A stretch of DNA of 64,000 nucleotides. Source: Arthrobacter sp. ok362 (GTDB lineage Bacteria; Actinomycetota; Actinomycetes; Actinomycetales; Micrococcaceae). The stretch's first letter is position 1, and each line of letters opens with the position of its first letter. The stretch spans positions 124,001 through 188,000 of the forward strand of contig NZ_FNGC01000002.1 in the NCBI RefSeq assembly GCF_900102785.1. The letters are read 5' to 3'. Position numbers and translations under genes: made by a program. The notes beneath the pieces are model-generated. The model did no database searches, was not told the origin of the DNA, and was given only the letters and a program-made list of their open reading frames with translations. Shown in pieces: positions 1 through 64,000 of this stretch.

Positions 1-270
1 GCTTTGCTGGGCGGCCGCCGCGGCGCCGGCGTCCACCACGCCGTCCTTGAGCACCACAATGTAGCTTTGCGCCCTCTGGGCCGCGGACGAGGGGGCGGCC
101 GCCGCCAGACCGAAGCCGGAGACCAGCGCCACGACTGTCAGCGAGGCCAGTGCACGCCGGAACCGAAGTCGGTCCGGTCTGGGAAGGGCGCTGCGCCGGC
201 GTCTGCGCGGGACCCGCGCCACCGATGTTAGCTGCGGGTCTGATGCCTTGCGGCTGGCTTGGCTGAACAT
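1..270 (-). CDS. Secreted S8 (subtilisin-like) peptidase, N-terminal part only
   Basis: The first 90 codons of a gene that runs off the left edge. ATG at 270-268 follows GGAGG at 5 bases. The N terminus is arginine-rich (about residues 20-40), then a hydrophobic Sec-type segment (LTVVALVSGFGLAAAA), a probable signal peptidase site, and YIVVLKDGVVD. That last stretch is typical of the inhibitor I9 prodomain of secreted subtilisins, which folds the protease and is then cut off. The catalytic domain lies outside the window, so the S8 assignment rests on the prodomain start and the signal peptide. Confidence 0.6.
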   Translation of the reverse strand, partial: MFSQASRKASDPQLTSVARVPRRRRRSALPRPDRLRFRRALASLTVVALVSGFGLAAAAPSSAAQRAQSYIVVLKDGVVDAGAAAAAQQS

Positions 271-391
271 CGTGGCCTCCCATTAAGCGAGTTCGCTAAT
301 TCGAGTGCCCCCCGCCCATATCTTAAGCCTCCGGTCGCGTCTTACACCCGGGCCCTTTGGAAAAACTTGTGCCGGGCGTTCGGCAGCTGCC

Positions 392-1768
392 TCAGACGAG
401 GCTGTCTTCCCTTGCAGGAGCCGGTACATTCCCGGGCGCCCGGGCGGCCGCGTGGGCTGCCGTCGCGGCGTGCTCCGCGTGCACGGCGTGCTCCGCGTGC
501 TCCGCGCGGACGTGGTGGCCGAACGGGCTGAACCGGCTGAAACCGAGTTCGGCAAAGGCATACGCGGTTTCGGCGTGCTCGGACCGGTCGACTCCGGCGA
601 GCTCGTCCTCGCGGCTGACCCGGAACCCGAGCGTCTTGTGGATGGCGAGTCCGATCACCGCGGTCCCGAGGCCGGACACCGCCACCGTGATGAGGACGGC
701 CACAGTCTGTGCGATGAGCTGGTGGAGCCCGCCGCCGTAGAACAGCCCGCCGCCTGCGCCGTCCACCGGGAGGGCAATGAAGCCCAGGGCAAGGGTGCCG
801 ATGAGGCCGGCGCCGAGGTGGACGCCGACGACGTCGAGCGAGTCGTCGAAGCCAAACTTGAACTTTAGGTCCACGAACACCACGCAGGCCGCACCGGCCA
901 CGAAGCCCAGGCCCAGCGCGGCGAGGGGGCTGATGTTGGCGCACGACGGCGTGATCGCCACCAGGCCGGCAACGGCGCCGGACGCGGCGCCCAGGGAGGT
1001 GGGGTGGCCGTGGCGGATTTTCTCCGCGACCAGCCAACTGATCATGGCCGCGGCGGGGGCGGCCAGGGTGTTCACCCAGATTAGGCCGGCCTGCTCCACG
1101 GTGGTGGCGGCGCCGGCGTTGAAGCCGAACCAGCCGAACCACAGGATGCCCGCGCCGAGCATGATGAAGGGGATGTTGTGGGGGCGGTGGCCGGGGTCCT
1201 TGCCGAAGCCATGCCGGTTGCCCAGGATCAGGACCAAAACCAGGGCCGCGGTCCCCGAGGCGATTTCCACCACGGTGCCGCCGGCGAAGTCGATGACCTG
1301 GCCGAAGACGGCACTCACGGCACCGCCGGCACTCATGAGGCCGCCGCCCCAGACCATGAAGGCCAACGGGCAGTAGACGAGGGTGATCCAGACCGGGACG
1401 AACAGGGCCCAGGAGGTGAATTTCGCGCGGTCCGCGATGGCGCCGCTGATGAGGGCCACCGTGAGGATGGCAAACGTGGCGCTGTAGCCGGCCTTGATCA
1501 AGTCGGGCGACCCGATGAGGCCGCTCAGGCCGAAGCTGGCGAACGGGTTGCCGAACACGCCGAGGACGCCTTGCCCGGTGCTCATCGAGTAGCCCCAGAG
1601 GACCCACACCACGCCGACAATCCCGATGGAGACGAAGCTCATCATCATCATGTTGAGCGAGGCCTTGGCCCGGGTCATGCCGCCGTAAAACAGGCCCAGT
1701 GCAGGGGTCATGAGCAGGACGAGCGCCGCAGAAACAATCATCCAGACGCTTCCAGCAGTGAGTTCCAC
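392..1768 (-). CDS. amt: Ammonium transporter, Amt family
   Basis: 458-aa integral membrane protein importing ammonium, with about 11 membrane segments. Typical Amt motifs are present: GLFYGGMTRAKASLNMMMMS near the start, DFAGGTVV at 160-167, and GVHLGAGLIGTL around 315. I chose GTG at 1768 because AGAAGGGA lies just upstream and translation enters the first helix at once; an ATG 53 codons earlier adds a non-homologous arginine-rich leader. Two oddities: the first pore histidine of the family (DFAGGTVVH) is Glu168 here, while the second (His317) is kept; and the C-terminal tail after residue 415 is rich in His and Ala, ending without family homology. No glnB/glnK gene is adjacent in the window. 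Confidence 0.93.
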   Translation of the reverse strand: MELTAGSVWMIVSAALVLLMTPALGLFYGGMTRAKASLNMMMMSFVSIGIVGVVWVLWGYSMSTGQGVLGVFGNPFASFGLSGLIGSPDLIKAGYSATFAILTVALISGAIADRAKFTSWALFVPVWITLVYCPLAFMVWGGGLMSAGGAVSAVFGQVIDFAGGTVVEIASGTAALVLVLILGNRHGFGKDPGHRPHNIPFIMLGAGILWFGWFGFNAGAATTVEQAGLIWVNTLAAPAAAMISWLVAEKIRHGHPTSLGAASGAVAGLVAITPSCANISPLAALGLGFVAGAACVVFVDLKFKFGFDDSLDVVGVHLGAGLIGTLALGFIALPVDGAGGGLFYGGGLHQLIAQTVAVLITVAVSGLGTAVIGLAIHKTLGFRVSREDELAGVDRSEHAETAYAFAELGFSRFSPFGHHVRAEHAEHAVHAEHAATAAHAAARAPGNVPAPAREDSLV

Positions 1769-1916
1769 CGGCGGGTCCCTTCTCGTCAGTCTTCCGTACC
1801 GGGACGCGTCGCCGCCGGCCCCCCGATCCGGATTCAATCGTCGCGGAGCCATGTTTCCGGCAGTGGGGTGAAAAGTTGCGGGCACGTTACAGGAATCGCG
1901 GCGGCGTGAAGTTCGC

Positions 1917-1943
1917 GTGACCGGCATGTTTCAGGAATGTAAA
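1917..1943 (-). promoter_or_regulatory. Candidate GlnR-type nitrogen-control boxes upstream of amt
   Basis: Read on the minus strand this stretch holds TTTAC, six bases, GAAAC, six bases, GTCAC. The half-sites sit at 11-bp intervals, like the GlnR pattern gTnAC-n6-GnAAC of actinobacteria. It lies about 150 bp upstream of the amt start, between amt and the end of the capA-like gene. The match is visual, and no regulator gene is in the window. Confidence 0.35.
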
Positions 1944-1950
1944 CGGGTCC

Positions 1951-2964
1951 TCAAACGGCCGCCGGATTGCCGAGCGGAATCTCAAGGCAGCGGCCGGACG
2001 CATTCCAGCTGCTCAGCGTGCCAAGGTGGCCGCTCAGCCGCTGCATCCGGGCGGCAATATCGGGCGCCGACCCCCGGGCCAGCCGGGCCTGAAATCCGGC
2101 GATGATCGTGGGGTACAGCCGAAGCGTGCGCCGGGCGCTTCCGTCGGTGTCGAGCATGAACACGAATGACTGGTCATTGCGCTCGATGGGGTCCACAGCA
2201 TAGTCGTCAACGAAGTCCCCGGCGCTGTAGATGATGGGACGGTTCCGGTGGATTCCCACGCCGCGGAAAATGTGCGGCGAGTGGCCGAACACGAGGTCGG
2301 CTCCGGCATCGATGAGGTCCCGGGCGAGGTCCTGATGCCGGGCCGGGACGTCGTAGCCCCAATTGCCGCCCCAATGGGCTGACACAATGAGGAACTGGAC
2401 GCGGGCTTTGGTCCTCCTGACGAGGTCCAAGAGTTCGTCCCTTAGCGCCCCGCCGCGCCGGCCGCCCTCATCGACGGGGACATCCTCCACCGGAACGTAG
2501 TAGACCCCGGGACTCGCGGCGCTGGCCTCCCAGTTGGGCTCGTTGTCTGTGAACGCAATGAATCCGACGGCGACGGCGCCTACACGCCGCACGGCCGGTC
2601 GGCGGGCGGCCTCCAGGTCGGGCCCGGCACCGGCATGCAGGATGCCGCGGCCGTCCAGCGCAGGCAGCATTTCCCGGAACGCGTCCTGGCCGAAATCCAG
2701 GACATGGTTGTTGGCGAGCGAGACGACGTCGATCCCGGCGGCGAGGAGGCTGGCCACGTTCTTCGGGTCCGAGCGGAAGTGGAAGATCTTGCCGGGCTCG
2801 GGCTCGCCGCCGGACGCCAGGACGCACTCCAGGTTGGCAATGCGAACGTCCGCCTGCCTCAGGAGCTCCAACGTGTCGCCCCACGGATAGGCAGGCCGGG
2901 CCGTTGCCAGGTGCCGGTTCACCAGACGGCCCAGCATGACGTCTCCCAGCAGCGCAATCTGCAT
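1951..2964 (-). CDS. CapA-family metallophosphatase-like protein
   Basis: 337-aa protein of the bacterial capsule synthesis / poly-gamma-glutamate CapA family, which has a calcineurin-like metallophosphatase fold. Metal-site motifs are in order: GDVMLGR at 7-13, ANLEC near 45, LANNHVLDFG near 90, SAHWGGN near 213 and VFGHSPHIF near 240. No signal peptide or membrane anchor is visible, unlike many CapA proteins, so it may be cytoplasmic. The ATG at 2964 is preferred because homology begins there (MQIALLGD); a longer frame runs upstream antisense-like through the DUF2630 gene. It probably forms an operon with that gene, 32 bp upstream. The substrate is unknown. Confidence 0.82.
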   Translation of the reverse strand: MQIALLGDVMLGRLVNRHLATARPAYPWGDTLELLRQADVRIANLECVLASGGEPEPGKIFHFRSDPKNVASLLAAGIDVVSLANNHVLDFGQDAFREMLPALDGRGILHAGAGPDLEAARRPAVRRVGAVAVGFIAFTDNEPNWEASAASPGVYYVPVEDVPVDEGGRRGGALRDELLDLVRRTKARVQFLIVSAHWGGNWGYDVPARHQDLARDLIDAGADLVFGHSPHIFRGVGIHRNRPIIYSAGDFVDDYAVDPIERNDQSFVFMLDTDGSARRTLRLYPTIIAGFQARLARGSAPDIAARMQRLSGHLGTLSSWNASGRCLEIPLGNPAAV

Positions 2965-2996
2965 GGCCAGCCGACCGGTCGTGTCACGGCCGAGGG

Positions 2997-3239
2997 CTAG
3001 CTCTGGTAGCCCTCGATCTCGCTGACCGGCCGCACCTCCGCCTCGTCGGGGTTCTCGCCGTAGTCCTTTTTGGCGCGCCGCTGGCGGAGCAGGTCCCAGC
3101 ACTGATCCAGCTGTTCTTCCACCTGCTGCAGCCTGAGGATGTCCGGCGCTCCGGCGCCGGCGGCCTGCGAGCCTTCGCGGAGGCCGTGTTCTTCCTCCAC
3201 CAGGGCCTTGATGCGCTCCAGGATGTCTTGGTTGTCCAC
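2997..3239 (-). CDS. DUF2630 family protein
   Basis: 80-aa acidic helical protein starting MDNQDILERIKALVEEEHGLRE, the signature start of DUF2630. These are small actinobacterial proteins of unknown function. The middle (ILRLQQVEEQLDQCWDLLRQRR) is a probable amphipathic helix or coiled coil, and the C terminus is polar. The start is GTG at 3239 with AAAGAGGA about 6 bases upstream. It is the first gene of a likely two-gene unit with the CapA-like gene. Confidence 0.85.
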   Translation of the reverse strand: MDNQDILERIKALVEEEHGLREGSQAAGAGAPDILRLQQVEEQLDQCWDLLRQRRAKKDYGENPDEAEVRPVSEIEGYQS

Positions 3240-3400
3240 GGTGTCCTCTTTTCGTCCGACGGCGGCGGGTCCCCATCTCTTCGCAGGGCCCCTTTCCAGC
3301 AGGTCCCTTTCCAGCCTACGGAGGGGAAGGGGCCGTGAACAGGCACCACCGGCACGCAGTTACAGTACGCGGCACGGCGACGCGGTCCGGAGCCTGGGTC

Positions 3401-5275
3401 CTAGCCAAGGAGTTCGTCCGGGTAGCACCAGCGCCAGTCCTCGCCCGGCTCGATGCTGCGCATGACGGGGTGGCCGCTGGCCTGGAAGTGCTTGGAGGCA
3501 TGAGTTCCCGGGGAGGAATCGCAGCAGGCCACGTTGCCGCACTGCAGGCACATCCGCAGATGCACCGTCGTCGTCCCTTCCCGTTCGCACGCGGCACAGA
3601 AGGGCCCCGTCGGGACGGCCGGAGCCGGGGCGGACTCCAGGTGGGAACAAACTCCGAGGGGCCGGGCGATCCCCTCGCCGCCGCGGCCGCCCTCCGTGTC
3701 AGGTTCTTCCAATGCGGCGTCCAGCATGGACTCTTCGACGTCGAGGCGGTCAAGGACGTTGACCAGGACCTCGTGGGCGTATCCGCCGCCGCGCCGCAGT
3801 TCGAGGACCTTGGCGCGCTCGGCGTCCAGCATTGCCAGCCGGAGTTGGGCATAGCGCTGGCTCGGGGTGGCGGCTTCCGCGGACGGCCGGCCCAGCCGCT
3901 CCCACGCGGCCAGCCCGCGTTCCTGGGTGCGCCGCTTGAGCATCGCCACGACTTCCGGCGGGTCGGCGTCCGAGCGCAGTTCCTGGAGACGCTGCACGCC
4001 CGCAGCCGTCGCCATCTGCATGAGGGACGCCTCGTTGAGCGCGTCCTCGCGCGCGTCCGGTCCCTTCACACGCAGCCATCGGACCACGGCCGGGAGCGTG
4101 AAGCCCTGCAAGGTCAGCGTGCCGGCCACCACCACGAGGGCCATCAGAATCAGGACGGACCGGTGTTCCAGCCCTGCTGGCAGGACCAGGACGGCGGCAA
4201 GCGTCACCACGCCGCGCATGCCGGCCCAGGAGACGATCGCCGGAAACTGCCAGGGCGGCGGGGGGTCCTTCCGCCTGATGGCGGGAATGAGCCGCGGCAG
4301 GTAGGTCGCGGGGAAGACCCAGACCGGGCGCAGGATCAGCACGGCCAGCAGCACCACGGCGCAGCCGAGCCAGATCCGTTCCGGCCCCAGCGAGTCATCC
4401 CGGACGCCCTCGATGATGGTCCGGACCTGCAGCCCGATCAGGAGGAAAACAGAATTCTCCAGCAGGAACTGGACCGTGTGCCAATTGCTGCGCTGGCTCA
4501 GCCGTGCGGCCCCGTTTGGCATGGACGGCGCCTTGGTCCCCATGATTAGCCCAGTGACGACGACGGCCAGGACGCCGGAGGCGTGGATCGCTTCCGCCGG
4601 GAGGTACGCCACGAGCGGTGCGATCAGGGAAGTGGAGGTGTTGATGGCCACGTTGCGGATCCGTTTGCGGAGTGCCGTGAGCACGAAGGCCGCGGCAACG
4701 CCCACCACCAGGCCCCCGCCGGCCGCAAGGAGGAAGCCGCCGGCGATCTCCGCCGCGGAAACGGTTCCGGCGATGCCGGCGATGGCGGCGCGCAGGCAGA
4801 CCAGCGCCGTGGCGTCGTTGACCAGCGATTCGCCCTCCAGGATGGTGACAACCCTGCGGGGCATGCCCACCTTTCGCGCAATGGCGGTCGCAGCGACGGC
4901 GTCCGGCGGTGCGACGACGGCACCCAGGGCGATGGCAGCCGCCAGCGGGATCTCGGGAAACAGCCAGGCGACCACCAACCCGACGCCGATGGTGCCGAAG
5001 ATGACGTAGCCCACCGAAAGCAGGCCGATCGAGCGGCGGTTGGAACCGAAATCGAACAGCGACGTCTGCAGCGCCGCTGCGTAGAGCAGCGGCGGCAACA
5101 GCCCGACCAGGACGAGCTCGGGATTCAGCGTGATGGTCGGGACAAACGGGAGGAACGAACACACAACGCCGGCCAGCACCAGCAGCAGGGGGACGGAGAC
5201 GTTGATTTTGTGTCCCAGCGCGCTGCAGGCGCAGACAATGGCGACGAGGGCCAGCACCCCGAAAGCGACTTCCAT
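3401..5275 (-). CDS. CPA1-type Na+/H+ antiporter fused to a UBP-type zinc finger
   Basis: 624 aa. Residues 1 to about 400 form a cation/proton antiporter with about 12 membrane segments. It shows the family's GAVVAPPDAVAA motif near 120 and EGESLVNDATALV near 145. A soluble helical linker (about 400-555) follows. The last 68 residues are a UBP-type (ubiquitin protease-like) zinc finger: CAAC at 560-563, MCLQCG near 575-580, CC at 584-585, then His residues to GHPV and a final Trp-rich EDWRWCYPDELLG. The antiporter likely exports Na+ (or K+) in exchange for protons. The role of the zinc finger is unknown. The start is ATG at 5275; the ribosome site is weak. It is transcribed away from the pfpI-like gene. 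Confidence 0.88.
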   Translation of the reverse strand: MEVAFGVLALVAIVCACSALGHKINVSVPLLLVLAGVVCSFLPFVPTITLNPELVLVGLLPPLLYAAALQTSLFDFGSNRRSIGLLSVGYVIFGTIGVGLVVAWLFPEIPLAAAIALGAVVAPPDAVAATAIARKVGMPRRVVTILEGESLVNDATALVCLRAAIAGIAGTVSAAEIAGGFLLAAGGGLVVGVAAAFVLTALRKRIRNVAINTSTSLIAPLVAYLPAEAIHASGVLAVVVTGLIMGTKAPSMPNGAARLSQRSNWHTVQFLLENSVFLLIGLQVRTIIEGVRDDSLGPERIWLGCAVVLLAVLILRPVWVFPATYLPRLIPAIRRKDPPPPWQFPAIVSWAGMRGVVTLAAVLVLPAGLEHRSVLILMALVVVAGTLTLQGFTLPAVVRWLRVKGPDAREDALNEASLMQMATAAGVQRLQELRSDADPPEVVAMLKRRTQERGLAAWERLGRPSAEAATPSQRYAQLRLAMLDAERAKVLELRRGGGYAHEVLVNVLDRLDVEESMLDAALEEPDTEGGRGGEGIARPLGVCSHLESAPAPAVPTGPFCAACEREGTTTVHLRMCLQCGNVACCDSSPGTHASKHFQASGHPVMRSIEPGEDWRWCYPDELLG

Positions 5276-5449
5276 TGGCCCATTCTCTCAGCTTCACGGC
5301 CGTTGCCGGAGGGGCCCCCGCAGCACATCATCAGCTTGCTTATGACTTGGCGGCTTCCTAGAGTTAGGACTGCAAGCCAAGTGAGACTCAGCGCTGGCGC
5401 CGGGCACGGACGAACGTGCCCGGCCAGCGCCCCGGCACGAGGAGGACAC

Positions 5450-6016
5450 ATGTCAGAGCACAATATTTCGGGCAAGAAAGTCGCGTTCCTGCTCACAGAT
5501 GGTGTGGAGCAAGTGGAACTGACCAGCCCGTGGAATGCCGTGAAGGAAGCGGGCGGCGTGCCAACCTTGGTCTCGCCGAAGAGCGGCAAGCTGCAGGGCT
5601 TCAACGGCACTGAAAAGGGCGAGACGTTCGCCGTCGAGCTCACCGCGGCCGAGGCGGACGCCGCCGATTTCCACGCCCTGGTCATTCCCGGCGGCGTCGT
5701 CAACGCCGATCACCTCCGCGTCGACAAAGACGCCCAGGCGTTCACCCGGGCCTTCTTTGAGCAGCACAAGCCCGTCGCCTCCATCTGCCACGGCCCGTGG
5801 ATGCTCATCGACGCCGGCGTGGTCAGCGGCAGGAGTTTGACCTCGTATCACACGCTCCAGACGGACCTCAAGAACGCCGGCGCGATCTGGACTGACGAAC
5901 AAGTTGTGGTGGACCAGGGCCTGGTGACCAGCCGCAGCCCGCGTGACCTCCCGGCCTTCAACGCCAAACTCGTTGAGGAAATAGCCGAGGGCGAACACGC
6001 CGGCCAGACGCCGTAG
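5450..6016 (+). CDS. DJ-1/PfpI family type 1 glutamine amidotransferase-like protein
   Basis: 188 aa with the DJ-1/PfpI fold. The N terminus KKVAFLLTDGVEQVEL contains the conserved acidic residue (Glu of GVEQVEL), and the nucleophile elbow is ASICHGPWML near 110 with catalytic Cys-His. Such proteins are stress-related deglycase, hydrolase or chaperone-like enzymes; the exact reaction is not fixed by sequence. ATG at 5450 follows GAGGAGGACAC. The gene is divergent from the antiporter across 174 bp that hold no other gene. Confidence 0.9.
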   Translation: MSEHNISGKKVAFLLTDGVEQVELTSPWNAVKEAGGVPTLVSPKSGKLQGFNGTEKGETFAVELTAAEADAADFHALVIPGGVVNADHLRVDKDAQAFTRAFFEQHKPVASICHGPWMLIDAGVVSGRSLTSYHTLQTDLKNAGAIWTDEQVVVDQGLVTSRSPRDLPAFNAKLVEEIAEGEHAGQTP

Positions 6017-6198
6017 CCGCTTCCCGCCCTACCGCCACGGCGGCTGGGCGGCGGTGCGCAAACGCCGCCGGATCCTGCTGCCCTGTTCTCCCGCCGGACA
6101 CCTACCCACGCTGACGGTTTTGCGGCAGGATGTGCCCTGTAACGTGCACCGTCGTTGCCGCACCGGCCGGCGCCCCCAAGCAGCAAGGAGTTTCGGAC

Positions 6199-6612
6199 AT
6201 GACTACGCTCAATCCCTACCTCGGCTTCCGCGACAGTGCGAAGGACGCCATGACCTTCTACCAGTCGGTATTCGGCGGGGAACTGACCATGAGTACGTTC
6301 GCCGAGTACCAGGCCAGCGAGGACCCGGCGGAGCAGGAAAAGATCATGCATGCCCAGCTCCGGACGGACGGGGGCATGGTGCTCATGGGAGCCGACACAC
6401 CCAAGAGCATGGACTACACCCCCGGCACCAACTTCTCCGTGTCCCTTAGCGGGTCCGACGAAGCCGAGCTCCGCGGCTACTTCGACAAACTGGCCGACGG
6501 CGGCACCATCGCGATGCCGCTGGAAAGGGCACCCTGGGGCGACATCTTCGGCATGTGCAAGGACAAGTTCGGCGTGGACTGGCTGGTGAATGTCGGTGCC
6601 GAGGCCGCCTAG
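6199..6612 (+). CDS. VOC family (PhnB-like) protein
   Basis: 137 aa. It begins TTLNPYLGFRDSAKDAMTFYQSVFGGEL, the PhnB/glyoxalase-like start in which an aromatic-rich strand precedes FYQ..FGGE. It ends APWGDIFGMCKDKFGVDWLVN, the usual C-terminal strand of the family. These small cytoplasmic proteins have the vicinal-oxygen-chelate fold; many are uncharacterised metal-binding enzymes. ATG at 6199 follows AAGGAG at 8 bases. The alpha/beta hydrolase starts 6 bp downstream, so the two are probably co-transcribed. Confidence 0.9.
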   Translation: MTTLNPYLGFRDSAKDAMTFYQSVFGGELTMSTFAEYQASEDPAEQEKIMHAQLRTDGGMVLMGADTPKSMDYTPGTNFSVSLSGSDEAELRGYFDKLADGGTIAMPLERAPWGDIFGMCKDKFGVDWLVNVGAEAA

Positions 6613-6618
6613 CACAGC

Positions 6619-7413
6619 ATGAGGGAACCGGTCCGCTTGGAGATTTCGGTGGCGGGCCACGCCGGCCACGTCTTCGCCTCGCGCGGAATGGCCGGCGGCT
6701 CCGCGCCCGCCGTCGTGCTCATCCATGGAATCGGCACGTCACACCGCTACCTGCGCCGGCTGCACCGGCTCCTGGCCGGTTCAGTGGAGACCTATTCCAT
6801 TGACCTGCCGGGTTTCGGCGCTACGCCCAGGCCCCGGAACACGCTCTCCATTGCCGCCCACGCCCGCTACATCCTCGGCGCCATGGAGCAGCTTGGCGTT
6901 CCGGAATTCGTGCTCGCGGGGCACTCGATGGGAACACAGTTTGCCACGGAGGCGGCCCTTCAGGAGCCCGGACGGATCTCGAATTTGGTTTTGATGGGTC
7001 CCGTGGTGGACCCCAGACGCGGCACCGTGGCGCAGCAGGCCCTGGCGCTGGGCCGTGACTGCCTGTTCTACGAGAGCCCCTCCTCGAACGCCCTCGTTTT
7101 CAGCGACTACCTGCGTTGCGGTCCCGTCTGGTACTTCAAGACCCTGCGGGTCATGATGGAGTACCCCTTGGAGCAGAAGATCACCGGCGTCAGCGCGCCG
7201 GTGCTTGTGGTGCGCGGCGCCAACGACCCCGTCGCGGATGCTGACTGGGGCCGCCGGCTGGCCGGGCTCGCCCGCCGGGGGCGGCTGCAACAGGTGCAAG
7301 GAACCGGGCACGTCGTCCAGCACAACCGGGCCCTGGAGGTCCGGGACGGGATTCTGGCCTTCACCGGCCTGGGTGCGCCTGCAGCCGAGCCGTTGCACGG
7401 AAACCCGGCGTGA
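6619..7413 (+). CDS. Alpha/beta hydrolase
   Basis: 264 aa with the alpha/beta hydrolase fold. An oxyanion-loop HGIG follows VVLI near 38-44, the nucleophile elbow GHSMG sits near 102-106, an acid is likely in RGANDPVADADW, and a terminal His lies in VQGTGHVVQHN. It lacks a signal peptide, so it is probably a cytoplasmic esterase-like enzyme of unknown substrate. The 6-bp gap to the VOC gene suggests one transcript. It is convergent with the GAF-ANTAR gene. Confidence 0.87.
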   Translation: MREPVRLEISVAGHAGHVFASRGMAGGSAPAVVLIHGIGTSHRYLRRLHRLLAGSVETYSIDLPGFGATPRPRNTLSIAAHARYILGAMEQLGVPEFVLAGHSMGTQFATEAALQEPGRISNLVLMGPVVDPRRGTVAQQALALGRDCLFYESPSSNALVFSDYLRCGPVWYFKTLRVMMEYPLEQKITGVSAPVLVVRGANDPVADADWGRRLAGLARRGRLQQVQGTGHVVQHNRALEVRDGILAFTGLGAPAAEPLHGNPA

Positions 7414-7438
7414 GCGCACGGGCAGCGCCGGGGCCGGG

Positions 7439-8173
7439 TTAGACCTCGAAGTGTGTCCGGGCGGGGCCCTGGCCGAGTGACTCGACCACCCCGGCCGCGA
7501 CGACGTGGAGCTTGATGTTCCGGGCGCTGGACGCCGACTTCAAGAGCTCGAACGCCTCGTCCTGGCTGCAGCGGTTCTGCGCCATGATGATGCCGACGGC
7601 AACGTCGATCGCGGTCCGCGTTTCCAGGCTGGCCTTGAGGTTGGCGGCCGTCTCGCTGCTGTGCGCGAACCGGACCGCGAGCCGCAGGGCCATGGATGTC
7701 TGGTGGACAAAATCACGGGCCAGTTCCGTGGCACGTTCATCGAACCGGCCCGGCCGGTGCGAATACAGGTTCAAGGCGGCCCGGGTTTCGCCTTCGAGCA
7801 GGAACGGCAGCGCCAGGATGGACCGGAAGCCGTGTCCGCGCACCGTCGCGGCGTACTGCGGCCAGCGATCATCGAGTTCAAGGTCCTCAACGTGGACGGT
7901 TCGCTGTTCCCGGGAAGCCGTCATGCAGGGGCCGTCGCCGAAGGTGTACTGGATTTCGTCCATTGCCTGCGCGGCGGGGCTGCTGCTGGCGACGGTGGCC
8001 GCCTTCCGTTGCCGAAGGAGCGTGACGCCGCACAGGATCTCGTCCCCGGGCTCGGAGAGGCTGCGCGCGGACACACGAGCGAGCCCGCAGAGGAACTCCT
8101 CGACGTCGGAGCTGCTGAGCACCAGTTCATGCAGCTGCTGGTTTATTGAATTTGCGGTTGACTCGCTGACCAC
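7439..8173 (-). CDS. GAF and ANTAR domain RNA-binding antiterminator-type regulator
   Basis: 244 aa. Residues about 10-165 form a GAF sensor domain (DGPCMTASREQRTVHVEDL, then RSILALPFLLEG). Residues about 175-235 form an ANTAR domain (LETRTAIDVAVGIIMAQNRCSQDEAFELLKSASS), a three-helix RNA-binding module that prevents termination at paired hairpins. This architecture is abundant in actinobacteria and its ligands are mostly unknown. The start is GTG at 8173 with only a weak ribosome site. No target hairpin pair was identified nearby. Confidence 0.9.
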   Translation of the reverse strand: MVSESTANSINQQLHELVLSSSDVEEFLCGLARVSARSLSEPGDEILCGVTLLRQRKAATVASSSPAAQAMDEIQYTFGDGPCMTASREQRTVHVEDLELDDRWPQYAATVRGHGFRSILALPFLLEGETRAALNLYSHRPGRFDERATELARDFVHQTSMALRLAVRFAHSSETAANLKASLETRTAIDVAVGIIMAQNRCSQDEAFELLKSASSARNIKLHVVAAGVVESLGQGPARTHFEV

Positions 8174-8524
8174 TTATCTGTTGTGCCGTTTCACTCAGGT
8201 CAAGACGACCCGGCGGCGCTTCCCACCGCGGCAAGTGGCGGATACGGCAGCGGCCGGATCGAAGAACAATCCAACGGCTCGCTGCAAAACCGTACCGAGA
8301 GAGTATATACATCCGAACCACTGCTCGTCAGCCGCGGGGCGGGTCGGTACGCAGGCGCAAAATCGGGCATAAAGGCCCTCACCGGGCTTCGGCCGCGGGC
8401 GGATAGTTGGATGCAGCGGCCACCTGGTCCATTTCGGGTTTGGGGAACCCGCAGGAGCGCACCAGTTTCAGCAGCACACGACTGATGGCCGATGGCCCAC
8501 GTTTCGACTTGAAAGCCATATCCC
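8174..8524. other. Divergent intergenic region without a gene
   Basis: 351 bp between the divergent GAF-ANTAR and phosphoribosyltransferase genes. It holds a short AT-rich patch with the palindrome GTATATAC at 8303-8310, a plausible promoter element. I see no supported gene, RNA or repeat here. Confidence 0.5.
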
Positions 8525-9889
8525 ATGAGCATTTTTGAAGACAGGGTCGACGCCGGCAGGCAGCTCGGCCGTCGTCTGGCGGAATTGCGTGGCCAGGACA
8601 TTGTGGTCCTGGGCCTGCCGCGCGGCGGTGTGCCCGTAGCCTTCGAAGTCGCCGCCGCCCTGAACGCTCCCTTGGACGTGATTGTGGTGCGGAAACTCGG
8701 ACTTCCCTACCAGCCCGAGCTCGCCATGGGGGCGATTGGTGAAGGCGGTGCCAAGGTCCTGGACGAGGAGGTCCTGGCCCATTCACGGGTCGGCGGCGAG
8801 GAACTGCAGGCCGTTGAAGAGCACGAACGCGCCGCGTTGGAAAACCGGCTCGTCCTGTTCCGGAAGGGCCGGACCAGGCACGACCTGACCGGACGCATCG
8901 CGGTGATCGTCGACGACGGGATTGCCACCGGCTCCACCGCCCGCGTGGCCTGCAGGGTCGCCCGCAAACAGGGCGCGGCGCGCGTGATCCTGGCCGTTCC
9001 GGTTGCCCCCGCGGAGACCCTCGCCAACCTGACAGAACCGGACGAAGTGGTCTGCCTGGCGACGCCGCGCCAGTTCACCGCCGTCGGATACCACTACCGG
9101 GACTTCTCGCCGACTGACGACGACGAGGTGCTGCGCCTGCTCGATCTTGCGGCCAAACGCGTCGAGGCCTCGCCGCCACCCTTCTGGGCGTCGGCGGCTG
9201 CCCGCGCCGACAGCGCCGCCGACGTCGACGAGGAAGTAGAGATCCCGTCCCGCGCGGTGCGGATCCAGGCGCAGCTCCATCTTCCGGTGCCGGCCCGGGC
9301 CGTGGTGCTGTTCGCCCACGGCAGCGGCAGCAGCCGCCACAGCCCCCGGAACCGCTACGTGGCCGGTCTCCTGCAGCAGGCTGGTCTCGGTACGCTGCTG
9401 CTGGACCTGCTGACCACCGCGGAGGAGCGCAGCCGCGCCAACGTCTTTGACATCGAACTCCTGGCCCGCAGGCTGTCCTCAGCAACGGACTGGCTTTCCA
9501 CCCGGGCAGACACGGCCTCTTGCGCTGTGGGTTACTTCGGTGCGAGCACGGGCGCCGGGGCTGCGCTGTGGGCGGCGTCGGAGCCGTCGGCGCGGATCGC
9601 GGCCGTCGTGTCCCGCGGGGGCCGCCCGGATCTTGCCGGCCCCCGGTTGTCCGCCGTGACAGCGCCCACGCTCCTGATCGTGGGGAGCTTGGACCACGAA
9701 GTCCTGGAGCTCAACCGACGGGCGAAGGCGATGATGCGCTGCCCCAGCCAGCTCGCTGTCGTGCAGGGGGCGACCCACTTGTTTGAAGAACCCGGTACGC
9801 TCGCGGCGGCGGCCATCCTGGCGCGGGACTGGTTTGTCGACTACATGCTGGCCCCGAACACTACCAATCCGCGCGCCGCGGGGGTCTGA
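8525..9889 (+). CDS. Phosphoribosyltransferase fused to dienelactone-hydrolase-like domain
   Basis: 454 aa with two domains. Residues 1 to about 215 are a phosphoribosyltransferase-fold domain: LGLPRGGVPVAFEVAAAL near 29-46, a PRPP-binding VDDGIATGST at 129-138, then ARKQGAARVILAVPVAP. Residues about 230-445 are an alpha/beta hydrolase of the dienelactone-hydrolase type, with FAHGSGSSRHSPRN, the nucleophile elbow GASTGAG near 342, an acid in IVGSLDHEV and a His in GATHLFEE. The substrate of either domain is unknown. The ribosome site before ATG 8525 is weak. Confidence 0.87.
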   Translation: MSIFEDRVDAGRQLGRRLAELRGQDIVVLGLPRGGVPVAFEVAAALNAPLDVIVVRKLGLPYQPELAMGAIGEGGAKVLDEEVLAHSRVGGEELQAVEEHERAALENRLVLFRKGRTRHDLTGRIAVIVDDGIATGSTARVACRVARKQGAARVILAVPVAPAETLANLTEPDEVVCLATPRQFTAVGYHYRDFSPTDDDEVLRLLDLAAKRVEASPPPFWASAAARADSAADVDEEVEIPSRAVRIQAQLHLPVPARAVVLFAHGSGSSRHSPRNRYVAGLLQQAGLGTLLLDLLTTAEERSRANVFDIELLARRLSSATDWLSTRADTASCAVGYFGASTGAGAALWAASEPSARIAAVVSRGGRPDLAGPRLSAVTAPTLLIVGSLDHEVLELNRRAKAMMRCPSQLAVVQGATHLFEEPGTLAAAAILARDWFVDYMLAPNTTNPRAAGV

Positions 9890-9972
9890 GGGCGGCCGGG
9901 GCGTCTGAAGGCGCCAGACCTCGACGAACCGCGTGAGCCGCAGGATCATCGGGGACACGGACGCCGCGGACC

Positions 9973-10689
9973 CTAGCTCCGGCGGCCCTCGGCCCTGTTG
10001 CGGATCCCCAGAAGCATCCGCCGCTCCATTAGGAACTGCACAGGTTCCAGCAGCATGCGCAGAGCCAGCCCCTCGGCCAGGGGCGAATAGTCGTACCGGG
10101 TGCGTGACAGGAGCCTGGTGGCCTCGGGACCCACAGGCCGCACCACGAACGTCCAGCCGATGTCCAGCCGGCGCCCGGTAGGACGGACGCCGGGCGGCGA
10201 CATCTTCCCCGTACGCAAGTCGATGGATCCGCCCAGCCCCAGCACGGCCCCGGACTCGAGAAGCCTGACCGGCAGGCCGCCGTCGGGGGACAACGGAACG
10301 ATGTCGCCCACTTTCAGACGCTGCAGTTCCGGGAGAATCCTGTCCGCACTCCGGATGCCCAGACCCGTGGTTTTTTCGAGCCGATCGTAGGAGTAAAAGC
10401 CGCCGCGCCCGGCGCCCAACTGGACAAGCCACGGCCAGACGTCTGAGGCCGGGGCCGCAATAGTCACTGCACGGGTGCTTTGCATGCGCGGGGCGGGCAC
10501 GATCTCGTCTCCGGCGAGCGGCCCGGCGGCCTCCTGGGTGGTGGCCCCCCAGCGCAGGAGCCGTGGCCGGACAGCCAGGACGTATGCCGCGCCGGCCGAT
10601 GCCGCGGCCAGCGCCGCGAGCGGTCCGCGCAACCGGCCGGGAGCACGCGCCACCGGCCGCCTTTCCGGCGGGCGTCCTGGGTGGTTCAT
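9973..10689 (-). CDS. SRPBCC-fold protein with N-terminal membrane segment
   Basis: 238 aa. An arginine/proline-rich start and one hydrophobic segment (LAALAAASAGAAYVLAV, about 25-42) precede a START/SRPBCC-like lipid-binding fold (MQSTRAVTIAAPASDVWPWLVQLGAGRGGFYSYDRLE). Proteins like this bind hydrophobic ligands in a deep pocket; no enzyme motif is visible. ATG at 10689 follows ATAGGACC. It is divergent from the epimerase gene across 226 bp that contain no gene. Confidence 0.78.
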   Translation of the reverse strand: MNHPGRPPERRPVARAPGRLRGPLAALAAASAGAAYVLAVRPRLLRWGATTQEAAGPLAGDEIVPAPRMQSTRAVTIAAPASDVWPWLVQLGAGRGGFYSYDRLEKTTGLGIRSADRILPELQRLKVGDIVPLSPDGGLPVRLLESGAVLGLGGSIDLRTGKMSPPGVRPTGRRLDIGWTFVVRPVGPEATRLLSRTRYDYSPLAEGLALRMLLEPVQFLMERRMLLGIRNRAEGRRS

Positions 10690-10915
10690 TCCGTGGTCCT
10701 ATTGGCGTGCGCGTCCACGACAACGCGCTGGTCACGGTTCATGGACCCAGCCTGCCGCCCGGTCCAGGGACTGCCTAGGGCCGAAAGTCACGCGGGGCTG
10801 GGCACCGCGCCCGCCTCCCCTTAGGGTGGAACGGTGACCGCCGGCACCGGAGCAGATGCCGGACCACGTGCCGGACCATGACGGTCAGCAAAGCCTGCCA
10901 CCCGAGGAGTTCCTG

Positions 10916-11788
10916 ATGAGAGTTGCTGTTACCGGAGGAAGCGGAAAGCTGGGCCGAAGCGTCGTGCGCCGGCTCAGCGATGACGGGCACGAGGTGACCA
11001 ACCTGGACCGGACGGGCGCGCGCAGGCCCGGGTTTGCGGAGGTGGACCTACGCAACTACGGCCAGGTGGTGGATGTGTTCCTTGGCCTGGAGGACCGCCA
11101 TGCCGGCTTTGACGCGGTGGTGCATCTGGCTGCTATTCCTGCACCGGGCCTTGTCCCGGACGCGGCCACGTTCGAGAACAACATGCAGTCCACCTACAAC
11201 GTGTTCCAGGCCGCCCGCCGGGCCGGGATCAAGAAAATCGTCTACGCGTCCAGTGAGACCGTGCTGGGGCTGCCGTTCGACGTCGACCCTCCCTACATCC
11301 CGGTGGACGAGGACTACCCGGCCCGGCCGGAAAGCACGTACTCCCTGGTCAAACACCTTGAGGAGCAGATGGCCATCCAGCTGACCCGCTGGGACCCGGA
11401 TCTGAGCATCACGGGCCTGCGGTTCTCCAATGTGATGGACCCGGAGGACTATGAGGACTTCCCCTCCTTCGACCACGACGCGAGGCTGCGCAAGTGGAAT
11501 CTCTGGGGCTACATTGACGGCCGGGACGGCGCGCAGGCCGTGGCCCGGGCCCTGGAGCACGGCAAGCCCGGCTTCGAGGCGTTCATCATCGCCAACGACG
11601 ACACCGTGATGGGCCGCTCCAGCGCCAGCCTCGCGGCCGAGGTGTTCCCCAACGTGAAAGTGGTCAAGGATCTGGGCGAGCACGAGACCATGCTTTCGAT
11701 CGACAAGGCCAAGCGGCTGCTGGGCTACGCGCCCGAGCACACCTGGCGGACTTACCACCCGCTGCGCACCACCCCCACGGAAGACTGA
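10916..11788 (+). CDS. NAD-dependent epimerase/dehydratase (extended SDR)
   Basis: 290 aa Rossmann-fold enzyme. The nucleotide-binding glycine motif GGSGKLG is at 7-13, the active-site Ser region is YASSETVLG, and the YxxxK pair is in STYSLVKHLEEQ. The family acts on nucleotide sugars or free sugar acids; uronate-dehydrogenase-like activity is possible but unproven. ATG at 10916 follows CGAGGAG; an upstream in-frame start would add 20 unrelated residues. The aldo/keto reductase follows after 20 bp with an almost identical ribosome site, so the pair is an operon at the edge of the sugar-acid island. Confidence 0.87.
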   Translation: MRVAVTGGSGKLGRSVVRRLSDDGHEVTNLDRTGARRPGFAEVDLRNYGQVVDVFLGLEDRHAGFDAVVHLAAIPAPGLVPDAATFENNMQSTYNVFQAARRAGIKKIVYASSETVLGLPFDVDPPYIPVDEDYPARPESTYSLVKHLEEQMAIQLTRWDPDLSITGLRFSNVMDPEDYEDFPSFDHDARLRKWNLWGYIDGRDGAQAVARALEHGKPGFEAFIIANDDTVMGRSSASLAAEVFPNVKVVKDLGEHETMLSIDKAKRLLGYAPEHTWRTYHPLRTTPTED

Positions 11789-11808
11789 CCCCAAACTCGA
11801 GGAGTTCC

Positions 11809-12840
11809 ATGCAATACCGCACCCTGGGCAACAGCGGCGCCGTCGTCTCCAACTACGCGCTGGGCACCATGACTTTTGGCGCCGAGGCCACCGAGGAGCA
11901 GTCCCGCGCCATCCTGGATGTCTACTTCGCGGCGGGCGGCAACTTCATCGACACCGCCGACGTCTACAGCTCGGGGGTGTCGGAGGAAATCATCGGCCGG
12001 TGGCTGGCGGACCGGCCGGACGTCCGGGACCGGGCGGTTGTGGCCACGAAGGGCCGCTTCCCGATGGGCCAGGCTCCCAACGACGTCGGAACTTCCCGCC
12101 GGCATCTGGTCCGCGCGCTGGATGACTCGCTGCGCCGGCTGGGCGTAGAGCAGATCGACCTCTACCAGCTGCACGCGTGGGATCCGATCACGCCCCTTGA
12201 GGAGACCCTCCGGTTCCTGCACGACGCCGTCACCGGCGGCAAGATCGCCTACTACGGCTTCTCCAACTTCCTGGGCTGGCAGTTGACCAAGGCTGTCCAT
12301 GTGGCGAAGGCCCATGGCTGGAGTGCCCCGGTGACGTTGCAGCCCCAGTACAGCCTGCTGGTCCGCGAGATCGAGTCGGAAGTTGTGCCGGCCTCGCTCG
12401 ACGCCGGGATCGGACTGCTGCCATGGTCGCCGCTCGGTGGCGGGTGGCTGTCCGGCAAGTACAAGCGCGACCAGCCGCCCGCCGGGGCCACGCGTCTTGG
12501 CGAAAATCCGAAACGGGGAATGGAGGCCTGGGAGGCCCGCAACGCCGATCCACGCACCTGGGGCGTGGTTGCCGAGGTGGAGGAAACCGCCGGGCGTCAT
12601 GGCGTGAGCGCCTCCCAGGTGGCGCTGGCCTGGCTGGCGGACCGGCCGGCGGTCACCTCGGTGATCTTGGGTGCCCGAACCACCGGGCAGCTGGCGGACA
12701 ATCTCGCGGCAGCGGATCTCCGGCTCACCCCGGGCGAGACGGAGCGGCTGACCGAGGTCAGCCAGCCGCGCGTCGGCGTCTATCCGTACGGGCCCATGGC
12801 CCAGGAGCAGCGCAGCCGGAAGCTCGTGGGCGGCCGCTAA
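11809..12840 (+). CDS. Aldo/keto reductase
   Basis: 343 aa TIM-barrel NADPH oxidoreductase. The catalytic tetrad is recognisable: Asp and Tyr in NFIDTADVYSSG (about 45-56), Lys in VVATKGRF (near 79) and His in YQLHAWD (near 121). The C-terminal VILGARTTGQLADNL is the cofactor-phosphate-binding stretch. It resembles the YajO/Tas-like group rather than a characterised sugar reductase. It is co-directional with the epimerase 20 bp upstream and convergent with the FCD regulator. Confidence 0.92.
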   Translation: MQYRTLGNSGAVVSNYALGTMTFGAEATEEQSRAILDVYFAAGGNFIDTADVYSSGVSEEIIGRWLADRPDVRDRAVVATKGRFPMGQAPNDVGTSRRHLVRALDDSLRRLGVEQIDLYQLHAWDPITPLEETLRFLHDAVTGGKIAYYGFSNFLGWQLTKAVHVAKAHGWSAPVTLQPQYSLLVREIESEVVPASLDAGIGLLPWSPLGGGWLSGKYKRDQPPAGATRLGENPKRGMEAWEARNADPRTWGVVAEVEETAGRHGVSASQVALAWLADRPAVTSVILGARTTGQLADNLAAADLRLTPGETERLTEVSQPRVGVYPYGPMAQEQRSRKLVGGR

Positions 12841-12847
12841 CCAAGCG

Positions 12848-13597
12848 TTAGGTCTCAGGGGAGGCGGGGCCGCCGGCGTGATAGCTGGACCAGATGTCGC
12901 CCATTTCCTCGGTGGACTGCTCCACGATCCTGCTCATGGCGGCGTGCGCGGCGTCCGCCTCGCCGCGCTGAATGGCGCTGGCCACATCCACGTGCAGCTG
13001 GAGGGCCTCGTGGTGTGGCAGGTGCGGCATGAGGCCGTGCTCGGTGCGCCCGGTCAGCACCTCGGTGACCAGGTTGTGCAGCTGGGAAAACATGGCGTTG
13101 CCGGAGGCCCGGAGCACCGCCGCATGGAACTCGATGTCGAGCCGGAGGAACTCGACCCGGTCCGCGCGCTGGCCTGACGCCCACAGCCTTGCGGCCAGGG
13201 AGACGAGGTCGCTGCCGGCATCCCAGGATGCCCTCTCGGCGGCGAGCCGGGCAGCCTGCGGTTCAATTGCTCCGCGGAGCTCGTTCAGGGCCCGCAATTG
13301 CTCCAGCCGCTTTGAGGATGCGAGCCGCCAGCGGATCACTTGGGGGTCGTACGCATTCCATGACTCCTCCGGCTGCACCACCGTCCCCAGCCGCCGCCGC
13401 GACTCCAGCATTCCCTTGGAGGACAGCACGCGGGTGGCTTCCCGCACCACGGACCGGGAGACCTTGTGCTGGGCCTCAAGTTCGTCCAGGCGCAGGATCG
13501 AGTGTGGCGCCAGCGTCCCTTCGGCGATGGCCAGCCCGAGGTTCTGGACCAGCACGGAATGCAGGTCTGCTGTTGGCTCCGCCTTTGGAGTTTTCAT
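12848..13597 (-). CDS. GntR-family regulator, FadR/FCD subfamily
   Basis: 249 aa. The N-terminal winged helix-turn-helix (about 10-75) contains LDELEAQHKVSRSVVREATRVLSSKG. A helical FCD ligand-binding domain (about 95-225) follows, with LRLDIEFHAAVLRASGN and later His residues for the metal/ligand site. Relatives often sense sugar acids, such as DgoR for galactonate. It is divergent from the ABC importer and dehydratase genes, which makes it their likely repressor. ATG at 13597 begins where homology starts and has no clear ribosome site; a GTG at 13621 is an alternative, so a leaderless transcript is possible. Confidence 0.85.
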   Translation of the reverse strand: MKTPKAEPTADLHSVLVQNLGLAIAEGTLAPHSILRLDELEAQHKVSRSVVREATRVLSSKGMLESRRRLGTVVQPEESWNAYDPQVIRWRLASSKRLEQLRALNELRGAIEPQAARLAAERASWDAGSDLVSLAARLWASGQRADRVEFLRLDIEFHAAVLRASGNAMFSQLHNLVTEVLTGRTEHGLMPHLPHHEALQLHVDVASAIQRGEADAAHAAMSRIVEQSTEEMGDIWSSYHAGGPASPET

Positions 13598-13737
13598 AAA
13601 TAAATCATACTGGCGGGCCACAAGGGCTTGTATAAATCTGCTTTATTTACCTAAGATCGCTTCCAGAGCAGATGTAAAGATGCATTTGCAGCTGGCTGGA
13701 CAGAGACGCCCAGCCCTGAAAATCAAAGGAAGTCGTA
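13598..13737. promoter_or_regulatory. AT-rich divergent promoter and probable operator region of the sugar-acid island
   Basis: This stretch is strikingly AT-rich for the genome. It contains related arms TAAATCATAC (13601-13610) and GTATAAAT (13631-13638), followed by TTTATTTA (13643-13650). The imperfect dyad lies between the FCD regulator and the substrate-binding protein gene, the expected place for an autoregulated operator. The site is inferred from position and symmetry, not from a known consensus. Confidence 0.4.
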
Positions 13738-15033
13738 ATGAAGCGACGTTCAATTGCGAAGTACGCGGCTGTCGCCGCGGTCCTGTCCCTGGGGCTGACT
13801 GCCTGCGGCGGCGCCAGCGGCAGCAGCGACGCCAAGACCTCCGGCACCGTCCGGGTCACCCTCGCGAACCATGTCTGGACCGAAGGCATCAAGGCGGCCA
13901 TTCCGGAATTCGAGAAGTCCAGCGGACTCAAGGTCGAGTTGACCCAACTCGGCGAAGACCAGCTCTCGGACCAGTACAACGTCAAACTCAACGCCGGCAG
14001 CGACGAGATCGACGTGATGATGTACCGCCCGCTCCAGGAAGGCAAGGCGTTCGCGAAGAACGGCTACCTGGCGGACCTGACGTCCAAGGTCTCCTCGGAC
14101 GCCAACTGGGACTGGAAGGACTACCAGGAGGGCCCCGTCAAGGCCACTACCGCTGACGGCAAGGTGGTCGGCGTCCCGATCATCACCGAGCGCGAAGTCC
14201 TGTACTACCGCAAGGACCTGCTGAAGGCCGCCGGCCTGGCGGTTCCCAAGACCATGGACGAGCTCGAAGCCGCGGCCAAGGCCATCAAGGCTTCCTCCCC
14301 GGGCACGGCCGGATTCGTGGCCCGCACGGGCAAGTCCGCCGCCGTCACTCAGTTCTCCAGCTTCCTGTACAGCTTCGGCGGCGACTTCACCGACGCCAGC
14401 GGCAAGTCCGCCGTGAACTCCGACGCCGCCAAGAAGGCCTATTCGTTCTACGGCGGACTGATCAAGAACTACGGCCCCGCCAACGTCAGCACCGACATGA
14501 GCTGGCCCGAGGCGATGGCGATCTTCACGCAGGGCAAGGCTGCCTTCTACACTGAGGCCGACTCGCTCTACAAGAACGCCACCGACCCGGCCAAGTCCAA
14601 GGTCGCCGACACGGTCGGGTTCGCCCCGCTGCCCGCCGGCCCCGCGGGTTCCAAGCCGTACAACATCCCGTCTTGGGGCCTCGCCATCAACCAGGCATCA
14701 AGCAACCAGGACAACGCCTGGAAGTTCATCCAGTGGGCCACCAGCAAGGAACGCACCCTCGAGGCACAGAAAGCCGGTGTCCCCGGACCCCGTGCTTCGG
14801 TCTGGGCTGACCCGGCCGGAACCTCCACCTACCCGAAGGACCTCGCCGAGGCCATCTCCGCCAGCGCCAAGAACGGCGTCGGGCACGACCGTCCCGAGGT
14901 TGTCACCGTAGGCAAGGCCCGCGAGATCGTGGGCGGCCCGATCGTCTCCACCATCACCGGCTCTGACGCTTCCGCGGCTGCCGACACGGCGCAGGAGGCC
15001 TTCCAGAAGTTCCTGGACAGCGAAAAGAAGTAG
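13738..15033 (+). CDS. Sugar ABC transporter substrate-binding lipoprotein
   Basis: 431 aa extracellular solute-binding protein, family 1 (CUT1 importers). The signal peptide ends in a lipobox (LGLTACGG), so Cys23 is lipidated and anchored outside the membrane. The mature start GTVRVTLANHVWTEGIKAAIPEFEKSSG is the usual first lobe, and later WPEAMAIFTQGKAAFY and FIQWATSKE fit the family. It captures the substrate for the two permeases downstream. Context (galactonate and mannonate dehydratases) suggests an aldonic acid or its glycoside. AAAGGAAG precedes ATG 13738. Confidence 0.93.
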   Translation: MKRRSIAKYAAVAAVLSLGLTACGGASGSSDAKTSGTVRVTLANHVWTEGIKAAIPEFEKSSGLKVELTQLGEDQLSDQYNVKLNAGSDEIDVMMYRPLQEGKAFAKNGYLADLTSKVSSDANWDWKDYQEGPVKATTADGKVVGVPIITEREVLYYRKDLLKAAGLAVPKTMDELEAAAKAIKASSPGTAGFVARTGKSAAVTQFSSFLYSFGGDFTDASGKSAVNSDAAKKAYSFYGGLIKNYGPANVSTDMSWPEAMAIFTQGKAAFYTEADSLYKNATDPAKSKVADTVGFAPLPAGPAGSKPYNIPSWGLAINQASSNQDNAWKFIQWATSKERTLEAQKAGVPGPRASVWADPAGTSTYPKDLAEAISASAKNGVGHDRPEVVTVGKAREIVGGPIVSTITGSDASAAADTAQEAFQKFLDSEKK

Positions 15034-15087
15034 GTGGCTGGCGCGTTACGCGCCTGCCGCACTACCCGAGTGACGCACAATCCAGCC

Positions 15088-15119
15088 CGGCGGGCCGGCA
15101 GTCCGCTGCCGTCCCGCCG
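15088..15119. terminator. Intercistronic hairpin between binding protein and permease genes
   Basis: Arms CGGCGGGCCGGCAG and CTGCCGTCCCGCCG pair over 14 bp with one mismatch around a 4-base loop. No T-run follows. The position after the binding-protein gene suggests an attenuator or mRNA-stabilising structure that keeps binding-protein expression above permease expression. Confidence 0.55.
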
Positions 15120-15160
15120 CGGCCAGCTCTTCACTTCACCCCCAACTCCTTAGGTGAACC

Positions 15161-16114
15161 ATGTCTGTATTGACCCCTCCCCGCAGCGCGCCATCCCGGA
15201 AGGCCGCCCGCACACGTAGTGCACGCGAGAACTTCTCGGGCTGGGCCAACCGGCACCGCAAGTGGCTGTTCGCCGCTCCCGCCATGATCTTCGTCGGCGT
15301 CCTGATCGTCTTCCCCTTGGCCTGGACCCTGTACCTGAGCCTGACCGATTCGCAGGGCTCTGTCCGGGCTGCCTCCGAGTTTGTCGGCGTGCAGAACTAC
15401 CTCACGGTCCTGTCCGACGTCGAACGCTTCTGGCCCGCCGTCGGCCGCACGCTGAGCTTCACCGGCGTTGCCCTCGTCTGCGAGGTGGTGCTCGGCATGT
15501 GCATCGCGCTGCTGCTGTGGCGCCCGTTCCGTGGCGAAAAGTGGGTCCGCGTGGCTATCCTGCTCCCGCTCGTCGCCACCCCCGTGGCGGTCGGCATGAT
15601 GTGGCGGCTGATCTTCGATCCCAACATCGGCTTCGTCAACCAGCTGCTCGGCATGGTCGGCATTCCCGCCCAGCCCTGGCTCTCAGGCCAGGACACGGCG
15701 CTCGGCACCACCATCTTCATGGACGTGTGGCAGTGGACCCCCATGGTGGTCCTGATCCTGCTGGCCGGGTTGACCTCCCTCTCCGAGGAGCCTGACGAGG
15801 CGGCCCGGATGGACGGCGCCAACGCCTTCCAGCGCTTTTTCTTCATCACGCTGCCTCTCATGATGCCGACCGTGATCGTCGCCATCCTGCTCCGGGGCAT
15901 AGACGCCCTGAAGACCTTCGACATCCTCTACGCCACCAAGGGCAAGGGCGGCGGGTCCTTCCACGAAGTGGAGACGCTCAACGTCTACGCCTACGGGCTG
16001 AGCTTCGACTACAACCAGTACGGGCTCTCCTCCGCGGTGCTGATCCTGTTCTTCATGATCATCATCGGCTCCATGTGGCTGCTGACCATGCGCAAGAAAG
16101 CGGTAAGCAAATGA
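15161..16114 (+). CDS. Sugar ABC transporter permease (CUT1, MalF-like)
   Basis: 317 aa with six membrane segments. The N-terminal cytoplasmic part is basic. The coupling EAA loop EEPDEAARMDGANAFQRFFF lies near 213-232, followed by TLPLMMPT, as in MalF-type permeases. It pairs with the next gene as a heterodimeric channel. No ATPase gene occurs in the island, which is common for CUT1 systems served by a shared MsmK/MsiK-type ATPase elsewhere. The stop overlaps the next start as ATGA. Confidence 0.93.
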   Translation: MSVLTPPRSAPSRKAARTRSARENFSGWANRHRKWLFAAPAMIFVGVLIVFPLAWTLYLSLTDSQGSVRAASEFVGVQNYLTVLSDVERFWPAVGRTLSFTGVALVCEVVLGMCIALLLWRPFRGEKWVRVAILLPLVATPVAVGMMWRLIFDPNIGFVNQLLGMVGIPAQPWLSGQDTALGTTIFMDVWQWTPMVVLILLAGLTSLSEEPDEAARMDGANAFQRFFFITLPLMMPTVIVAILLRGIDALKTFDILYATKGKGGGSFHEVETLNVYAYGLSFDYNQYGLSSAVLILFFMIIIGSMWLLTMRKKAVSK

Positions 16115-17022
16115 CCGTTCTGTCAGAAAACGCAGAAGACACTGAAAACACCGAACCCCAAACCGCCACCGCCGTGCCGACCAAGGCGGACCGGCGCCGT
16201 CGGAAGCCCGCGGGCACCCGCGCGTACAAGGTGTTCCGCGTCGCCGCGCTGGTGGCCGTGGTGCTGTTCCTGATCGCCCCGCTGTTCTGGATGCTGCTGG
16301 CCTCCTTCAAGACCAACGTGGACATCTACGACACCGGCAAGTCGTTCTTCTTCACCCCCACAGGCGAGAACTACGCCAATGTGCTGCAGCGGAACAACTA
16401 CTTCGTCTTCATTTTCAACAGCTTCTGGGTGGCCTTCGTTTCCACGGCCCTGTCGCTGGTCCTGGGCGTGCCGGCCGCCTACGCCATGAGCCGCTTCACC
16501 ATGCACCGCTCGGCGCTCGTGGTCCTGATGGCCCGCGTGATCCCCGGCGTCTCGCTGCTGGTGCCCTGGTACTACGTCTTCTCCAACCTGAAGATGGTGG
16601 GCGGCTTCGAGGTGCTGATCCTCAGCCACATGTTCGTCTCGCTGCCGCTGATCGTCTACATCATGATGAGCTACTTCGATTCCCTGCCGCTGGAGCTGGA
16701 GGAATCGGCCCAGGTGGACGGCCTGACCCCGATCGGCGCCTTCCGCCGCATCACCCTGCCGCTCTCGGTTTCCGGCATCGCCACCGCCGGCATCCTGTCC
16801 TTCATCTTCTCGTGGAACAACTTCATGTTCGCCCTGGTGCTCAGCGGCTCCAAGACCAAGACCCTTCCGGTCGCGATCTTCGACTTCGTCTCCTACGCCA
16901 GCATCGACTGGGGAGGACTGATGGCGGCCGCCACCGTGGTCACCATCCCGATCATGATCATTGCGCTTTTCACGCAGAAGTACATCGTGTCCGGCCTCAC
17001 CGCCGGCGCGACCAAGGGCTAG
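16111..17022 (+). CDS. Sugar ABC transporter permease (CUT1, MalG-like)
   Basis: 303 aa with six membrane segments after an acidic then basic N-terminal tail. The EAA loop is LELEESAQVDGLTPIGAFRR near 193-212, and the short C-terminal end (QKYIVSGLTAGATKG) is typical of MalG-like subunits. The ATG at 16111 overlaps the stop of the upstream permease, indicating translational coupling. It forms the second half of the importer channel; the galactonate dehydratase gene begins 7 bp downstream. Confidence 0.93.
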   Translation: MTVLSENAEDTENTEPQTATAVPTKADRRRRKPAGTRAYKVFRVAALVAVVLFLIAPLFWMLLASFKTNVDIYDTGKSFFFTPTGENYANVLQRNNYFVFIFNSFWVAFVSTALSLVLGVPAAYAMSRFTMHRSALVVLMARVIPGVSLLVPWYYVFSNLKMVGGFEVLILSHMFVSLPLIVYIMMSYFDSLPLELEESAQVDGLTPIGAFRRITLPLSVSGIATAGILSFIFSWNNFMFALVLSGSKTKTLPVAIFDFVSYASIDWGGLMAAATVVTIPIMIIALFTQKYIVSGLTAGATKG

Positions 17023-17029
17023 GCAGCAC

Positions 17030-18178
17030 ATGACACTCATCAGCAGGATTGAAACGTTCCTAGTCGCGCCGCGCTGGCTCTTCGTCCGGATCGAGACGGA
17101 CAGCGGGATTGTCGGCTGGGGCGAGGCGAGCTGCGAAGGCCGCAGCGAAACCGTGCGCACCGCCGTCGAGCAGCTCTCGGAGCTGCTGATCGGCAACGAT
17201 GCGCTCCGGATCGAGGACCACTGGCAGGTCATGACCAAGGGCTCCTTCTACCGCGGCGGGCCCATCCTGGCCAGCGCCGTGTCCGGCCTGGACCAGGCCC
17301 TTTGGGACATCGCGGGAAAGCACTTCAACACCCCCGTGCACCAGCTTCTCGGCGGGCACGTCCGGGACCGGATCCGGATGTACGGCTGGGTGGGCGGGGA
17401 TGAGCCCAACGAGGTGGCCGACCAGATCAGCGCGCAGCTGGAGGTCGGGCTGACGGCCGTCAAGATGAACGCCAGCGGCCGGATGAGCCCCATCGCCTCC
17501 GTGGCCGAGCTCGACGGCGTCGTCCGCCGGGTGGCGGCGGCCCGTGAGGTCCTCGGCGACCACCGCGACGTCGCCGTCGACTTCCACGGCCGCTTCAGCC
17601 TCGCCAACGCCCGCCGGGTGGCGCCCCTGCTGGAGCCGTACCGGCCCTTCTTCCTCGAAGAACCGGTAGTCCCGGAAAACACGCACCTGCTGCGCGAGTT
17701 CACCTCCTCCACCACGACGCCGGTCTCCACCGGCGAGCGGCTCTACAGCCGGCAGGAATTCCTGCCCGCGCTGCAGGCCGGCATCGCCGTGGCCCAGCCG
17801 GATCTCTCCCATGCCGGCGGCATCACCGAGGTCCGCAAGATCGCCTCGCTCGCCGAAATCTACGAGGTCCAGCTCGCCCCGCACTGCCCGCTGGGCCCGC
17901 TGGCCCTGGCCGCCTGCCTGCAGGTGGGCTTCGCGACACCCAACTTCCTGATCCAGGAACAAAGCATCGGCATCCACTACAACCAGGGCGCAGAAGTCCT
18001 GGACTACGTGGTGGACAAGTCCCCGCTCAAGTTCGTGGATGGACACATCGAACGGCTCACCGGCCCGGGCCTGGGCATCGAGATCGATGAGGCCGTGGTC
18101 CGTGCCGCGGACAAGCGCGGGCACGCCTGGCGCGGTCCCGTCTGGCGGCACCCCGACGGCGCGTTCGCCGAGTGGTGA
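17030..18178 (+). CDS. dgoD: D-galactonate dehydratase (enolase superfamily)
   Basis: 382 aa, the usual DgoD length. It is a mandelate racemase/muconate lactonizing enzyme-type protein, with a capping domain (1 to about 125) and a barrel. Catalytic and Mg-binding residues typical of galactonate dehydratase are visible: Asp and His in AVDFHGRFS, Glu in FFLEEPV, Glu in STGERLYS, and His in LAPHCPLGP. It converts D-galactonate to 2-keto-3-deoxygalactonate in the cytoplasm. The product feeds the kinase and aldolase just downstream. The start is ATG at 17030, 7 bp after the permease. Confidence 0.9.
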   Translation: MTLISRIETFLVAPRWLFVRIETDSGIVGWGEASCEGRSETVRTAVEQLSELLIGNDALRIEDHWQVMTKGSFYRGGPILASAVSGLDQALWDIAGKHFNTPVHQLLGGHVRDRIRMYGWVGGDEPNEVADQISAQLEVGLTAVKMNASGRMSPIASVAELDGVVRRVAAAREVLGDHRDVAVDFHGRFSLANARRVAPLLEPYRPFFLEEPVVPENTHLLREFTSSTTTPVSTGERLYSRQEFLPALQAGIAVAQPDLSHAGGITEVRKIASLAEIYEVQLAPHCPLGPLALAACLQVGFATPNFLIQEQSIGIHYNQGAEVLDYVVDKSPLKFVDGHIERLTGPGLGIEIDEAVVRAADKRGHAWRGPVWRHPDGAFAEW

Positions 18179-18231
18179 ACGCCGGAACTGTGAGCCCGGC
18201 CCTGAACGCCTCGACGAAGGAGAAGCCTGAC

Positions 18232-18903
18232 ATGGAGAACACCTTGACGCCCGGATCGCTGCTCGCCGGCATCCGGGAGACCCGGCTGGTGGCAATTGTG
18301 CGCGGCACGGACGGGGCAGCCGCGGCGAAGGCAGCCCTCGCGGCGATGGAGGAGGGCTTCCGGTACGTCGAAATTGCGCTCACCACACCGGGGGCGCTCG
18401 AGGCGATCCGCGAGGTCCGCGCGGCCGCCCCGACGGACTGCTTCGTCGGCGCCGGAACAGTGCTGACGGCCCAGGACGTTGACCGGGTCGCCGGGGCGGG
18501 CGGCCAGTTCATCGTGACCCCGTCGCTGGCAGAGTCGATCGCCGAATCCGCCCGGCTGGGACTGCCGGTGCTGGCCGGTGCACTGACTCCCAGCGAGGCC
18601 TACGAAGCCATGAACCGGGGCGCCACCGCGGTCAAGCTCTTCCCGGCCTCCATCGGCGGACCGGGCTACCTTAAGGCGCTCCGCGATCCCTTCCCGGGGA
18701 TCCCGTTCATCGCCGTCGGCGGCGTCGGGCTGGATGAAGCAGCGGGCTACTGGGAAGCCGGCGCGATCGCCGTCGGGCTCGGCGGACCGCTGTTCGGCGA
18801 CACCGGCTCCGGCGGCGACCTTGTCCCGATGAGGGAACGGGCCCGCGCTTTCGTGGCCCTGGCCGCCGAATTTGGCCGCCCGCGTGCGGAGAGCCTCCGG
18901 TGA
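18232..18903 (+). CDS. KDPG/KDPGal-type aldolase
   Basis: 223 aa class I aldolase of the Eda/DgoA family. The Schiff-base lysine is in GATAVKLFPAS (about 130-140); the conserved glutamate is in YVEIALTTPGALEAI. FVGAGTVLTAQDV and FIAVGGVGLDEA are family phosphate-loop segments. It cleaves 2-keto-3-deoxy-6-phospho-galactonate or -gluconate to pyruvate and glyceraldehyde 3-phosphate. ATG at 18232 has AAGGAG 9 bases upstream; an earlier in-frame start overlapping dgoD adds non-homologous residues. The stop overlaps the kinase start (TGATG). Confidence 0.9.
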   Translation: MENTLTPGSLLAGIRETRLVAIVRGTDGAAAAKAALAAMEEGFRYVEIALTTPGALEAIREVRAAAPTDCFVGAGTVLTAQDVDRVAGAGGQFIVTPSLAESIAESARLGLPVLAGALTPSEAYEAMNRGATAVKLFPASIGGPGYLKALRDPFPGIPFIAVGGVGLDEAAGYWEAGAIAVGLGGPLFGDTGSGGDLVPMRERARAFVALAAEFGRPRAESLR

Positions 18904-19913
18904 TGGCCGCCGTCGACAGCGCTTCCGCCCCGCAGGCCGTTGACCTGCTGACGTTTGGCGAGTCCATGGTCTCCCTGCGGTCCACCGGCCCGCTGTCCGC
19001 CGGCGGCAGCCTGGGCATGCACGTGGCCGGGGCCGAATCGAACGTCGCCGTCGGGATCGCCCGGCTCGGGCACAGCGTCACCTGGGCCGGGGTGGTCGGC
19101 GCCGACCCGCACGGCGAGTACATCCTGCGCCAACTGCGCGCCGAGGGGATCGGGCTGCGGCACCGGATTGACGCCGCGCGGAACACCGGCGTGATGTTCC
19201 TCGAACAACGCACGGCGGATGTCACCCGGGCCTTCTACTACCGCGCCGGTTCCGCCGGGTCCACCCTCGGCCGGGAGGACCTGGACCGTGCCTTGACGGC
19301 CGGGGCCCGGATCCTGCATCTGACCGGCATCACTGCCGCCCTCAGCCCCGATGCCCGCAAGGCCGTGGAGTACGCGGCCGAGCGTGCCGCCGCCGACGGC
19401 ATGGCGGTCTCCCTCGACGTCAACTACCGCAGCAAGCTCTGGTCCCGGGAGGAGGCCCGCGCCGTGCTCACACCGCTCACCCGGCACGCCAGCATCGTGA
19501 TCGCCTCCGACGACGAACTCGGGCTGGTCGCGGCGGTCCCGGCTGGAACAGGGGACCCCGACGCCGGTGCGGTCGCTGCCGAAACAGCCATGGCCGCCGA
19601 ACTGTTGGACCGCGGGGTCCGGGAAGTCGTGGTCAAGCGCGGCGCCGACGGCGCCGGCGTCCACACCGCCGACGGGCGCTGGGAGGCGCCCGCCGTCTCC
19701 GTGACCAGCATCGATACCGTGGGGGCCGGGGACGCCTTCACCGCCGGCTACCTCTCGGCCCTGCTCGACGGCGCCGACGTTGCCGGCCGCCTGCAGCGCG
19801 GGGTCCTGGCGGGAGCCTTTGCCGTCAGCACCGCCGGGGACTGGGAAGGCCTGCCGGGCCGCGCCGAGCTGGCACTGCTCGGGAGCACCCCGGGCGGAAC
19901 CACGCAGCGCTGA
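18903..19913 (+). CDS. kdgK: PfkB-family 2-keto-3-deoxy-sugar-acid kinase
   Basis: 336 aa ribokinase/PfkB kinase. LLTFGESMVSLRSTGPL opens the fold, AESNVAVGIARLGHSVTWAG is PfkB signature 1, and DTVGAGDAFTAGYLSALL near 274-291 is signature 2 with the catalytic Asp and anion hole. It phosphorylates 2-keto-3-deoxygluconate or -galactonate before aldol cleavage. Translation probably starts at ATG 18903 within a TGATG overlap; GTG at 18900 is an alternative one codon earlier. It is translationally coupled to the aldolase. Confidence 0.88.
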   Translation: MAAVDSASAPQAVDLLTFGESMVSLRSTGPLSAGGSLGMHVAGAESNVAVGIARLGHSVTWAGVVGADPHGEYILRQLRAEGIGLRHRIDAARNTGVMFLEQRTADVTRAFYYRAGSAGSTLGREDLDRALTAGARILHLTGITAALSPDARKAVEYAAERAAADGMAVSLDVNYRSKLWSREEARAVLTPLTRHASIVIASDDELGLVAAVPAGTGDPDAGAVAAETAMAAELLDRGVREVVVKRGADGAGVHTADGRWEAPAVSVTSIDTVGAGDAFTAGYLSALLDGADVAGRLQRGVLAGAFAVSTAGDWEGLPGRAELALLGSTPGGTTQR

Positions 19914-19920
19914 CCCCACC

Positions 19921-19977
19921 CCGGGCGGCTGGCCGGGCCGCCGCGGGCGGCTGACCGCACTCCGGGCGGCTGGCCGG
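19921..19977 (+). repeat. Three short GC-rich tandem copies before the mannonate dehydratase gene
   Basis: CCGGGCGGCTGGCCGG occurs at 19921-19936 and 19962-19977, with a diverged copy (CGGGCGGCTGACCG) between them, giving about 20-bp spacing. It lies in the 116-bp gap between the kinase and mannonate dehydratase genes. It could be slippage debris or a binding array. Confidence 0.6.
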
Positions 19978-20029
19978 CCGCCCGTTCACCGGCCAAGACA
20001 TCCCCCGAAAGAGAAGAAAAGGACCTGTT

Positions 20030-21259
20030 GTGAAAATCATTGCCGCTGAAGTCTTCGTGACCAGCCCCTCCCGGAACTTCGTGACCCTGCGGATCACCAC
20101 CGAGGACGGGGTGACCGGGATCGGGGACGCGACCCTGAACGGGCGCGAGCTCGCGGTCGCCGCGTATTTGAAGGAGCACGTCGCGCAGCTGCTGATCGGC
20201 AAGGACCCGCACCGGATCGAGGACACCTGGCAGTTCCTGTACCGGTCCTCGTACTGGCGCCGCGGCCCGGTCACGATGGCCGCGATCGCCGCGGTGGACA
20301 TGGCGCTGTGGGACATCAAGGGCAAGCTGGCCGGGATGCCGGTCTACCAGCTGCTCGGCGGGGCGTCCCGGAACGGGCTGCGCGCGTACGGGCACGCCTC
20401 CGGCGCGGACCTCCCCTCCCTGTTCGACTCGGTCCGGGAGCACCTGGAGCTCGGCTACAAGTCGATCCGGATCCAGACCGCGGTCCCGGGGATCAAGGCC
20501 GTCTACGGCGTCGCGGCCCAGGCGCAGGCCTCGGGGGAGCGGTACGACTACGAACCGGCCGGGCGCGGGGCGTTCCCGCAGGAGGAGGACTGGGACACCC
20601 GCGCGTACCTGCGGCACCTGCCCACCGTGTTCGAGGCCGTGCGGAACGAGTTCGGCCCGGAAATCCCGCTGCTGCACGACGGGCACCACCGGATGACCCC
20701 GATCCAGGCCGCGAAGCTGGGCAAGGCGCTGGAACCCTACGACCTGTTCTGGCTCGAGGACTGCACCCCGGCCGAAAACCAGGAGGCCCTGCGCCTGGTC
20801 CGGGCGCACACCACCACCCCGCTGGCGATCGGGGAGATCTTCAACACCGTCTACGACTACCAGAGCCTGATCAAGGAACAGCTGATCGACTACGTCCGGG
20901 CCGCGTCCACCCACTTCGGCGGGATCAGCCCGCTGAAGAAGGTGATGGACTTCGCCGCGCAGTACCAGATCAAGTCCGGCTTCCACGGCCCCACCGACAT
21001 CTCCCCTGTCGGCTTCGCCGCCCAGCTGCACGTCGGCCTGGCGATCCACAACTACGGGATCCAGGAATACATGCAGCACTCGGATAAGACGAACGAGGTC
21101 TTCGAGCAGTCCATGACGTTCGTGGACGGCTACCTGCACCCGGGCGACAAACCCGGCATCGGCGTCGAATTCAACGAAGAAGCCGCCGCCGCGTTCCCCT
21201 ACCAGCAGGCCTACCTGCCCTACAACCGCCTCGTCGACGGCACCGTTCACGACTGGTAA
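20030..21259 (+). CDS. manD: D-mannonate dehydratase (ManD/RspA group, enolase superfamily)
   Basis: 409 aa. The metal and catalytic residues of ManD are present: Asp and His in LLHDGHHRM (about 210-218), Glu in FWLEDCTP, Glu in LAIGEIFNT, and His in [10 protein letters not shown]. The C terminus [15 protein letters not shown] matches the ManD end. It dehydrates D-mannonate to 2-keto-3-deoxygluconate, which the upstream kinase and aldolase can finish. Some family members are weak or act on gluconate, so the substrate is an inference. The start is GTG at 20030 after GAAAAGGA. A strong terminator follows. Confidence 0.88.
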
Positions 21260-21280
21260 CCGTCCCTGAAACACAAAAAA

Positions 21281-21329
21281 GGTCCCGGGCGGCGAGTCGA
21301 TGCTCTGCCGCCCGGGACCTGGCTCTTTT
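21281..21329 (+). terminator. Rho-independent terminator closing the sugar-acid operon
   Basis: A perfect 13-bp stem (GGTCCCGGGCGGC with GCCGCCCGGGACC), a 13-base loop, and CTCTTTT after it. An A-run precedes it (AAAAAA at 21275-21280), so it may work in both directions, also for the small minus-strand gene that ends at 21364. Confidence 0.9.
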
Positions 21330-21363
21330 AAGTCCGGCTCTCAGCGTCCGGTATACCGGTGGC

Positions 21364-21573
21364 TCAGTGAACGAGCTCGCGGGTCACGCCGAAGGGGACC
21401 TGGTCGGAGAGGGCCGCGGTGTAGTGGCCCGGCTTGTGCCGCGTGAGCAGAATGCCGTGCGTCCCCGTGGTCATGGCGAGCTGCTGCAGCCCGTGGACGG
21501 CGTCGTTGAGTCGTTCGTCGAGGACGTGCCGGTTGTCGACTTGGATCTCAATGGACTCGGTAATCGTGGTCAT
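21364..21573 (-). CDS. Small conserved-looking protein of unknown function
   Basis: 69 aa, acidic at the start and basic at the end: MTTITESIEIQVDNRHVLDERLN, then GILLTRHKPGHYTAALSDQVPFG. The alternation of strand- and helix-like stretches and its good codon bias suggest a real small cytoplasmic protein. I do not recognise a named domain. A possible promoter (CACTAA/CGTCAA on the plus strand at 21624-21652, i.e. TTGACG, 17 bp, TTAGTG on the minus strand) lies upstream, and the bidirectional terminator lies just past its stop. Confidence 0.65.
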   Translation of the reverse strand: MTTITESIEIQVDNRHVLDERLNDAVHGLQQLAMTTGTHGILLTRHKPGHYTAALSDQVPFGVTRELVH

Positions 21574-21955
21574 CGCTCTGTCTTTCTTGGAGTACTTCTA
21601 GTCGGCCCCAATGGATTCAGGAACACTAACGTCATATTTATTCACGCGTCAAATTACCACGCCGTGTCTGCTTGGAGGCCATGCCGCGCCAGATGCCCGC
21701 ACGTTTGCAGGCTCCGCGGTTGACCTGCGGATCCTTCCCAGTCCGGTTGTCTCCGTGAGTCTGGTCACCCGGCCTCACTGCGGGCAGGCCGAGAGATGCT
21801 CGTGGACGCAGGCGATGCTGCCGTCCGGTGCCTCCTGCGCCTCGTCGCGGCTGAGGGCGCGGGGCGTCGTCGGCATTTGCCCACCACCGCGCACATAAGG
21901 GGGATAATCTTCAGCGGGGACTATCGACAACACGGCGCAAAGGTGGCAGGGCGAC
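21574..21955. other. Intergenic region, AT-rich promoter patch only
   Basis: 382 bp between the divergent small gene and the PAP2 gene. 21615-21660 is AT-rich and carries the candidate promoter of the small gene. The rest has ordinary composition. A 60-codon open frame on the minus strand (21775-21957) was considered but not accepted. Confidence 0.5.
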
Positions 21956-22738
21956 ATGGCAGAGGCTCAAACAGGCAAACCGCAGGGTCGGTGGCGGACC
22001 TTCCACGAAAAGTTCGTTGTGGAAGAGCGGTACATGAGCGCGACGGCGCGCCGGAATCTCTACCGCACCGCCGTCGGCCTGATGATCGCGGGGGTCGTGC
22101 TGTTCGTCGTGATTCTGACAGCTGTACTGCAGCGCGATGGCATTTCGGCGGCGGACGAGCCCGCGCGGTTGTGGCTCCTGACCCTGCGCGGGGAACCCAC
22201 CACCACCATCATGATCATTCTTGCGATCGTCTTCGGCCCCATCGGACTGCCGATCATCGTCCTTATCGTGACAGTGGTCTGGGGCTTGGTCGCCAAGCAT
22301 GCCTGGCGGCCCATGCTCCTGGCCGGCGCCATGCTGACCGGGGTGATCCTGGCGCAGGTCGTTGGCCACATCGTGGAACGCCACCGGCCTCCGCTGGATC
22401 TGATGCTCTTCGGCGCCGACTCCACCTTCTCTTTTCCGTCCGGCCACGTCCTGGGAGCGTGCGACTTCCTGTTGGTCACCACGTACCTCGTCTTTTCGCG
22501 CCGGAAGAACCCCAAGTCCGCCGTCGTCGCCTTCATCGTGGCGGGGATCGGCATGTTCTTCGCAGCCATCAGCCGCCTCTACCTCGGCTACCACTGGCTG
22601 ACCGATGCCCTGGGCGCCTTCTCCATCTCCCTCGTGATTCTGGGCGGGGTCATTGCGCTGGACACCTGGCGGACGGCCCGGATCCCGGGGGAGCAGGTCA
22701 CTGGAACGCTGTCGACGGCGGACACCGGCCAGGACTGA
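21956..22738 (+). CDS. PAP2 superfamily membrane phosphatase
   Basis: 260 aa with about six membrane segments. The three phosphatase motifs are present: a shortened first motif ending ERHRPP (about 139-144), FPSGH (about 159-163), and SRLYLGYHWLTDALGA (about 205-220). The family removes phosphate from lipid pyrophosphates or phosphatidate at the outer membrane face, for example undecaprenyl pyrophosphate recycling. The substrate is not determined by sequence. ATG at 21956 follows GGCAGGGCG. It is convergent with hspR, 6 bp away. Confidence 0.9.
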   Translation: MAEAQTGKPQGRWRTFHEKFVVEERYMSATARRNLYRTAVGLMIAGVVLFVVILTAVLQRDGISAADEPARLWLLTLRGEPTTTIMIILAIVFGPIGLPIIVLIVTVVWGLVAKHAWRPMLLAGAMLTGVILAQVVGHIVERHRPPLDLMLFGADSTFSFPSGHVLGACDFLLVTTYLVFSRRKNPKSAVVAFIVAGIGMFFAAISRLYLGYHWLTDALGAFSISLVILGGVIALDTWRTARIPGEQVTGTLSTADTGQD

Positions 22739-22744
22739 GCGCCG

Positions 22745-23032
22745 TCAGCGGCTGCGCGCCCGCTTGAGCTCGGCCCGCAGCCGGGCGTTGGCTGCCTCCA
22801 GTTCCATCACCTTGGCCACGCCGGCCAGGTTAAGGCCCTCGGTCAGGAGTTCGCCGATCCGTCGCAGCACCACGAGGTCGGCGTCGCTGTACTGCCGGGT
22901 GCCACCCGCAGTGCGGTCCGGCGCGAGGAGTCCCCGGCGCTCGTAGAGCCGGATATTCTGCTGACCCGTGCCCACCAGCTGCGCCACCACGGAGATTGCG
23001 TACAAGCCTGCCTCAGAGCTGCGGTCCGCCAT
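22745..23032 (-). CDS. hspR: HspR-type MerR-family heat-shock repressor
   Basis: 95 aa. YAISVVAQLVGTGQQNIRLYERRGLLAPDRTAGGTRQYSDADL is the MerR-like winged helix in its HspR form. GELLTEGLNLAGVAKVMELE leads into a short coiled coil, with a basic end. HspR represses dnaK, clpB or hsp20 genes in actinobacteria. It is divergent from hsp20 across 138 bp, so control of both genes from that gap is likely. I could not find a clean HAIR box (CTTGAGT-N7-ACTCAAG) there. Ribosome site AGGAGGGACACC. Confidence 0.88.
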   Translation of the reverse strand: MADRSSEAGLYAISVVAQLVGTGQQNIRLYERRGLLAPDRTAGGTRQYSDADLVVLRRIGELLTEGLNLAGVAKVMELEAANARLRAELKRARSR

Positions 23033-23170
23033 GGTGTCCCTCCTGTTCCGGCAATTTGCCCTTGCATCAGTGTTTCACCGGTGCTATAAAAAATCTATAC
23101 CCAACACCATAGAAAAATGGCGGTGGGTTGTAGAAGAAACCTAGACCAAATCGCACTGAAGGAGTGGGAA

Positions 23171-23599
23171 ATGATGTTGATTCGGACGGACCCGTTCCGT
23201 GAGTTTGACCGGCTCGCCCAGCAGGTGTTCGGGACGGTGGCACGCCCTGCGGCCATGCCCATGGACGCGTGGCAGGAGGACGACGAATTCGTCGTCGCGT
23301 TCGACCTCCCGGGGGTCAACGTCGACTCGATTGGGCTCGATATTGAACGCAACGTCCTGACGGTCCGGGCGGAGCGGCGGGACCCGACGCAGCCCAACGT
23401 GGAGCTGACGGTTTCGGAGCGCCCCCGCGGCGTATTTAGCCGCCAGTTGATCCTCGGTGACACCCTGAACACGGAGGACGTCAAGGCGCACTACGCCGAC
23501 GGCGTCTTGACCCTCCGCATCCCCGTGGCGGAGCGGGCCAAGCCGCGGAAGATTGAAATCATGCGTTCGCAGGACGAACTGCACGAGATCGGGAAATAG
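23171..23599 (+). CDS. Hsp20/alpha-crystallin small heat-shock protein
   Basis: 142 aa. A short N-terminal arm ([21 protein letters not shown]) precedes an alpha-crystallin domain (about 37-130): [28 protein letters not shown], then [24 protein letters not shown]. It is an ATP-independent holdase that keeps unfolding proteins soluble and usually forms oligomers. AAGGAGTGGGAA precedes ATG 23171. It is the first gene of a probable stress unit with the J-domain protein and the 129-aa protein, and is probably repressed by the divergent HspR. Confidence 0.93.
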
Positions 23600-23665
23600 C
23601 CCCAAGGGCCGGCGCCGGGCACTCAGCGCGGCGCCGGCTCCGGCTGTCTGCAACGGAGGGCGAGA

Positions 23666-24079
23666 ATGTCCGGCAGGAACCCTGACCCCCGGGGCTACTA
23701 TGCGCTGTTGCGCGTCTCCCCGGAGGCGAGCCGACAGGAGATCGGGCGCGCCTTCCGGGCGCTGATGCGCCGGCGCCATCCCGATGTCGGCCAGTTGGAC
23801 ATGGACCCTCCCGACGGCAGCGACGCGGGCGCGATTCTGCACGCTTTCGCCGTGCTGCGGGACGCCGGGACCCGGGCGGAGTACGACGCCAGCGGCTGGG
23901 GGCCCGGCGTCCAGGGCAGCACATTGAACCACGAGAGCGGCCAGAACGACCATGCCGGTCGGGGCGGCCGCGACATCCCCGTGCGCATCATCCGGCGTCC
24001 GGAACCCCTTGTGCGCGTGCTCCCCGTGCGCTGGGAACCTGGACCCTTGCCGGGGACGCACCTGCGCGGAGGCCACTGA
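23666..24079 (+). CDS. J-domain protein, short
   Basis: 137 aa. Residues about 10-75 are a J domain with the invariant HPD in MRRRHPDVG (HPD near 38-40) and the preceding basic helix IGRAFRALMRRR. It has no glycine-rich, zinc-finger or client-binding domains of full DnaJ; the C terminus is a basic, proline-rich tail. The J domain should stimulate an Hsp70. It follows hsp20 by 66 bp, so a heat-shock co-chaperone role is reasonable. Confidence 0.85.
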   Translation: MSGRNPDPRGYYALLRVSPEASRQEIGRAFRALMRRRHPDVGQLDMDPPDGSDAGAILHAFAVLRDAGTRAEYDASGWGPGVQGSTLNHESGQNDHAGRGGRDIPVRIIRRPEPLVRVLPVRWEPGPLPGTHLRGGH

Positions 24080-24131
24080 CCCGGGCCGAAGCCACACTCA
24101 CCAGCCCCACCCACTGAGGAGGAGAGCAGTC

Positions 24132-24521
24132 ATGAGCCAATGGCGCCGTTACGATTCGCACCTGCTGCCGGTCTTCCACGAGCGCTTCGAGGAGCGCTGG
24201 GGCGAGGGAACGGCGCCCTTCCTGGACCCAGAGGCGCATGAGGCCCCGCTGCCCCGGGCACAATGGATCAACATCGACACGGGCGCGGCGCTGGCGGTGG
24301 TCCCGGTCTGGACGGCTGACGACAGCCAGCACCGTTCCTTCGGCGTGTTCTACCTGCCGCCCGCGGGTGATATCTGGGTTTTGAGGCCCGGCTTCACGGA
24401 GTATCTGGAACCCTCTGCGGACGAGGCGGAGCAGCTCCTGGCGCTGCGGAACGACGCCTTCCGGAAGGCGGTGGCGCACGCCAAGGTCTTCCTGTTCGGG
24501 CCGGAGACATCGGTGTCGTGA
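24132..24521 (+). CDS. Uncharacterised protein of the hsp20 unit
   Basis: 129 aa, acidic, with no signal peptide or membrane segment. Notable stretches are WRRYDSHLLPVFHERFEERWG, a central WINIDTGAALAVVPVWTADD and VFYLPPAGDIWVLRPG. I do not recognise a domain. ATG at 24132 follows GAGGAGAGCAG, and it sits 52 bp after the J-domain gene on the same strand. Co-transcription with the chaperone genes suggests a stress link, which is an inference from position. Confidence 0.75.
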   Translation: MSQWRRYDSHLLPVFHERFEERWGEGTAPFLDPEAHEAPLPRAQWINIDTGAALAVVPVWTADDSQHRSFGVFYLPPAGDIWVLRPGFTEYLEPSADEAEQLLALRNDAFRKAVAHAKVFLFGPETSVS

Positions 24522-24602
24522 GCGGCCGGGGCCACGGAAGCGGGACCGGAACGACGTCGGAGATCAGTTGCTGGCAGGGTTCAGTTGTTGGCCTCGGGGT
24601 AG

Positions 24603-24788
24603 TCGCCATGGGGTACATTCCGAAGAACAGGGGCGCCCAGGCGAGGTTTACGAGCAGCAGGATGCCGTAGACAGTCATGGCGCCCCGGCCGCGCGCGGAG
24701 GGAAGCCCTGTTCCCCGGCGCCAGACAAGCCGCGCCGCCACCGCCATGGTCGTATAAAGCACCGTCCAGACCGCTCCGAAGGCCCAGC
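24603..24788 (-). pseudogene. tspO: tspO, distal fragment cut off by the transposon
   Basis: The minus strand reads WAFGAVWTVLYTTMAVAARL then VYGILLLVNLAWAPLFFGMYP, the third and fourth membrane segments of a TspO/MBR (tryptophan-rich sensory) protein. The reading frame continues exactly from the proximal fragment at 31835-32032 once the 7,046-bp element and one copy of the 5-bp duplication are removed. After FFGMYP the homology stops, so the last membrane segment is also missing. The gene cannot make a complete TspO. Confidence 0.88.
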
Positions 24789-24835
24789 TGTCAGTTTCAG
24801 AAGTCGCCTGCACGGATTTCAGAAGTCCTCTGCAC
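24789..24835 (+). repeat. Left transposon end: terminal inverted repeat and two 19-bp iterons
   Basis: The end starts TGTCAG. Two direct iterons follow with a 22-bp period: TTTCAGAAGTCGCCTGCAC (24795-24813) and TTTCAGAAGTCCTCTGCAC (24817-24835), 17 of 19 identical. Repeated 19-bp sites of this type are where TniA transposases bind at Tn402/Tn5053 ends. Confidence 0.88.
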
Positions 24836-24966
24836 TCTGAACCAGTCACCCTGGCGGTAGCCGAATATCTGGGGGCAGGCGCCACCTGGTCCGGTGCAGC
24901 TGTTGGCGGCCGGAGCGCCTGGCACCGGCACGGTCCTCGGATGAAGCTGTTACGTCAGTTGGCCGC

Positions 24967-25209
24967 TCAGCGGTGGCTTCGGTAAATTCTCAGGCCGTCA
25001 CTCTGGAGAAATAGAGCGCGTCCGTTGCCGTCCGCCAGATGGAACCAAAGCACGCTGCCGTCAGCGGCCAGCATGTCGATGCGCCCGCTAGCGACGAGTC
25101 GTCCGTGTTGGTGGATTTGCACGTCGTCGGCCCGTGAGAATTTGGACCAGTTGGCAACGGGGGCGGGTTTCCGGTTTTCTGCATAAGGTCCGGACGATCG
25201 GGTCGTCAT
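24967..25209 (-). CDS. Small protein of unknown function at the transposon left end
   Basis: 80 aa. The start MTTRSSGPYAENRKPAPVANW is polar; then DDVQIHQHGRLVASGRIDMLAADGSVLWFHLADGNGRALFLQSDGLRIYRSH looks like a small all-beta barrel. Relatives annotated only as hypothetical are plausible in Arthrobacter, but I recognise no named domain. ATG at 25209 follows AAGGA at 6 bases. It is the last gene of the element, separated from the flavoprotein gene by a strong hairpin, so it may have its own promoter. Confidence 0.65.
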   Translation of the reverse strand: MTTRSSGPYAENRKPAPVANWSKFSRADDVQIHQHGRLVASGRIDMLAADGSVLWFHLADGNGRALFLQSDGLRIYRSHR

Positions 25210-25554
25210 GGTTTGTCCTTGAGGGTGTCGGGATGGGTCGACTGCGCAGTCAGTCGGTTCGTGTGAGCGTCGGAGGAGGCAGGGCGGCGTTGCCGCCACC
25301 CTGCCTCCTCCGTATGGGCTCCCTTCCCACGCCCGACTTTCGGGCTGTCTGTTGCGATGGAGTGCGGGAAGGGCGCCCAAATGTGCCGGACATATGGCCG
25401 GCAGTCCGTGATGATGGTCCGCTCAGGAGACCAAATGGGAACGCCAGGACAGTGGCTTCGGGGACCTCTTCGCCGCCAAGAGCCTGCTCTTCCTCATACC
25501 CGGCCGCTTTACCTGGCGCGCATGAGGCCTACGGTGGCCTCCGCGGGTTCTGAC
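25210..25554. terminator. Intergenic region with a long hairpin after the flavoprotein gene
   Basis: 25271-25289 and 25294-25312 form a 19-bp stem with one mismatch around a 4-base loop (arms start CGGAGGAGGCAGGG). It lies downstream of tcuA on the minus strand. There is no T-run, so termination is probable but not certain. The rest of these 345 bp shows no gene. Confidence 0.6.
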
Positions 25555-27048
25555 CTACGCCAGGACGCCGGCCCGCCGCCCGAAGACACATCCGGCAGCA
25601 AGTCCGGTGCCGCCCGGGTAGTTGGTGCTGAACAGTCCGCCGAGCATTTCACCGGCCACAAAGAGGCCCTCGATGTGATTGCCGCTTGCGTCCAGGACGC
25701 GGCCGTGGGTGTCGGACTTGATGCCACCGAAGGTGAAGGTGATCCCGCAGGTGACGCCGTAGGCGTAGAAGGGTCCGGTTTCGATGGGGGCGGCCCAGTT
25801 GCTCTTGACCGGCTCCGTCGCCGCTTGCCGGCCGTCCTTGATGGTGGGGTCGAACGGGACGGAGCGGTCGATCGAGTTGTTGAAGTCCGTCACGGTCTTG
25901 GACAGGCTCTCCGGATCCAGGCCGATCTTGGCGGCCAGGTCCTCGATAGTGTCCGCGACCTCCACCGAGATGCCGGGCATGTCGTATTCCTCGCTGCGCA
26001 GCATCGGGCGCAGGGTTGCGTCGAAGATCTGGTAGGCCACGGATCCGGGCTGCTTGAGGATTTCCTTGCCGTACTTGGCGTAGGTGTAGTTCCTGAAGTC
26101 CGCGCCCTCGTCCAGGAAGCGCTTGCCGTCGGTGTTGACGATGATGCCGAACGGGTAGCTCTGGCGGGTCAGCCGGTTGGTGAGTTCACGGTTGCTCTCG
26201 TTGGTGGCCGTGAAGGCATCCCACTGCACACTGTGGCAGGTACCCCAGTCCCCGCCCTTGGTGGCACCGATTGCCAGCGCCGCGGCGATCATGTCACCGG
26301 TGTTGTAGGGGGTTCCCCGGACCTTGGCGTTCTGCCAGCCCTCGCCCAGGTGCTCCCGCCGCCACTGGGGGTCGGACTCGAAGCCGCCGGCGGTGAGGAT
26401 TACCGATTCGGCGGTCAGGCGCAGCTCCCCGTCAGGGGTGTTGACGACGACGCCGGCAATGCGGCCGTCCTCGACGATGAGGTTTTGGGCCGCGTGGCCG
26501 TAGCGGATGTCGACGCCCAACTCGGTGGCGACCCGGGTGTGGTCCTCGATGAGACCTTCGCCGCCGCCGACGTTCCCGACGTGCAGGCCGCCCCAGAAGA
26601 GGTAGGACCCGTCGGACCGTTCGTAGGCCTGGCGCTCGTACATCAGGCGGTATTTCAGGCCCAGGCTGTTGAGCCAGCGGAGGGTGGACTGGCTCTCGGC
26701 GATGAGGACGTCGGTCAGTGCGGGGTCGTTCCGGCCCTCGGTGACCTTTTCCAGGTCCGAGGCGTATTCCTCGGCGCTGTAGGGGGGAACGACGGTGCGG
26801 TCGTGCCGTTCGTCCGGTTCCACCAGGCACTGCAGGTCGTCCAGACCGTTGTGGACGATGCGGGTGGCGCCGGCGGTGTAGAAGCTGTTGCCCCCGGCCA
26901 TGTCCTTGGTGCCCTTTTCGAGCAGGATGACTTTTCGTCCGCGGACGGCAGCGGCGTGGGCCGCCGTGAATCCGGCATTTCCGCCGCCGACGACGATCAC
27001 GTCGGCGTGGGTGGGGTTTACAGCTGCGGTTTCGTTCGGATCAGGCAT
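25555..27048 (-). CDS. tcuA: FAD-dependent tricarballylate dehydrogenase-like flavoprotein
   Basis: 497 aa FAD-binding succinate dehydrogenase/fumarate reductase-type flavoprotein. The dinucleotide motif is VIVVGGGNAGFTAAHAAA near 18-35, then LLEKGTKDMAGGNSFYTAGATR, and the substrate/capping region has RLTRQSYPFGIIVNTDGKRF. The end GGLFSTNYPGGTGLAAGCVFGRRAG is the FAD-contact C terminus. The whole resembles TcuA, which oxidises tricarballylate to cis-aconitate. The usual partner TcuB (iron-sulfur/haem) is absent, and uptake is by an ABC system rather than TcuC, so the true substrate may be another polycarboxylate. ACAGGAACA precedes ATG. Confidence 0.78.
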   Translation of the reverse strand: MPDPNETAAVNPTHADVIVVGGGNAGFTAAHAAAVRGRKVILLEKGTKDMAGGNSFYTAGATRIVHNGLDDLQCLVEPDERHDRTVVPPYSAEEYASDLEKVTEGRNDPALTDVLIAESQSTLRWLNSLGLKYRLMYERQAYERSDGSYLFWGGLHVGNVGGGEGLIEDHTRVATELGVDIRYGHAAQNLIVEDGRIAGVVVNTPDGELRLTAESVILTAGGFESDPQWRREHLGEGWQNAKVRGTPYNTGDMIAAALAIGATKGGDWGTCHSVQWDAFTATNESNRELTNRLTRQSYPFGIIVNTDGKRFLDEGADFRNYTYAKYGKEILKQPGSVAYQIFDATLRPMLRSEEYDMPGISVEVADTIEDLAAKIGLDPESLSKTVTDFNNSIDRSVPFDPTIKDGRQAATEPVKSNWAAPIETGPFYAYGVTCGITFTFGGIKSDTHGRVLDASGNHIEGLFVAGEMLGGLFSTNYPGGTGLAAGCVFGRRAGVLA

Positions 27049-27088
27049 TGTTCCTGTCTCCTTCGTATTGAATTCTATTGTGTTCGTT

Positions 27089-27096
27089 TGTATACA
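27089..27096. promoter_or_regulatory. TGTATACA operator candidate before tcuA
   Basis: The palindrome TGTATACA lies 41 bp upstream of the flavoprotein start, in an AT-rich 91-bp gap. The same core occurs in ACTGTATACAGT upstream of the ATPase gene. Sharing by the two transcription units, with a GntR gene in the same element, suggests one regulator for both. Confidence 0.5.
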
Positions 27097-27139
27097 TAGA
27101 CACGGCCAGGTGATCCCTTAGTCCGGGTGACTCCGGGTG

Positions 27140-28003
27140 TCAGCGGTGGGCGGGCTCGGGGGCCGGGTCTGCCGCAGTTGCGGGCAAGGGCTCCCGGACG
27201 GTGAGACGGTTTTGGCGGCGTTCCAGGGCCACGGCGAGGGCGCCCAGGGCGATGTTGACGATCAGGAATCCCAGGGCGGCAACAAACTGGGCCTGCAGCA
27301 GGGACCGGGTGTAGTACTGGCCGATGACGGTGGCGGACCGCAGCAGTTCCATGTAGCCGCCGAGCACAAAGGCCAGTGCTGTTCCCTTGAAGAGGATGAT
27401 GAGCTGGCTCACCAGGGCAGGGCTCATGGACCGGAGCGCCTGCGGCAGCAGGACCAGGCGCAGCGTGCCGACATGGGAGAAACCGAGTGCGAGGGAGGCC
27501 TCGGCCTGGCCCGGCGGCAGCGCGAGGATCCCGGAGCGCAGCAGGTCACCGATGACGGCCCCGCTGTACAGGGTCAGCGCGATGACCAGGAACCAGAAAT
27601 CCCCGAGCTTGAAACCGTAGTTGGGCAGCACCAGGGACGTGAAGTAGAGCAGCAGGAGCAGCGGGATGCTGCTGAAGACGTCGGTGTAGACCCGGCAGAT
27701 CCGGCGAATCAGGGTGCGGGTGGAGACCAGCCCGAAGGCCAGGAGGCATCCGGTGATCAGGGACAGCACCATGCCGACCAATGCGGCCGCAATGTTGTTC
27801 CACAATCCCTGGCCGAGAAGCGCCCAGAGCCCGGGTTCGGCGAATGGGGCCCACGCCGCCGCACTCAGCTCACCCTTGTCGTACAGGAGCTTGAATACGA
27901 CGTACACTCCGGCAAGCACCACGAGACCGGTGATGACTTCGAGGAGCAGGTGCCGGCGTTTGGCGCGCGGACCGGCCGGGTCAAAAAGAGATACGGTACT
28001 CAT
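27140..28003 (-). CDS. Polar amino-acid type ABC transporter permease
   Basis: 287 aa HisMQ/GlnP-family permease with a longer N-terminal cytoplasmic and membrane part. About five membrane segments; the coupling loop is LPPGQAEASLALGFSHVGTLRLVLLPQALR (about 172-201). The ATG at 28003 overlaps the stop of the preceding permease as ATGA, so the two are translationally coupled. The C terminus is Ala/Pro-rich. It forms a heterodimeric channel with its neighbour. Confidence 0.88.
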   Translation of the reverse strand: MSTVSLFDPAGPRAKRRHLLLEVITGLVVLAGVYVVFKLLYDKGELSAAAWAPFAEPGLWALLGQGLWNNIAAALVGMVLSLITGCLLAFGLVSTRTLIRRICRVYTDVFSSIPLLLLLYFTSLVLPNYGFKLGDFWFLVIALTLYSGAVIGDLLRSGILALPPGQAEASLALGFSHVGTLRLVLLPQALRSMSPALVSQLIILFKGTALAFVLGGYMELLRSATVIGQYYTRSLLQAQFVAALGFLIVNIALGALAVALERRQNRLTVREPLPATAADPAPEPAHR

Positions 28004-28644
28004 CGGCTGAACGCCACCTTCTGATCGACTGCGGAAACGAGCCGGCCGATGGCCAGACCGATGGCGAGGTAGCAAATGGCGGCCCCGCCGAAGACAATGA
28101 ACGGTTGCGCTTCATCGACTGCGATCTTGTCCGAAAGGAACGTCAGCTCGGCCACGCCCACCAGGGCAGCGACCGAGGTGTTCTTGACCATGGTGATGAA
28201 GACGTTGCCCAGCGGCCTGACCACCGTGGCAAAAGCCTGCGGGAGGACGATGAGCCTCAGGGAGCCCATCGGCCCGAAGCCCAGGGCGCGCCCTGCTTCA
28301 AGCTCGCCGCGGTCCACGGTGTTCAGGCCCGAACGCAGGGTTTCGGCCACGAACGGCGCCGTGTAGAGAACCAGGACGATCGCGGCCGAGGCGTAGAGCG
28401 AGTACTGGATGCCCAAGACCGGGAGCCCGAAGACAAACAGCACCATCTGCACAGGAAGCGGCACATTACGGAAAATCAGCACATAGGCCGAGGAAACTGC
28501 CCGGGCCGTCCTGATGGGGCTCGTCCGCAGTGCGGCGAGGACGGTTCCCAGGATCATCGAACCGGTGGCGCCCAGCAGGACGAGTCCCAGAGTCACCAGC
28601 ACGCCCTGGCCGAAGTCGCCGAGGTGATTGATAAGGAATGACAT
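28000..28644 (-). CDS. Polar amino-acid type ABC transporter permease
   Basis: 214 aa HisMQ-family permease. GVLVTLGLVLLGATGSMILGTVLAALRTSP opens the domain and VDRGELEAGRALGFGPMGSLRLIVLPQA (about 150) is the ATPase-coupling loop. The start is 9 bp after the binding-protein stop and the end overlaps the second permease. It belongs to the importer encoded inside the transposon. Confidence 0.9.
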   Translation of the reverse strand: MSFLINHLGDFGQGVLVTLGLVLLGATGSMILGTVLAALRTSPIRTARAVSSAYVLIFRNVPLPVQMVLFVFGLPVLGIQYSLYASAAIVLVLYTAPFVAETLRSGLNTVDRGELEAGRALGFGPMGSLRLIVLPQAFATVVRPLGNVFITMVKNTSVAALVGVAELTFLSDKIAVDEAQPFIVFGGAAICYLAIGLAIGRLVSAVDQKVAFSR

Positions 28645-28653
28645 CAGCGGTCC

Positions 28654-29523
28654 CTACAGAACGACTTTGGGCGGGGTGACATCGCCGGGCTTGACCTGGC
28701 CGATGGTGGCGTCGTACGCCTTCTTCCAGTCCCCGTCCGCGATGGCCTTGTTCAGAAGCTGATCGAGGTAGTCATGGAATGCTGCATCGTCCTTGGCCAC
28801 GCCGATGGCAAATTCCTCGGCATCGGCCAGATGGCCGTCCGCGATGCGGTAGGCATCCGGATTCTGGGACTGGACACCGAGCAGGATTGCCTCGGTGGTG
28901 GTCACTGCGTCGACCCTCTTATCCTTCAGTGCCTGCGCGCATTCACTGTAGGTGCTGAACAGGACCACGTTGGCTGTGGGCACGGCGTGGCCGATCAGCT
29001 GGGCCGCGCGGGCGCCGGTGGTGGAACACACAGTCTTTCCCTGGAGGTCCTCGGGTTTGTTCACTGAGCTGTCGTCCTTGCGGACCAGCAGGGCCACGTT
29101 GCTTTCAAGGTACGGGCCGGCGAAGCTGACGACTTTCTTCCGCTCGTCCGTCACGGCGTAGGAGGCGATGACGGCGTCGACCTTGTTCTGCTGCAGGAAC
29201 GCCTCGCGGTTCTTGGTGACCGCCTCAACGAACTCGACATTCTCTGCACTGCCGGTGAGGTCCTTGGCCAGGATTTTGGCCATCTCAATGTCCAGGCCTT
29301 CCATCTTGCCGGTGACCGGATTCTTCACCCCAAAGAGCGGCTGGTCGAATTTGACCCCTACGATCACTTTGCCGCGCTTCTGGATCTTGTCCATCGTGCT
29401 GTTGGCCGGGAAGCTCTGGGCCGGCTTGGTCTCGGCGGCCGGGATGCTGCCGCCGCAGGCCGTGGTGCCCAGAATCAGGGCGCCGGCGATGGCCAGGGCC
29501 GGCAGGAAGTGCTGGCGTTTCAT
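28654..29523 (-). CDS. ABC transporter substrate-binding lipoprotein, family 3
   Basis: 289 aa. The signal peptide ends in a lipobox (LGTTACGG), with Cys23 lipidated. GKVIVGVKFDQPLFGVKNPVTGKMEGLDIEMAKILAKDL is the first strand and ligand loop of glutamate-type binding proteins. RKDDSSVNKPEDLQGKTVCSTTGA is the second-lobe hinge. The ligand is normally a charged amino acid or a small dicarboxylate-like compound. Next to a tricarballylate-dehydrogenase-like gene, a polycarboxylate is possible. TAAGGAG precedes ATG. Confidence 0.9.
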   Translation of the reverse strand: MKRQHFLPALAIAGALILGTTACGGSIPAAETKPAQSFPANSTMDKIQKRGKVIVGVKFDQPLFGVKNPVTGKMEGLDIEMAKILAKDLTGSAENVEFVEAVTKNREAFLQQNKVDAVIASYAVTDERKKVVSFAGPYLESNVALLVRKDDSSVNKPEDLQGKTVCSTTGARAAQLIGHAVPTANVVLFSTYSECAQALKDKRVDAVTTTEAILLGVQSQNPDAYRIADGHLADAEEFAIGVAKDDAAFHDYLDQLLNKAIADGDWKKAYDATIGQVKPGDVTPPKVVL

Positions 29524-29563
29524 GGTGACTCCTTAGGGTGGGTGCGTCGTTGCACAGGTGCTG

Positions 29564-30313
29564 TTAGTGGACCGAGGAGAGGAAGGCTTTGGCCCGGTCG
29601 CTGGAAGGGGAGGTGAAAAACGTTTCAGGGTCGGCAGTCTCCACGATGGTCCCGGCTGCCATGAACACGATCCGGTCCGCGAAGGCACGTGCGAACGACA
29701 TCTCGTGGGTCACGACGATCATCGTCGTGCCGCTCTGCGCCAGGCTCCGCATGGTTGCCAGAACCTCGCGGGTGGATTCCGGATCGAGCGCGGACGTCGG
29801 TTCATCAAAGAGCAGAACCTTGGGATCCATGGCCAGCGCGCGGGCGATGGCCGCGCGCTGTTTCTGACCCCCGGAAAGCTGCGCGGGCCTGCTGTGTGCC
29901 TTGTCGGCGATGCCGACCATGGCCAGCAGCTCGTGGGCCCGCGTCTCTGCCGCCTGTTTGTCCAGGCCCAGAATTTTCCGGGGGGCGAGGGTGATGTTCT
30001 CCAGGATGGTCTTGTGGGAGAAGAGGTTGAAGGACTGGAAGACCATCCCCACCTCCGTGCGGAACTTGTACAGGTCCCTGCCCTCGACAGGCTGTTCGTG
30101 GCCGTCGATGAGGATGTGGCCCTCGTCGATGGCTTCGAGACGGTTGATGCACCGGCACAGCGTCGATTTGCCGGACCCTGACGGGCCCAGGATGACGACC
30201 ACCTCGCCACGGCGCACTGACAAATCAATGCCGGTCAGGGCCTGCATGCTGCCAAAGCGCTTGCCGACCCCGCGGAACTCAACGACGGTGTCCGTTTCCG
30301 TGATCGCTGTCAT
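29564..30313 (-). CDS. Polar amino-acid type ABC transporter ATPase
   Basis: 249 aa. Walker A is GPSGSGKST (near 39-47), the Q-loop is VGMVFQSFNLFSH, the signature is LSGGQKQRAAIARAL (near 145-159), Walker B is VLLFDEPTSALDPE, and the H-loop is VVTHEMSFARAFADR. It energises the two permeases from the cytoplasmic side. It is the first gene of the ABC unit on the minus strand, with AAAGGAG at 9 bases and the palindromic operator just upstream. Confidence 0.94.
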   Translation of the reverse strand: MTAITETDTVVEFRGVGKRFGSMQALTGIDLSVRRGEVVVILGPSGSGKSTLCRCINRLEAIDEGHILIDGHEQPVEGRDLYKFRTEVGMVFQSFNLFSHKTILENITLAPRKILGLDKQAAETRAHELLAMVGIADKAHSRPAQLSGGQKQRAAIARALAMDPKVLLFDEPTSALDPESTREVLATMRSLAQSGTTMIVVTHEMSFARAFADRIVFMAAGTIVETADPETFFTSPSSDRAKAFLSSVH

Positions 30314-30338
30314 TATCTATCTCCTTTGATGGAATACG

Positions 30339-30371
30339 ACTGTATACAGTGAAGTACAGTGTGGCACAGTG
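30339..30371. promoter_or_regulatory. Operator region of the ABC operon: palindrome plus phased ACAGTG repeats
   Basis: ACTGTATACAGT (30339-30350) is a perfect 12-bp palindrome 26 bp upstream of the ATPase start. ACAGTG recurs at 30346-30351, 30356-30361 and 30366-30371, exactly 10 bp apart, i.e. on one face of the helix. This looks like a binding array for the adjacent FCD-type GntR regulator. Confidence 0.6.
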
Positions 30372-30552
30372 ACCGCAATCACGGCAAGTCTTAGGAGTCT
30401 TCGATGGGTGCGAACGCATCGCCGACCACCGCGGCAGTTATCAACGGCAGCGGCCCGCGCAACCGCGGCTGCACCGGGCTAACGCCCGGGAGGAGACGGA
30501 AAAGCTGGTACATCGAGGCCCGAAGATCTAGCCGGAGAGCCCGGCAGTGATC

Positions 30553-31215
30553 TTAGTGGGAGGCCGATTTCCGCAGCAGGTCGAGCCTGATCCGGCGGGC
30601 TGTCTCCATGTGCTCGCGTGCGGTGTTCCTCGCAGCAGTTTCGTCGCCGGCGGTGATGGCCGCGACCAGCTTCGAATGCTCGGCCAGGGCCTCATCCCAA
30701 CGCTCTCCCACCGACAGAGTCGAGTGCGGCGTGCGGATCAGGTGGGTGGACAGCCGCTGCAGGAGATCCTGGAGGACCGGATTGTGCGCAGCCGCCCAGA
30801 CGGCAGCGTGGAACTCCAGGTTCGTCGACGCCCGGGTTTGGTCATCCGGGCTGACGAGTGCGCGGTCACGTTCCACCAGGCCTTCGAGCTGCATGATGTC
30901 AGTGATGTCGTGGGACAGGGCAGCCTGCCCGGCCGCCTCCTGTTCCAAAAGAATCCGCACGTCATAGACCTGAATGACTTCCTGGGGCGTTGCCTGATGG
31001 ACCTGCAGTCCGCGGGCGCCGCGATCCAGAAGACGGTCGTGCTGGAGGCGGCGAAGGGCCTCGCGCACGGGCGTGCGGGAGACACCGAAGCGTTCACCTA
31101 AGGTAACCTCCCGCAAGGGAGTAGCCGGAGGAATTGCACCGGCCAGGATTTCAGAGCGCAGCTGGGCGTAGATCGAATCCCCGTCATGCCGCATCGTTTC
31201 AGAACCAGGTGACAC
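30553..31215 (-). CDS. GntR-family regulator, FCD subfamily
   Basis: 220 aa. The winged helix (about 10-75) has PLREVTLGERFGVSRTPVREALRRLQHDRLL; an FCD helical domain follows with VLQDLLQRLSTHLIR and closing EHSKLVAAITAGDETAARNTAREHMETA. It likely senses the imported acid and controls the ABC and tcuA units through TGTATACA-type sites. The start is GTG at 31215 behind AAGGAAAG. It is transcribed in the same direction as its presumed targets, 239 bp upstream of them. Confidence 0.87.
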   Translation of the reverse strand: MSPGSETMRHDGDSIYAQLRSEILAGAIPPATPLREVTLGERFGVSRTPVREALRRLQHDRLLDRGARGLQVHQATPQEVIQVYDVRILLEQEAAGQAALSHDITDIMQLEGLVERDRALVSPDDQTRASTNLEFHAAVWAAAHNPVLQDLLQRLSTHLIRTPHSTLSVGERWDEALAEHSKLVAAITAGDETAARNTAREHMETARRIRLDLLRKSASH

Positions 31216-31401
31216 AACTTTCCTTCCACAGTGGCGACTCGGAAGGGAGGCTTACGCCCCCACTCGGTCCCGCCTGTTCGCAGACCCGAAGCCATCGCCC
31301 GGACAACCATAGTATTCCAGTGGATACGCGAGTGTCCAAGGTGATGTCCTTCCCATCCGGATGGTGCATGAGTCGGAGTTGTTCGGCCGCCGCGGCCGAG
31401 T

Positions 31402-31608
31402 GCCCTCACGGTAGCGCTGGATGAGCGGATACACATGCCGCCTGGAGATACCCAGCTCCCGGGAAGCTTCGTCGACCGCCTGTTTACCGATGACGCTCAA
31501 ACCCGCCAACGGCGCGATGACTTCAGCCCGCCGGCGTGCCAGTTCCCAGACCGCGTCCGGCATGGTCGGCAAACCGTGCCCACTGATCGATGTTGATTCC
31601 GGTTCCAT
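31402..31608 (-). pseudogene. tniA: tniA-type transposase, N-terminal fragment
   Basis: The conserved part reads PDAVWELARRRAEVIAPLAG, then ELGISRRHVYPLIQRYREG. This is the N-terminal helix-turn-helix DNA-binding domain of Tn5053/Tn402 TniA transposases (DDE superfamily). Homology stops at about codon 69. The open frame continues to 31252 as unrelated sequence, so over 80 percent of the usual roughly 560 residues, including the DDE catalytic core, is gone. It reads inward from the right end, as tniA does in intact elements. Confidence 0.85.
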
Positions 31609-31735
31609 GCCAGTCCCTACTCGTGCAGCGGACTCAATTACGGGCGACGCCGCGACCTCTCGTCCCGGGCCACGTTCAACGATCCCCTCCGTACCGGCAT
31701 GAAATCAAGCATTATCGGGTGCGGACCGGCGGATT

Positions 31736-31834
31736 GTGCTGAGGTCTCCTGAAATTTCGTGCTGACCACTGTTGCCAAAAATACTTGGTGAGCAGGACTT
31801 CGGACATTCGTGCACTCGCCTTTGAAAACTGACA
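31736..31834 (-). repeat. Right transposon end: terminal inverted repeat and iterons
   Basis: Read from 31834 leftwards the end starts TGTCAG. Iteron 1 is TTTTCAAAGGCGAGTGCAC (31828-31810), diverged. Iteron 2 is TTTCAGGAGACCTCAGCAC (31754-31736), which matches a left-end iteron at 16 of 19 bases. The layout of a terminal repeat plus internal 19-bp sites matches TniA-class ends. Confidence 0.82.
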
Positions 31835-32032
31835 CCAGCCCGGCGGAGTGCACGGTGCTTTGTTCGCCGCCGCGTACCGCCCGCTGGCGTTGTCCTTGAT
31901 GACCAGCGACGCCACGAAGGACACCCCATGGGAGACCGCGAGGAAGCAGAGGAGAGCCGCTGCCTGCCGGCCGGGGCTGGGCGGCGCCCAGGCCGGTCGG
32001 CGTTTGACGCCTTCTTCAGTTTTCACGTGCAC
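31835..32032 (-). pseudogene. tspO: tspO, proximal fragment
   Basis: Starting at GTG 32032, the minus strand reads a basic head, then LLCFLAVSHGVSFVASLV and NKAPCTPPGW. This is the first membrane segment and the PPGW loop of TspO/MBR proteins. The coding sequence breaks exactly after GGCTGG at the transposon end. Cys replaces the usual Trp of the NKPPWTPPGW motif, a further sign of decay. Joined to 24603-24783 the frame is restored. Confidence 0.85.
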
Positions 32033-32150
32033 GGGTCAACACTGGCCAATGGCGCCGCGCCCGTCAAACTTCGCAGGTCGTGGCGCCCGCCCCCGGGGGA
32101 AGCCTAAGATCATTCAACCAACCGCTGAAACTACATAGAGGTCCCCGTCG

Positions 32151-33662
32151 ATGAACCCTTCCGCCAAGGATCTGGCTTCCCTTCTTCCGCCCGGCTTCAC
32201 CCTGGGCGTGGCTACGTCGGCCTTCCAGATCGAAGGTGCGCTCGATGAAGACGGCCGCGGCCCCTCTGGATGGGACGTCTTCGCCGCGAAACCGGGTTCG
32301 ATCGTGGAGGATCACAGCCCGGCCGTCTCCTGCGACCACTACCACCGGATGCCAGAGGACGTGGCACTGATGAAGGACCTGGGAATCGATTCGTACCGGT
32401 TTTCGTTGTCCTGGTCCAGGATCCAGCCCGGCGGCAGCGGGCCCGTGAACCCCGCCGGACTAGACTTCTACGACCGGCTGATCGACCTGTTGCTCGCCAA
32501 CGGTATTTCCCCCATGGCCACGCTCTACCACTGGGACACCCCGTTGCCCCTGGAGGAGGCCGGCGGCTGGATGAACCGGGAGACGGCCTACCGGCTGGGG
32601 GACTTCGCCGCCATCGCCGCGGCTGCCTTCGGGGACCGCGTCTCCCGCTGGGTGACCGTCAATGAGCCCGCCACTGTGACCACCAACGGCTACGCCCTGG
32701 GCATGCATGCGCCCGGCGAGGCACTCATGCTCAAGGCGCTCCCCAGCGCGCACCACCAGTTGCTGGGCCACGGCCTGGCGCTCCAGGCGCTGCGTGCCGC
32801 CAAGGTGAAGGGCGAAATCGGCATCACCAACGTGTACTCACCGATGGTCCCGGCCACCGCCAACCCGCTGGACGCGGTCAGCGCCGGGCTCATGGATGTG
32901 GCGCAGAACCGGCTCTACGCCGATCCCGTGCTGCTCGGCAAATACCCGGATCTCATTCGGGCCGCCACGTTCTTTTCGTCGTCTTTCAGCCCCTCCAGCG
33001 AAGACATGGAGTTGATCTCCCAGCCCCTGGATTTCTATGGCCTGAACTATTACATGCCCACCCGCGTCGGGGCGGGTCCGGGCGAAGGGGCCGTGCCGCC
33101 CGGCATGGCCGAGGCCATGGGGGATGACCTCAGCGGGACACCCGGTGCGCCCTTGCACATCGCGCCGTTCCCGGACACCGAGACCACGGCCTACGGCTGG
33201 CCGGTGAAGCCCGACTACATGTCGGTCGCCCTGGCTGAGATGGCCGAGCGCTACCCGGATCTGCCCCCGGTCTACATCACCGAGGGCGGGGCCAGTTTCG
33301 AGGACGTGGTGGTCCAGTGTGTCGGGGCGGACCGCCGGATGGTTCCGGATGAACGGCGCCTGCGTTACCTCGCGGACCACATCGGCACGGCCCTGGAAGC
33401 GACCCGTCCTGGCGGTGCGGCCGAGGCCGTGGACCTTCGCGGCTACTATGTGTGGTCCTTCATGGATAACTTCGAGTGGTCCGCCGGCTACAAGCAGCCG
33501 TTCGGTCTGGTGCACGTCGATTTCGACACCCAGGTCCGCACGCCGAAGGCCTCCTACTACTGGCTTCAGGAGGTACTGGCGGCCCGGAACTCGGCCTCCG
33601 CCGCGCTGCCCAACGCCGGAAAGCAGGACGCCGACGCCCGTGAGCCCCGACCGGCGGCCTGA
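32151..33662 (+). CDS. GH1 family beta-glucosidase
   Basis: 503 aa cytoplasmic retaining glycosidase. The acid/base Glu172 is in VTVNEPATV and the nucleophile Glu378 is in YITEGGAS. FTLGVATSAFQIEGA and YHWDTPLPLEEAGGW are further GH1 signatures, and the glycone/aglycone Trp region is WSFMDNFEWSAGY near the end. It hydrolyses beta-glucosides or related beta-linked disaccharides. The start is ATG at 32151 after AGAGGTCCC. The last 25 residues are a polar tail. It follows the interrupted tspO and is convergent with the DUF2183 gene. Confidence 0.94.
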   Translation: MNPSAKDLASLLPPGFTLGVATSAFQIEGALDEDGRGPSGWDVFAAKPGSIVEDHSPAVSCDHYHRMPEDVALMKDLGIDSYRFSLSWSRIQPGGSGPVNPAGLDFYDRLIDLLLANGISPMATLYHWDTPLPLEEAGGWMNRETAYRLGDFAAIAAAAFGDRVSRWVTVNEPATVTTNGYALGMHAPGEALMLKALPSAHHQLLGHGLALQALRAAKVKGEIGITNVYSPMVPATANPLDAVSAGLMDVAQNRLYADPVLLGKYPDLIRAATFFSSSFSPSSEDMELISQPLDFYGLNYYMPTRVGAGPGEGAVPPGMAEAMGDDLSGTPGAPLHIAPFPDTETTAYGWPVKPDYMSVALAEMAERYPDLPPVYITEGGASFEDVVVQCVGADRRMVPDERRLRYLADHIGTALEATRPGGAAEAVDLRGYYVWSFMDNFEWSAGYKQPFGLVHVDFDTQVRTPKASYYWLQEVLAARNSASAALPNAGKQDADAREPRPAA

Positions 33663-33683
33663 CCCGACAAAGGCAGACTCAAC

Positions 33684-34751
33684 TTAGAGCAGATCCAGGT
33701 CTTGCAGGCCCTTGGCCAGTCCGGCGCCGTCGGGCGAGTAGAGCCACGGGACGGATGATTCCGAGTGGTCTCCGGTGTCGGAGTGGCCACCGGCCAAGAC
33801 GGCCTCGCTGGTCGAGAGCTGCCGGATGCCGATCGCGGCGACCTGGTCTGCATGCTCCTGGGCGAAGCCGGAGTAAATCTCTTCATCGTGCTGGCCGTTG
33901 TCGCCGAACAGCAGCCAGCGCATGTTCGGGAATTCCTGGGCCAGCAACTCAAGGTTCCGCCGTTTGTGTTCCTGGCCGCTGCGGAACCAGCGGTCGTGGG
34001 TCAGTCCCCAGTCCGTGAGCAGCAGCGCGCCCGACGGATAGAGGTTCCGGGCCATGAAGCGGGCCAGGGTGGGCGCTGCGTTCCACGGACCGGTGGACAG
34101 GTAGATCACCGGCGCCTCCGGGTGCTCCACCTTGAGCCGATCCATCAGGACGGCCATGCCCGGTGTCGCCATCCGGGCGCGTTCGTTCAGGACGAAGGTG
34201 TTCCAGAGCGCCAGGAAAGGCCGGGGGAGGGCCGTGACCATGATGGTGTCGTCAATGTCCGAGACAATACCCAGCTTGGTGTCCGGGGAGATCACAAAAA
34301 TCTTGGCCTCGACCGGTTCAGTTCCTTCGGCCCGCAGCACGGCCGTATGCCAGCCCGGGGTCAACGCCACGTGAACCAGGGCGTCCACCAGGCCGCCGCG
34401 GTCCGCATGCACGCGAGTGGTGACGCCGCCGATCTGGATCTCCACCTCGGTGAACTGGACCGGGACACTCGTGAAGGCGCGCCAGCCGCGGATGTTCTGG
34501 TTCCCGTTCCGGGCCAGCCGCTCCGCCTTGCTGCCCGGCACGGGCCTGCTGGTGAGAACCACGCGGCCCAGTACCCTGACCCAATCTGTCGAGCCGTAGC
34601 CCTGATAGGCGACGGTCTGCGGCATGAACTTCCAGCGCCGGGCCGTCTTGAGGCGAACCCCATTGACGGTGTCCGACACCCAGTGGGCGAGCCGGAAGGC
34701 CCTGTTGCCGGACACGGGCAGCTGCTGCGCTGGTTGCGACGCCAATTCCAT
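33684..34751 (-). CDS. DUF2183 (App1-type) phosphatidate phosphatase-like protein
   Basis: 355 aa. The haloacid-dehalogenase-like catalytic motif LGIVSDIDDTIMVTALP (DxDDT) lies near 180-197, and LLLTDWGLTHDRW plus LLFGDNGQHDEEIY give the remaining acidic residues. The family is related to the yeast App1 phosphatidate phosphatase; bacterial members are little studied. The N-terminal 170 residues form a beta-rich domain with RVVLTSRPVPG. ATG at 34751. It is followed upstream by the DUF72 gene on the same strand, with a 74-bp gap. Confidence 0.85.
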   Translation of the reverse strand: MELASQPAQQLPVSGNRAFRLAHWVSDTVNGVRLKTARRWKFMPQTVAYQGYGSTDWVRVLGRVVLTSRPVPGSKAERLARNGNQNIRGWRAFTSVPVQFTEVEIQIGGVTTRVHADRGGLVDALVHVALTPGWHTAVLRAEGTEPVEAKIFVISPDTKLGIVSDIDDTIMVTALPRPFLALWNTFVLNERARMATPGMAVLMDRLKVEHPEAPVIYLSTGPWNAAPTLARFMARNLYPSGALLLTDWGLTHDRWFRSGQEHKRRNLELLAQEFPNMRWLLFGDNGQHDEEIYSGFAQEHADQVAAIGIRQLSTSEAVLAGGHSDTGDHSESSVPWLYSPDGAGLAKGLQDLDLL

Positions 34752-34825
34752 GCCTCCACTCTCCCACAGTGCCGGGCTCCGGCAGCGCCGGCGGGGTCCC
34801 GGGAGGGGGCGCCTGCGGCGCCGGA

Positions 34826-35626
34826 TTACCAGGGCGGCGGCTCATCCAGCAGCCGGCGCAGTGCGGTGGCGTTGCGGACGGCGTTGCCGCCGCCGTCGTT
34901 GTTGAAATACGCGTAGACGTCCTTCCCGCTGGCCTGCCACTCGCGGATCCGGTCCGCCCACCAGCGCAGGTCGTCATCGGAATAGGACCCGCCGTACAGG
35001 ACGTCGTGGTCCGGGCCGTGCAGCCGGATGTAGACGAACGGCGCGGTCGCGCGCAGGACGCACGGGAGCCCGGCGCCGCTCATGATGCAGTAGGCCGCGC
35101 CGTGACGTTCCAGCAGGGCGTACACAGCGTCGTCGTCCCAGCTTGGGTGGCGGAACTCCACACAGACCCGGATCCACCCGGGGAGTGCCGCCAGGAAGTA
35201 GTCCAGCCGGGCGTCATCCCGCGCTAGGCCCGGGGGCAGCTGGACGAGCAGCACGGCTCTCTTGTCGCCGAGTTCGTGCCAGCACCGGGTGATCCGGTCC
35301 ACCCAGACCTCCGGGGCGTAAAGCTTCTTGGCGTGCGTCAGGCCGCGGGGTGCCTTGACGGACAAGGCGAAACCCTCGGGCAGCCGGCGGCACCAACTGG
35401 CGAACGAGTGCTCCCTGGGCCAGCGGTAGAAGCTGGCGTTCAATTCGACGGTGTCGAAGCGGGCCGCGTAGTGTGCCAGCCTGTCCCGGGCCGGCAGCCC
35501 CGGCGGATAGAGGACCTCTTCCCAGTGGTCATAGCTCCAGCCTGACGTGCCGATCCGTACAGCGCCTGCCTGTCCGGCGCCTGTGTGGCCAGGGCCGTCG
35601 TGCCAAGATCCTGCGTGCTCTTCCAT
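34826..35626 (-). CDS. DUF72 (YecE family) protein
   Basis: 266 aa TIM-barrel-like protein. The family opening VRIGTSGWSYDHWEEVLYP, VELNASFYRWP, FALSVKAPRGLTHAKKL and VYAYFNNDGGGNAVRNA are all present. The function is unknown, although a barrel with conserved acidic and aromatic residues suggests an enzyme. The first 22 residues (Gly/His-rich) lie outside the family. It may be co-transcribed with the DUF2183 gene. It is divergent from the GH15 gene. Confidence 0.88.
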   Translation of the reverse strand: MEEHAGSWHDGPGHTGAGQAGAVRIGTSGWSYDHWEEVLYPPGLPARDRLAHYAARFDTVELNASFYRWPREHSFASWCRRLPEGFALSVKAPRGLTHAKKLYAPEVWVDRITRCWHELGDKRAVLLVQLPPGLARDDARLDYFLAALPGWIRVCVEFRHPSWDDDAVYALLERHGAAYCIMSGAGLPCVLRATAPFVYIRLHGPDHDVLYGGSYSDDDLRWWADRIREWQASGKDVYAYFNNDGGGNAVRNATALRRLLDEPPPW

Positions 35627-35727
35627 GCCCGGTCCCTTTCTCCCAACGATGGATCCTAGTCCTCCGGGCCTCCCGTGTGCCTGCTCCCGTGTGCCGGGTG
35701 GGACGGCGGTGTGGCACTGTAAGTGTC

Positions 35728-37584
35728 ATGGCACGCATCGAAGATTACGCAATGGTCGGGGATCTGCACACCGCGGCCCTGATCAGCACCGAAGGTTCCA
35801 TCGACTGGCTGTGCCTGCCACGCTTCGACTCGCCAGCCTGTTTCAGCGCGCTCCTCGATACCCCCGGGGCCGGCCGGTGGCTGCTGGCGCCGGCAGGCGG
35901 CGGCGAATGCACGCGCCGCCGCTACCGCAAGGGCACGCTGATCCTGGAAACCGAGTGGGACTTGCCCGAGGGCAAGGTCCGGATCATTGACTTCATGCCA
36001 CCCCGCGACGAAGTGGCGGATATCGTGCGGATCGTGGTCGGGGTCCGCGGCACGGTGCGGATGCGCGGCGAGCTGGCGCTCCGGTTCGACTACGGCCATA
36101 TTGTGCCGTGGGTCCGCCACGACGAGCGCGGAATCCACGCCATCGCCGGGCCCGACGCCGCTTATCTGGTGACCGAGGCGCCCCTGCGCGGCGAGCGGAT
36201 GCACACCGTCAGCGACTTCACGGTCGCGGCCGGTGACCGTGTGCCGTTCGTGCTGACATGGAGCCCCAGCCACCTCCGCCGGCCGCGCTCCGTGGACCCG
36301 GAAGCGGTCTTGGCGTCGACCGAGGAGTTCTGGCTTCGCTGGTCGGCGAAGTGTACGGTGACCGGGCCGCACCGTGACGCGGTCCAGCGCTCGCTGATCA
36401 CGCTCAAAGCCTTGACCTTCGCCCCCACCGGCGGGATCGTGGCCGCCGTCACGACGTCCTTGCCGGAGGAGATCGGCGGCACCCGGAACTGGGACTATCG
36501 CTTCTGCTGGCTGCGCGACGCCACCCTTACCTTGCAGGCGCTGCTGGCCGCGGGCTACACGGAGGAGGCCGGCGCGTGGCGCGACTGGCTGCTCCGCGCC
36601 GTCGCCGGGGACCCGGCGGATCTGCAGATCATGTACGGCCTCCACGGCGAACGCCGGCTGCCGGAGCTCGAATTGCCGTGGCTGAAGGGCTATGAAAATT
36701 CTGCCCCGGTGCGTACCGGGAACGGCGCGGCCGGCCAGCTGCAGCTCGATGTCTGGGGCGAGGTGCTCGATTGCCTGTCCCTGACTCGGAACTCACTTCT
36801 CAAACACACCGACGACGCCTGGGACGTCCAGGTGGCCCTCATGGAACATCTCGAAACGGCCTGGAGCCAGCCAGATAACGGGTTGTGGGAAATGCGCGGC
36901 CCGCAGCGCCACTTCACCCACTCCAAGGTGATGGCATGGGTGGCGGCGGACCGCATGGTCAAGGGGGTCCGGGACTTCGGCCTGATTGGACCGGCGGACC
37001 GTTGGGAGGAGCTGCGTGACACCATCCACGCCGAGGTCATGGCCAACGGGTTCGACGCCGAACGGAACACGTTCGTGCAGTCCTATGGGCGGCCCGAGCT
37101 GGACGCGAGCCTCCTGCTGCTGCCCCGGGTGGGGTTTCTCCCGCCGGATGATCCGCGCATCATCGGAACCATCGACGCCGTCCAGCGCGAGTTGACGCAT
37201 GACGGCTTCCTGCGCCGCTACCTGCCGGCGCAGAGCGATGACGGGCTTCCCGGCGAGGAAGGGGTGTTCCTGGCGTGTTCCTTCTGGCTGGTGGAGGCCA
37301 TGATCGGGGCGGGGCGGCGGCACGAGGCCGGGGAACTGTTCGAGCGCCTGCTGGCGCTGCGCAACGACGTCGGGCTCCTCAGCGAGGAGTGGGCCGTCGA
37401 GGCCGGCCGGCAACTCGGCAACACACCGCAGGCCTTTAGCCACTTCGCCCTTGTGATGAGCGCGTTGGAACTGCATGAAGATGGCGTCCGCCGCAGCGAC
37501 ACCCCGCTACCTGCCGGCGCGGGCGGGATGCCTCCTCCCCGGCCCGGCCGACCGCCCCGCCCGCGCCCCGCCCCGCCCCGGTAA
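35728..37584 (+). CDS. GH15 family glycosidase (glucoamylase/trehalase-like)
   Basis: 618 aa cytoplasmic protein. An N-terminal beta-sandwich (MARIEDYAMVGDLHTAALISTEGSIDWLCLPRFDSPACF) precedes an (alpha/alpha)6 barrel with GGTRNWDYRFCWLRDATLTLQALL, SMVLD-like VLDCLSLTRN, and LSEEWAVEAGRQLGNTPQAFSHFAL, the C-terminal catalytic region with Glu. Actinobacterial members are often trehalases or alpha-glucan hydrolases. ATG at 35728 starts the family domain. An Arg/Pro-rich tail of about 35 residues follows it. The ribosome site is weak. Confidence 0.9.
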   Translation: MARIEDYAMVGDLHTAALISTEGSIDWLCLPRFDSPACFSALLDTPGAGRWLLAPAGGGECTRRRYRKGTLILETEWDLPEGKVRIIDFMPPRDEVADIVRIVVGVRGTVRMRGELALRFDYGHIVPWVRHDERGIHAIAGPDAAYLVTEAPLRGERMHTVSDFTVAAGDRVPFVLTWSPSHLRRPRSVDPEAVLASTEEFWLRWSAKCTVTGPHRDAVQRSLITLKALTFAPTGGIVAAVTTSLPEEIGGTRNWDYRFCWLRDATLTLQALLAAGYTEEAGAWRDWLLRAVAGDPADLQIMYGLHGERRLPELELPWLKGYENSAPVRTGNGAAGQLQLDVWGEVLDCLSLTRNSLLKHTDDAWDVQVALMEHLETAWSQPDNGLWEMRGPQRHFTHSKVMAWVAADRMVKGVRDFGLIGPADRWEELRDTIHAEVMANGFDAERNTFVQSYGRPELDASLLLLPRVGFLPPDDPRIIGTIDAVQRELTHDGFLRRYLPAQSDDGLPGEEGVFLACSFWLVEAMIGAGRRHEAGELFERLLALRNDVGLLSEEWAVEAGRQLGNTPQAFSHFALVMSALELHEDGVRRSDTPLPAGAGGMPPPRPGRPPRPRPAPPR

Positions 37585-37692
37585 TGCGCGCCCGCCAAGA
37601 CTGCCCGTAACGTGTCCCCGTGACCGCGTCCTGGCCGCCGGCGGCCACCGGTGGGGAGCGGCGGGACCTTCAGCATTTTCCCTCGACCATTA

Positions 37693-37708
37693 AGTAAGTA
37701 CACTTACT
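37693..37708. promoter_or_regulatory. Perfect TetR-like palindrome upstream of the UPF0339 gene
   Basis: AGTAAGT, AC, ACTTACT: two 7-bp arms around 2 bases, 41 bp upstream of the start codon. Its form is that of TetR-family operators. No TetR gene lies in the window, so the regulator would act in trans. Confidence 0.55.
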
Positions 37709-37748
37709 AAGATCCCGGCGGGGGATACGAGGGAACAAGGAGTGTGCA

Positions 37749-38057
37749 ATGGCGGGATATTTTGAGCTCGTGGACGCGCCCGACGGCGGCTACCGCATTC
37801 GGATGATGAACGGGGCAGGAGAACTGATGGCGGTCTCGGTAACGTTTCCCACCAAGAAAGCGGCCGTTGCCGGCGTCGCCCAGGCAAGGGAGATCGCCGG
37901 AACCGGCCTGATCAGGGACCGCAGCGCCGATGGACGGACCGCCATGCCCGGCTCGTCCGCCCGGGTGATCAGGGGACGCCGCGGCGGTGCCGGGCGATCG
38001 AACTCCGCCCTTGGGGGCTCATTGGTGGCGGGCAAGAGGGCGCAGGCCCGCCGCTGA
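37749..38057 (+). CDS. YegP/UPF0339 (DUF1508) domain protein
   Basis: 102 aa. Residues about 1-55 are one DUF1508 repeat: GYFELVDAPDGGYRIRMMNGAGELMAVSVTFPTKKAAVAGVAQAREIA. E. coli YegP has two such repeats; here a basic Arg/Gly/Ser-rich tail replaces the second. The function is unknown. ATG at 37749 has AAGGAG at 7 bases. The palindrome above suggests inducible control. Confidence 0.83.
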   Translation: MAGYFELVDAPDGGYRIRMMNGAGELMAVSVTFPTKKAAVAGVAQAREIAGTGLIRDRSADGRTAMPGSSARVIRGRRGGAGRSNSALGGSLVAGKRAQARR

Positions 38058-38185
38058 CCCTCCGGGCGCCCGTTGCCCCCTCCCGAGATGACAGTTCGCG
38101 GCGGTCCGGGCGCGCAACACTGCCGTGATGTGCCGTCTCGGCGGTACGCTGGCGGGGCAGCCGCGCAACCGTCGAGGAGGACCCC

Positions 38186-38947
38186 ATGAGCCAGCACCAC
38201 ACCCCCGGAAGGGTGGCCGTCGTCACCGGAGCCGGTTCCGGTATCGGCCGTGCGGTGGCCCGGCTCATGCTGGCCGAGGGGTACCGAGTGGTCCTGGCGG
38301 GGCGGCGGGAAGAGCAGCTTCTTGAGACCGCGGCCGGCCACCGCCAGGCGCTCGCGCTCCCGTGCGATGTCACCGTCCCCGCCGAGGTCGAGCGGCTCTT
38401 CGCCGCGGCGCTGGGGCAGTGGGAACGGGTTGACGTGCTCTTCAACAATGCTGGCGTGTTCGGCCCCGCCGCCTCGGTGGACGAGATCACCATGGAGGAC
38501 TGGGACGCGACCGTAGCCGTGAACCTCACAGGAGCCCTCCTCTGCGCCGCGGCCGCCGTCCGGGCCATGAAGGCCCAGTCGCCCCAGGGCGGAAGGATCA
38601 TCAACAACGGTTCGATCGCGGCGCATTCGCCCCGGCCGCGGACGGTGGCCTACACGGTGACCAAGCACGCGATCACGGGGCTGACCAAAAGCATTGACCT
38701 GGACGGGCGCGGGTTCGGCATCACCTGCGGACAAATCGACATCGGCAACGCGGCAACGGATCTCATGGACGAGATCGGCATCGGCTCCGGGACGGTCCAG
38801 GCAGACGGCAGCCTGCGGGCCGAGCCGACATTTGCGGTGCAGGACGCCGCCCGGGCCGTGCTGCTCATGGCCGGGATGCCGGCGTCGGCCAACGTGGGAT
38901 CCCTCGTGGTCACGGCTGCGGGCATGCCGTTCATCGGGCGCGGCTGA
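38186..38947 (+). CDS. Short-chain dehydrogenase/reductase
   Basis: 253 aa classical SDR. TGAGSGIGRAVA (about 12-23) is the cofactor loop, followed by RR suggesting NADPH. NNAGVFG is near 91-97, catalytic Ser in NNGSIAAHS, and Tyr/Lys in VAYTVTKHAITG (about 157-168). The C-terminal GMPASANVGSLVVTAAGMPFIGRG is a typical substrate cap. The substrate is unknown. ATG at 38186 follows GAGGAGG. Confidence 0.93.
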   Translation: MSQHHTPGRVAVVTGAGSGIGRAVARLMLAEGYRVVLAGRREEQLLETAAGHRQALALPCDVTVPAEVERLFAAALGQWERVDVLFNNAGVFGPAASVDEITMEDWDATVAVNLTGALLCAAAAVRAMKAQSPQGGRIINNGSIAAHSPRPRTVAYTVTKHAITGLTKSIDLDGRGFGITCGQIDIGNAATDLMDEIGIGSGTVQADGSLRAEPTFAVQDAARAVLLMAGMPASANVGSLVVTAAGMPFIGRG

Positions 38948-38974
38948 GGCCCCGGCCCGGTTCGTGGTGCCCGG

Positions 38975-39364
38975 TTAGAGGGGCAGGAGGGCGGACAGGT
39001 CCGCGCGGAGTCCCGAGGCCGCAACCTGGCCGGCCGCGACGGCGTCTGCCCAGCTCAACCGCCCGCTGACCATCGCCAGCCAGGTGGCGGCGTCGCACTC
39101 GATGACATTCGGCGGGGTGCCCCGTGTGTGCCGCGGGCCCTCCACGCACTGCGTGACGCCGAACGGCGGGACGCGCACCTCCACGGAGTTGCCAGGCGCC
39201 CGCGCGCTGACTTCCTCCAGGGAGTAGCGCACTGCCGTCGCGATCGTGGTGCGCGGGACGGCGCTGGTTCCTTCGGGGCCGGGTGCCGCCGGGTTGGCGT
39301 CCTGCCATGCGGTGAGCGCCGCGCGGCCCTCGTCCACGGCGATTCGACGGCGCGATACAGCCAC
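38975..39364 (-). CDS. Sterol-carrier family protein
   Basis: 129 aa with the small SCP2-like fold annotated in actinobacteria as sterol carrier family protein. RTTIATAVRYSLEEVSARAPGNSVEVRVPPFGVTQC is the beta half, and PNVIECDAATWLAMVSGRLSWADAVAAGQVAASG is the ligand-cavity helix. Probably a cytoplasmic lipid-binding protein; ligand unknown. GTG at 39364 follows GGAGGCAGGAAA. The asparaginase gene lies upstream on the same strand, 120 bp away. Confidence 0.85.
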   Translation of the reverse strand: MAVSRRRIAVDEGRAALTAWQDANPAAPGPEGTSAVPRTTIATAVRYSLEEVSARAPGNSVEVRVPPFGVTQCVEGPRHTRGTPPNVIECDAATWLAMVSGRLSWADAVAAGQVAASGLRADLSALLPL

Positions 39365-39484
39365 TTTCCTGCCTCCAGCCTGGCGAAGTCACGGCCGCCG
39401 CTCGGCGGCCTCAGTCCAGCCTATGCCACCGGCCGCGGCGGTCCGGAAGCCGGAGTCGTCCGTCGCCCGGAAGAGGTGGGGCTC

Positions 39485-40501
39485 CTAGTCCAGCAGTGCC
39501 GCGACGGCCCGCCCGAGCCGGATCTTGCCCACGGGGCGTCCCCCGCCCAGGACGGGGTCCACCACCTTGTCCAGGACGCTGGACACCTCGGGGATTTCGA
39601 CGGCGCCGGAGGCCGCGAGGAGCGTCAGCCCGACCAGTGTGGTGGCCCGGATGTTGCCGTCGAGCATCTTGATGGCAACCGAGACGCCCTGGCGGGTGGC
39701 CATGACCAGCACGCCCTCGGCGCCGATCTTGGCCAGGATGCCGAGTTCGTCCATGACGATCGTGTTGGCCTGTCCGCGCCCCTGGACGGCCCACGGGTAG
39801 TCCAGCATGGACGTGGCAATCGTGGCGGCCCGCGCGTTCGAATTCTTGTCGGCCGGAGCCTTGGCCAGCTTCGAGTAGGCCCGGGCCAGCCCCGTCAGGG
39901 AGACGGCAGCAACCGGCGCGCCGCAGCCGTCGATGCCCAGGTGGGTGATGTGTTCGCCGCAGTACTCCTCGATCACGGAGCGGATGCGCTGCTGCAGCGG
40001 GTGGTTCGGTTCGAGGTAGCTGTGCTTGTCCCAGCCGTTCTCCGTGCACGCCCAAAGGAACGCGGCGTGCTTGCCCGAGCAGTTGAACGCAAGCCTGGAC
40101 TTGCCGCGCTCAGTCTGGACGAGCCAGTTCCGGGCGGTCTCGTCCTGGGGCCAGTCGGCCGGGCACTGCAGCTGGTCTTCCTTGGCCCCGGCCGCCTTGA
40201 GCATGCCCTCGACCACATCCATGTGGTCCAGGGATCCGGTGTGGCTGCCGCACGCGATGGCCACCTGGGCGCCCCGCAGGGGCACCCCGGACTGCATCGA
40301 CGCGAGGGCCTGCAACGGTTTGAGCGTGGACCGGGCAAAGATGGGGGCGTTCACATCGCCGAGCTCGATCACGACGGTTCCATCCGCGGCCAGCACAACA
40401 GCCGAACCGATGTGGCGGGACTCCACGAAGCCGCTGCGTTCGATGACTGCCAGTTCGACGGCGGAGTCGACTGTGAAGGTTGCATGCGGGTTCAAAGCCA
40501 T
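39485..40501 (-). CDS. Asparaginase (AnsA-II / plant-like type II family)
   Basis: 338 aa of the asparaginase family typified by Rhizobium etli asparaginase. The conserved STLKPLQALA (serine-beta-lactamase-like SxxK) and FNCSGKHAAFLWAC motifs are present, with IACGSHTGS and GIDGCGAPVAAVSL. It hydrolyses L-asparagine to aspartate and ammonia in the cytoplasm. No signal peptide. ATG at 40501. It is 36 bp downstream of the molybdoenzyme gene and may share its transcript. Confidence 0.9.
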   Translation of the reverse strand: MALNPHATFTVDSAVELAVIERSGFVESRHIGSAVVLAADGTVVIELGDVNAPIFARSTLKPLQALASMQSGVPLRGAQVAIACGSHTGSLDHMDVVEGMLKAAGAKEDQLQCPADWPQDETARNWLVQTERGKSRLAFNCSGKHAAFLWACTENGWDKHSYLEPNHPLQQRIRSVIEEYCGEHITHLGIDGCGAPVAAVSLTGLARAYSKLAKAPADKNSNARAATIATSMLDYPWAVQGRGQANTIVMDELGILAKIGAEGVLVMATRQGVSVAIKMLDGNIRATTLVGLTLLAASGAVEIPEVSSVLDKVVDPVLGGGRPVGKIRLGRAVAALLD

Positions 40502-40537
40502 GCAGCAAGTCTATGGTGCCCGGTGCGGTTACCCCGG

Positions 40538-42127
40538 TTACTCCACGGTCACCATGACTGACTGCCAGCCGGAGGCGCCGTCCGGGACCGGATCCGCCCG
40601 CTTGTCCGTCTGGACCTCGCCGGTGCCATCCGTGGCGCGGACCTTGAGGTAGTGCGGGCCCGGCGTGGCATCCCAGTCGAGGGACCACTGCCGCCAGGTG
40701 ATGAGGGATGCCTCGTCGGAGAGCACCGCCTCGGTCCAGGGGCCGCTGTCGATCTGCACCTCGACCTTGGTGATCCCGCGGGTCTGGGCCCACGCGGTAC
40801 CGCCGATTGCGACCTTTCCGGCGGGGACCTTGGCGAAGGACTTGGGCACCTCCACGCGCGCCATGGTCTTGATCGGGCCGCGTTCGGACCATCCACGCTG
40901 GGTCCAGTACGCCTTGCTGTCGGCGAACCGGGTCACCTCGAGATCCACTACCCACTTCGTGGCGGAGACGAAGCCGTACAGCCCGGGAACCACCATCCGC
41001 ACCGGGTAGCCGTGTTCGAGCGGGAGGGCCTCGCCGTTCATGCCGATCGCCAGCATGGCGTCGCGGTCGTCCTGGAGGACCTCCAGCGGCGTGGAGGCGC
41101 TGAAGCCGTCAATCGAGGTGGAAAGCACCATGTCCGCGCCCTGCTTGGGGCGGGCCAGCTTCAGGACGTCGCGGATGGGCATGCCCAGCCATTTGGCGTT
41201 GCCGGCCAGGTTGCCGCCGACCGGGTTGGACACACAGGTCAGGGACACATGGGATTCGATGAGCTGGGCGTCGAGGAGGTCCTGGAAGGTGAGCCGGACC
41301 TCCTGTTCCACCAGGCCGTGGATGCGCAGTTCCCAGTCCTGGGCGTTGATCTCCGGCACACTGAGGGCCGTGTCGACCCGGTAAAAGTCCTTGTTCGGGG
41401 TCAGCCACGGCGTGACGCCAGGCGCCTTGGACTGGACACCGGCCGGGACCGCGGCGGCGGCCTTGGCGGGTGCGGGCAGCTGCAGCGATTCGCGGGCCGC
41501 GGCCACGTTGCTGCGGGCTGCGCTCAGCAGGCGCCCGCCGGTGGCGGCCACCGCCGAGGCGGCCGCGGTGATCCCCGCGGCGGCGAAGAACGCGCGCCGC
41601 GTGGTCGCCGGGCGGTCCGGTTCCTTCGCGGCGACGTCGGCCGCCCGGTCCGGCCATTCCTGCATCCGCCACAGCCGGATGATCAGGAGCCGGAGCACCA
41701 CCAGCCCTGCCACGGTGCCGATCAGGGAAGGAATGGCATCCACCGGCTTGACGCTGGCCCGGGTCACCACACTGCCGACGATCACGGCGCCCATCAGCAC
41801 CACACCGGCCACACCCAGGGCCCACTTCCGGTACGCCGCGATGCCGAGCACGCACGCGAGCAGCAGGATCGTGACAGCCATCCCGACGAACAGCGCGGCC
41901 TTGTCGTTGGTGCCGAACGTTTCGACGGCGAAGTTCTTCATCCACAGCGGCGTGAAGTCGATGAACGTCGATCCCAGCGCAATCAGGGGCGTCGCCCGTG
42001 TGGTGAAGAACGCCCCGATCAGTTCCGCGACGGACAGGACGACGGCGGCGGCGGCCACCCCGGCCACCGCGGCCAGGGCTGTGGCGCCGCGGGACCGCTG
42101 GCTGGGCTTCATGCTGGGCTTGTTCAT
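40538..42127 (-). CDS. Membrane-anchored sulfite-oxidase-like molybdopterin oxidoreductase
   Basis: 529 aa. Residues about 15-160 hold four membrane segments. A twin-arginine signal-like TTRRAFFAAAGITAAASAVAA lies at 175-195, so the catalytic domain is probably exported. From about 235 comes the molybdopterin fold: WELRIHGLVEQEV and SLTCVSNPVGGNLAGNAKW with the molybdenum-ligand Cys298. From about 430 comes the Ig-like dimerisation domain (VAIGGTAWAQTRGITKVEVQIDSGPW). The substrate could be sulfite or a related oxyanion. Start choice among ATG codons at 42136, 42127 and 42112 is uncertain because no good ribosome site is seen. Confidence 0.88.
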   Translation of the reverse strand: MNKPSMKPSQRSRGATALAAVAGVAAAAVVLSVAELIGAFFTTRATPLIALGSTFIDFTPLWMKNFAVETFGTNDKAALFVGMAVTILLLACVLGIAAYRKWALGVAGVVLMGAVIVGSVVTRASVKPVDAIPSLIGTVAGLVVLRLLIIRLWRMQEWPDRAADVAAKEPDRPATTRRAFFAAAGITAAASAVAATGGRLLSAARSNVAAARESLQLPAPAKAAAAVPAGVQSKAPGVTPWLTPNKDFYRVDTALSVPEINAQDWELRIHGLVEQEVRLTFQDLLDAQLIESHVSLTCVSNPVGGNLAGNAKWLGMPIRDVLKLARPKQGADMVLSTSIDGFSASTPLEVLQDDRDAMLAIGMNGEALPLEHGYPVRMVVPGLYGFVSATKWVVDLEVTRFADSKAYWTQRGWSERGPIKTMARVEVPKSFAKVPAGKVAIGGTAWAQTRGITKVEVQIDSGPWTEAVLSDEASLITWRQWSLDWDATPGPHYLKVRATDGTGEVQTDKRADPVPDGASGWQSVMVTVE

Positions 42128-42171
42128 ACAGGCCATTCGTAGCCGCGCGGCCGGCGGATTGTCTGGCGAGT

Positions 42172-42377
42172 GGACATGCTCACTGGCCCTCGGGGGACAT
42201 GCCCAGCCCCGGGAGCCAAGCATGGACATGCTCGCGGACCCCAAGGGGACATGCCCAGCCCTGGGACCCAGGGATGGACATGGTGGCATTGTGTCCAGTG
42301 GCCGAGGCCGGGCCTGGGCATGTCCCGCGGTTTCCCCGGCGCCCGGGCGTGCCTCGCCGCGAAGATTGAGCATGTCC
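42172..42377. repeat. Decamer array A, GGRCATGYYC family
   Basis: GGACATGCTC at 42172, GGACATGCCC at 42195, GGACATGCTC at 42224 and GGACATGCCC at 42247. Then comes a 21-bp imperfect hairpin from GGACAT (42276) to TGTCC (42296), followed by GGGCATGTCC at 42316 and GAGCATGTCC at 42368. The hairpin follows the preceding decamer by 19 bp and precedes the next by 19 bp, exactly as in arrays B and C. It fills most of the 304-bp divergent gap between the molybdoenzyme gene and purD. Confidence 0.9.
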
Positions 42378-42431
42378 AGCGGCCGACACAGCTTAGGAGC
42401 CTGCGGGGTGCACCACGTACCCTTGGAGACT

Positions 42432-43742
42432 GTGAAGGTACTTGTCATCGGCCCCGGCGGCCGCGAACACGCCATTGTCCGATCCTTGCTTGCAGACCCC
42501 AACGTTTCCGAGGTCCACGCGGCCCCGGGCAATGCCGGCATCAGCGCGCTGGTCCCCACATATGCGATCGACGCGAACGATCCCGACGCCGTCGCCGCGC
42601 TGGCCCTCAAACTCACCGTAGACCTGGTGGTGGTCGGCCCGGAGGCGCCCCTCGCCGCCGGTGTGTCCGACGCCGTCCGGACCGCCGGCATCCCCGTCTT
42701 CGGCCCCGGCAAGGCCGCGGCCCAGCTGGAGGCGTCCAAGGCCTTCGCCAAGGAAGTCATGGCCGAGGCCGGCGTCCCCACCGCCATGGCCCGGGTGGCC
42801 GGCACCGCCGAGGAAGCCGCCGACGCGCTCGACACCTTCGGCGCCCCCTACGTCGTCAAGGACGACGGGCTCGCCGCAGGCAAGGGCGTCGTCGTCACCA
42901 ACAACCGGGACGAGGCCCTCGCACACGCCCAGAGCTGCTTCGACGCCGGCGGCACGGTCGTGATCGAGGAGTTCCTCGACGGGCCCGAGGTTTCCGTGTT
43001 CGTCCTCTGCGACGGCAGCAACACCGTGGCCCTGTCCCCGGCGCAGGACTTCAAACGCATCTTCGACAACGACGAAGGCCCCAACACCGGCGGCATGGGC
43101 GCCTACACACCGCTGGAATGGGCCCCCGAAGGCCTCGTCCAGGAAGTGATCGACCGCGTCGCCCAGCCCACGGTCAACCAGATGGCCCACCGCGGCACCC
43201 CGTTCGTCGGTGTCCTCTTCGTCGGCCTCGCCCTGACCTCGCGCGGCACGCGGGTCATCGAATTCAACGTCCGGTTTGGCGATCCGGAAACCCAGGCCGT
43301 CCTCGCCCGGCTCAAGACGCCCCTCGGCGGGCTGCTCATGGCCGCCGCCAAGGGCGAACTGGACAAGGTGCAGCCGCTGCGCTGGTCCAAGGACACGGCG
43401 GTCGCCGTCGTCGTCGCCGCAGAGAACTACCCCGGCACCCCGCGCACCGGCGACCGCATCCGCGGCCTGAAGAAGGTCGACGCTTTGGACGGCGTCCACG
43501 TGATCCACGCCGGTACCAAGCTCGACGGCGCCGGCAAGGTCGTGTCCGCCGGCGGCCGCGTCCTGGCCGTTGTGGCGCTGGGCACGGACCTCGTGGAGGC
43601 CCGGGAGCGGGCGTACGACGGCGTCGAGCTCGTCCAGCTGGACGGCAGCCAGTTCCGCACCGACATCGGCGGCAAGGCCGCCCGCGGGCAAATCCGCGTA
43701 GCGGCGCCGGGAACCCCGGCCGCGTCGAAAGCGAAGGCGTGA
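42432..43742 (+). CDS. purD: Phosphoribosylamine-glycine ligase
   Basis: 436 aa ATP-grasp enzyme. VLVIGPGGREHAI opens it, VVGPEAPLAAGVSD follows, ATP-grasp PYVVKDDGLAAGKGV is near 136-150, and EEFLDGPEVSV and EFNVRFGDPETQAVL give the Mg/ATP contacts. It makes glycinamide ribonucleotide from phosphoribosylamine and glycine, purine step 2. The start is GTG at 42432 with GGAG 5 bases before. purC starts 2 bp after the stop. The gene is separated from the divergent molybdoenzyme by array A. Confidence 0.97.
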   Translation: MKVLVIGPGGREHAIVRSLLADPNVSEVHAAPGNAGISALVPTYAIDANDPDAVAALALKLTVDLVVVGPEAPLAAGVSDAVRTAGIPVFGPGKAAAQLEASKAFAKEVMAEAGVPTAMARVAGTAEEAADALDTFGAPYVVKDDGLAAGKGVVVTNNRDEALAHAQSCFDAGGTVVIEEFLDGPEVSVFVLCDGSNTVALSPAQDFKRIFDNDEGPNTGGMGAYTPLEWAPEGLVQEVIDRVAQPTVNQMAHRGTPFVGVLFVGLALTSRGTRVIEFNVRFGDPETQAVLARLKTPLGGLLMAAAKGELDKVQPLRWSKDTAVAVVVAAENYPGTPRTGDRIRGLKKVDALDGVHVIHAGTKLDGAGKVVSAGGRVLAVVALGTDLVEARERAYDGVELVQLDGSQFRTDIGGKAARGQIRVAAPGTPAASKAKA

Positions 43743-43744
43743 AC

Positions 43745-44716
43745 GTGACAGAACCCGCGGCCCGGACGCCCGACACCACGCCCGAGACCACGCCCAAGGG
43801 CGGACTGGACACCGCCACGCTGGACCTGCCCGGCTGGCGGCACGTCTACTCCGGCAAAGTCCGCGACCTCTACGTCCCCGCGGACCCGGCCTTCACCGAA
43901 CGCTTCGGCCAGGACTGCGTCCTGGTGGTGGCCAGCGACCGCATCAGCGCCTACGACCACGTCCTGGCCAGCGAGATTCCGGACAAGGGCCGCATCCTGA
44001 CCCAGTTGAGCCTGTGGTGGTTCGAACAGCTCGGCGTCGCCCACCACGTCCTCGCGTCCACGGCCGACGACGGTGTTCCCGCCGCCGTCGAGGGCCGGGC
44101 AATGATCTGCAAGAAACTGGACATGTTCCCGGTCGAATGCATCGCGCGCGGCTACCTCACCGGCTCGGGGCTTCTGGAGTACCGCGCGTCGGGCACGGTG
44201 TGCAGCATCCCGCTGCCCACCGGCCTCGTTGACGGATCGCGGCTGCAGGAAGCCATCTTCACGCCCTCGGCGAAGGCCGAAGTGGGCGAGCACGACGAGA
44301 ACATCACCTACGACGCCGTCGTGGGCCTCGTGGGTGCAGACGTCGCGGCGGAGCTGAGCCGGCTGACCCTGGAGATCTACACCAAGGCCGAGGAAATCGC
44401 GCGCGGCCGTGGCATCATCCTGGCCGACACCAAGGTGGAGTTCGGCCTCGACGCTTCCACCGGCCTCATCACCCTGGGTGATGAGGTGCTGACCCCCGAT
44501 TCGTCACGCTTCTGGGATGCGGCCACGTACCAGCCCGGGCAGGCCCAGCCGTCCTACGACAAGCAGTACGTGCGCGACTGGCTGACCTCGTCCGAATCGG
44601 GCTGGGACAAGGCCTCCGACACGCCCCCGCCCGTTCTTCCGGCCGACGTCGTGGCGCGCACGCGCAGCCGCTATGTGGAGGCCTACGAGAAGCTCACCGG
44701 CCGGACGTTCGCCTAG
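43745..44716 (+). CDS. purC: Phosphoribosylaminoimidazole-succinocarboxamide synthase
   Basis: 323 aa. WRHVYSGKVRDLYVP, VVASDRISAYDHVLASEIPDKGRILTQLS, PVECIARGYLTGSGL and GIILADTKVEFGLD are SAICAR synthase signatures in the correct order. It joins aspartate to carboxyaminoimidazole ribotide in purine synthesis. A 30-residue Thr/Pro-rich head precedes the domain. The start is GTG at 43745, coupled to purD across 2 bp. It is convergent with the HTH-TPR regulator, 15 bp away. Confidence 0.97.
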   Translation: MTEPAARTPDTTPETTPKGGLDTATLDLPGWRHVYSGKVRDLYVPADPAFTERFGQDCVLVVASDRISAYDHVLASEIPDKGRILTQLSLWWFEQLGVAHHVLASTADDGVPAAVEGRAMICKKLDMFPVECIARGYLTGSGLLEYRASGTVCSIPLPTGLVDGSRLQEAIFTPSAKAEVGEHDENITYDAVVGLVGADVAAELSRLTLEIYTKAEEIARGRGIILADTKVEFGLDASTGLITLGDEVLTPDSSRFWDAATYQPGQAQPSYDKQYVRDWLTSSESGWDKASDTPPPVLPADVVARTRSRYVEAYEKLTGRTFA

Positions 44717-44731
44717 CCCGGCCGGGCCGGG

Positions 44732-45997
44732 CTAGGCTTCCGCGGAAGCAGCCTCGGCCCGCCGCTGGGCCAGCTTGATCTCGAGCACGGCGTCCAAGGC
44801 CTGCTGGACCCGGTCCGAGGCGCCCGCCGCGCTGAACTCCTTCTGGGCTTCCTCGAGGTACACCAGGGCCTCCGCGGACTCCCCGGCAGCTTTGAGGGCC
44901 TTGCCCAGCAGCAGGGAGACCTCGCCTGCCGTGTGCCGGGCCAGCGCCTCCCGCTCGGCGTGGATCTCGCGCAGCTTCTGGACGGCGGCCACGATGTCTC
45001 CGGTGAGGTAAAGCCAGCGGGCCCGGATGAAGGCCACTTCCAGCTGGTCCGTCTTGTTGCCGCCGACGATCGAGAGGGCCAGCTCGGCGCGTTCGATCGA
45101 TGACAGGGTTTCGGGTTCGACGATCCCCGAGGAGAGGCGGACGGCGGCCGAGGCCTTGTTGAACCGGGCCCACAGGTCGATGTCATTGGCCGGGGACAGC
45201 AGGCGGCCCGCCCGCTCGTGGTATTTGATTCCCTCGGGGTAGTCGTGGCGCATGAAGGCCACGTTGCCGATCACCCAGGCCACTTCGCCGGCGAGCTGGG
45301 ACATCGAGTGGTCGTCCATCTGGTCGTTCATGGCCTGGCAGTACTCCCAGGCCTCATCCAGGCGGCCGCTCTCGGCCAGGGCGCCGATGAGGGCGCGGAG
45401 GGCGCCGATGATCATGGTGGAGCCCTTGGGCAGCTCTGCGCAGAGCCGGACCGCTTCCTGCGCATGCTCGACGGCGGCGGCGAGCTGGCCCTGGCCCTGC
45501 GAGGCGGCGGCGAGCATCTGTTCGGCCCGGACGCCGAGTCCGGCCGATTCCGCGGCCATCGGGTGCTCCAGGAGATTCTGGACCACGTCCTTGCACTCCT
45601 GCCAGAGGCCCTGCTTGATCAGGCATTCGGCCTGCATGTAGGTCATGTTCCACCAGGCGCTGGTGTTCTTGGCCTCAAGGGCGATCCTGGCGGCGGTGGC
45701 GGCGTGGGTGGCGGCCACGGGATAGTCCCGGAGGTCCCAGGCCTGCCGGGCATACAGCCCGGCGAGCACGTATTCGGCGTCGCTGACGGACACCGGCTGG
45801 CTCCAGGCCTCGAGTGCCTTGGGGGCCAGTTCGAGCCGGTGGGCAAGCTCTTCGATGACATCGGCCGTCGGCTCGCGGCGTCCGGTTTCCAGCAAAGAGA
45901 TGTAACTGGGGGAGTACAGGTCGCGGCCCAGCTCCGCCTGCGTCAGGCCCCGTTCGAGCCGTTCCGCGCGGAGCTTCTCCCCAAATCCGTTCCCCAC
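44732..45997 (-). CDS. XRE helix-turn-helix regulator with TPR domain, RRNPP-like
   Basis: 421 aa. Residues about 6-63 are an XRE/Cro HTH (LRAERLERGLTQAELGRDLY, SPSYISLLETGRREPTADVI). The remaining 350 residues are all-helical with repeated TPR-like pairs, for example SAWWNMTYMQAECLIKQGLW, AEQMLAAASQGQGQLAAAVE and GEVSLLLGKALKAAGESAEA. This HTH-plus-TPR layout and length is that of peptide-sensing RRNPP regulators (PlcR, NprR, Rgg); similar actinobacterial proteins also exist without known peptides. The start is GTG at 45997 with AGGAGG at 5 bases. It is divergent, across 130 bp, from the repeat-peptide gene. Confidence 0.88.
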   Translation of the reverse strand: MGNGFGEKLRAERLERGLTQAELGRDLYSPSYISLLETGRREPTADVIEELAHRLELAPKALEAWSQPVSVSDAEYVLAGLYARQAWDLRDYPVAATHAATAARIALEAKNTSAWWNMTYMQAECLIKQGLWQECKDVVQNLLEHPMAAESAGLGVRAEQMLAAASQGQGQLAAAVEHAQEAVRLCAELPKGSTMIIGALRALIGALAESGRLDEAWEYCQAMNDQMDDHSMSQLAGEVAWVIGNVAFMRHDYPEGIKYHERAGRLLSPANDIDLWARFNKASAAVRLSSGIVEPETLSSIERAELALSIVGGNKTDQLEVAFIRARWLYLTGDIVAAVQKLREIHAEREALARHTAGEVSLLLGKALKAAGESAEALVYLEEAQKEFSAAGASDRVQQALDAVLEIKLAQRRAEAASAEA

Positions 45998-46036
45998 GGA
46001 TACCTCCTAATTCCGGACATTCTTTGTACTAAATGC

Positions 46037-46076
46037 TTGACAGTCTCTGTAGAAACCATTTTACAATGTGTGTCAA
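46037..46076. promoter_or_regulatory. Overlapping divergent promoters with inverted TTGACA boxes
   Basis: Plus strand: TTGACA (46037-46042), 19 bp, TACAAT (46062-46067), then the peptide gene. Minus strand: TTGACA (46076-46071), 19 bp, TACAGA (46051-46046), then the regulator gene. The two promoters are near mirror images over the same 40 bp, and ACAG TCT CTGT (46040-46050) is a further small dyad. One bound protein could control both directions. Confidence 0.6.
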
Positions 46077-46127
46077 CAAGGGTAGTGCTGACTTGGTTAA
46101 GGACCCCAACCCATATTGAGGAACTCT

Positions 46128-46346
46128 ATGTTGAAGAAGATTGCAGCCGGCGCCGTTTTGGCGGGCGCACTGGCATTCTCCGCCGCGGCCCCGGCCGTGC
46201 TGTCCGCTGCTTCACTTACCGATGTCTCCAACGTTGCCGCCGTCGGCAACTGGCCCGACCCCATGCGCGCCGCCCAGGCGGTGGGCAACTGGCCCGACCC
46301 CATGACCCACTCGCTGAACGTCGGCAACTGGCCCGACCCGATGTAA
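46128..46346 (+). CDS. Secreted repeat-peptide precursor (three VGNWPDPM copies)
   Basis: 72 aa. MLKKIAAGAVLAGALAFSAAAPAVLSA is a clear Sec signal peptide (basic head, hydrophobic core, Ala-x-Ala-like end near residue 28). The remainder carries VGNWPDPM at residues 39-46, 52-59 and 65-72, at an exact 13-residue period; the third copy is the C terminus. The linkers RAAQA and THSLN differ, so only the octapeptide is conserved. This is the layout of a precursor that releases several copies of one short signal. ATG at 46128 follows GAGGA; a TTG four codons earlier is less likely. The divergent HTH-TPR protein is the obvious candidate receptor. No known family recognised. Confidence 0.85.
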   Translation: MLKKIAAGAVLAGALAFSAAAPAVLSAASLTDVSNVAAVGNWPDPMRAAQAVGNWPDPMTHSLNVGNWPDPM

Positions 46347-46354
46347 CAGGTCCG

Positions 46355-46394
46355 ACGCAACAGCCCCGGGAGATTTCTCCCGGGGCTGTTGCGT
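46355..46394 (+). terminator. Strong hairpin after the repeat-peptide gene
   Basis: A perfect 19-bp inverted repeat (arm starts ACGCAACAGCCCCGGGAGA) with a 2-base centre, 9 bp after the stop codon. No T-run follows, but the stem is long and GC-rich. It isolates the peptide gene as a single-gene transcript. Confidence 0.8.
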
Positions 46395-46474
46395 GTCCGG
46401 GCGGCGTCCCCGCGCCCGGAGGATCACCGGCGCTGGAACAGTACGTTGGAAAACACTAAATGGTGCAGGAAACG

Positions 46475-46510
46475 CAAAAGAGGACCCTCCGCGTGAAGGG
46501 CCCTCTTTTG
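46475..46510 (-). terminator. Terminator of tRNA-Pro
   Basis: CAAAAGAGG and CCTCTTTTG arms with the inner GACCCT/AGGGCC pairing give a hairpin just past the tRNA 3' end. A/T-rich outer arms supply U-runs in either direction. Confidence 0.75.
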
Positions 46511-46514
46511 TCTT

Positions 46515-46591
46515 TGGTCGGGATGACAGGATTTGAACCTGCGACCTCGTCGTCCCGAACGACGCGCGCTACCAAGCTGCGCCACATCCCG
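46515..46591 (-). tRNA. tRNA-Pro (anticodon CGG)
   Basis: Minus strand. The acceptor stem CGGGATG pairs with CATCCCG, A is the discriminator base, and CCA is encoded (46515-46517). The D arm is GGCGCAGCTTGGTAGCGC, the anticodon loop TTCGGGA gives CGG, and the T arm has GGTTCAAATCC. Anticodon CGG reads CCG, a frequent proline codon in this GC-rich DNA. Confidence 0.96.
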
Positions 46592-46620
46592 ATCCGCTGC
46601 TTCAAAAGCAACTTCACAAG

Positions 46621-46648
46621 AGTATCCGATCAAGGCCCCGGATGTGAA
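46621..46648 (-). promoter_or_regulatory. Probable promoter of tRNA-Pro
   Basis: On the minus strand TTCACA (46648-46643), 16 bp, then GATACT (46626-46621), about 30 bases before the mature tRNA 5' end. Position fits, but the boxes are moderate matches. Confidence 0.45.
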
Positions 46649-46716
46649 ATCGGGCGGGGGTGAGGGGCCGCGCCCGTCGTCCTGGCCCGGGGCGGACTGG
46701 TCTCACCACGAGCTGT

Positions 46717-48705
46717 TCAGACCAGCGAGTCTTTCCAGGCGCCGTGGAGCCGGGCGAAGGCACCGCCGTCGCCGATCAGCTGCGCCGGGGTGCCGTCTTC
46801 GACGACGCGTCCGTCGTGCACCACCAGGACCCGGTCTGCCGTCTCCACGGTGGAGAGTCGGTGGGCAATGATCAGCGCTGTCCGCCCGGCTGCGGGGGCA
46901 GCGTCCGGGCCGGAGGCCGCGTCTGCGGCGGGCAGCCCGCCGGCCGCGTCCCGGGTGCCGCCCTCCCGCGTCCCGGTCTCGCGGGTGCCGGTCTCGCGGG
47001 TGCCGGTCTCGCGGGTGCCGGTCTCGCGCGTGCCGGTCTCGCGGGTGCCGGTCTCGCGCGTGCCGCGCAGGAGCCCCGCGAGGCCCTGCTGGACCATGCG
47101 CTCCGACGGGATGTCCAGCGAGGACGTTGCCTCGTCCAGGATCAGGACGGCCGGGCGGGCCAGGAAGGCCCGGGCGAAGCTGATCAACTGGCGCTGTCCG
47201 GCGGAGACGCGGCCGCCGCGCTTGTTGACGTCGGTGTCGTAGCCGTCCGGAAGTTCCATGATGAAGGCGTGCGCCCCCACTGCCCGTGCCGCATCCTCGA
47301 TCTCCTCGCGCGAGGCCTCGGGCCGGCCCAGCGCGATGTTGTCCGCCACGGAACCGCTGAACAGGAAGGCCTCCTGGGTGACCATGACAACGTTCCGGCG
47401 CAGGTCCTCGGTGGTGAGCTGGCGCAAGTCCACGCCGTCGAGAGTCAGGGACCCGGCGGAGACGTCGTAGAAGCGGGCGATCAGCTTCGCGAGGGTGGAC
47501 TTGCCGGCGCCGGTCTGCCCGACCAGCGCGACCGTCTGGCCGGCGGGGATGTGCAGGTCCAGCCGCGGAATGACGACCGGGCCGTCGCCGTAACGGAATT
47601 CGACGCCGTTGAAGTCGATGCTGCCCTGCGCGTGGGGCAGGGCAGCGGGTGTCTTCGGCGGCCGCACGGTGGGGATCTCCTCGAGCAGGCCCGAGACCTT
47701 TTCCAGGGCAGCCTGGGCGCTTTGGAAGGAGTTATAGAACATCGCCATCTGGTCCACCGGCTGGAAGAAACGCTTGGTGGACAGGATCAGGGCCAGGAGT
47801 ACGCCGACCTCGAGGCCGCCGCTGAGGACCCGGAAACCGCCCGTGAGCAGCACGAGGGCCACGCACACGTTCCCGATCAGGACCAGCCCGGGCTGGAAGA
47901 TGCCGTTGAGGTTGATGGAGCGGACGGTCGCGCGCCGGTAGTCCTCCGACAGTTCGGCGTAGCGCGCGGCATTTTCGCGTTCCTTCCGGAACGCCTTCAC
48001 GGCCCGGATGCCGGTCATGGTCTCCACGAAGTGCACGATCAGCCGGGCCGAGACCACCCGGGATTCGCGGAAGGCGATCTGTGAGTGCTTCTGGTACCAG
48101 CGGGCCAGGAAATACATCGGCACACCCGCGGCCAGCACCAGCACCCCGGTGCGCCAGTCCAGGGCGAACACCGTCACGGCCGTAAACGCCATGAACAGCA
48201 TTCCCGAGGCCAGCGAGCTCACGCCGGAATCCAGCAGTTCGCGCAGGGCCTCCAGATCCGAGGTCTGCCGGGCGATGATGCGGCCGGAGGTGTATTTCTC
48301 ATGGAATTCCAGGCTCAGCCGCTGCGTGTGGCGGAAGACCCGGACGCGGAGGTCCAGCAGCATCGCCTGGCTGAGCCGCGCCGTCCAGGTCACGTACAGG
48401 GCCGTCAGGCCGGCCGCCACGACGGCCGCGGCAAGGTAGGCGACGCCGGCGAACACCAGGGGAAGGCTGTCGCCGGCGCGCACGGCCGGCAGGGCGTGGT
48501 CGATCCCGAAGGCTATCAGCGCCGGCCCGGCCACGCGGGCGGCCTGGGACAGGACGACGGCGCCGATCGTCAGCCAGAAACGGGCCCGGACGGGGCGGAT
48601 CAGGGACCCCAGAAGGGTCAGGGAGCGCCGCCGGACGGCCTTGCTCTCGTTCCTGCTGAGGTGCGCGTTGTCCTCATTGGCGGTGCCGAACGATGCGCTG
48701 CTCAT
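46717..48705 (-). CDS. ABC exporter half-transporter with a repeat-expanded ATPase domain
   Basis: 662 aa. The N-terminal 330 residues hold six membrane segments; the C-terminal ATPase has Walker [10 protein letters not shown], signature [12 protein letters not shown], Walker [14 protein letters not shown] with catalytic Glu, and H-loop [10 protein letters not shown]. Between the D-loop and the H-loop lies a low-complexity insert with GTRET six times plus two degenerate copies (about residues 547-580), followed by an Ala/Gly/Pro stretch. It pairs with the next gene as a heterodimeric exporter of unknown substrate. The ATG overlaps the stop of the partner (ATGA). Confidence 0.92.
46966..47065 (-). 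repeat. 15-bp tandem repeat inside the ABC exporter gene
   Basis: The coding-strand unit GGCACCCGCGAGACC (GTRET) is repeated six times with one or two changed bases, flanked by partial copies. A 15-bp unit keeps the frame, so copy-number change would only lengthen or shorten the loop. Such repeats often vary between strains. Confidence 0.9.
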
Positions 48706-50525
48706 CGGGAAATCTCCTCGGACTGGTCCTCGAGGGCGGACAATTCTGAATCCAGGTCCCGCGGTTCCGCGTCCAGGCTGGCGATCACGTAGCGGTAGTG
48801 GCTGTTCTGGGCGAGCAGTTCCGCGTGCGTTCCGACGGCGGCGATCCGGCCGTCCTCGAGCAGGGCCACCCGGTCCGCCAGTGCCACCGTGGAGGGCCGG
48901 TGGGCCACGATCAGCGTGGTGGTGTCCGCGAGGACCTGGCGCAGCCGTGCCTCGACGAGTACCTCGGTGTTCACGTCCAGCGCCGAGAGCGGGTCGTCCA
49001 GGACCAGCACGGCCGGTTTCGCGGCGATGGCGCGGGCCAGGGCGATGCGCTGGCGCTGGCCGCCGGAGAGGCTGAGGCCCTCCTCGCCGATCAGGGTATC
49101 CACGCCGTGCGGCAGGGAATAGGCGAAGTGGGCCTGGGCCACGTCGAGGGCTTCCTCCAGGGCCGCGTCACGGCCTTCCGCCGACCCGGGATCGGGTGCA
49201 CCGAGCAGGACATTGTCCCGGACGGAGCTCGAGAACAAGGTGGTGTCTTCGAACGCCACGGCGACCGCGGTGCGCAGATCCTCCACGCCGAATTCACGCA
49301 GGTCCACGCCGTCGATGGTGATGGAGCCGCCGGTGACGTCGTAGAGGCGGGGGACCAGTTGCAGCAGCGCGCTCTTGCCGCCGCCTGTGATGCCCACGAG
49401 GGCCATGGTTTCGCCGGGCCGGATGTCCAGGGTGATGTTCTTGAGGATCGGCTTGTCCGGGGCGTCCTCGAACGCGAACGAGGCATTGCGGAAGCTGAGG
49501 GCACCCTTGAGGCCGGCCGGCCGGCGGGGCTGGTCCGGGCTGGTGATCGTGTTCTGCGCGTCCATGACCTCGAAGTGCCGGTCCACCGCGGACTTCGCGG
49601 TTAGGGCCATCGCCAGCAGCATGCCGCAGAACTCGACCGGCGCGGCAACCACGGCGGCGGTGGCGAAGAAGGCCACGAGGGACCCGATGGAGAGCTGATC
49701 CGTGGATGCCAGCAGGATGCCGACGACGAGGCCGACGCCGAGCGCGAGTTCGGGCAGGAGCGTCACCACCAGGCTGAAAGTGGCCAGGTGTTTGGCCTTG
49801 GCGATCTCCGTCTGCCGGAGTTCCTCGGCTTGTTCGTTGAAGTTCTCCAGCGCCTCGCGGCTGCGGCCGAAGGCCTTCAGGACGCGGATGCCGTGGACGG
49901 ATTCCTCGACCGTCGTGGCGAGGTCCCCGGCCTGGTCCTGGCTGCGGCGGGCTACCTTGCTGAACCGGGTGCGGAAGCGGAAACCGTAGATCATGATGGG
50001 CACGGCGGCGGCCAGGAAGATCAGGGCCAGCTGCCAGCTCATGGAGAACATCACCACGACGCCGATCACCACGGTGAGCGTGGTGACCACCAGCATGATG
50101 GCGCCGAAGGCCATCCAGCGGCGCAGGAAGTTCAGGTCCGTCATGGCCCGGGAGAGCAGCTGCCCGGAGCCCCAGCGGTCATGGAAGGAGACCGTTAGGC
50201 CCTGAAGGTGTCCGTAGAGGGAGACCCGCATCCGGGTCTCGACGGTGGTGGCCGGATTGATGACGAACTGCCGGCGCAGGGCCACGAGGCCCGCCTCGGC
50301 GATGCCGAGGGCCAGGATGAGGAGCGAGGCGCCCCAGACAGCGTCCGCGCTGCCGCCGGGCTTCAGGGATTCGTTGACCAGCACGCGAAGCACCTGGGGG
50401 ATGGCCAGCGCCATGACACTGGCCAGCAGTGCGCAGAGCAGGCCCATGACCAGCCGGGGCAGGATTGGCCTGACGTGCGGGTAGAGACGGCTGATGGAGG
50501 TGAAGAATGAACTCTGCTTGGCCAT
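48702..50525 (-). CDS. ABC exporter half-transporter, degenerate-site partner
   Basis: 607 aa: six membrane segments, then an ATPase with Walker [13 protein letters not shown], signature [16 protein letters not shown], and Walker [14 protein letters not shown]. Asp replaces the catalytic Glu, the mark of the non-hydrolysing site in heterodimeric exporters such as TM287/288. The H-loop is [10 protein letters not shown]. It is the upstream gene of the pair. ATG at 50525; array B lies just upstream. Confidence 0.92.
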
Positions 50526-50695
50526 GCCTGCTTCTTAAGACGCCCGTGCATAGATAGCACCGTTGAATGTAGTTTCCTGTAGCAACTACCCTAGGTCATC
50601 GGGTGACCGGATTCACACGTTGTCCAGCGCTTCCAGCATCTCGCCCAGTCATTACGATCCGCAATGGGTCCCGCGTGGCGGGGCGGGTGCCCGCG

Positions 50696-50881
50696 GGACA
50701 TGTCCAGTCTTGGCGCCGACCCTCGGAGGACATGTCCAGTCTTCGCCGCGGCGGATGGGCATTGTGGGTCTATGCCCAACGCTCGCGGCCTGCGGAGGGC
50801 ATGTCCCGTGGGCGGGGGCGTGAGGGGAGGGCATGTCCACCCTTGAGGCCGCGGGCGGGGGCACGAGGGGAGGGCATGTCC
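50696..50881. repeat. Decamer array B, GGRCATGYYC family
   Basis: GGACATGTCC at 50696 and 50728, a 21-bp imperfect hairpin from GGGCAT (50757) to ATGCCC (50777), then GGGCATGTCC at 50797, 50829 and 50872. The hairpin lies 19 bp after the preceding decamer and 19 bp before the next, as in A and C. The array occupies the 399-bp gap between the exporter and metallophosphatase genes, which otherwise holds no gene. Confidence 0.9.
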
Positions 50882-50924
50882 ACCCGTCAGGCCGGAGGGC
50901 GGGCAAGCTTGGATGCGGGCAGGG

Positions 50925-51872
50925 CTAGGCGCGGGAGGTCAGCGTGAGCAGGACGGCTTCGGGCCGGCAGGCGATGCGGACCGGAGCGAAGCGGGAGGTG
51001 CCGATGCCCCCCGAGACGTTCACCGGCGTCGTACTGCCGTTGCTTTCCCAGGCGTGCAGGCCCCGGGCCCGCCAAGAGGGAAGGTCACAGTTGGTGACAA
51101 GTGCCCCGTATCCCGGGACGCAGATCTGTCCGCCGTGGGTGTGGCCGGCCAGGAGGAGGTCGGCGCCGGCTTCGGTGAAGTGGTCGAGGACGCGCTGGTA
51201 GGGAGCGTGCGCCACGGCGATGCGAACATGCGGGTCGGCGTCCCGGCCCTTGGTGCCGCGCGGCCAGCCCGCGTACCGTTCGAGGCGCAGGTGGGGATCG
51301 TCGACGCCGGAGAAATCGAAGCGCATGCCCTTCAGCACCAGGGACTGGCACCGGTTGGTCAGTTCCACCCAGCCTGACATGCCGAACTCGGACCTCAGCC
51401 GGGGCCAGTCGAGTTTCTCCGGTTCTGGGCGCTGGGCCGAGGGGCCGCGCAAATATGAGGCGGGGTTCCTGAAGCTCGGGCCGAAGTAGTCGTTCGAGCC
51501 GGGGACAAACACGCCGGGGAATTCCAGTAGGGGACGCAGGGCCGCCACGAGAGGGTCAACGCCCTTGGCATGGCTGAGGTTATCGCCCGTATTCACCACG
51601 AGGTCGGGCCTCAACTCCGCCAGGGACGACAGCCACCGGGCCTTCCGGTGCTGGCCCGGCACGAAGTGGATGTCGGAGAGGTGCAGGATCCGGAACGGGC
51701 CGAACCCGGCCGGCAGGATGGGAAGAGTCTCCTCCCTGAGCACGAACTGGTTCTTCTCCCACAGCCCGTACCCGGCGGCGGCCGCCCCTGCCGCCGTCCC
51801 GATCGCGGCGGTCACGGCAAAGCCGCGTCCGATGCTTCGAACGCGGCTTGCCAGATGGTTCGCCCAGGTCAT
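50925..51872 (-). CDS. Membrane-anchored metallophosphoesterase
   Basis: 315 aa calcineurin-like phosphoesterase. An N-terminal hydrophobic segment (about 17-37) could anchor it. Metal-site motifs run in order: HLSDIHFVPGQ near 68-78, VVNTGDNLSH near 93, VPGSNDYFGP (GNHD variant, Ser for His position), VAHAPY near 221 and LLAGHTHGGQICVPG near 239. The substrate is unknown; related YkuE-like proteins act on lipid-linked or nucleotide substrates. Gene end 3 bp after the PBP stop region suggests linkage with the PBP gene upstream (gap 3 bp). Confidence 0.88.
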   Translation of the reverse strand: MTWANHLASRVRSIGRGFAVTAAIGTAAGAAAAGYGLWEKNQFVLREETLPILPAGFGPFRILHLSDIHFVPGQHRKARWLSSLAELRPDLVVNTGDNLSHAKGVDPLVAALRPLLEFPGVFVPGSNDYFGPSFRNPASYLRGPSAQRPEPEKLDWPRLRSEFGMSGWVELTNRCQSLVLKGMRFDFSGVDDPHLRLERYAGWPRGTKGRDADPHVRIAVAHAPYQRVLDHFTEAGADLLLAGHTHGGQICVPGYGALVTNCDLPSWRARGLHAWESNGSTTPVNVSGGIGTSRFAPVRIACRPEAVLLTLTSRA

Positions 51873-51875
51873 CGG

Positions 51876-54170
51876 CTACTTCTTGCCGGACGACTTCGTG
51901 GGTGCCGGCTTCGGGTCGGCGGACGGTTGCGTGGCCGGATTGGTGCTCTGTTCCTTCGGAGTGGTGCTCTGTTCCGTCGGGGTGGTGTCCTGAGGCGGTG
52001 CCACGGGCGCCGGACCGTACAGCATGTCCGACGGCGGAGCCGGGAACGGATCGGTGCCGTAGCCGGGCGCGACCTGGGCCATGTAGTTCGAGAACTGCGG
52101 ACCGGCGATCATATAGCCGTCGATGCCCTTGTAAAAGTTGCCGTTGATCGTGACATTCTGCCCGGCGCGCTGCTGGTCGCCCAGGGGATCGCCAAACCAC
52201 GTGGCCGTAGCCAGGCCCCTGGTGTAGCCGGCCACCCAGGTGGAGCTGTTGTTGTCGTTAGTTCCGGTCTTGGCCGCGATGGGGAAGGAGGTCCGGGTCG
52301 AAATCCGGGGCTGGATCAGCGAGCCCGAGCCGCGGTTGAGCACTTCCTGCATGGCGTACGCGACGCCGCGGGCCACCTCGGGCTTGATTGCGTCCCGGCA
52401 GTTGGGTGTCTGGGCCGGCAGCTGGGCCCCCGTCGCGTCCGTCACCGAATCGATGGCGATCGGTTCGCAGTACTTGCCGTCGTTGGCGAAGGTGGCGAAC
52501 GCGCTGGCCATGGTCAGCGGGGCCGTCTGGGTGGCACCGATGAGGTTGGAAAGTCGGGTCATGTTCACTTGGGGGTGGGGATCGTTGGGCTGCGGCAGCC
52601 CGCCATGGATCCCGACGGAGTCGACGACCTTCTGGATCCCGCACAGGTCCAGCTGGGACGCGGACGCGAAGGTGATGGTGTTGATGGAGTTCGCCAGGCC
52701 GTCAAGGACGGACATGTACTTGTAGTGGTTCTCGTCGGCGTTCTGCAGGTCGTGGGTGCCGGCGGTGTCATCGTACGAGTCGGTCGTCGGTGTTGGGCAG
52801 GTGTTCCTCCACGGGAAGCCGGGAGAGTACCGCCGCACGGCGCCGTTGAGCCGCGTGTTCATCGACTTGCCCTCATTGAGCCACTCCGCGAACGTGAAGG
52901 GCTTCATCGTGGAGCCGGGCTGGAAGCCGCCGAGACCGTTGAGGTCATTGCCCTTGGCATCCTGGACGTCCACGTTGAAGTTCTGCACCTGGTTGAACTT
53001 GCCCGGCGCGGGAATGAAGACGGTGTTCTGCGCCATGGAGACGATTTTGCCCGATCCCGGCTGGACGGACACCAGGGACGCGCCCCACTTGTCCGGGTTT
53101 GCGCCGGCGGAACCGTCCACCTGGGCCTGGGCCACGGCCTGGGCCTTGGGGTCCAGGGTGGTCTTGATGGTCAGGCCTCCGCGGAAGATCTTCCGCTCAC
53201 GCTCGGCAGCGTCAGCGCCGTAGGCCGGGTTGTTCAGCAGCAGGTGCACCACGTAGTCGCAGAAATACGGCGCCGTCTTCGAGTACGGGCAACCCTGCCG
53301 GGGCTGGGTGACCTTGGTCGTCACCGGCGTCGCGACCGCTGCGTCGTACTCGGCCTGCTTGATCTTGCCCTGGGTCAGCATCGCATGGAGCACGAGGTCG
53401 CGGCGGACCTTGGCGTTCTCCGGATTAGTGATCGGGTCATAGTACGAAGGGCTGTTCACGACGCCGGCCAGCAGGGCGGCCTGCGGCAGGGTCAGGTTCT
53501 TGGCCGTGGTGCTGAAGAAGAACTTGGAGGCGGCTTCAATGCCGTAGGCGTCACGGTTGAAGAACACGATGTTCAGGTAGCCCTCAAGGATCTGCTCCTT
53601 GGTGAACTTCTTCTCCAGCGCGATGGCCAGCTTCATTTCGCGGAGCTTGTCCCCGACGCCCTTGTTGACGCCGTTGAGGAGGACCTGGTCACCCTTGCCT
53701 TCGGCCTCCAGCGAGGAGTTGATGACGTTGTTGACGTACTGCTGCGTAATGGTGGACGCGCCCTGCTTGTTGCCGCGGGCGGTGCTCACCAGGGCGCGCA
53801 GGATGCCGGTGGTGTCCACGCCGCCGTGCTCGTAGAAGCGGCTGTCCTCGATGGCGATGATCGCGTTCTTGATGTTGGGGGACATCTGGTCCAGCGAGAC
53901 GCGGGTGCGGTTTTCCGTATAGAGGTTGGCGATCACGCTGCCGTCGGCCGCCAGGATCGTGGTCGCCTGGCTGGGCGGATCGACCTTCAGCTCAGCGGGA
54001 AGGGTGTCAAAGAACTGGATCGACCCACTCGCCGCGCTGCCGGAAACGGCCGCCGCGGGGACCAGGAGGCCCGCCACGAGGACGCCACAAATGGCGCTCA
54101 CGCCCAGGAAAAGAAGGATCTTTCCGAGGGTGGTGGCCGTGTCGAATAAAGGGTTCTTGCCAGTCGCCAT
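51876..54170 (-). CDS. Bifunctional class A penicillin-binding protein
   Basis: 764 aa. A short cytoplasmic head and one membrane segment (about 17-40) come first. The glycosyltransferase domain (GT51, about 75-245) has AIEDSRFYEHGGVD, GASTITQQYVNN and EGYLNIVFFNRDAYGIEAA. The transpeptidase domain (about 340-680) has the active Ser in PGSTMKPFTF, SIN in LANSINTITF and KTGTND. The Pro/Thr/Lys-rich tail is extracellular. It polymerises and cross-links peptidoglycan. ATG at 54170 preferred; GTG at 54179 possible. It is likely co-transcribed with the metallophosphatase downstream. Confidence 0.94.
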   Translation of the reverse strand: MATGKNPLFDTATTLGKILLFLGVSAICGVLVAGLLVPAAAVSGSAASGSIQFFDTLPAELKVDPPSQATTILAADGSVIANLYTENRTRVSLDQMSPNIKNAIIAIEDSRFYEHGGVDTTGILRALVSTARGNKQGASTITQQYVNNVINSSLEAEGKGDQVLLNGVNKGVGDKLREMKLAIALEKKFTKEQILEGYLNIVFFNRDAYGIEAASKFFFSTTAKNLTLPQAALLAGVVNSPSYYDPITNPENAKVRRDLVLHAMLTQGKIKQAEYDAAVATPVTTKVTQPRQGCPYSKTAPYFCDYVVHLLLNNPAYGADAAERERKIFRGGLTIKTTLDPKAQAVAQAQVDGSAGANPDKWGASLVSVQPGSGKIVSMAQNTVFIPAPGKFNQVQNFNVDVQDAKGNDLNGLGGFQPGSTMKPFTFAEWLNEGKSMNTRLNGAVRRYSPGFPWRNTCPTPTTDSYDDTAGTHDLQNADENHYKYMSVLDGLANSINTITFASASQLDLCGIQKVVDSVGIHGGLPQPNDPHPQVNMTRLSNLIGATQTAPLTMASAFATFANDGKYCEPIAIDSVTDATGAQLPAQTPNCRDAIKPEVARGVAYAMQEVLNRGSGSLIQPRISTRTSFPIAAKTGTNDNNSSTWVAGYTRGLATATWFGDPLGDQQRAGQNVTINGNFYKGIDGYMIAGPQFSNYMAQVAPGYGTDPFPAPPSDMLYGPAPVAPPQDTTPTEQSTTPKEQSTNPATQPSADPKPAPTKSSGKK

Positions 54171-54207
54171 GTTTTCCACTTTACCGGCAACGACTAGGCT
54201 TTATGTC

Positions 54208-54363
54208 ATGACCAAATGGGAGTACGCCACGATTCCGCTCATTATCCATGCCACGAAGCAGATCCTGGACCAGTGGGGCGAGGACGGCTGGGAACTCGTC
54301 CAGGTTGTTCCTGGCCCGGACGGAAACGGCCTGGTTGCCTACCTGAAGCGGGAGAAGCAGTAG
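54208..54363 (+). CDS. DUF4177 small protein
   Basis: 51 aa: MTKWEYATIPLIIHATKQ, then WGEDGWELVQVVPGPDG and LVAYLKREKQ, which is the DUF4177 pattern (WEY..., GWELV, a final strand). The function is unknown. ATG at 54208, divergent from the PBP gene by 37 bp. RidA starts 2 bp after its stop. A very short 5' leader is likely. Confidence 0.85.
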   Translation: MTKWEYATIPLIIHATKQILDQWGEDGWELVQVVPGPDGNGLVAYLKREKQ

Positions 54364-54365
54364 CC

Positions 54366-54956
54366 ATGAGCACCCCCTCAGAAGCCATTCCGGCCACGCC
54401 GGCGGGCGCGCAAAACGCCTCGGAAAATACCGCCGCCGCGGCGAGCCACGCCACCGGCGCCGGCGTGGCGTCCGCCGTCGAACAGCGTCTGGCCGAACTG
54501 GGCCTGACGCTCCCCGACGTCGCGGCCCCGGTCGCGGCGTATGTTCCGGCCGTCATTTCCGGCAACCATGTCTACACCTCCGGGCAGCTGCCATTCATCA
54601 ACGGCAAGCTCGAGGCCACCGGCAAGGTGTCCGCCGGCTCAGCGGGCGCCGCGGACGAGTCCACGGTGTCCCCGGAAGACGCAAAGGCCTACGCTGCCAT
54701 CTGCGCCGTCAACGCCCTGGCTGCGGTCAAGAGTGTGATCGGCGACCTCGACCGCATCACGCGGATCGTTAAGGTTGTAGGGTTTGTTTCCTCCGACCCA
54801 TCCTTTACCGGCCAGCCCGGTGTCATCAACGGCGCCTCGGAGCTGCTGGGCCAGGTCCTCGGCGACGCCGGCCAGCACGCACGTTCCGCCGTCGGAGTAT
54901 CCGTCCTGCCGCTCGACTCGCCCGTCGAAGTCGAACTGATCGCCGAATTCGCCTAG
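54366..54956 (+). CDS. RidA family protein (YjgF/YER057c/UK114)
   Basis: 196 aa. A 40-residue Ala/Thr-rich head precedes the RidA fold: VEQRLAELGLTLPDV, YVPAVISGNHVYTSGQLPFINGKL, and ARSAVGVSVLPLDSPVEVELIAEFA. The arginine that binds the carboxylate of imine substrates (in HARSAVGV) is present. RidA proteins hydrolyse reactive enamines and imines made by PLP enzymes. Longer than the usual 130 residues because of the head. Starts 2 bp after the DUF4177 stop. Confidence 0.9.
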   Translation: MSTPSEAIPATPAGAQNASENTAAAASHATGAGVASAVEQRLAELGLTLPDVAAPVAAYVPAVISGNHVYTSGQLPFINGKLEATGKVSAGSAGAADESTVSPEDAKAYAAICAVNALAAVKSVIGDLDRITRIVKVVGFVSSDPSFTGQPGVINGASELLGQVLGDAGQHARSAVGVSVLPLDSPVEVELIAEFA

Positions 54957-54972
54957 AAGACCGGTCACTTCG

Positions 54973-55884
54973 TTGCCTCAGTTAACACGTCGCCTGTTCG
55001 TTCTGCCCCCCGATCTCGAGGGAGCAGCACGCAGCTGGATTGAACACGGTGAGCGGACGCCCCGCGCCCCCCGCCTGGCCTCCTCGGTGATCCTCCTGCG
55101 GGACTCGCCCACGGGCCTGGAAACCTGGCTTGGTTACCGGACGGGGTCCTCCCCGCTCGGTGTCCTCGCCTTCCCCGGCGGATCGTTGGATGCGTCCGAC
55201 GACGACGCCGTCGGCTGGCTTGGCCCGTCGCCCCAGCACTGGGCCGAGCAGATGGGGACGTCCGACGTCGGGCTGGCGCGCCGCCACGTCGTCGGCGCGA
55301 TCCGTGAGCTGTTTGAGGAGACCGGCATCCTGCTGGCCGGCCCCGACCTGTCCACCACGGTCGAGGTGACCTCCAGAGCAGACTGGATGCGCGCCCGGGA
55401 AGCCGTGGCGGAGCAGGAGAAATCGTTTACCGACTTGCTCGCCAAGCGCGGGCTCTCGCTGCGCACTGACCTGCTCAAGCCCCTGGTGAACTGGCTCAGC
55501 CCCGATTTTGCGCACCGCCGGTTCAACACCCGCTACTTCGCCGCCACCGTGCCCGTGAACCAGCAGCCCTCGCTGCTGGCGAGCAAGGGCGTGTGGGGCC
55601 GCTGGGTGTGCGTCCGGAAAGTCGTGAGCGAACGGGACGCCACCGTGCTCGGCGACGAGGTGGGCCAGGAGAACACCGTAGGCCGGACCCTGGGCGAACT
55701 CCTGGTGCCCGGCTCCGAGATCATGCTCGAGAAGATGGCCAAGGCCAACGGCTGCATCGCTTACCTCAGCTACAAGCGCAAGGCCCACGTCTACCAGCCG
55801 AAGCTCGTCGAGGAAGAGGGCCGGCTCATGCTCGAAGTTGAAGCCGCCAAGACGATTGCCGGTGAACCACAGCGGGAACGCTAG
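54973..55884 (+). CDS. NUDIX hydrolase
   Basis: 303 aa. The NUDIX box is partly diverged: FPGGSLDASDDD followed by GAIRELFEETGILLAG (REXXEE-like RELFEETG near 112-119). A long C-terminal helical domain follows. Such proteins cleave nucleoside diphosphates linked to another moiety; the substrate is not fixed by the sequence. The start is probably TTG at 54973, 16 bp after RidA, since the conserved beginning LTRRLFVLPPD follows immediately. Array C lies downstream. Confidence 0.87.
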   Translation: MPQLTRRLFVLPPDLEGAARSWIEHGERTPRAPRLASSVILLRDSPTGLETWLGYRTGSSPLGVLAFPGGSLDASDDDAVGWLGPSPQHWAEQMGTSDVGLARRHVVGAIRELFEETGILLAGPDLSTTVEVTSRADWMRAREAVAEQEKSFTDLLAKRGLSLRTDLLKPLVNWLSPDFAHRRFNTRYFAATVPVNQQPSLLASKGVWGRWVCVRKVVSERDATVLGDEVGQENTVGRTLGELLVPGSEIMLEKMAKANGCIAYLSYKRKAHVYQPKLVEEEGRLMLEVEAAKTIAGEPQRER

Positions 55885-55904
55885 GTCCTTGGAACGCTGG
55901 TCGT

Positions 55905-56149
55905 GGGGACTCTGGGGTGGGGACTCTGGGGTGGGGACTCTGGGGTGGGGACATGCCCTTTCCTGGTCCGCACCGCTGGACATGTCCCTCGTTGCCCCGT
56001 GCCGGCCCGGGACATGCTCTTTCCTGGTCCGCACCACTGGGCATGTCCCTCGTTGCCCCGTGCCGGCCCGGGACATGCCCTCCGTTGGCCCTGGCCGCTG
56101 GACATAGTGGCATTATGTCCAGTCCTCGCTGCCGGAGCTGGGCATGTCC
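55905..56149. repeat. Decamer array C with two added tandem repeats
   Basis: GGGGACTCTGGGGT is repeated three times at 55905-55946. Decamers follow at 55949, 55978, 56010, 56039 and 56071 at alternating 29- and 32-bp spacing. Then comes a 21-bp imperfect hairpin from GGACAT (56100) to ATGTCC (56120), and GGGCATGTCC at 56140. 55949-56009 and 56010-56070 are a 61-bp tandem duplication. This fills the 357-bp convergent gap between the NUDIX and crp genes. Confidence 0.92.
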
Positions 56150-56190
56150 CGCGGACAAGAAGGCGGAGGAAGCCGAGGGCATAACGACAG

Positions 56191-56220
56191 AAGGCCGGTC
56201 CCGTTCCCGGGGCCGGCCTT
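56191..56220 (-). terminator. Terminator hairpin downstream of crp
   Basis: A 13-bp stem (AAGGCCGGTCCCG with CGGGGCCGGCCTT, one G-U pair) around a TTCC loop, 21 bp past the crp stop. A short AA/TT edge but no long U-run. Confidence 0.75.
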
Positions 56221-56241
56221 CGTGGTTGCTGCTGGGGATCC

Positions 56242-56919
56242 CTAGCGGGAACGCTGGCGCAGACGCTGCATGTCGAGAATGACGACGGCGCGGGCTTCCA
56301 GGCGCAGCCAGCCGCGCTGCACGAATTCAGCGAGGGCCTTGTTGACCGTTTCACGGGAGGCGCCGACCAGCTGGGCGAGCTCTTCCTGCGTCAATTCGTG
56401 GGCGACCAGGACGCCGTCGGTCGCCGGGCGGCCGAAGCGATCGGCCAGATCCAGCAGTGCCTTGGCCACACGGCCCGGCACGTCGGAGAAGACGAGGTCG
56501 GAGAGGGAATCGTTGGTGCGGCGCAGGCGGCGTGCCAAGGCCTGCAGCAGCTGGGCCGAAACCTCAGGGCGGGTGCGCAAGAGAGCGTTGAGGCTCTCGT
56601 TCTTCAGGCCGGCGAGTCGCGTCTCGGAAACCGCAGTTGCCGTGGCCGTTCGCGGGCTGGGGTCGAACAGCGCCATTTCGCCGAAAAGTTCGCCCGGGCC
56701 GAGGATGGCCAGCAGCGACTCCCGGCCGTCCGGCGACGTGCGGCCGAGCTTCACCTTGCCGGAGACGATGAAGTAGAGCTGGTCACCCTGATCGCCTTCC
56801 CGGAATACCGAGGCACCGCGGGAAAGGTCCACCTCGGTAAGTTCGTCCGTCAGCAGACGGAACGCCTCGTCGTCGAGCGTGGCGAAAAGGGGGGCGCGGC
56901 GCAATACCTCGATATCCAT
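56242..56919 (-). CDS. crp: Crp/Fnr family regulator (GlxR-like)
   Basis: 225 aa. The cyclic-nucleotide-binding barrel (about 1-120) has EGDQGDQLYFIVSGKVKLG and the phosphate-binding cassette LGPGELFGEMALFDPSPRTATATA (about 72-95, with GE and RTA contacts to cAMP). The C-terminal winged helix has LTQEELAQLVGASRETVNKALAEF. It matches the actinobacterial GlxR/Crp type that controls carbon metabolism in response to cAMP. CAGGAG precedes ATG 56919. Confidence 0.93.
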   Translation of the reverse strand: MDIEVLRRAPLFATLDDEAFRLLTDELTEVDLSRGASVFREGDQGDQLYFIVSGKVKLGRTSPDGRESLLAILGPGELFGEMALFDPSPRTATATAVSETRLAGLKNESLNALLRTRPEVSAQLLQALARRLRRTNDSLSDLVFSDVPGRVAKALLDLADRFGRPATDGVLVAHELTQEELAQLVGASRETVNKALAEFVQRGWLRLEARAVVILDMQRLRQRSR

Positions 56920-57133
56920 GAAATCTCCTGACTAGCTGTGTCGGCTGGGGCGCTTCAGCCATTCTTTCAGAATTTTGGAGCTTCTGTGACGTAGTTGGCA
57001 CTGAAACGCCCGAAGGGGCCGAAAGCGCACGGCTCGGGAAGTCCGCGCAGATCCTGTGCAGGCTGGCGGCCGGTCGGCAAACGTTCAGCTTACACCGGTA
57101 GAATCGTCGCTGAACTGTCTGTGAGGAGCCCCG

Positions 57134-58318
57134 GTGTTTGGCTTGACAATTTTGGACCTGGCGTTGGTTGTGGCGCTCTTGTCCTACCTGATCCACGGTC
57201 TTCGCAATGGCTTCCTTGTGACGCTCGGAGGCATCGCGGGATTCGCTGCGGGCGCCGTCGCCGCCTTCGTCTCCGTTCCCATCGTCAGCGGCCTCGTTGA
57301 GGACAGCGGCTGGCGCCTGACGGCAATCGTTGCCACCGCCGTCCTGCTCATGATCGTGGGGAACGGCCTCGGCACCATGATCGGCCGGCAAATCCGCAGC
57401 GTGGTCCCGTTCAGCCCCCTGAGGGCAGTGGACCGCCTCGTGGGCGGGGGCGTGAACGTGGTGGTGTCCGCCCTCGTGATGTCGATGCTGGCGTTCAGCA
57501 TCGGGGCCCTGGGCGTGCCGTTCGTGTCCGAGCAGCTCGCGGAGTCCAAAGTCATCAGGTTCATCGACGGCGCGACGCCGACGCCGGTCAAGGCATCGAT
57601 GGCGCAGCTGCGCTCTGCGGTGATCGGCGACGGCATCCCCACACTGCTGGACGGCTTCGGCCAGAGCCAGCCCGTTGCCATTCCGGACACCAGCACAGAC
57701 ACGCCGGCGCTGAACAAGGCCGCCGCATCCGTACTTAAGATCGCCGGAACTGCCTACCAGTGCGGCCAAAACCAGACCGGAACCGGCTTTGTGGTCGCTC
57801 CCGGGCGGGTGGTGACCAACGCCCACGTGGTTGCCGGAGTCGAGGAACCGGTGGTGGAGACCCCCGGCGGCCGCGCCCTGCCGGGGAGCGTCGTCTACTT
57901 TGACCCCCAGCACGACCTCGCCGTTGTGGCGGTGGATGGCCTGCGCTCGGAACCCCTGGCGCTGGCCGCTGACCTGCCGTCCGGCAGCGCCGCGGCCTTC
58001 GCCGGCTATCCGCACGGCGGGCCCTTCCAGTCCAAACCGGCCACGGTGCAGGACATCGCCACCGTGCTGGTCCCCGACATCTACGGCAATAACGCGTCAC
58101 CCGAGGACGTGTACCGGCTTGCCGGTGACGTACAGCCTGGCAACTCCGGCGGCCCGCTCCTGACCATGAACGGGCAGGTGGCGGGGGTGGTCTTCGCTAA
58201 GGCCACCACCGAGTCCTCACTCGGATTTGCGATCACCATGGCTGACCTCGGCCCGGTGGCAGCCCGGGCGCCGGGTTTGGGCAGTGCCGTCTCGTCCGGA
58301 CAGTGCATCAAGAAATAG
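57134..58318 (+). CDS. marP: MarP-like membrane serine protease
   Basis: 394 aa. Four N-terminal membrane segments (about 5-140, CvpA-like) are followed by a periplasmic chymotrypsin fold from 195. The triad is His231 in VTNAHVVAG, Asp261 in DPQHDLAV and Ser338 in QPGNSGGP. Cys210 and Cys391 can form the disulfide that locks MarP-type proteases. In mycobacteria MarP protects against acid and cleaves a peptidoglycan hydrolase. The start is GTG at 57134 behind TGAGGAG. Confidence 0.92.
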   Translation: MFGLTILDLALVVALLSYLIHGLRNGFLVTLGGIAGFAAGAVAAFVSVPIVSGLVEDSGWRLTAIVATAVLLMIVGNGLGTMIGRQIRSVVPFSPLRAVDRLVGGGVNVVVSALVMSMLAFSIGALGVPFVSEQLAESKVIRFIDGATPTPVKASMAQLRSAVIGDGIPTLLDGFGQSQPVAIPDTSTDTPALNKAAASVLKIAGTAYQCGQNQTGTGFVVAPGRVVTNAHVVAGVEEPVVETPGGRALPGSVVYFDPQHDLAVVAVDGLRSEPLALAADLPSGSAAAFAGYPHGGPFQSKPATVQDIATVLVPDIYGNNASPEDVYRLAGDVQPGNSGGPLLTMNGQVAGVVFAKATTESSLGFAITMADLGPVAARAPGLGSAVSSGQCIKK

Positions 58319-58443
58319 CCGGACTGCCACGCTGAGCCTAGAGCCACGGCTCAGAGCCACTCCAGGCTCTGCCCGTGCCGGTACCACTGCGCCGTTGCCG
58401 AATCGGTGGCCGAGTCCCCGGACGCCGCCGCGGGCTCCGTGGG

Positions 58444-58453
58444 GGACATGCTC
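58444..58453 (+). repeat. Solitary GGACATGCTC decamer at the aroQ stop
   Basis: A single decamer identical to those in array A, overlapping the last base of the aroQ stop on the other strand. It sits in the short convergent gap between the marP-like gene and aroQ. Confidence 0.6.
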
Positions 58454-58928
58454 AGTCCTTGTCCGCGTGCAGTCCGGCGAGGTATTCCACCGCGAAGCGG
58501 TAGCCCAGGATCCCGGCGCCGGCGATCACGGCCTTGCTGATGTCCGAAAGGTAGGAATGGTGCCGGAAGGCCTCGCGGGCGTGAACATTGGTGATGTGCA
58601 CCTCGACCGTCGGCAGGGCAACAGCGGAAATGGCGTCCCGGATGGCCACGGACGTGTGCGTGTAGGCGCCGGCGTTGATCACGATTCCCACCGCCTTCCC
58701 GCGTGCGGCGTGGATGGCGTCCACCAGGGCACCCTCGTGGTTGGACTGGAAGCACTCGACATCCAGGCTGTGTGCCGCGCCGGCATCTTTGGCGAGCTGT
58801 TCGACATCGGCCAGCGTCGCCGTCCCGTATTTCTCCGGCTCGCGCGTGCCGAGCAGGTTCAAATTGGGTCCGTTGAGTACCAGAATGGTGCCGCGGCCTG
58901 CGCCGCTGGCGGGGGTGGCTTCAGTCAT
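58452..58928 (-). CDS. aroQ: Type II 3-dehydroquinate dehydratase
   Basis: 158 aa. [21 protein letters not shown] (about 15-35) carries the catalytic Tyr, [15 protein letters not shown] follows, [17 protein letters not shown] and [18 protein letters not shown] complete the active site (His of VHITN). It dehydrates 3-dehydroquinate to 3-dehydroshikimate in the shikimate pathway; the enzyme forms dodecamers. ATG at 58928 begins a 14-residue head before homology. Confidence 0.95.
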
Positions 58929-59121
58929 GTCTGCAAATCTATCGCGCCGCGGCCCGCATGCGCTGTTCGTTACCGGCGCACCGTTCGCTACGGGGCAGGT
59001 TGCCGGTTGCCCGCTGCGGCGTGGACCCACAGGACCGACGACGACGGCGGCGCGGCCCAGTGGGCAACGCCGCCGCCGGCCCAACGCCGTCGGCAAAACC
59101 CCGTGTCGAAACGCGCGCCGG

Positions 59122-61152
59122 CTATTTCTTCAGCGATTTCGCAATCTGGGCCATGACCGTGTTGTCCGCCAGAGTGGTCGCGTCGCCGACCTCTCGGCCT
59201 TCCGCGACGTCCTTGAGCAGGCGGCGCATGATCTTGCCGGACCGGGTCTTAGGCAGTTCGGGGACCACGAGGATGGTTTTCGGCTTGGCGATCGGACCGA
59301 TTTCCTTGCCCACGTGGTTGCGGAGTTCCTGGACGGTGTCGTCGCCGGAGTCCACGGCATCCCCGCGCAGGATCACGAAGGCGACGACGGCCTGGCCGGT
59401 GGTCTCGTCCGCGGCTCCGACGACGGCGGCTTCCGCCACCGCGGGGTGGGATACCAGGGCGGACTCGATTTCGGCGGTGGAGAGCCGGTGGCCGGAAATG
59501 TTCATCACGTCATCCACCCGGCCCAGCAGCCAGAGGTCGCCGTCCTCGTCCTTCTTGGCGCCGTCGCCGGCGAAGTACATGGTCTCGAAGCGGGACCAGT
59601 ACGTTTCCTTGAACCGTTCCGGGTCGCCCCAGATCCCGCGCAGCATGGCCGGCCACGGTTCGCGGATCACCAAGAAGCCGCCGTGCCCGTTGGGCACAGA
59701 TTCGCCGAGCTCGTCCACCACGTCCACGGCGATGCCGGGCAGCGGGACCTGGGCCGAGCCGGGCTTGGTCGCCGTGACACCCGGCAGCGGGGCGATCATT
59801 TGCGCCCCGGTCTCGGTCTGCCACCAGGTGTCCACGATCGGTGCGGGGTTCTCCTTGCGTTCGCCGTTCTTACCGGCATTGGCGCCGATGACCTCGCGGT
59901 ACCACATCCAGGCTTCCGGGTTGATGGGTTCGCCGACGGAACCGAGGACGCGGATCGAGGAGAGGTCGGACTTGGCCGGGATGTCCTTGCCCCACTTCAT
60001 GAACGTGCGGATGGCTGTGGGGGCGGTGTAGAGGATGGAGACCTTGTACTTCTCCACGATCTCCCACCAGCGGCCCTGGTGCGGGGAGTCCGGCGTGCCT
60101 TCGTACATGACCTGGGTGGCGCCGTTGATGAGCGGGGCGTAGGCGACGTAGGAATGCCCGGTGACCCAACCGATGTCGGCGGTGCACCAGTAGACGTCGG
60201 TCTCCGGGTGGAGGTCGAAGACCGCCTTGTGCGTGTAGGCGGTCTGGGTGAGGTAGCCGCCGGTGGTGTGCAGGATGCCCTTGGGCTTTCCCGTGGTGCC
60301 GGAGGTGTAGAGGATGAAGAGCGGGTGCTCGGCGTCGTGCCCGACGGCGGTGTGCTCGGTGGACGCGGCGCCGACGGTGTCCGCCCACCAGTGGTCCCGG
60401 CCCTCGTGCCAGTCCACGTCCTGGCCGTTGCGCTTGACCACCACGACGTTCTGCACGGTGTGGCCGTCTCCATCTCCCTCGCGGGCCAGGGCGTCGTCGA
60501 CCGCGGCCTTCAGGGCGCTGGGCTTGCCGCGGCGGTAAGTGCCGTCGGCCGTGACCACCAGCTTGGCTTCGGCGTCGTCGATCCGGGAACGCAGGGCATC
60601 GGCGGAGAAGCCGCCGAAGACCACGGAGTGGATGGCACCGATCCTGGCGCAGGCCAGCATGGTGATGACGGCCTCAGGAATCATGGGCAGGTAGACCGCG
60701 ACGCGGTCGCCCTTGGCCACGCCGAGGGACTCGAAGGCGTTCGCGGCCTTCTTCACTTCCTCGGTGAGCTGTGCGTAGGTGTACGTGCGGGTGTCGCCGG
60801 GCTCGCCCTCGAAGTAGATCGCCACCCGGTCCCCGTGGCCGGCCTCGACGTGGCGGTCCAGGGCGTTGTAGGCGGCGTTGACCTCCCCGCCGACGAACCA
60901 CTTCGCGAACGGCGGGTTGGACCAGTCCAGCGTCTGGGTGAAGTCCTTGCTCCAGCTCAGCAGATCGCGGGCCGTCTTCGCCCAGAACGCGGGGCGGTCG
61001 GCGTCGGCCTCGGCGTACTCGCCGGCGGTGACCACCGCATTGGCCGCGAACTCGGCCGAGGGCGCGAAACGGCGGTTCTCCTGGGACAGGTTTTCGAAGG
61101 CGTCGCCGTGGGGCGCCTGCGTGGCCATGGAGCCGGGTGTCTGCTGGGACAT
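59122..61152 (-). CDS. acs: Acetyl-CoA synthetase
   Basis: 676 aa AMP-forming ligase. The P-loop [48 protein letters not shown], and the C-terminal hinge [15 protein letters not shown] with the acetylated lysine in [11 protein letters not shown] near 640 are present. It activates acetate to acetyl-CoA. ATG at 61152 has GAGGT upstream; an ATG 5 codons earlier is possible. A CRP-like site lies upstream, and the crp gene is also in this window. It follows aroQ by 193 bp on the same strand. Confidence 0.96.
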
Positions 61153-61585
61153 GGTGCACCTCATCATTCATCGATCCGGGCTGGGCGGCCGTGCGCGTCG
61201 CCTCCACGCCGGGCCGCATGCGCGACGTCGGGCGGCGGCAGACCGCGGCAGTGCCGCCGGAGCTGTCTGGAATAAACACTAATACGTGGGTCCGACCAAA
61301 CGTGCGCCTCGTCACAATTAGCGCCGCGAGCGGTCTTTGTTAAGCGCCGAGTGGTGCCTTGGCGGTGCCGGACGGCGGCCCGGCGCGAGCGTCCGGGGGT
61401 TCGGAAAGCCGGAGAATTCTGCTGTGTCCGCCCTCGGCTTGTCAGCTAGTGATCGGTCATCCACTTGGCTAGGCTGAGATGAAGTTGTGACATCCGATGG
61501 AGGCGACAGGAACCGCTTGCGGTACTGTCCTTGCCTGCCGTTAGACGGCGCTGTCCAGAGTGCCGCCATGCTAAGGAGATACGGA
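61153..61585. promoter_or_regulatory. acs promoter region with a candidate Crp/GlxR site
   Basis: 433 bp between divergent acs and the membrane-protein gene. CGTGC GCCTCG TCACA at 61301-61316 (read on the minus strand TGTGACGAGGCGCACG) matches 8 of 10 half-site positions of TGTGA-N6-TCACA. TATTAG at about 61279-61284 on the minus strand is a possible -10 for acs. No gene is visible in the rest. Confidence 0.45.
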
Positions 61586-62995
61586 ATGAACGAGCAAGAC
61601 AACGGGCAGCTCCGGGCGCCCGCCCAGGGCCAAGGCGCAACGGCGCAGCCGGGGCCTGCCGGGTTCGGGGATGCGCCACGCTTCACGGTGGACAAGAAGA
61701 CCGCGAAGAAAAACGAAGCCGTCCTCGGTCCCTTCACCATCCGTGACCTCACCGTCTTCGGCTCCACGCTGCTTCTTTTCATCGCCTCGCTGATTCCGAT
61801 GTTTGCCTTCGCGTACAACCTGTGGAACCTGGGCAGCCTGTTCTTCCTGGGCCTGGGAATCGTGCTTCCGCTTATTGTCACCGCGTTGTTCGTGGCCCGC
61901 CGCCTCAGCCCGGCGACCAAGATCCGGATCGGGTCCCTGTCGATCGACCAGTTCGCGTCCGTCGTGGCGTCGTTCACACTGGCCTTCTTCTTCCTCGCAG
62001 TCGCCGGGGCGTTCGTGCCGAGCATGCTTATAGCGCTCCTTGGCGCCTTGGGGCTCTTCGCGGCCACCGTCCTGGCCCGCTGGATCCCGTTCTTTGCCGG
62101 CGACTTCCTGGGCCGGGAGGAAACGCCTGCCCACATCGTGGCCCGTGAAGCTGTTGCCCCGGTGCAAAAGCCCCGGGCGCCCAAGACGCCGAAGCAGGCC
62201 AAAACGGCCAAGGACTCCGCAGGAACAGGTGCATCCAAGGTGGCAGCATCCGGTGCGGCAGCGGGCTGGGCCAAGCGCCCGGCCGCCGGCGGCCCGGTTT
62301 CCGGCGGCCAGGCGGCCGTGCCGGCGCCCACCTCACCGGCCGTGCCGTCAGCGGGGGCACCAACAGCTGGGGCGCCTTCGGCGGGTGCGACATCCGTTGC
62401 GGCGCCGGGCGCTGCGGCTCCCAGCGCACCGGAGACCCAGATCTCGGGCGTTGTAACAGCAGCCGGCGCGGCTGCCCCTGCGCCGTCGGCCTCATCGACG
62501 CCGTCGACGTCGGCGGAGCCGGCTGTTTCCGGCGCGGAAAAGACCCGGGCCGCCGCTGTTCCGGCGTCCGCCGTTGCCGCCGCTGGCGCCGCCACCGCTG
62601 CCGCCACCGCTGCCGCCCCTGCGCAGACCCAGGCCGCCGCTGAACAGACCCAGGCCGCCGGCGTTCCGGCAGCCCCCGGCGGCAGTGCCCCGACCACCGT
62701 CAACCCCCAGGTCCGCCCACAGGAGCAGGTCCGCCCGCAGGAGCCCATCGGCGCCACCGTGGATCCCGCCAGCCGGCCCGCCGAGGACGATGTCCACCCT
62801 GTGCACGAGGCGTTCTGGTTCGCCGTCGCACAGCCCCGCACCGCCGTCGACGAGCGCACCGGAGCCCAGGCGTTCGTCATTGAACCCGGCGGCTGGGTCC
62901 TTGCCCTCGAGGACCGCGGCAACGAATTCCTGGTCCAGCACACCGACGGCCGGTTGGGCGTTTTGCGGGACCTCAGCAACATCGAACGCGGTTAG
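61586..62995 (+). CDS. Membrane protein with long Ala/Pro linker and conserved C-terminal domain
   Basis: 469 aa. A polar head (1-50) precedes four membrane segments (about 53-73, 80-103, 121-145, 146-168). A low-complexity Ala/Pro/Thr/Gly linker of about 220 residues follows, then a compact C-terminal domain (about 400-469): VHPVHEAFWFAVAQPRTAVDE and AFVIEPGGWVLALEDRGNEFLVQHTDGRLGVLRDLSNIE. No domain name comes to mind; the end looks like a small beta domain on a flexible tether. ATG at 61586 has AAGGAG at 9 bases. nth follows after 9 bp. Confidence 0.85.
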   Translation: MNEQDNGQLRAPAQGQGATAQPGPAGFGDAPRFTVDKKTAKKNEAVLGPFTIRDLTVFGSTLLLFIASLIPMFAFAYNLWNLGSLFFLGLGIVLPLIVTALFVARRLSPATKIRIGSLSIDQFASVVASFTLAFFFLAVAGAFVPSMLIALLGALGLFAATVLARWIPFFAGDFLGREETPAHIVAREAVAPVQKPRAPKTPKQAKTAKDSAGTGASKVAASGAAAGWAKRPAAGGPVSGGQAAVPAPTSPAVPSAGAPTAGAPSAGATSVAAPGAAAPSAPETQISGVVTAAGAAAPAPSASSTPSTSAEPAVSGAEKTRAAAVPASAVAAAGAATAAATAAAPAQTQAAAEQTQAAGVPAAPGGSAPTTVNPQVRPQEQVRPQEPIGATVDPASRPAEDDVHPVHEAFWFAVAQPRTAVDERTGAQAFVIEPGGWVLALEDRGNEFLVQHTDGRLGVLRDLSNIERG

Positions 62996-63004
62996 CCCAC
63001 CCCC

Positions 63005-63862
63005 GTGACCACGGAATCCGGCAACACGATATCCGGCACCCCGGACCCCGGGAGCGCGAAGCCCGGCGCGGCGCGGGCGTCCGGGGAGTCTGTCCTGGCG
63101 CTCAAGCGCCGCGCCCGCCGGATCAACCGGGCACTCGCGGAACAGTATCCCTATGCCCACGCGGAGCTGGACTTCCGCAGCCCGTTCGAGCTCGTGATAG
63201 CAACCGTGCTGTCCGCCCAGACCACGGACGTGCTGGTCAACCAGATCACGCCCCTGCTGTTCGCGCGCTACCCGGACGCGCGGCGGATGGCGGAGGCGGA
63301 TCCGGCCGAGCTGGAGGCCATCATCAAGCCCACCGGCTTCTTTCGCGCGAAGGCCAGAAACCTCCTGGCGCTGTGCACCCGGCTTGTGGACGAGTACGAC
63401 GGCGAGGTGCCGGGCCGGCTGGAGGACCTGGTGACGCTGCCCGGCGTCGGGCGGAAAACCGCGAACGTCGTGCTGGGCAATGCCTTCGGCATTCCGGGCA
63501 TTACGGTGGACACCCACTTCGGCCGTCTGGCGCGGCGTTTCGGCTGGACGGAGTCGGATGATCCGGTGCGGATCGAGTCCGACGTCGCTGAGCTGTTCGA
63601 GCCGAAGGACTGGACCATGCTCTCGCACCGCGTCGTCTTTCACGGCCGCCGCGTCTGCCATTCCCGCAAGCCGGCGTGCGGCGCCTGCGCGGTGGCCAAC
63701 TGGTGCCCCAGCTACGGGATGGGGGAAACCGAACCGGAGAAGGCTAAGAAACTGCTCAAGTACGAACTCGCCCCGGGGCAGGACGAACTGCTGGCCCGGT
63801 TGCTGGCCGAGACGCACCGCGCCGCCGAAATCCGGATGGAATCGCAGAGGAAGCAGCCGTGA
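63005..63862 (+). CDS. nth: Endonuclease III
   Basis: 285 aa DNA glycosylase/AP lyase. [20 protein letters not shown] is the HhH-GPD start; the helix-hairpin-helix [17 protein letters not shown] holds the catalytic Lys near 158, and [14 protein letters not shown] holds the catalytic Asp. The C-terminal cysteines in [19 protein letters not shown] bind a 4Fe-4S cluster. It removes oxidised pyrimidines. The 40-residue head is extra. The GTG start at 63005 lies 9 bp after the membrane-protein gene; its stop overlaps the next GTG. Confidence 0.95.
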
Positions 63863-64000
63863 CCGCGCGCCAGGACCTCGTCGACCTCATTGCCGCGGTG
63901 GAGGCGGGCACGGCGCCGGCCCCGGATCCGCGCTGGCGGGAACTCGCCGTCGAACCCGGCGAGAGGGTCCGCAGGGCCGCCGTGCTCATGCTCTTTGGTG
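63859..64000 (+). CDS. NUDIX CoA pyrophosphatase, N-terminal part
   Basis: 47 codons before the window ends. GTG at 63859 overlaps the nth stop (GTGA). It begins [24 protein letters not shown] and reaches [11 protein letters not shown], the strand before the NUDIX box in CoA pyrophosphatases (NUDT7/YeaB type). The nth-NUDIX order is common in actinobacteria. The catalytic box is outside the window. Confidence 0.75.

What the first reader, a model, noticed from the sequence alone, without database searches (positions are those of the whole stretch)
44732..46346. Candidate peptide quorum-sensing pair: HTH-TPR receptor divergent from a three-copy VGNWPDPM precursor
Seen: a 72-aa protein with a signal peptide and VGNWPDPM three times at an exact 13-residue period, ending at the last copy; the DNA copies are almost identical while the linkers differ. 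Divergent across 130 bp is a 421-aa XRE regulator whose C-terminal 350 residues look like TPRs. Known: RRNPP receptors (PlcR, NprR, Rgg, PrgX) have this architecture and sit next to their secreted signal genes. Multi-copy precursors occur in fungal pheromones and some bacterial signals but are unusual in RRNPP systems. Inference: the octapeptide or a trimmed form is exported, processed and read by the regulator. I know of no described system with this sequence.
Basis: partly seen in the sequence, partly recalled or inferred. Interest (0 to 1): 0.93.

Follow-up and report, generated by a model that had tools for sequence, protein, structure and literature searches.

The report
Actinobacterial "WP" peptide pheromone system
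A soil bacterium of the Arthrobacter group carries, back to back, a small predicted-secreted protein that contains the same eight-residue peptide three times and a predicted DNA-binding regulator that would read it; the pair is present in all eighty named relatives examined and likely is a peptide language of a bacterial phylum for which the papers found describe other kinds of signal.

Summary
In detail: 72-aa precursor (46128-46346 +) with VGNWPDPM three times at a 13-residue period, 130 bp from a divergent 421-aa HTH-TPR regulator (44732-45997 -). All 80 named orthologue loci, picked by the regulator alone, carry a divergent precursor with 1-4 copies; 77 end exactly on a copy. Within precursors the copies differ at 54% of synonymous but 2% of nonsynonymous sites; linkers at 63% and 58%. 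Selection is therefore on the peptide. Regulator relatives in Micrococcaceae often (34 of 60 loci) keep a W-P peptide beside them with other letters: GIWPNS, GNWPDAV, GDWPH, GWWPN, GSWPF. Many sit at the same purC locus, so the signal changes while the gene stays. One receptor clade lacks the DNA-binding domain, like Rap, and has mostly single-copy peptides. Streptomyces relatives have DIGWP/DIEWP/DISWP repeats. The intergenic region holds a conserved TTGACA...TTTACAATG...TGTCAA element. Best reading: an actinobacterial peptide quorum-sensing family that works like RRNPP systems (PlcR-PapR, NprR-NprX) but with its own W-P signal; RRNPP membership unproven. Export, processing, import, binding and regulated genes are inferred.

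The parts
46128..46346 (+). 72-aa precursor gene: signal-peptide-like N-terminus, then three copies of VGNWPDPM, ending on the third
   Evidence: export signal judged by a simple hydropathy screen, passed by 77 of 80 named orthologues, not by a signal-peptide program
46242..46265 (+). VGNWPDPM copy 1
46281..46304 (+). VGNWPDPM copy 2
46320..46343 (+). VGNWPDPM copy 3, C-terminal
44732..45997 (-). 421-aa HTH-TPR regulator, the proposed receptor
   Evidence: HTH; model; PlcR, NprR, Rap among the matches, together with many other TPR proteins
46037..46076 (.). conserved element TTGACA...CCATTTTACAATG...TGTCAA between the two genes: proposed operator and overlapping promoters
   Evidence: alignment of 80 loci; other lineages; one such place in the window's genome at up to 3 mismatches
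46355..46394 (+). 18-bp hairpin after the precursor stop, likely terminator
   Evidence: -42.5 kcal/mol, z -8.3; a perfect stem of 10 bp or more follows the precursor in only 32 of 80 named loci
43745..44716 (+). purC (SAICAR synthetase), the neighbour that anchors the receptor locus in many relatives; not part of the system

Best explanation
VGNWPDPM (or a trimmed form of it) is most likely a peptide pheromone: the 72-residue precursor, which carries three copies of it, is predicted to be exported and cut outside the cell, and the divergently encoded 421-residue HTH-TPR protein would bind the re-imported peptide and switch the shared promoter. Shown from sequence: the two genes lie back to back and are conserved together; the copies, not the linkers, are under purifying selection; the intergenic region holds a conserved symmetric element; related receptors in Micrococcaceae, and a few elsewhere in the class including Streptomyces, keep a neighbouring small protein with one or more W-P peptides whose other letters change from lineage to lineage, often while the receptor stays at the same purC locus. 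Inferred: Sec-type export, proteolytic release, uptake by an oligopeptide ABC importer, binding in the inner groove of the TPR superhelix, a cell-density role, and the genes controlled. The element was found once in the window's genome, which suggests that the HTH form mainly controls its own divergent pair. Whether the peptide activates or relieves repression is not known. The receptors without the HTH domain would act on a protein partner, as Rap proteins do.
For:: 80 of 80 named orthologue loci (the best 80 of 130 found with the receptor as the only query) have the divergent precursor; 77 of 80 precursors end on a copy. (copies counted loosely, at least 4 of 8 letters): 225 copies, 208 exactly [IV]GNWPDPM, 7 degenerate; copies within a precursor pS 0.536, pN 0.024; 13-residue-period linkers within a precursor pS 0.633, pN 0.585; the same contrast in a thinned set of 40 precursors (copies pN 0.012, linkers pN 0.569); receptor homologues in 88 of 197 family genomes; the [VI]GNWPD codon pattern in 39 of 197, of which 34 have a copy beside a receptor; all 31 with two or more matches are receptor-positive; the 109 receptor-negative genomes give 5 single matches; of 60 divergent receptor loci, 28 have a signal-peptide-like W-P ORF divergently upstream, against 0, 0 and 2 in the three other positions and 0 in reversed sequence (80 named loci: 77 against 1, 0, 0); a looser reading by eye adds 6 of the 60; receptors at the purC locus with GNWPDPM, GNWPDP[STAF], GIWPNS, GNWPDAV, GNWPDAS, GNWPNV, WIWPD, GDWPH, GEWPH and GDWPHA[AD]; 8 of the 9 invariant W/N/R/H residues of 17 receptors (37-66% identity to the query) lie on first helices of the predicted TPR pairs: R84, W116, W241, N245, W276, N280, R287, W328; one conserved Asn anchors the peptide main chain in Rap receptors (PMC11343458, passages); conserved intergenic element; 7 SBP_bac_5 (oligopeptide-binding type) genes in the genome.
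Against: No expression, secretion, binding or phenotype data. No RRNPP-specific profile among the matches; the best structural rows by VIA-align are eukaryotic LGN, above NprR and Rap, so the fold alone does not show peptide binding. The ninth invariant polar residue, H260, is on a second helix. 26 of 60 divergent receptor loci show no W-P ORF even by the looser reading, among them 9 of 10 loci of genus g24 and 11 loci of further receptors in genera g7, g19 and g31. Outside the family only 6 of 13 loci with a near-full-length receptor match have a W-P small ORF that I accept by eye, two of these with a single C-terminal W-P (L218 ending DTWPA, L234 ending LNWPKCC). Degenerate copies exist (GNWADQL in 6 of 80 precursors; also in L126 and L132). 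Leaderless ORFs ending in GNWPDP[MLV] exist away from any seen receptor, which a simple one-pair model does not explain. The operator-like 12-mer is not found within two mismatches in the ten g7 loci L124-L133. The loci are related, so the counts are not independent.
Confidence: 0.8

Rival explanations
1. The small protein is a secreted effector (for example an antimicrobial or surface peptide made in several copies), and the HTH-TPR protein is only its local transcription regulator, sensing something else; the peptide is not the ligand.
For: Divergent regulator-target pairs are common (general knowledge). Orphan GNWPDP ORFs lie beside unrelated genes.
Against: W-P peptides also sit beside receptors without a recognisable DNA-binding domain, which are hard to see as local regulators (Pfam checked for L002 and L188 only). 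Peptide letters change along with receptor lineages while the W-P core stays. Most invariant polar and aromatic residues lie on the predicted inner TPR helices.
Confidence: 0.12
2. The precursor is a multi-core RiPP-like precursor: the octapeptide is enzymatically modified before export, and the neighbouring ABC proteins carry it.
For: Multi-core precursors exist (general knowledge). A pair of ABC exporter-type genes lies across the tRNA gene in the window, and a match to the first is in 79 of 80 named loci.
Against: The gene next door on the other side is ordinary purC; I recognised no maturation enzyme among the nearby ORFs (only three neighbours were searched with profiles). The first ABC gene is detected in only 20 of 100 other loci within the fetched flanks. 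The N-terminus is signal-peptide-like.
Confidence: 0.05
3. A cell-internal regulatory loop: precursor fragments, also from leaderless GNWPDP ORFs, act on the receptor inside the producing cell and report secretion or cell-envelope state rather than density.
For: Leaderless ORFs ending in GNWPD, GDWPD or GNWPDP[MLV], one in the window's own genome beside flotillin- and NfeD-like ORFs (these two names by eye, recalled).
Against: 77 of 80 named receptor-linked precursors pass the export-signal screen, and extra copies per precursor fit a released signal.
Confidence: 0.15

Closest known systems
PlcR-PapR and NprR-NprX (RRNPP, Bacillus cereus group)
   Different: Other phylum; the PDB profile search aligns PlcR only over the HTH; signal built on a W-P core; genes divergent; precursor with up to 4 copies in the named orthologues and up to about 8 in relatives.
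Rap-Phr, including phage Rap-Phr with duplicated pheromones (PMC11343458, abstract and passages)
   Same: TPR receptor; tandem pheromone copies in one propeptide; the HTH-less clade found here has Rap-like architecture (TPR only).
   Different: The window's receptor has an HTH; the HTH-less receptors here form one clade within the HTH-TPR family (support 100/99); targets unknown.
Rgg-SHP (streptococci)
   Same: Divergently transcribed peptide and HTH regulator sharing a promoter region (divergence recalled).
   Different: No duplicated pheromones were found in Rgg propeptides, and their export uses another route (PMC9765709 and PMC12700828, passages); no Rgg-type C-terminal domain was matched here.
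gamma-butyrolactone and other described actinobacterial signalling
   Same: Cell-cell signalling of the same phylum; the papers seen name butyrolactones, other small molecules, and cyclic or modified peptides (PMC10075063 and PMC4748050, passages).
   Different: Here the proposed signal is a linear, genetically encoded peptide with a cytoplasmic TPR receptor.

Membership tests
RRNPP(A) quorum-sensing systems | cytoplasmic receptor with 5-9 TPRs, usually after an N-terminal HTH | tested here: met
   HTH by Pfam; about eight helix pairs after it in a model of pLDDT 90; PlcR, NprR and Rap among the structural matches
RRNPP(A) quorum-sensing systems | small propeptide gene with export signal adjacent to the receptor gene | tested here: met
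   80 of 80 named orthologues have the gene, 77 of 80 pass the hydropathy screen; no signal-peptide program was available
RRNPP(A) quorum-sensing systems | sequence descent from the RRNPP receptors (family-specific C-terminal profile) | tested here: inconclusive
   no RRNPP-specific Pfam or NCBIfam profile among the matches at E up to 10; PDB profile search aligns PlcR and ComR only over the HTH
RRNPP(A) quorum-sensing systems | mature peptide bound in the TPR groove | not testable with these tools
   no complex prediction or binding assay; indirect: invariant N245, N280, R84 and W residues on predicted inner helices
RRNPP(A) quorum-sensing systems | re-import by an oligopeptide permease | tested here: inconclusive
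   7 SBP_bac_5 genes in the genome, a very common family; none linked to this system
multi-core RiPP | maturation enzyme encoded with the precursor | tested here: inconclusive
   neighbours profiled are purC and two ABC transporters; other nearby ORFs were only read

The most novel reading that the evidence does not exclude
Actinobacteria have their own peptide language: a family of exported W-P signal peptides, often repeated in one precursor, each read by a dedicated TPR receptor, with lineage-specific letters around a fixed W-P core (GNWPDPM, GIWPNS, GDWPH, GWWPN, GSWPF, GGSWPT, DIGWP), spread from Arthrobacter to Streptomyces, and including a Rap-like clade of receptors without DNA binding.
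Probability: 0.7. Interest if true: 0.93.

Novelty: new variant of a known kind. Interest (0 to 1): 0.86.

Why it matters
The RRNPP surveys and reviews looked at treat these systems as a Firmicutes/Bacillota matter, and describe actinobacterial signalling as small molecules or cyclic or modified peptides (passages in PMC10075063, PMC9765709, PMC4748050, PMC4873490). A family of predicted peptide-receptor pairs in common soil actinobacteria and in Streptomyces would add a new signal class to a phylum that makes many of our antibiotics. The peptides are short and synthesisable, so the idea can be tested with ordinary chemistry in harmless strains, and the diversified pairs give a ready set for studying how receptors and signals change specificity together.

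Tried and rejected
Chance repeat: rejected by conservation and by the synonymous/nonsynonymous contrast. Phage or plasmid origin: the receptor has no match in 50,697 phage records and only HTH-level matches (14% of the query) in 7 Streptomyces plasmids. Pfam, NCBIfam and PHROGs give no family for the precursor (one sub-threshold Pfam match, E 0.17). Regulon by operator: one site in the genome at up to 3 mismatches, so no further target was found. The sigma-70 scan found no promoter in the conserved element (TTGACA to TACAAT is 19 bp apart). VIA-align lists eukaryotic LGN first, so I do not use the fold as proof of peptide binding. The consensus terminator scan did not list the 18-bp hairpin, which has no T-run.

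Errors of mine: L139:2864-3250:- was the wrong strand and not that precursor, so those two results say nothing about it and one protein search was wasted; the purC query was out of frame and was redone, whose numbers are used; the copy counts took only copies of the form xGxWPDPx, which fixes five letters in advance, so recounted with a loose rule and its numbers are used in the argument (the first rule had given pN 0.006 for copies within a precursor); three distant receptors (L217, L218, L234) gave no frame and were left out of the tree, L184 was left ungrouped by its length though it falls inside the HTH-less clade, and L190 was labelled as without peptide though the screen counts an ORF ending NDWPISYPR beside it.

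Paper searches behind the statement that I found no description of this system: ('NWPDPM': 0 papers), all in the held open-licence library, no preprints.

Full report
OBSERVATION. The precursor (46128-46346, +, 72 aa) has a lysine-rich start, a hydrophobic stretch, then VGNWPDPM three times at a 13-residue period, ending on the third. The regulator (44732-45997, -, 421 aa) starts 130 bp away in the opposite direction. Pfam finds HTH_31 and HTH_3; TPR models are below their cut-offs, but a confident AlphaFold2 model (pLDDT 90.2, pTM 0.73, 10-row alignment) shows helix pairs behind the HTH.

CONSERVATION OF THE PAIR. The receptor alone was used to fetch the best 80 of 130 named loci (Arthrobacter, Pseudarthrobacter, Paenarthrobacter). 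All 80 have a divergent precursor: 4 with one copy of the form xGxWPDPx, 33 with two, 24 with three, 19 with four, 218 in all; 77 of 80 end on such a copy. Codons for the fixed residues are scrambled (for example CCC, CCG, CCT and CCA for each proline). That form fixes five letters in advance, so recounted every 8-mer with at least 4 matching letters: 225 copies, of which 208 are exactly [IV]GNWPDPM (136 I, 72 V), 10 are variants at the first, third or last place, and 7 are degenerate (GNWADQL in 6 precursors, IGGMLAPM in one). Copies within a precursor: pS 0.536, pN 0.024 (239 pairs); 13-period linkers within a precursor: pS 0.633, pN 0.585 (46 pairs). In a thinned set of 40 precursors: copies pS 0.571, pN 0.012; linkers pS 0.559, pN 0.569.

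CO-OCCURRENCE. In 197 family genomes the receptor (E up to 1e-20) is in 88, from 17 of 32 genera. The codon pattern for [VI]GNWPD is in 39 of 197. All 31 genomes with two or more matches are receptor-positive and have a copy beside a receptor; 3 of the 8 single matches lie 150-370 bp upstream of a receptor; the other 5 are in receptor-negative genomes. Thus 34 of 39 have a copy beside a receptor. The other 54 receptor-positive genomes carry other peptide letters or none seen.

A FAMILY OF SIGNALS. I fetched 60 more divergent receptor loci chosen only by the receptor. A strict automatic screen (signal-peptide-like ORF with a repeated or C-terminal W-P) finds one divergently upstream in 28 of 60, against 0, 0 and 2 in the three other positions and 0 in reversed sequence; for the 80 named loci 77 against 1, 0 and 0. 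A looser reading by eye adds L164, L166, L176, L187, L191 and L194, giving 34 of 60; 26 show none. Signals seen: GNWPDPM; GNWPDP[STAF]; GIWPNS x2; GNWPDAV x4-5; GNWPDAS-type x6; GNWPNV-type x4; WIWPD x2; GDWPH-type x6-8; GEWPH x2; GDWPN x3; GNWPD x4; GNWPDR x5-8; GWWPN, GWWPH, GWWPK, mostly single; GSWPF, GYWPF; NNWPY, NNWPG; GIWPY, GLWPY; GNWPH, GNWPY; and short leaderless ORFs ending in VGNWPD or VGDWPD. purC (SAICAR synthetase) is beside the receptor in 79 of 80 named loci (the exception, L060, is a shorter locus at a contig end) and in 48 of 100 other loci examined, including carriers of GIWPNS, GNWPDAV, GNWPNV, WIWPD, GDWPH and GEWPH. At one genomic place the receptor is kept while the signal's letters change.

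RECEPTORS WITHOUT HTH. The window's genome has a second receptor (L002, 40% identity) without an HTH, beside a 49-aa protein ending SAMEWWPNSTKK. In a 71-row tree the 18 receptors classed as HTH-less by length form one clade together with L184 (support 100/99); Pfam confirmed the lack of an HTH for the two tested, L002 and L188. Most have one peptide copy; L170, L175 and L192 have 3, 4 and 2.

BEYOND THE FAMILY. At E up to 1e-15, 22 of 297 order, 22 of 394 class and 6 of 296 phylum genomes match (these samples overlap, include family members, and the tool scored only 4-6 candidates a genome). Of 13 loci outside the family with near-full-length matches, I accept a W-P small ORF beside 6 by eye: L217 GGSWPT x3, L218 ending DTWPA, L234 ending LNWPKCC, and L232 DIGWP x2, L235 DIEWP x2, L238 DISWP x3; L236 has an ORF ending GEIEWP that I did not count; the other six show none. 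A profile of the last three precursors found 15 proteins, three of them the queries themselves; 13 carry a source name, each time Streptomyces, and they have 2-4 copies of DI[GES]WP behind a hydrophobic leader. L238's precursor is identical to one of Streptomyces vilmorinianum.

CONTROL REGION AND LIGAND SITE. The intergenic DNA of the 80 loci holds an almost invariant block, TTGACA...CATTTTACAATG...TGTCAACA; the 12-mer CATTTTACAATG is exact in 76 of 80 and within one mismatch in 80 of 80; forms within two mismatches occur in L113-L123, L134-L143 and L150-L153, but not in the g7 loci L124-L133 nor in the other relatives. It occurs once in the window's genome at up to three mismatches. Seventeen receptors with and without HTH share nine invariant W, N, R or H residues; by the helix list eight of them (R84, W116, W241, N245, W276, N280, R287, W328) lie on the first helices of TPR pairs, which usually line the groove (general knowledge), and H260 on a second helix. 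In Rap receptors a conserved Asn anchors the peptide main chain (PMC11343458, passages). Foldseek's best bacterial match is PlcR with PapR7 and DNA. These support a peptide groove but do not prove it.

WHAT IS KNOWN. RRNPP(A) surveys build on Firmicutes proteins (PMC9765709, PMC10075063; passages); multi-copy propeptides are described in the first and in PMC11343458 (abstract and passages). For Actinobacteria the review seen names butyrolactones, cyclic or modified peptides, and LuxR or TPR domain hits, and in the passages shown no such pair (PMC4748050). Nine searches of the held papers gave no description of this pair in their listings (list in Tried and rejected); subscription papers and preprints are not covered.

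VERDICT. A real, conserved peptide-receptor pair, most likely a pheromone system working like RRNPP systems; family membership unproven; signal family new as far as searched. Export, processing, import, binding and target genes remain inferred.

Noticed in passing
L258 (own genome G000:C26 about 11.6 kb), L259, L251-L254, L256, L260: Short ORFs without a leader that end in or near GNWPDP[MLV], away from any seen receptor: in the window's genome beside flotillin- and NfeD-like ORFs (names by eye); in L251, L252 and L260 after a proline- or serine-rich exported-looking protein (L251 has four copies). Possibly extra pheromone genes or an internal ligand.
   Followed up: partly
L145, L147, L154, L155, L157, L160-L162, L178 (genus g24); L146, L148, L149, L156, L158, L159, L163, L167, L199 (genus g7, further receptors): Receptor relatives with no W-P peptide found nearby: possible eavesdroppers or receptors with other ligands.
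   Followed up: partly
L200 (similar ORFs by eye near L177, L182, L184, L188): A small DUF7793 / SpoIIAA-like ORF lies downstream of several HTH-less receptors (Pfam for the L200 copy only); it might be their partner.
   Followed up: no
window 46960-47070: The ABC transporter ORF 46717-48705 carries an in-frame run of six TRETG repeats near its C-terminus.
   Followed up: no
window 42120-42460 and 50590-50950; L002 2460-2910: Intergenic stretches that look rich in short interspersed repeats around ACATGTCC (seen by eye in ORF translations), in several places of this genome.
   Followed up: no
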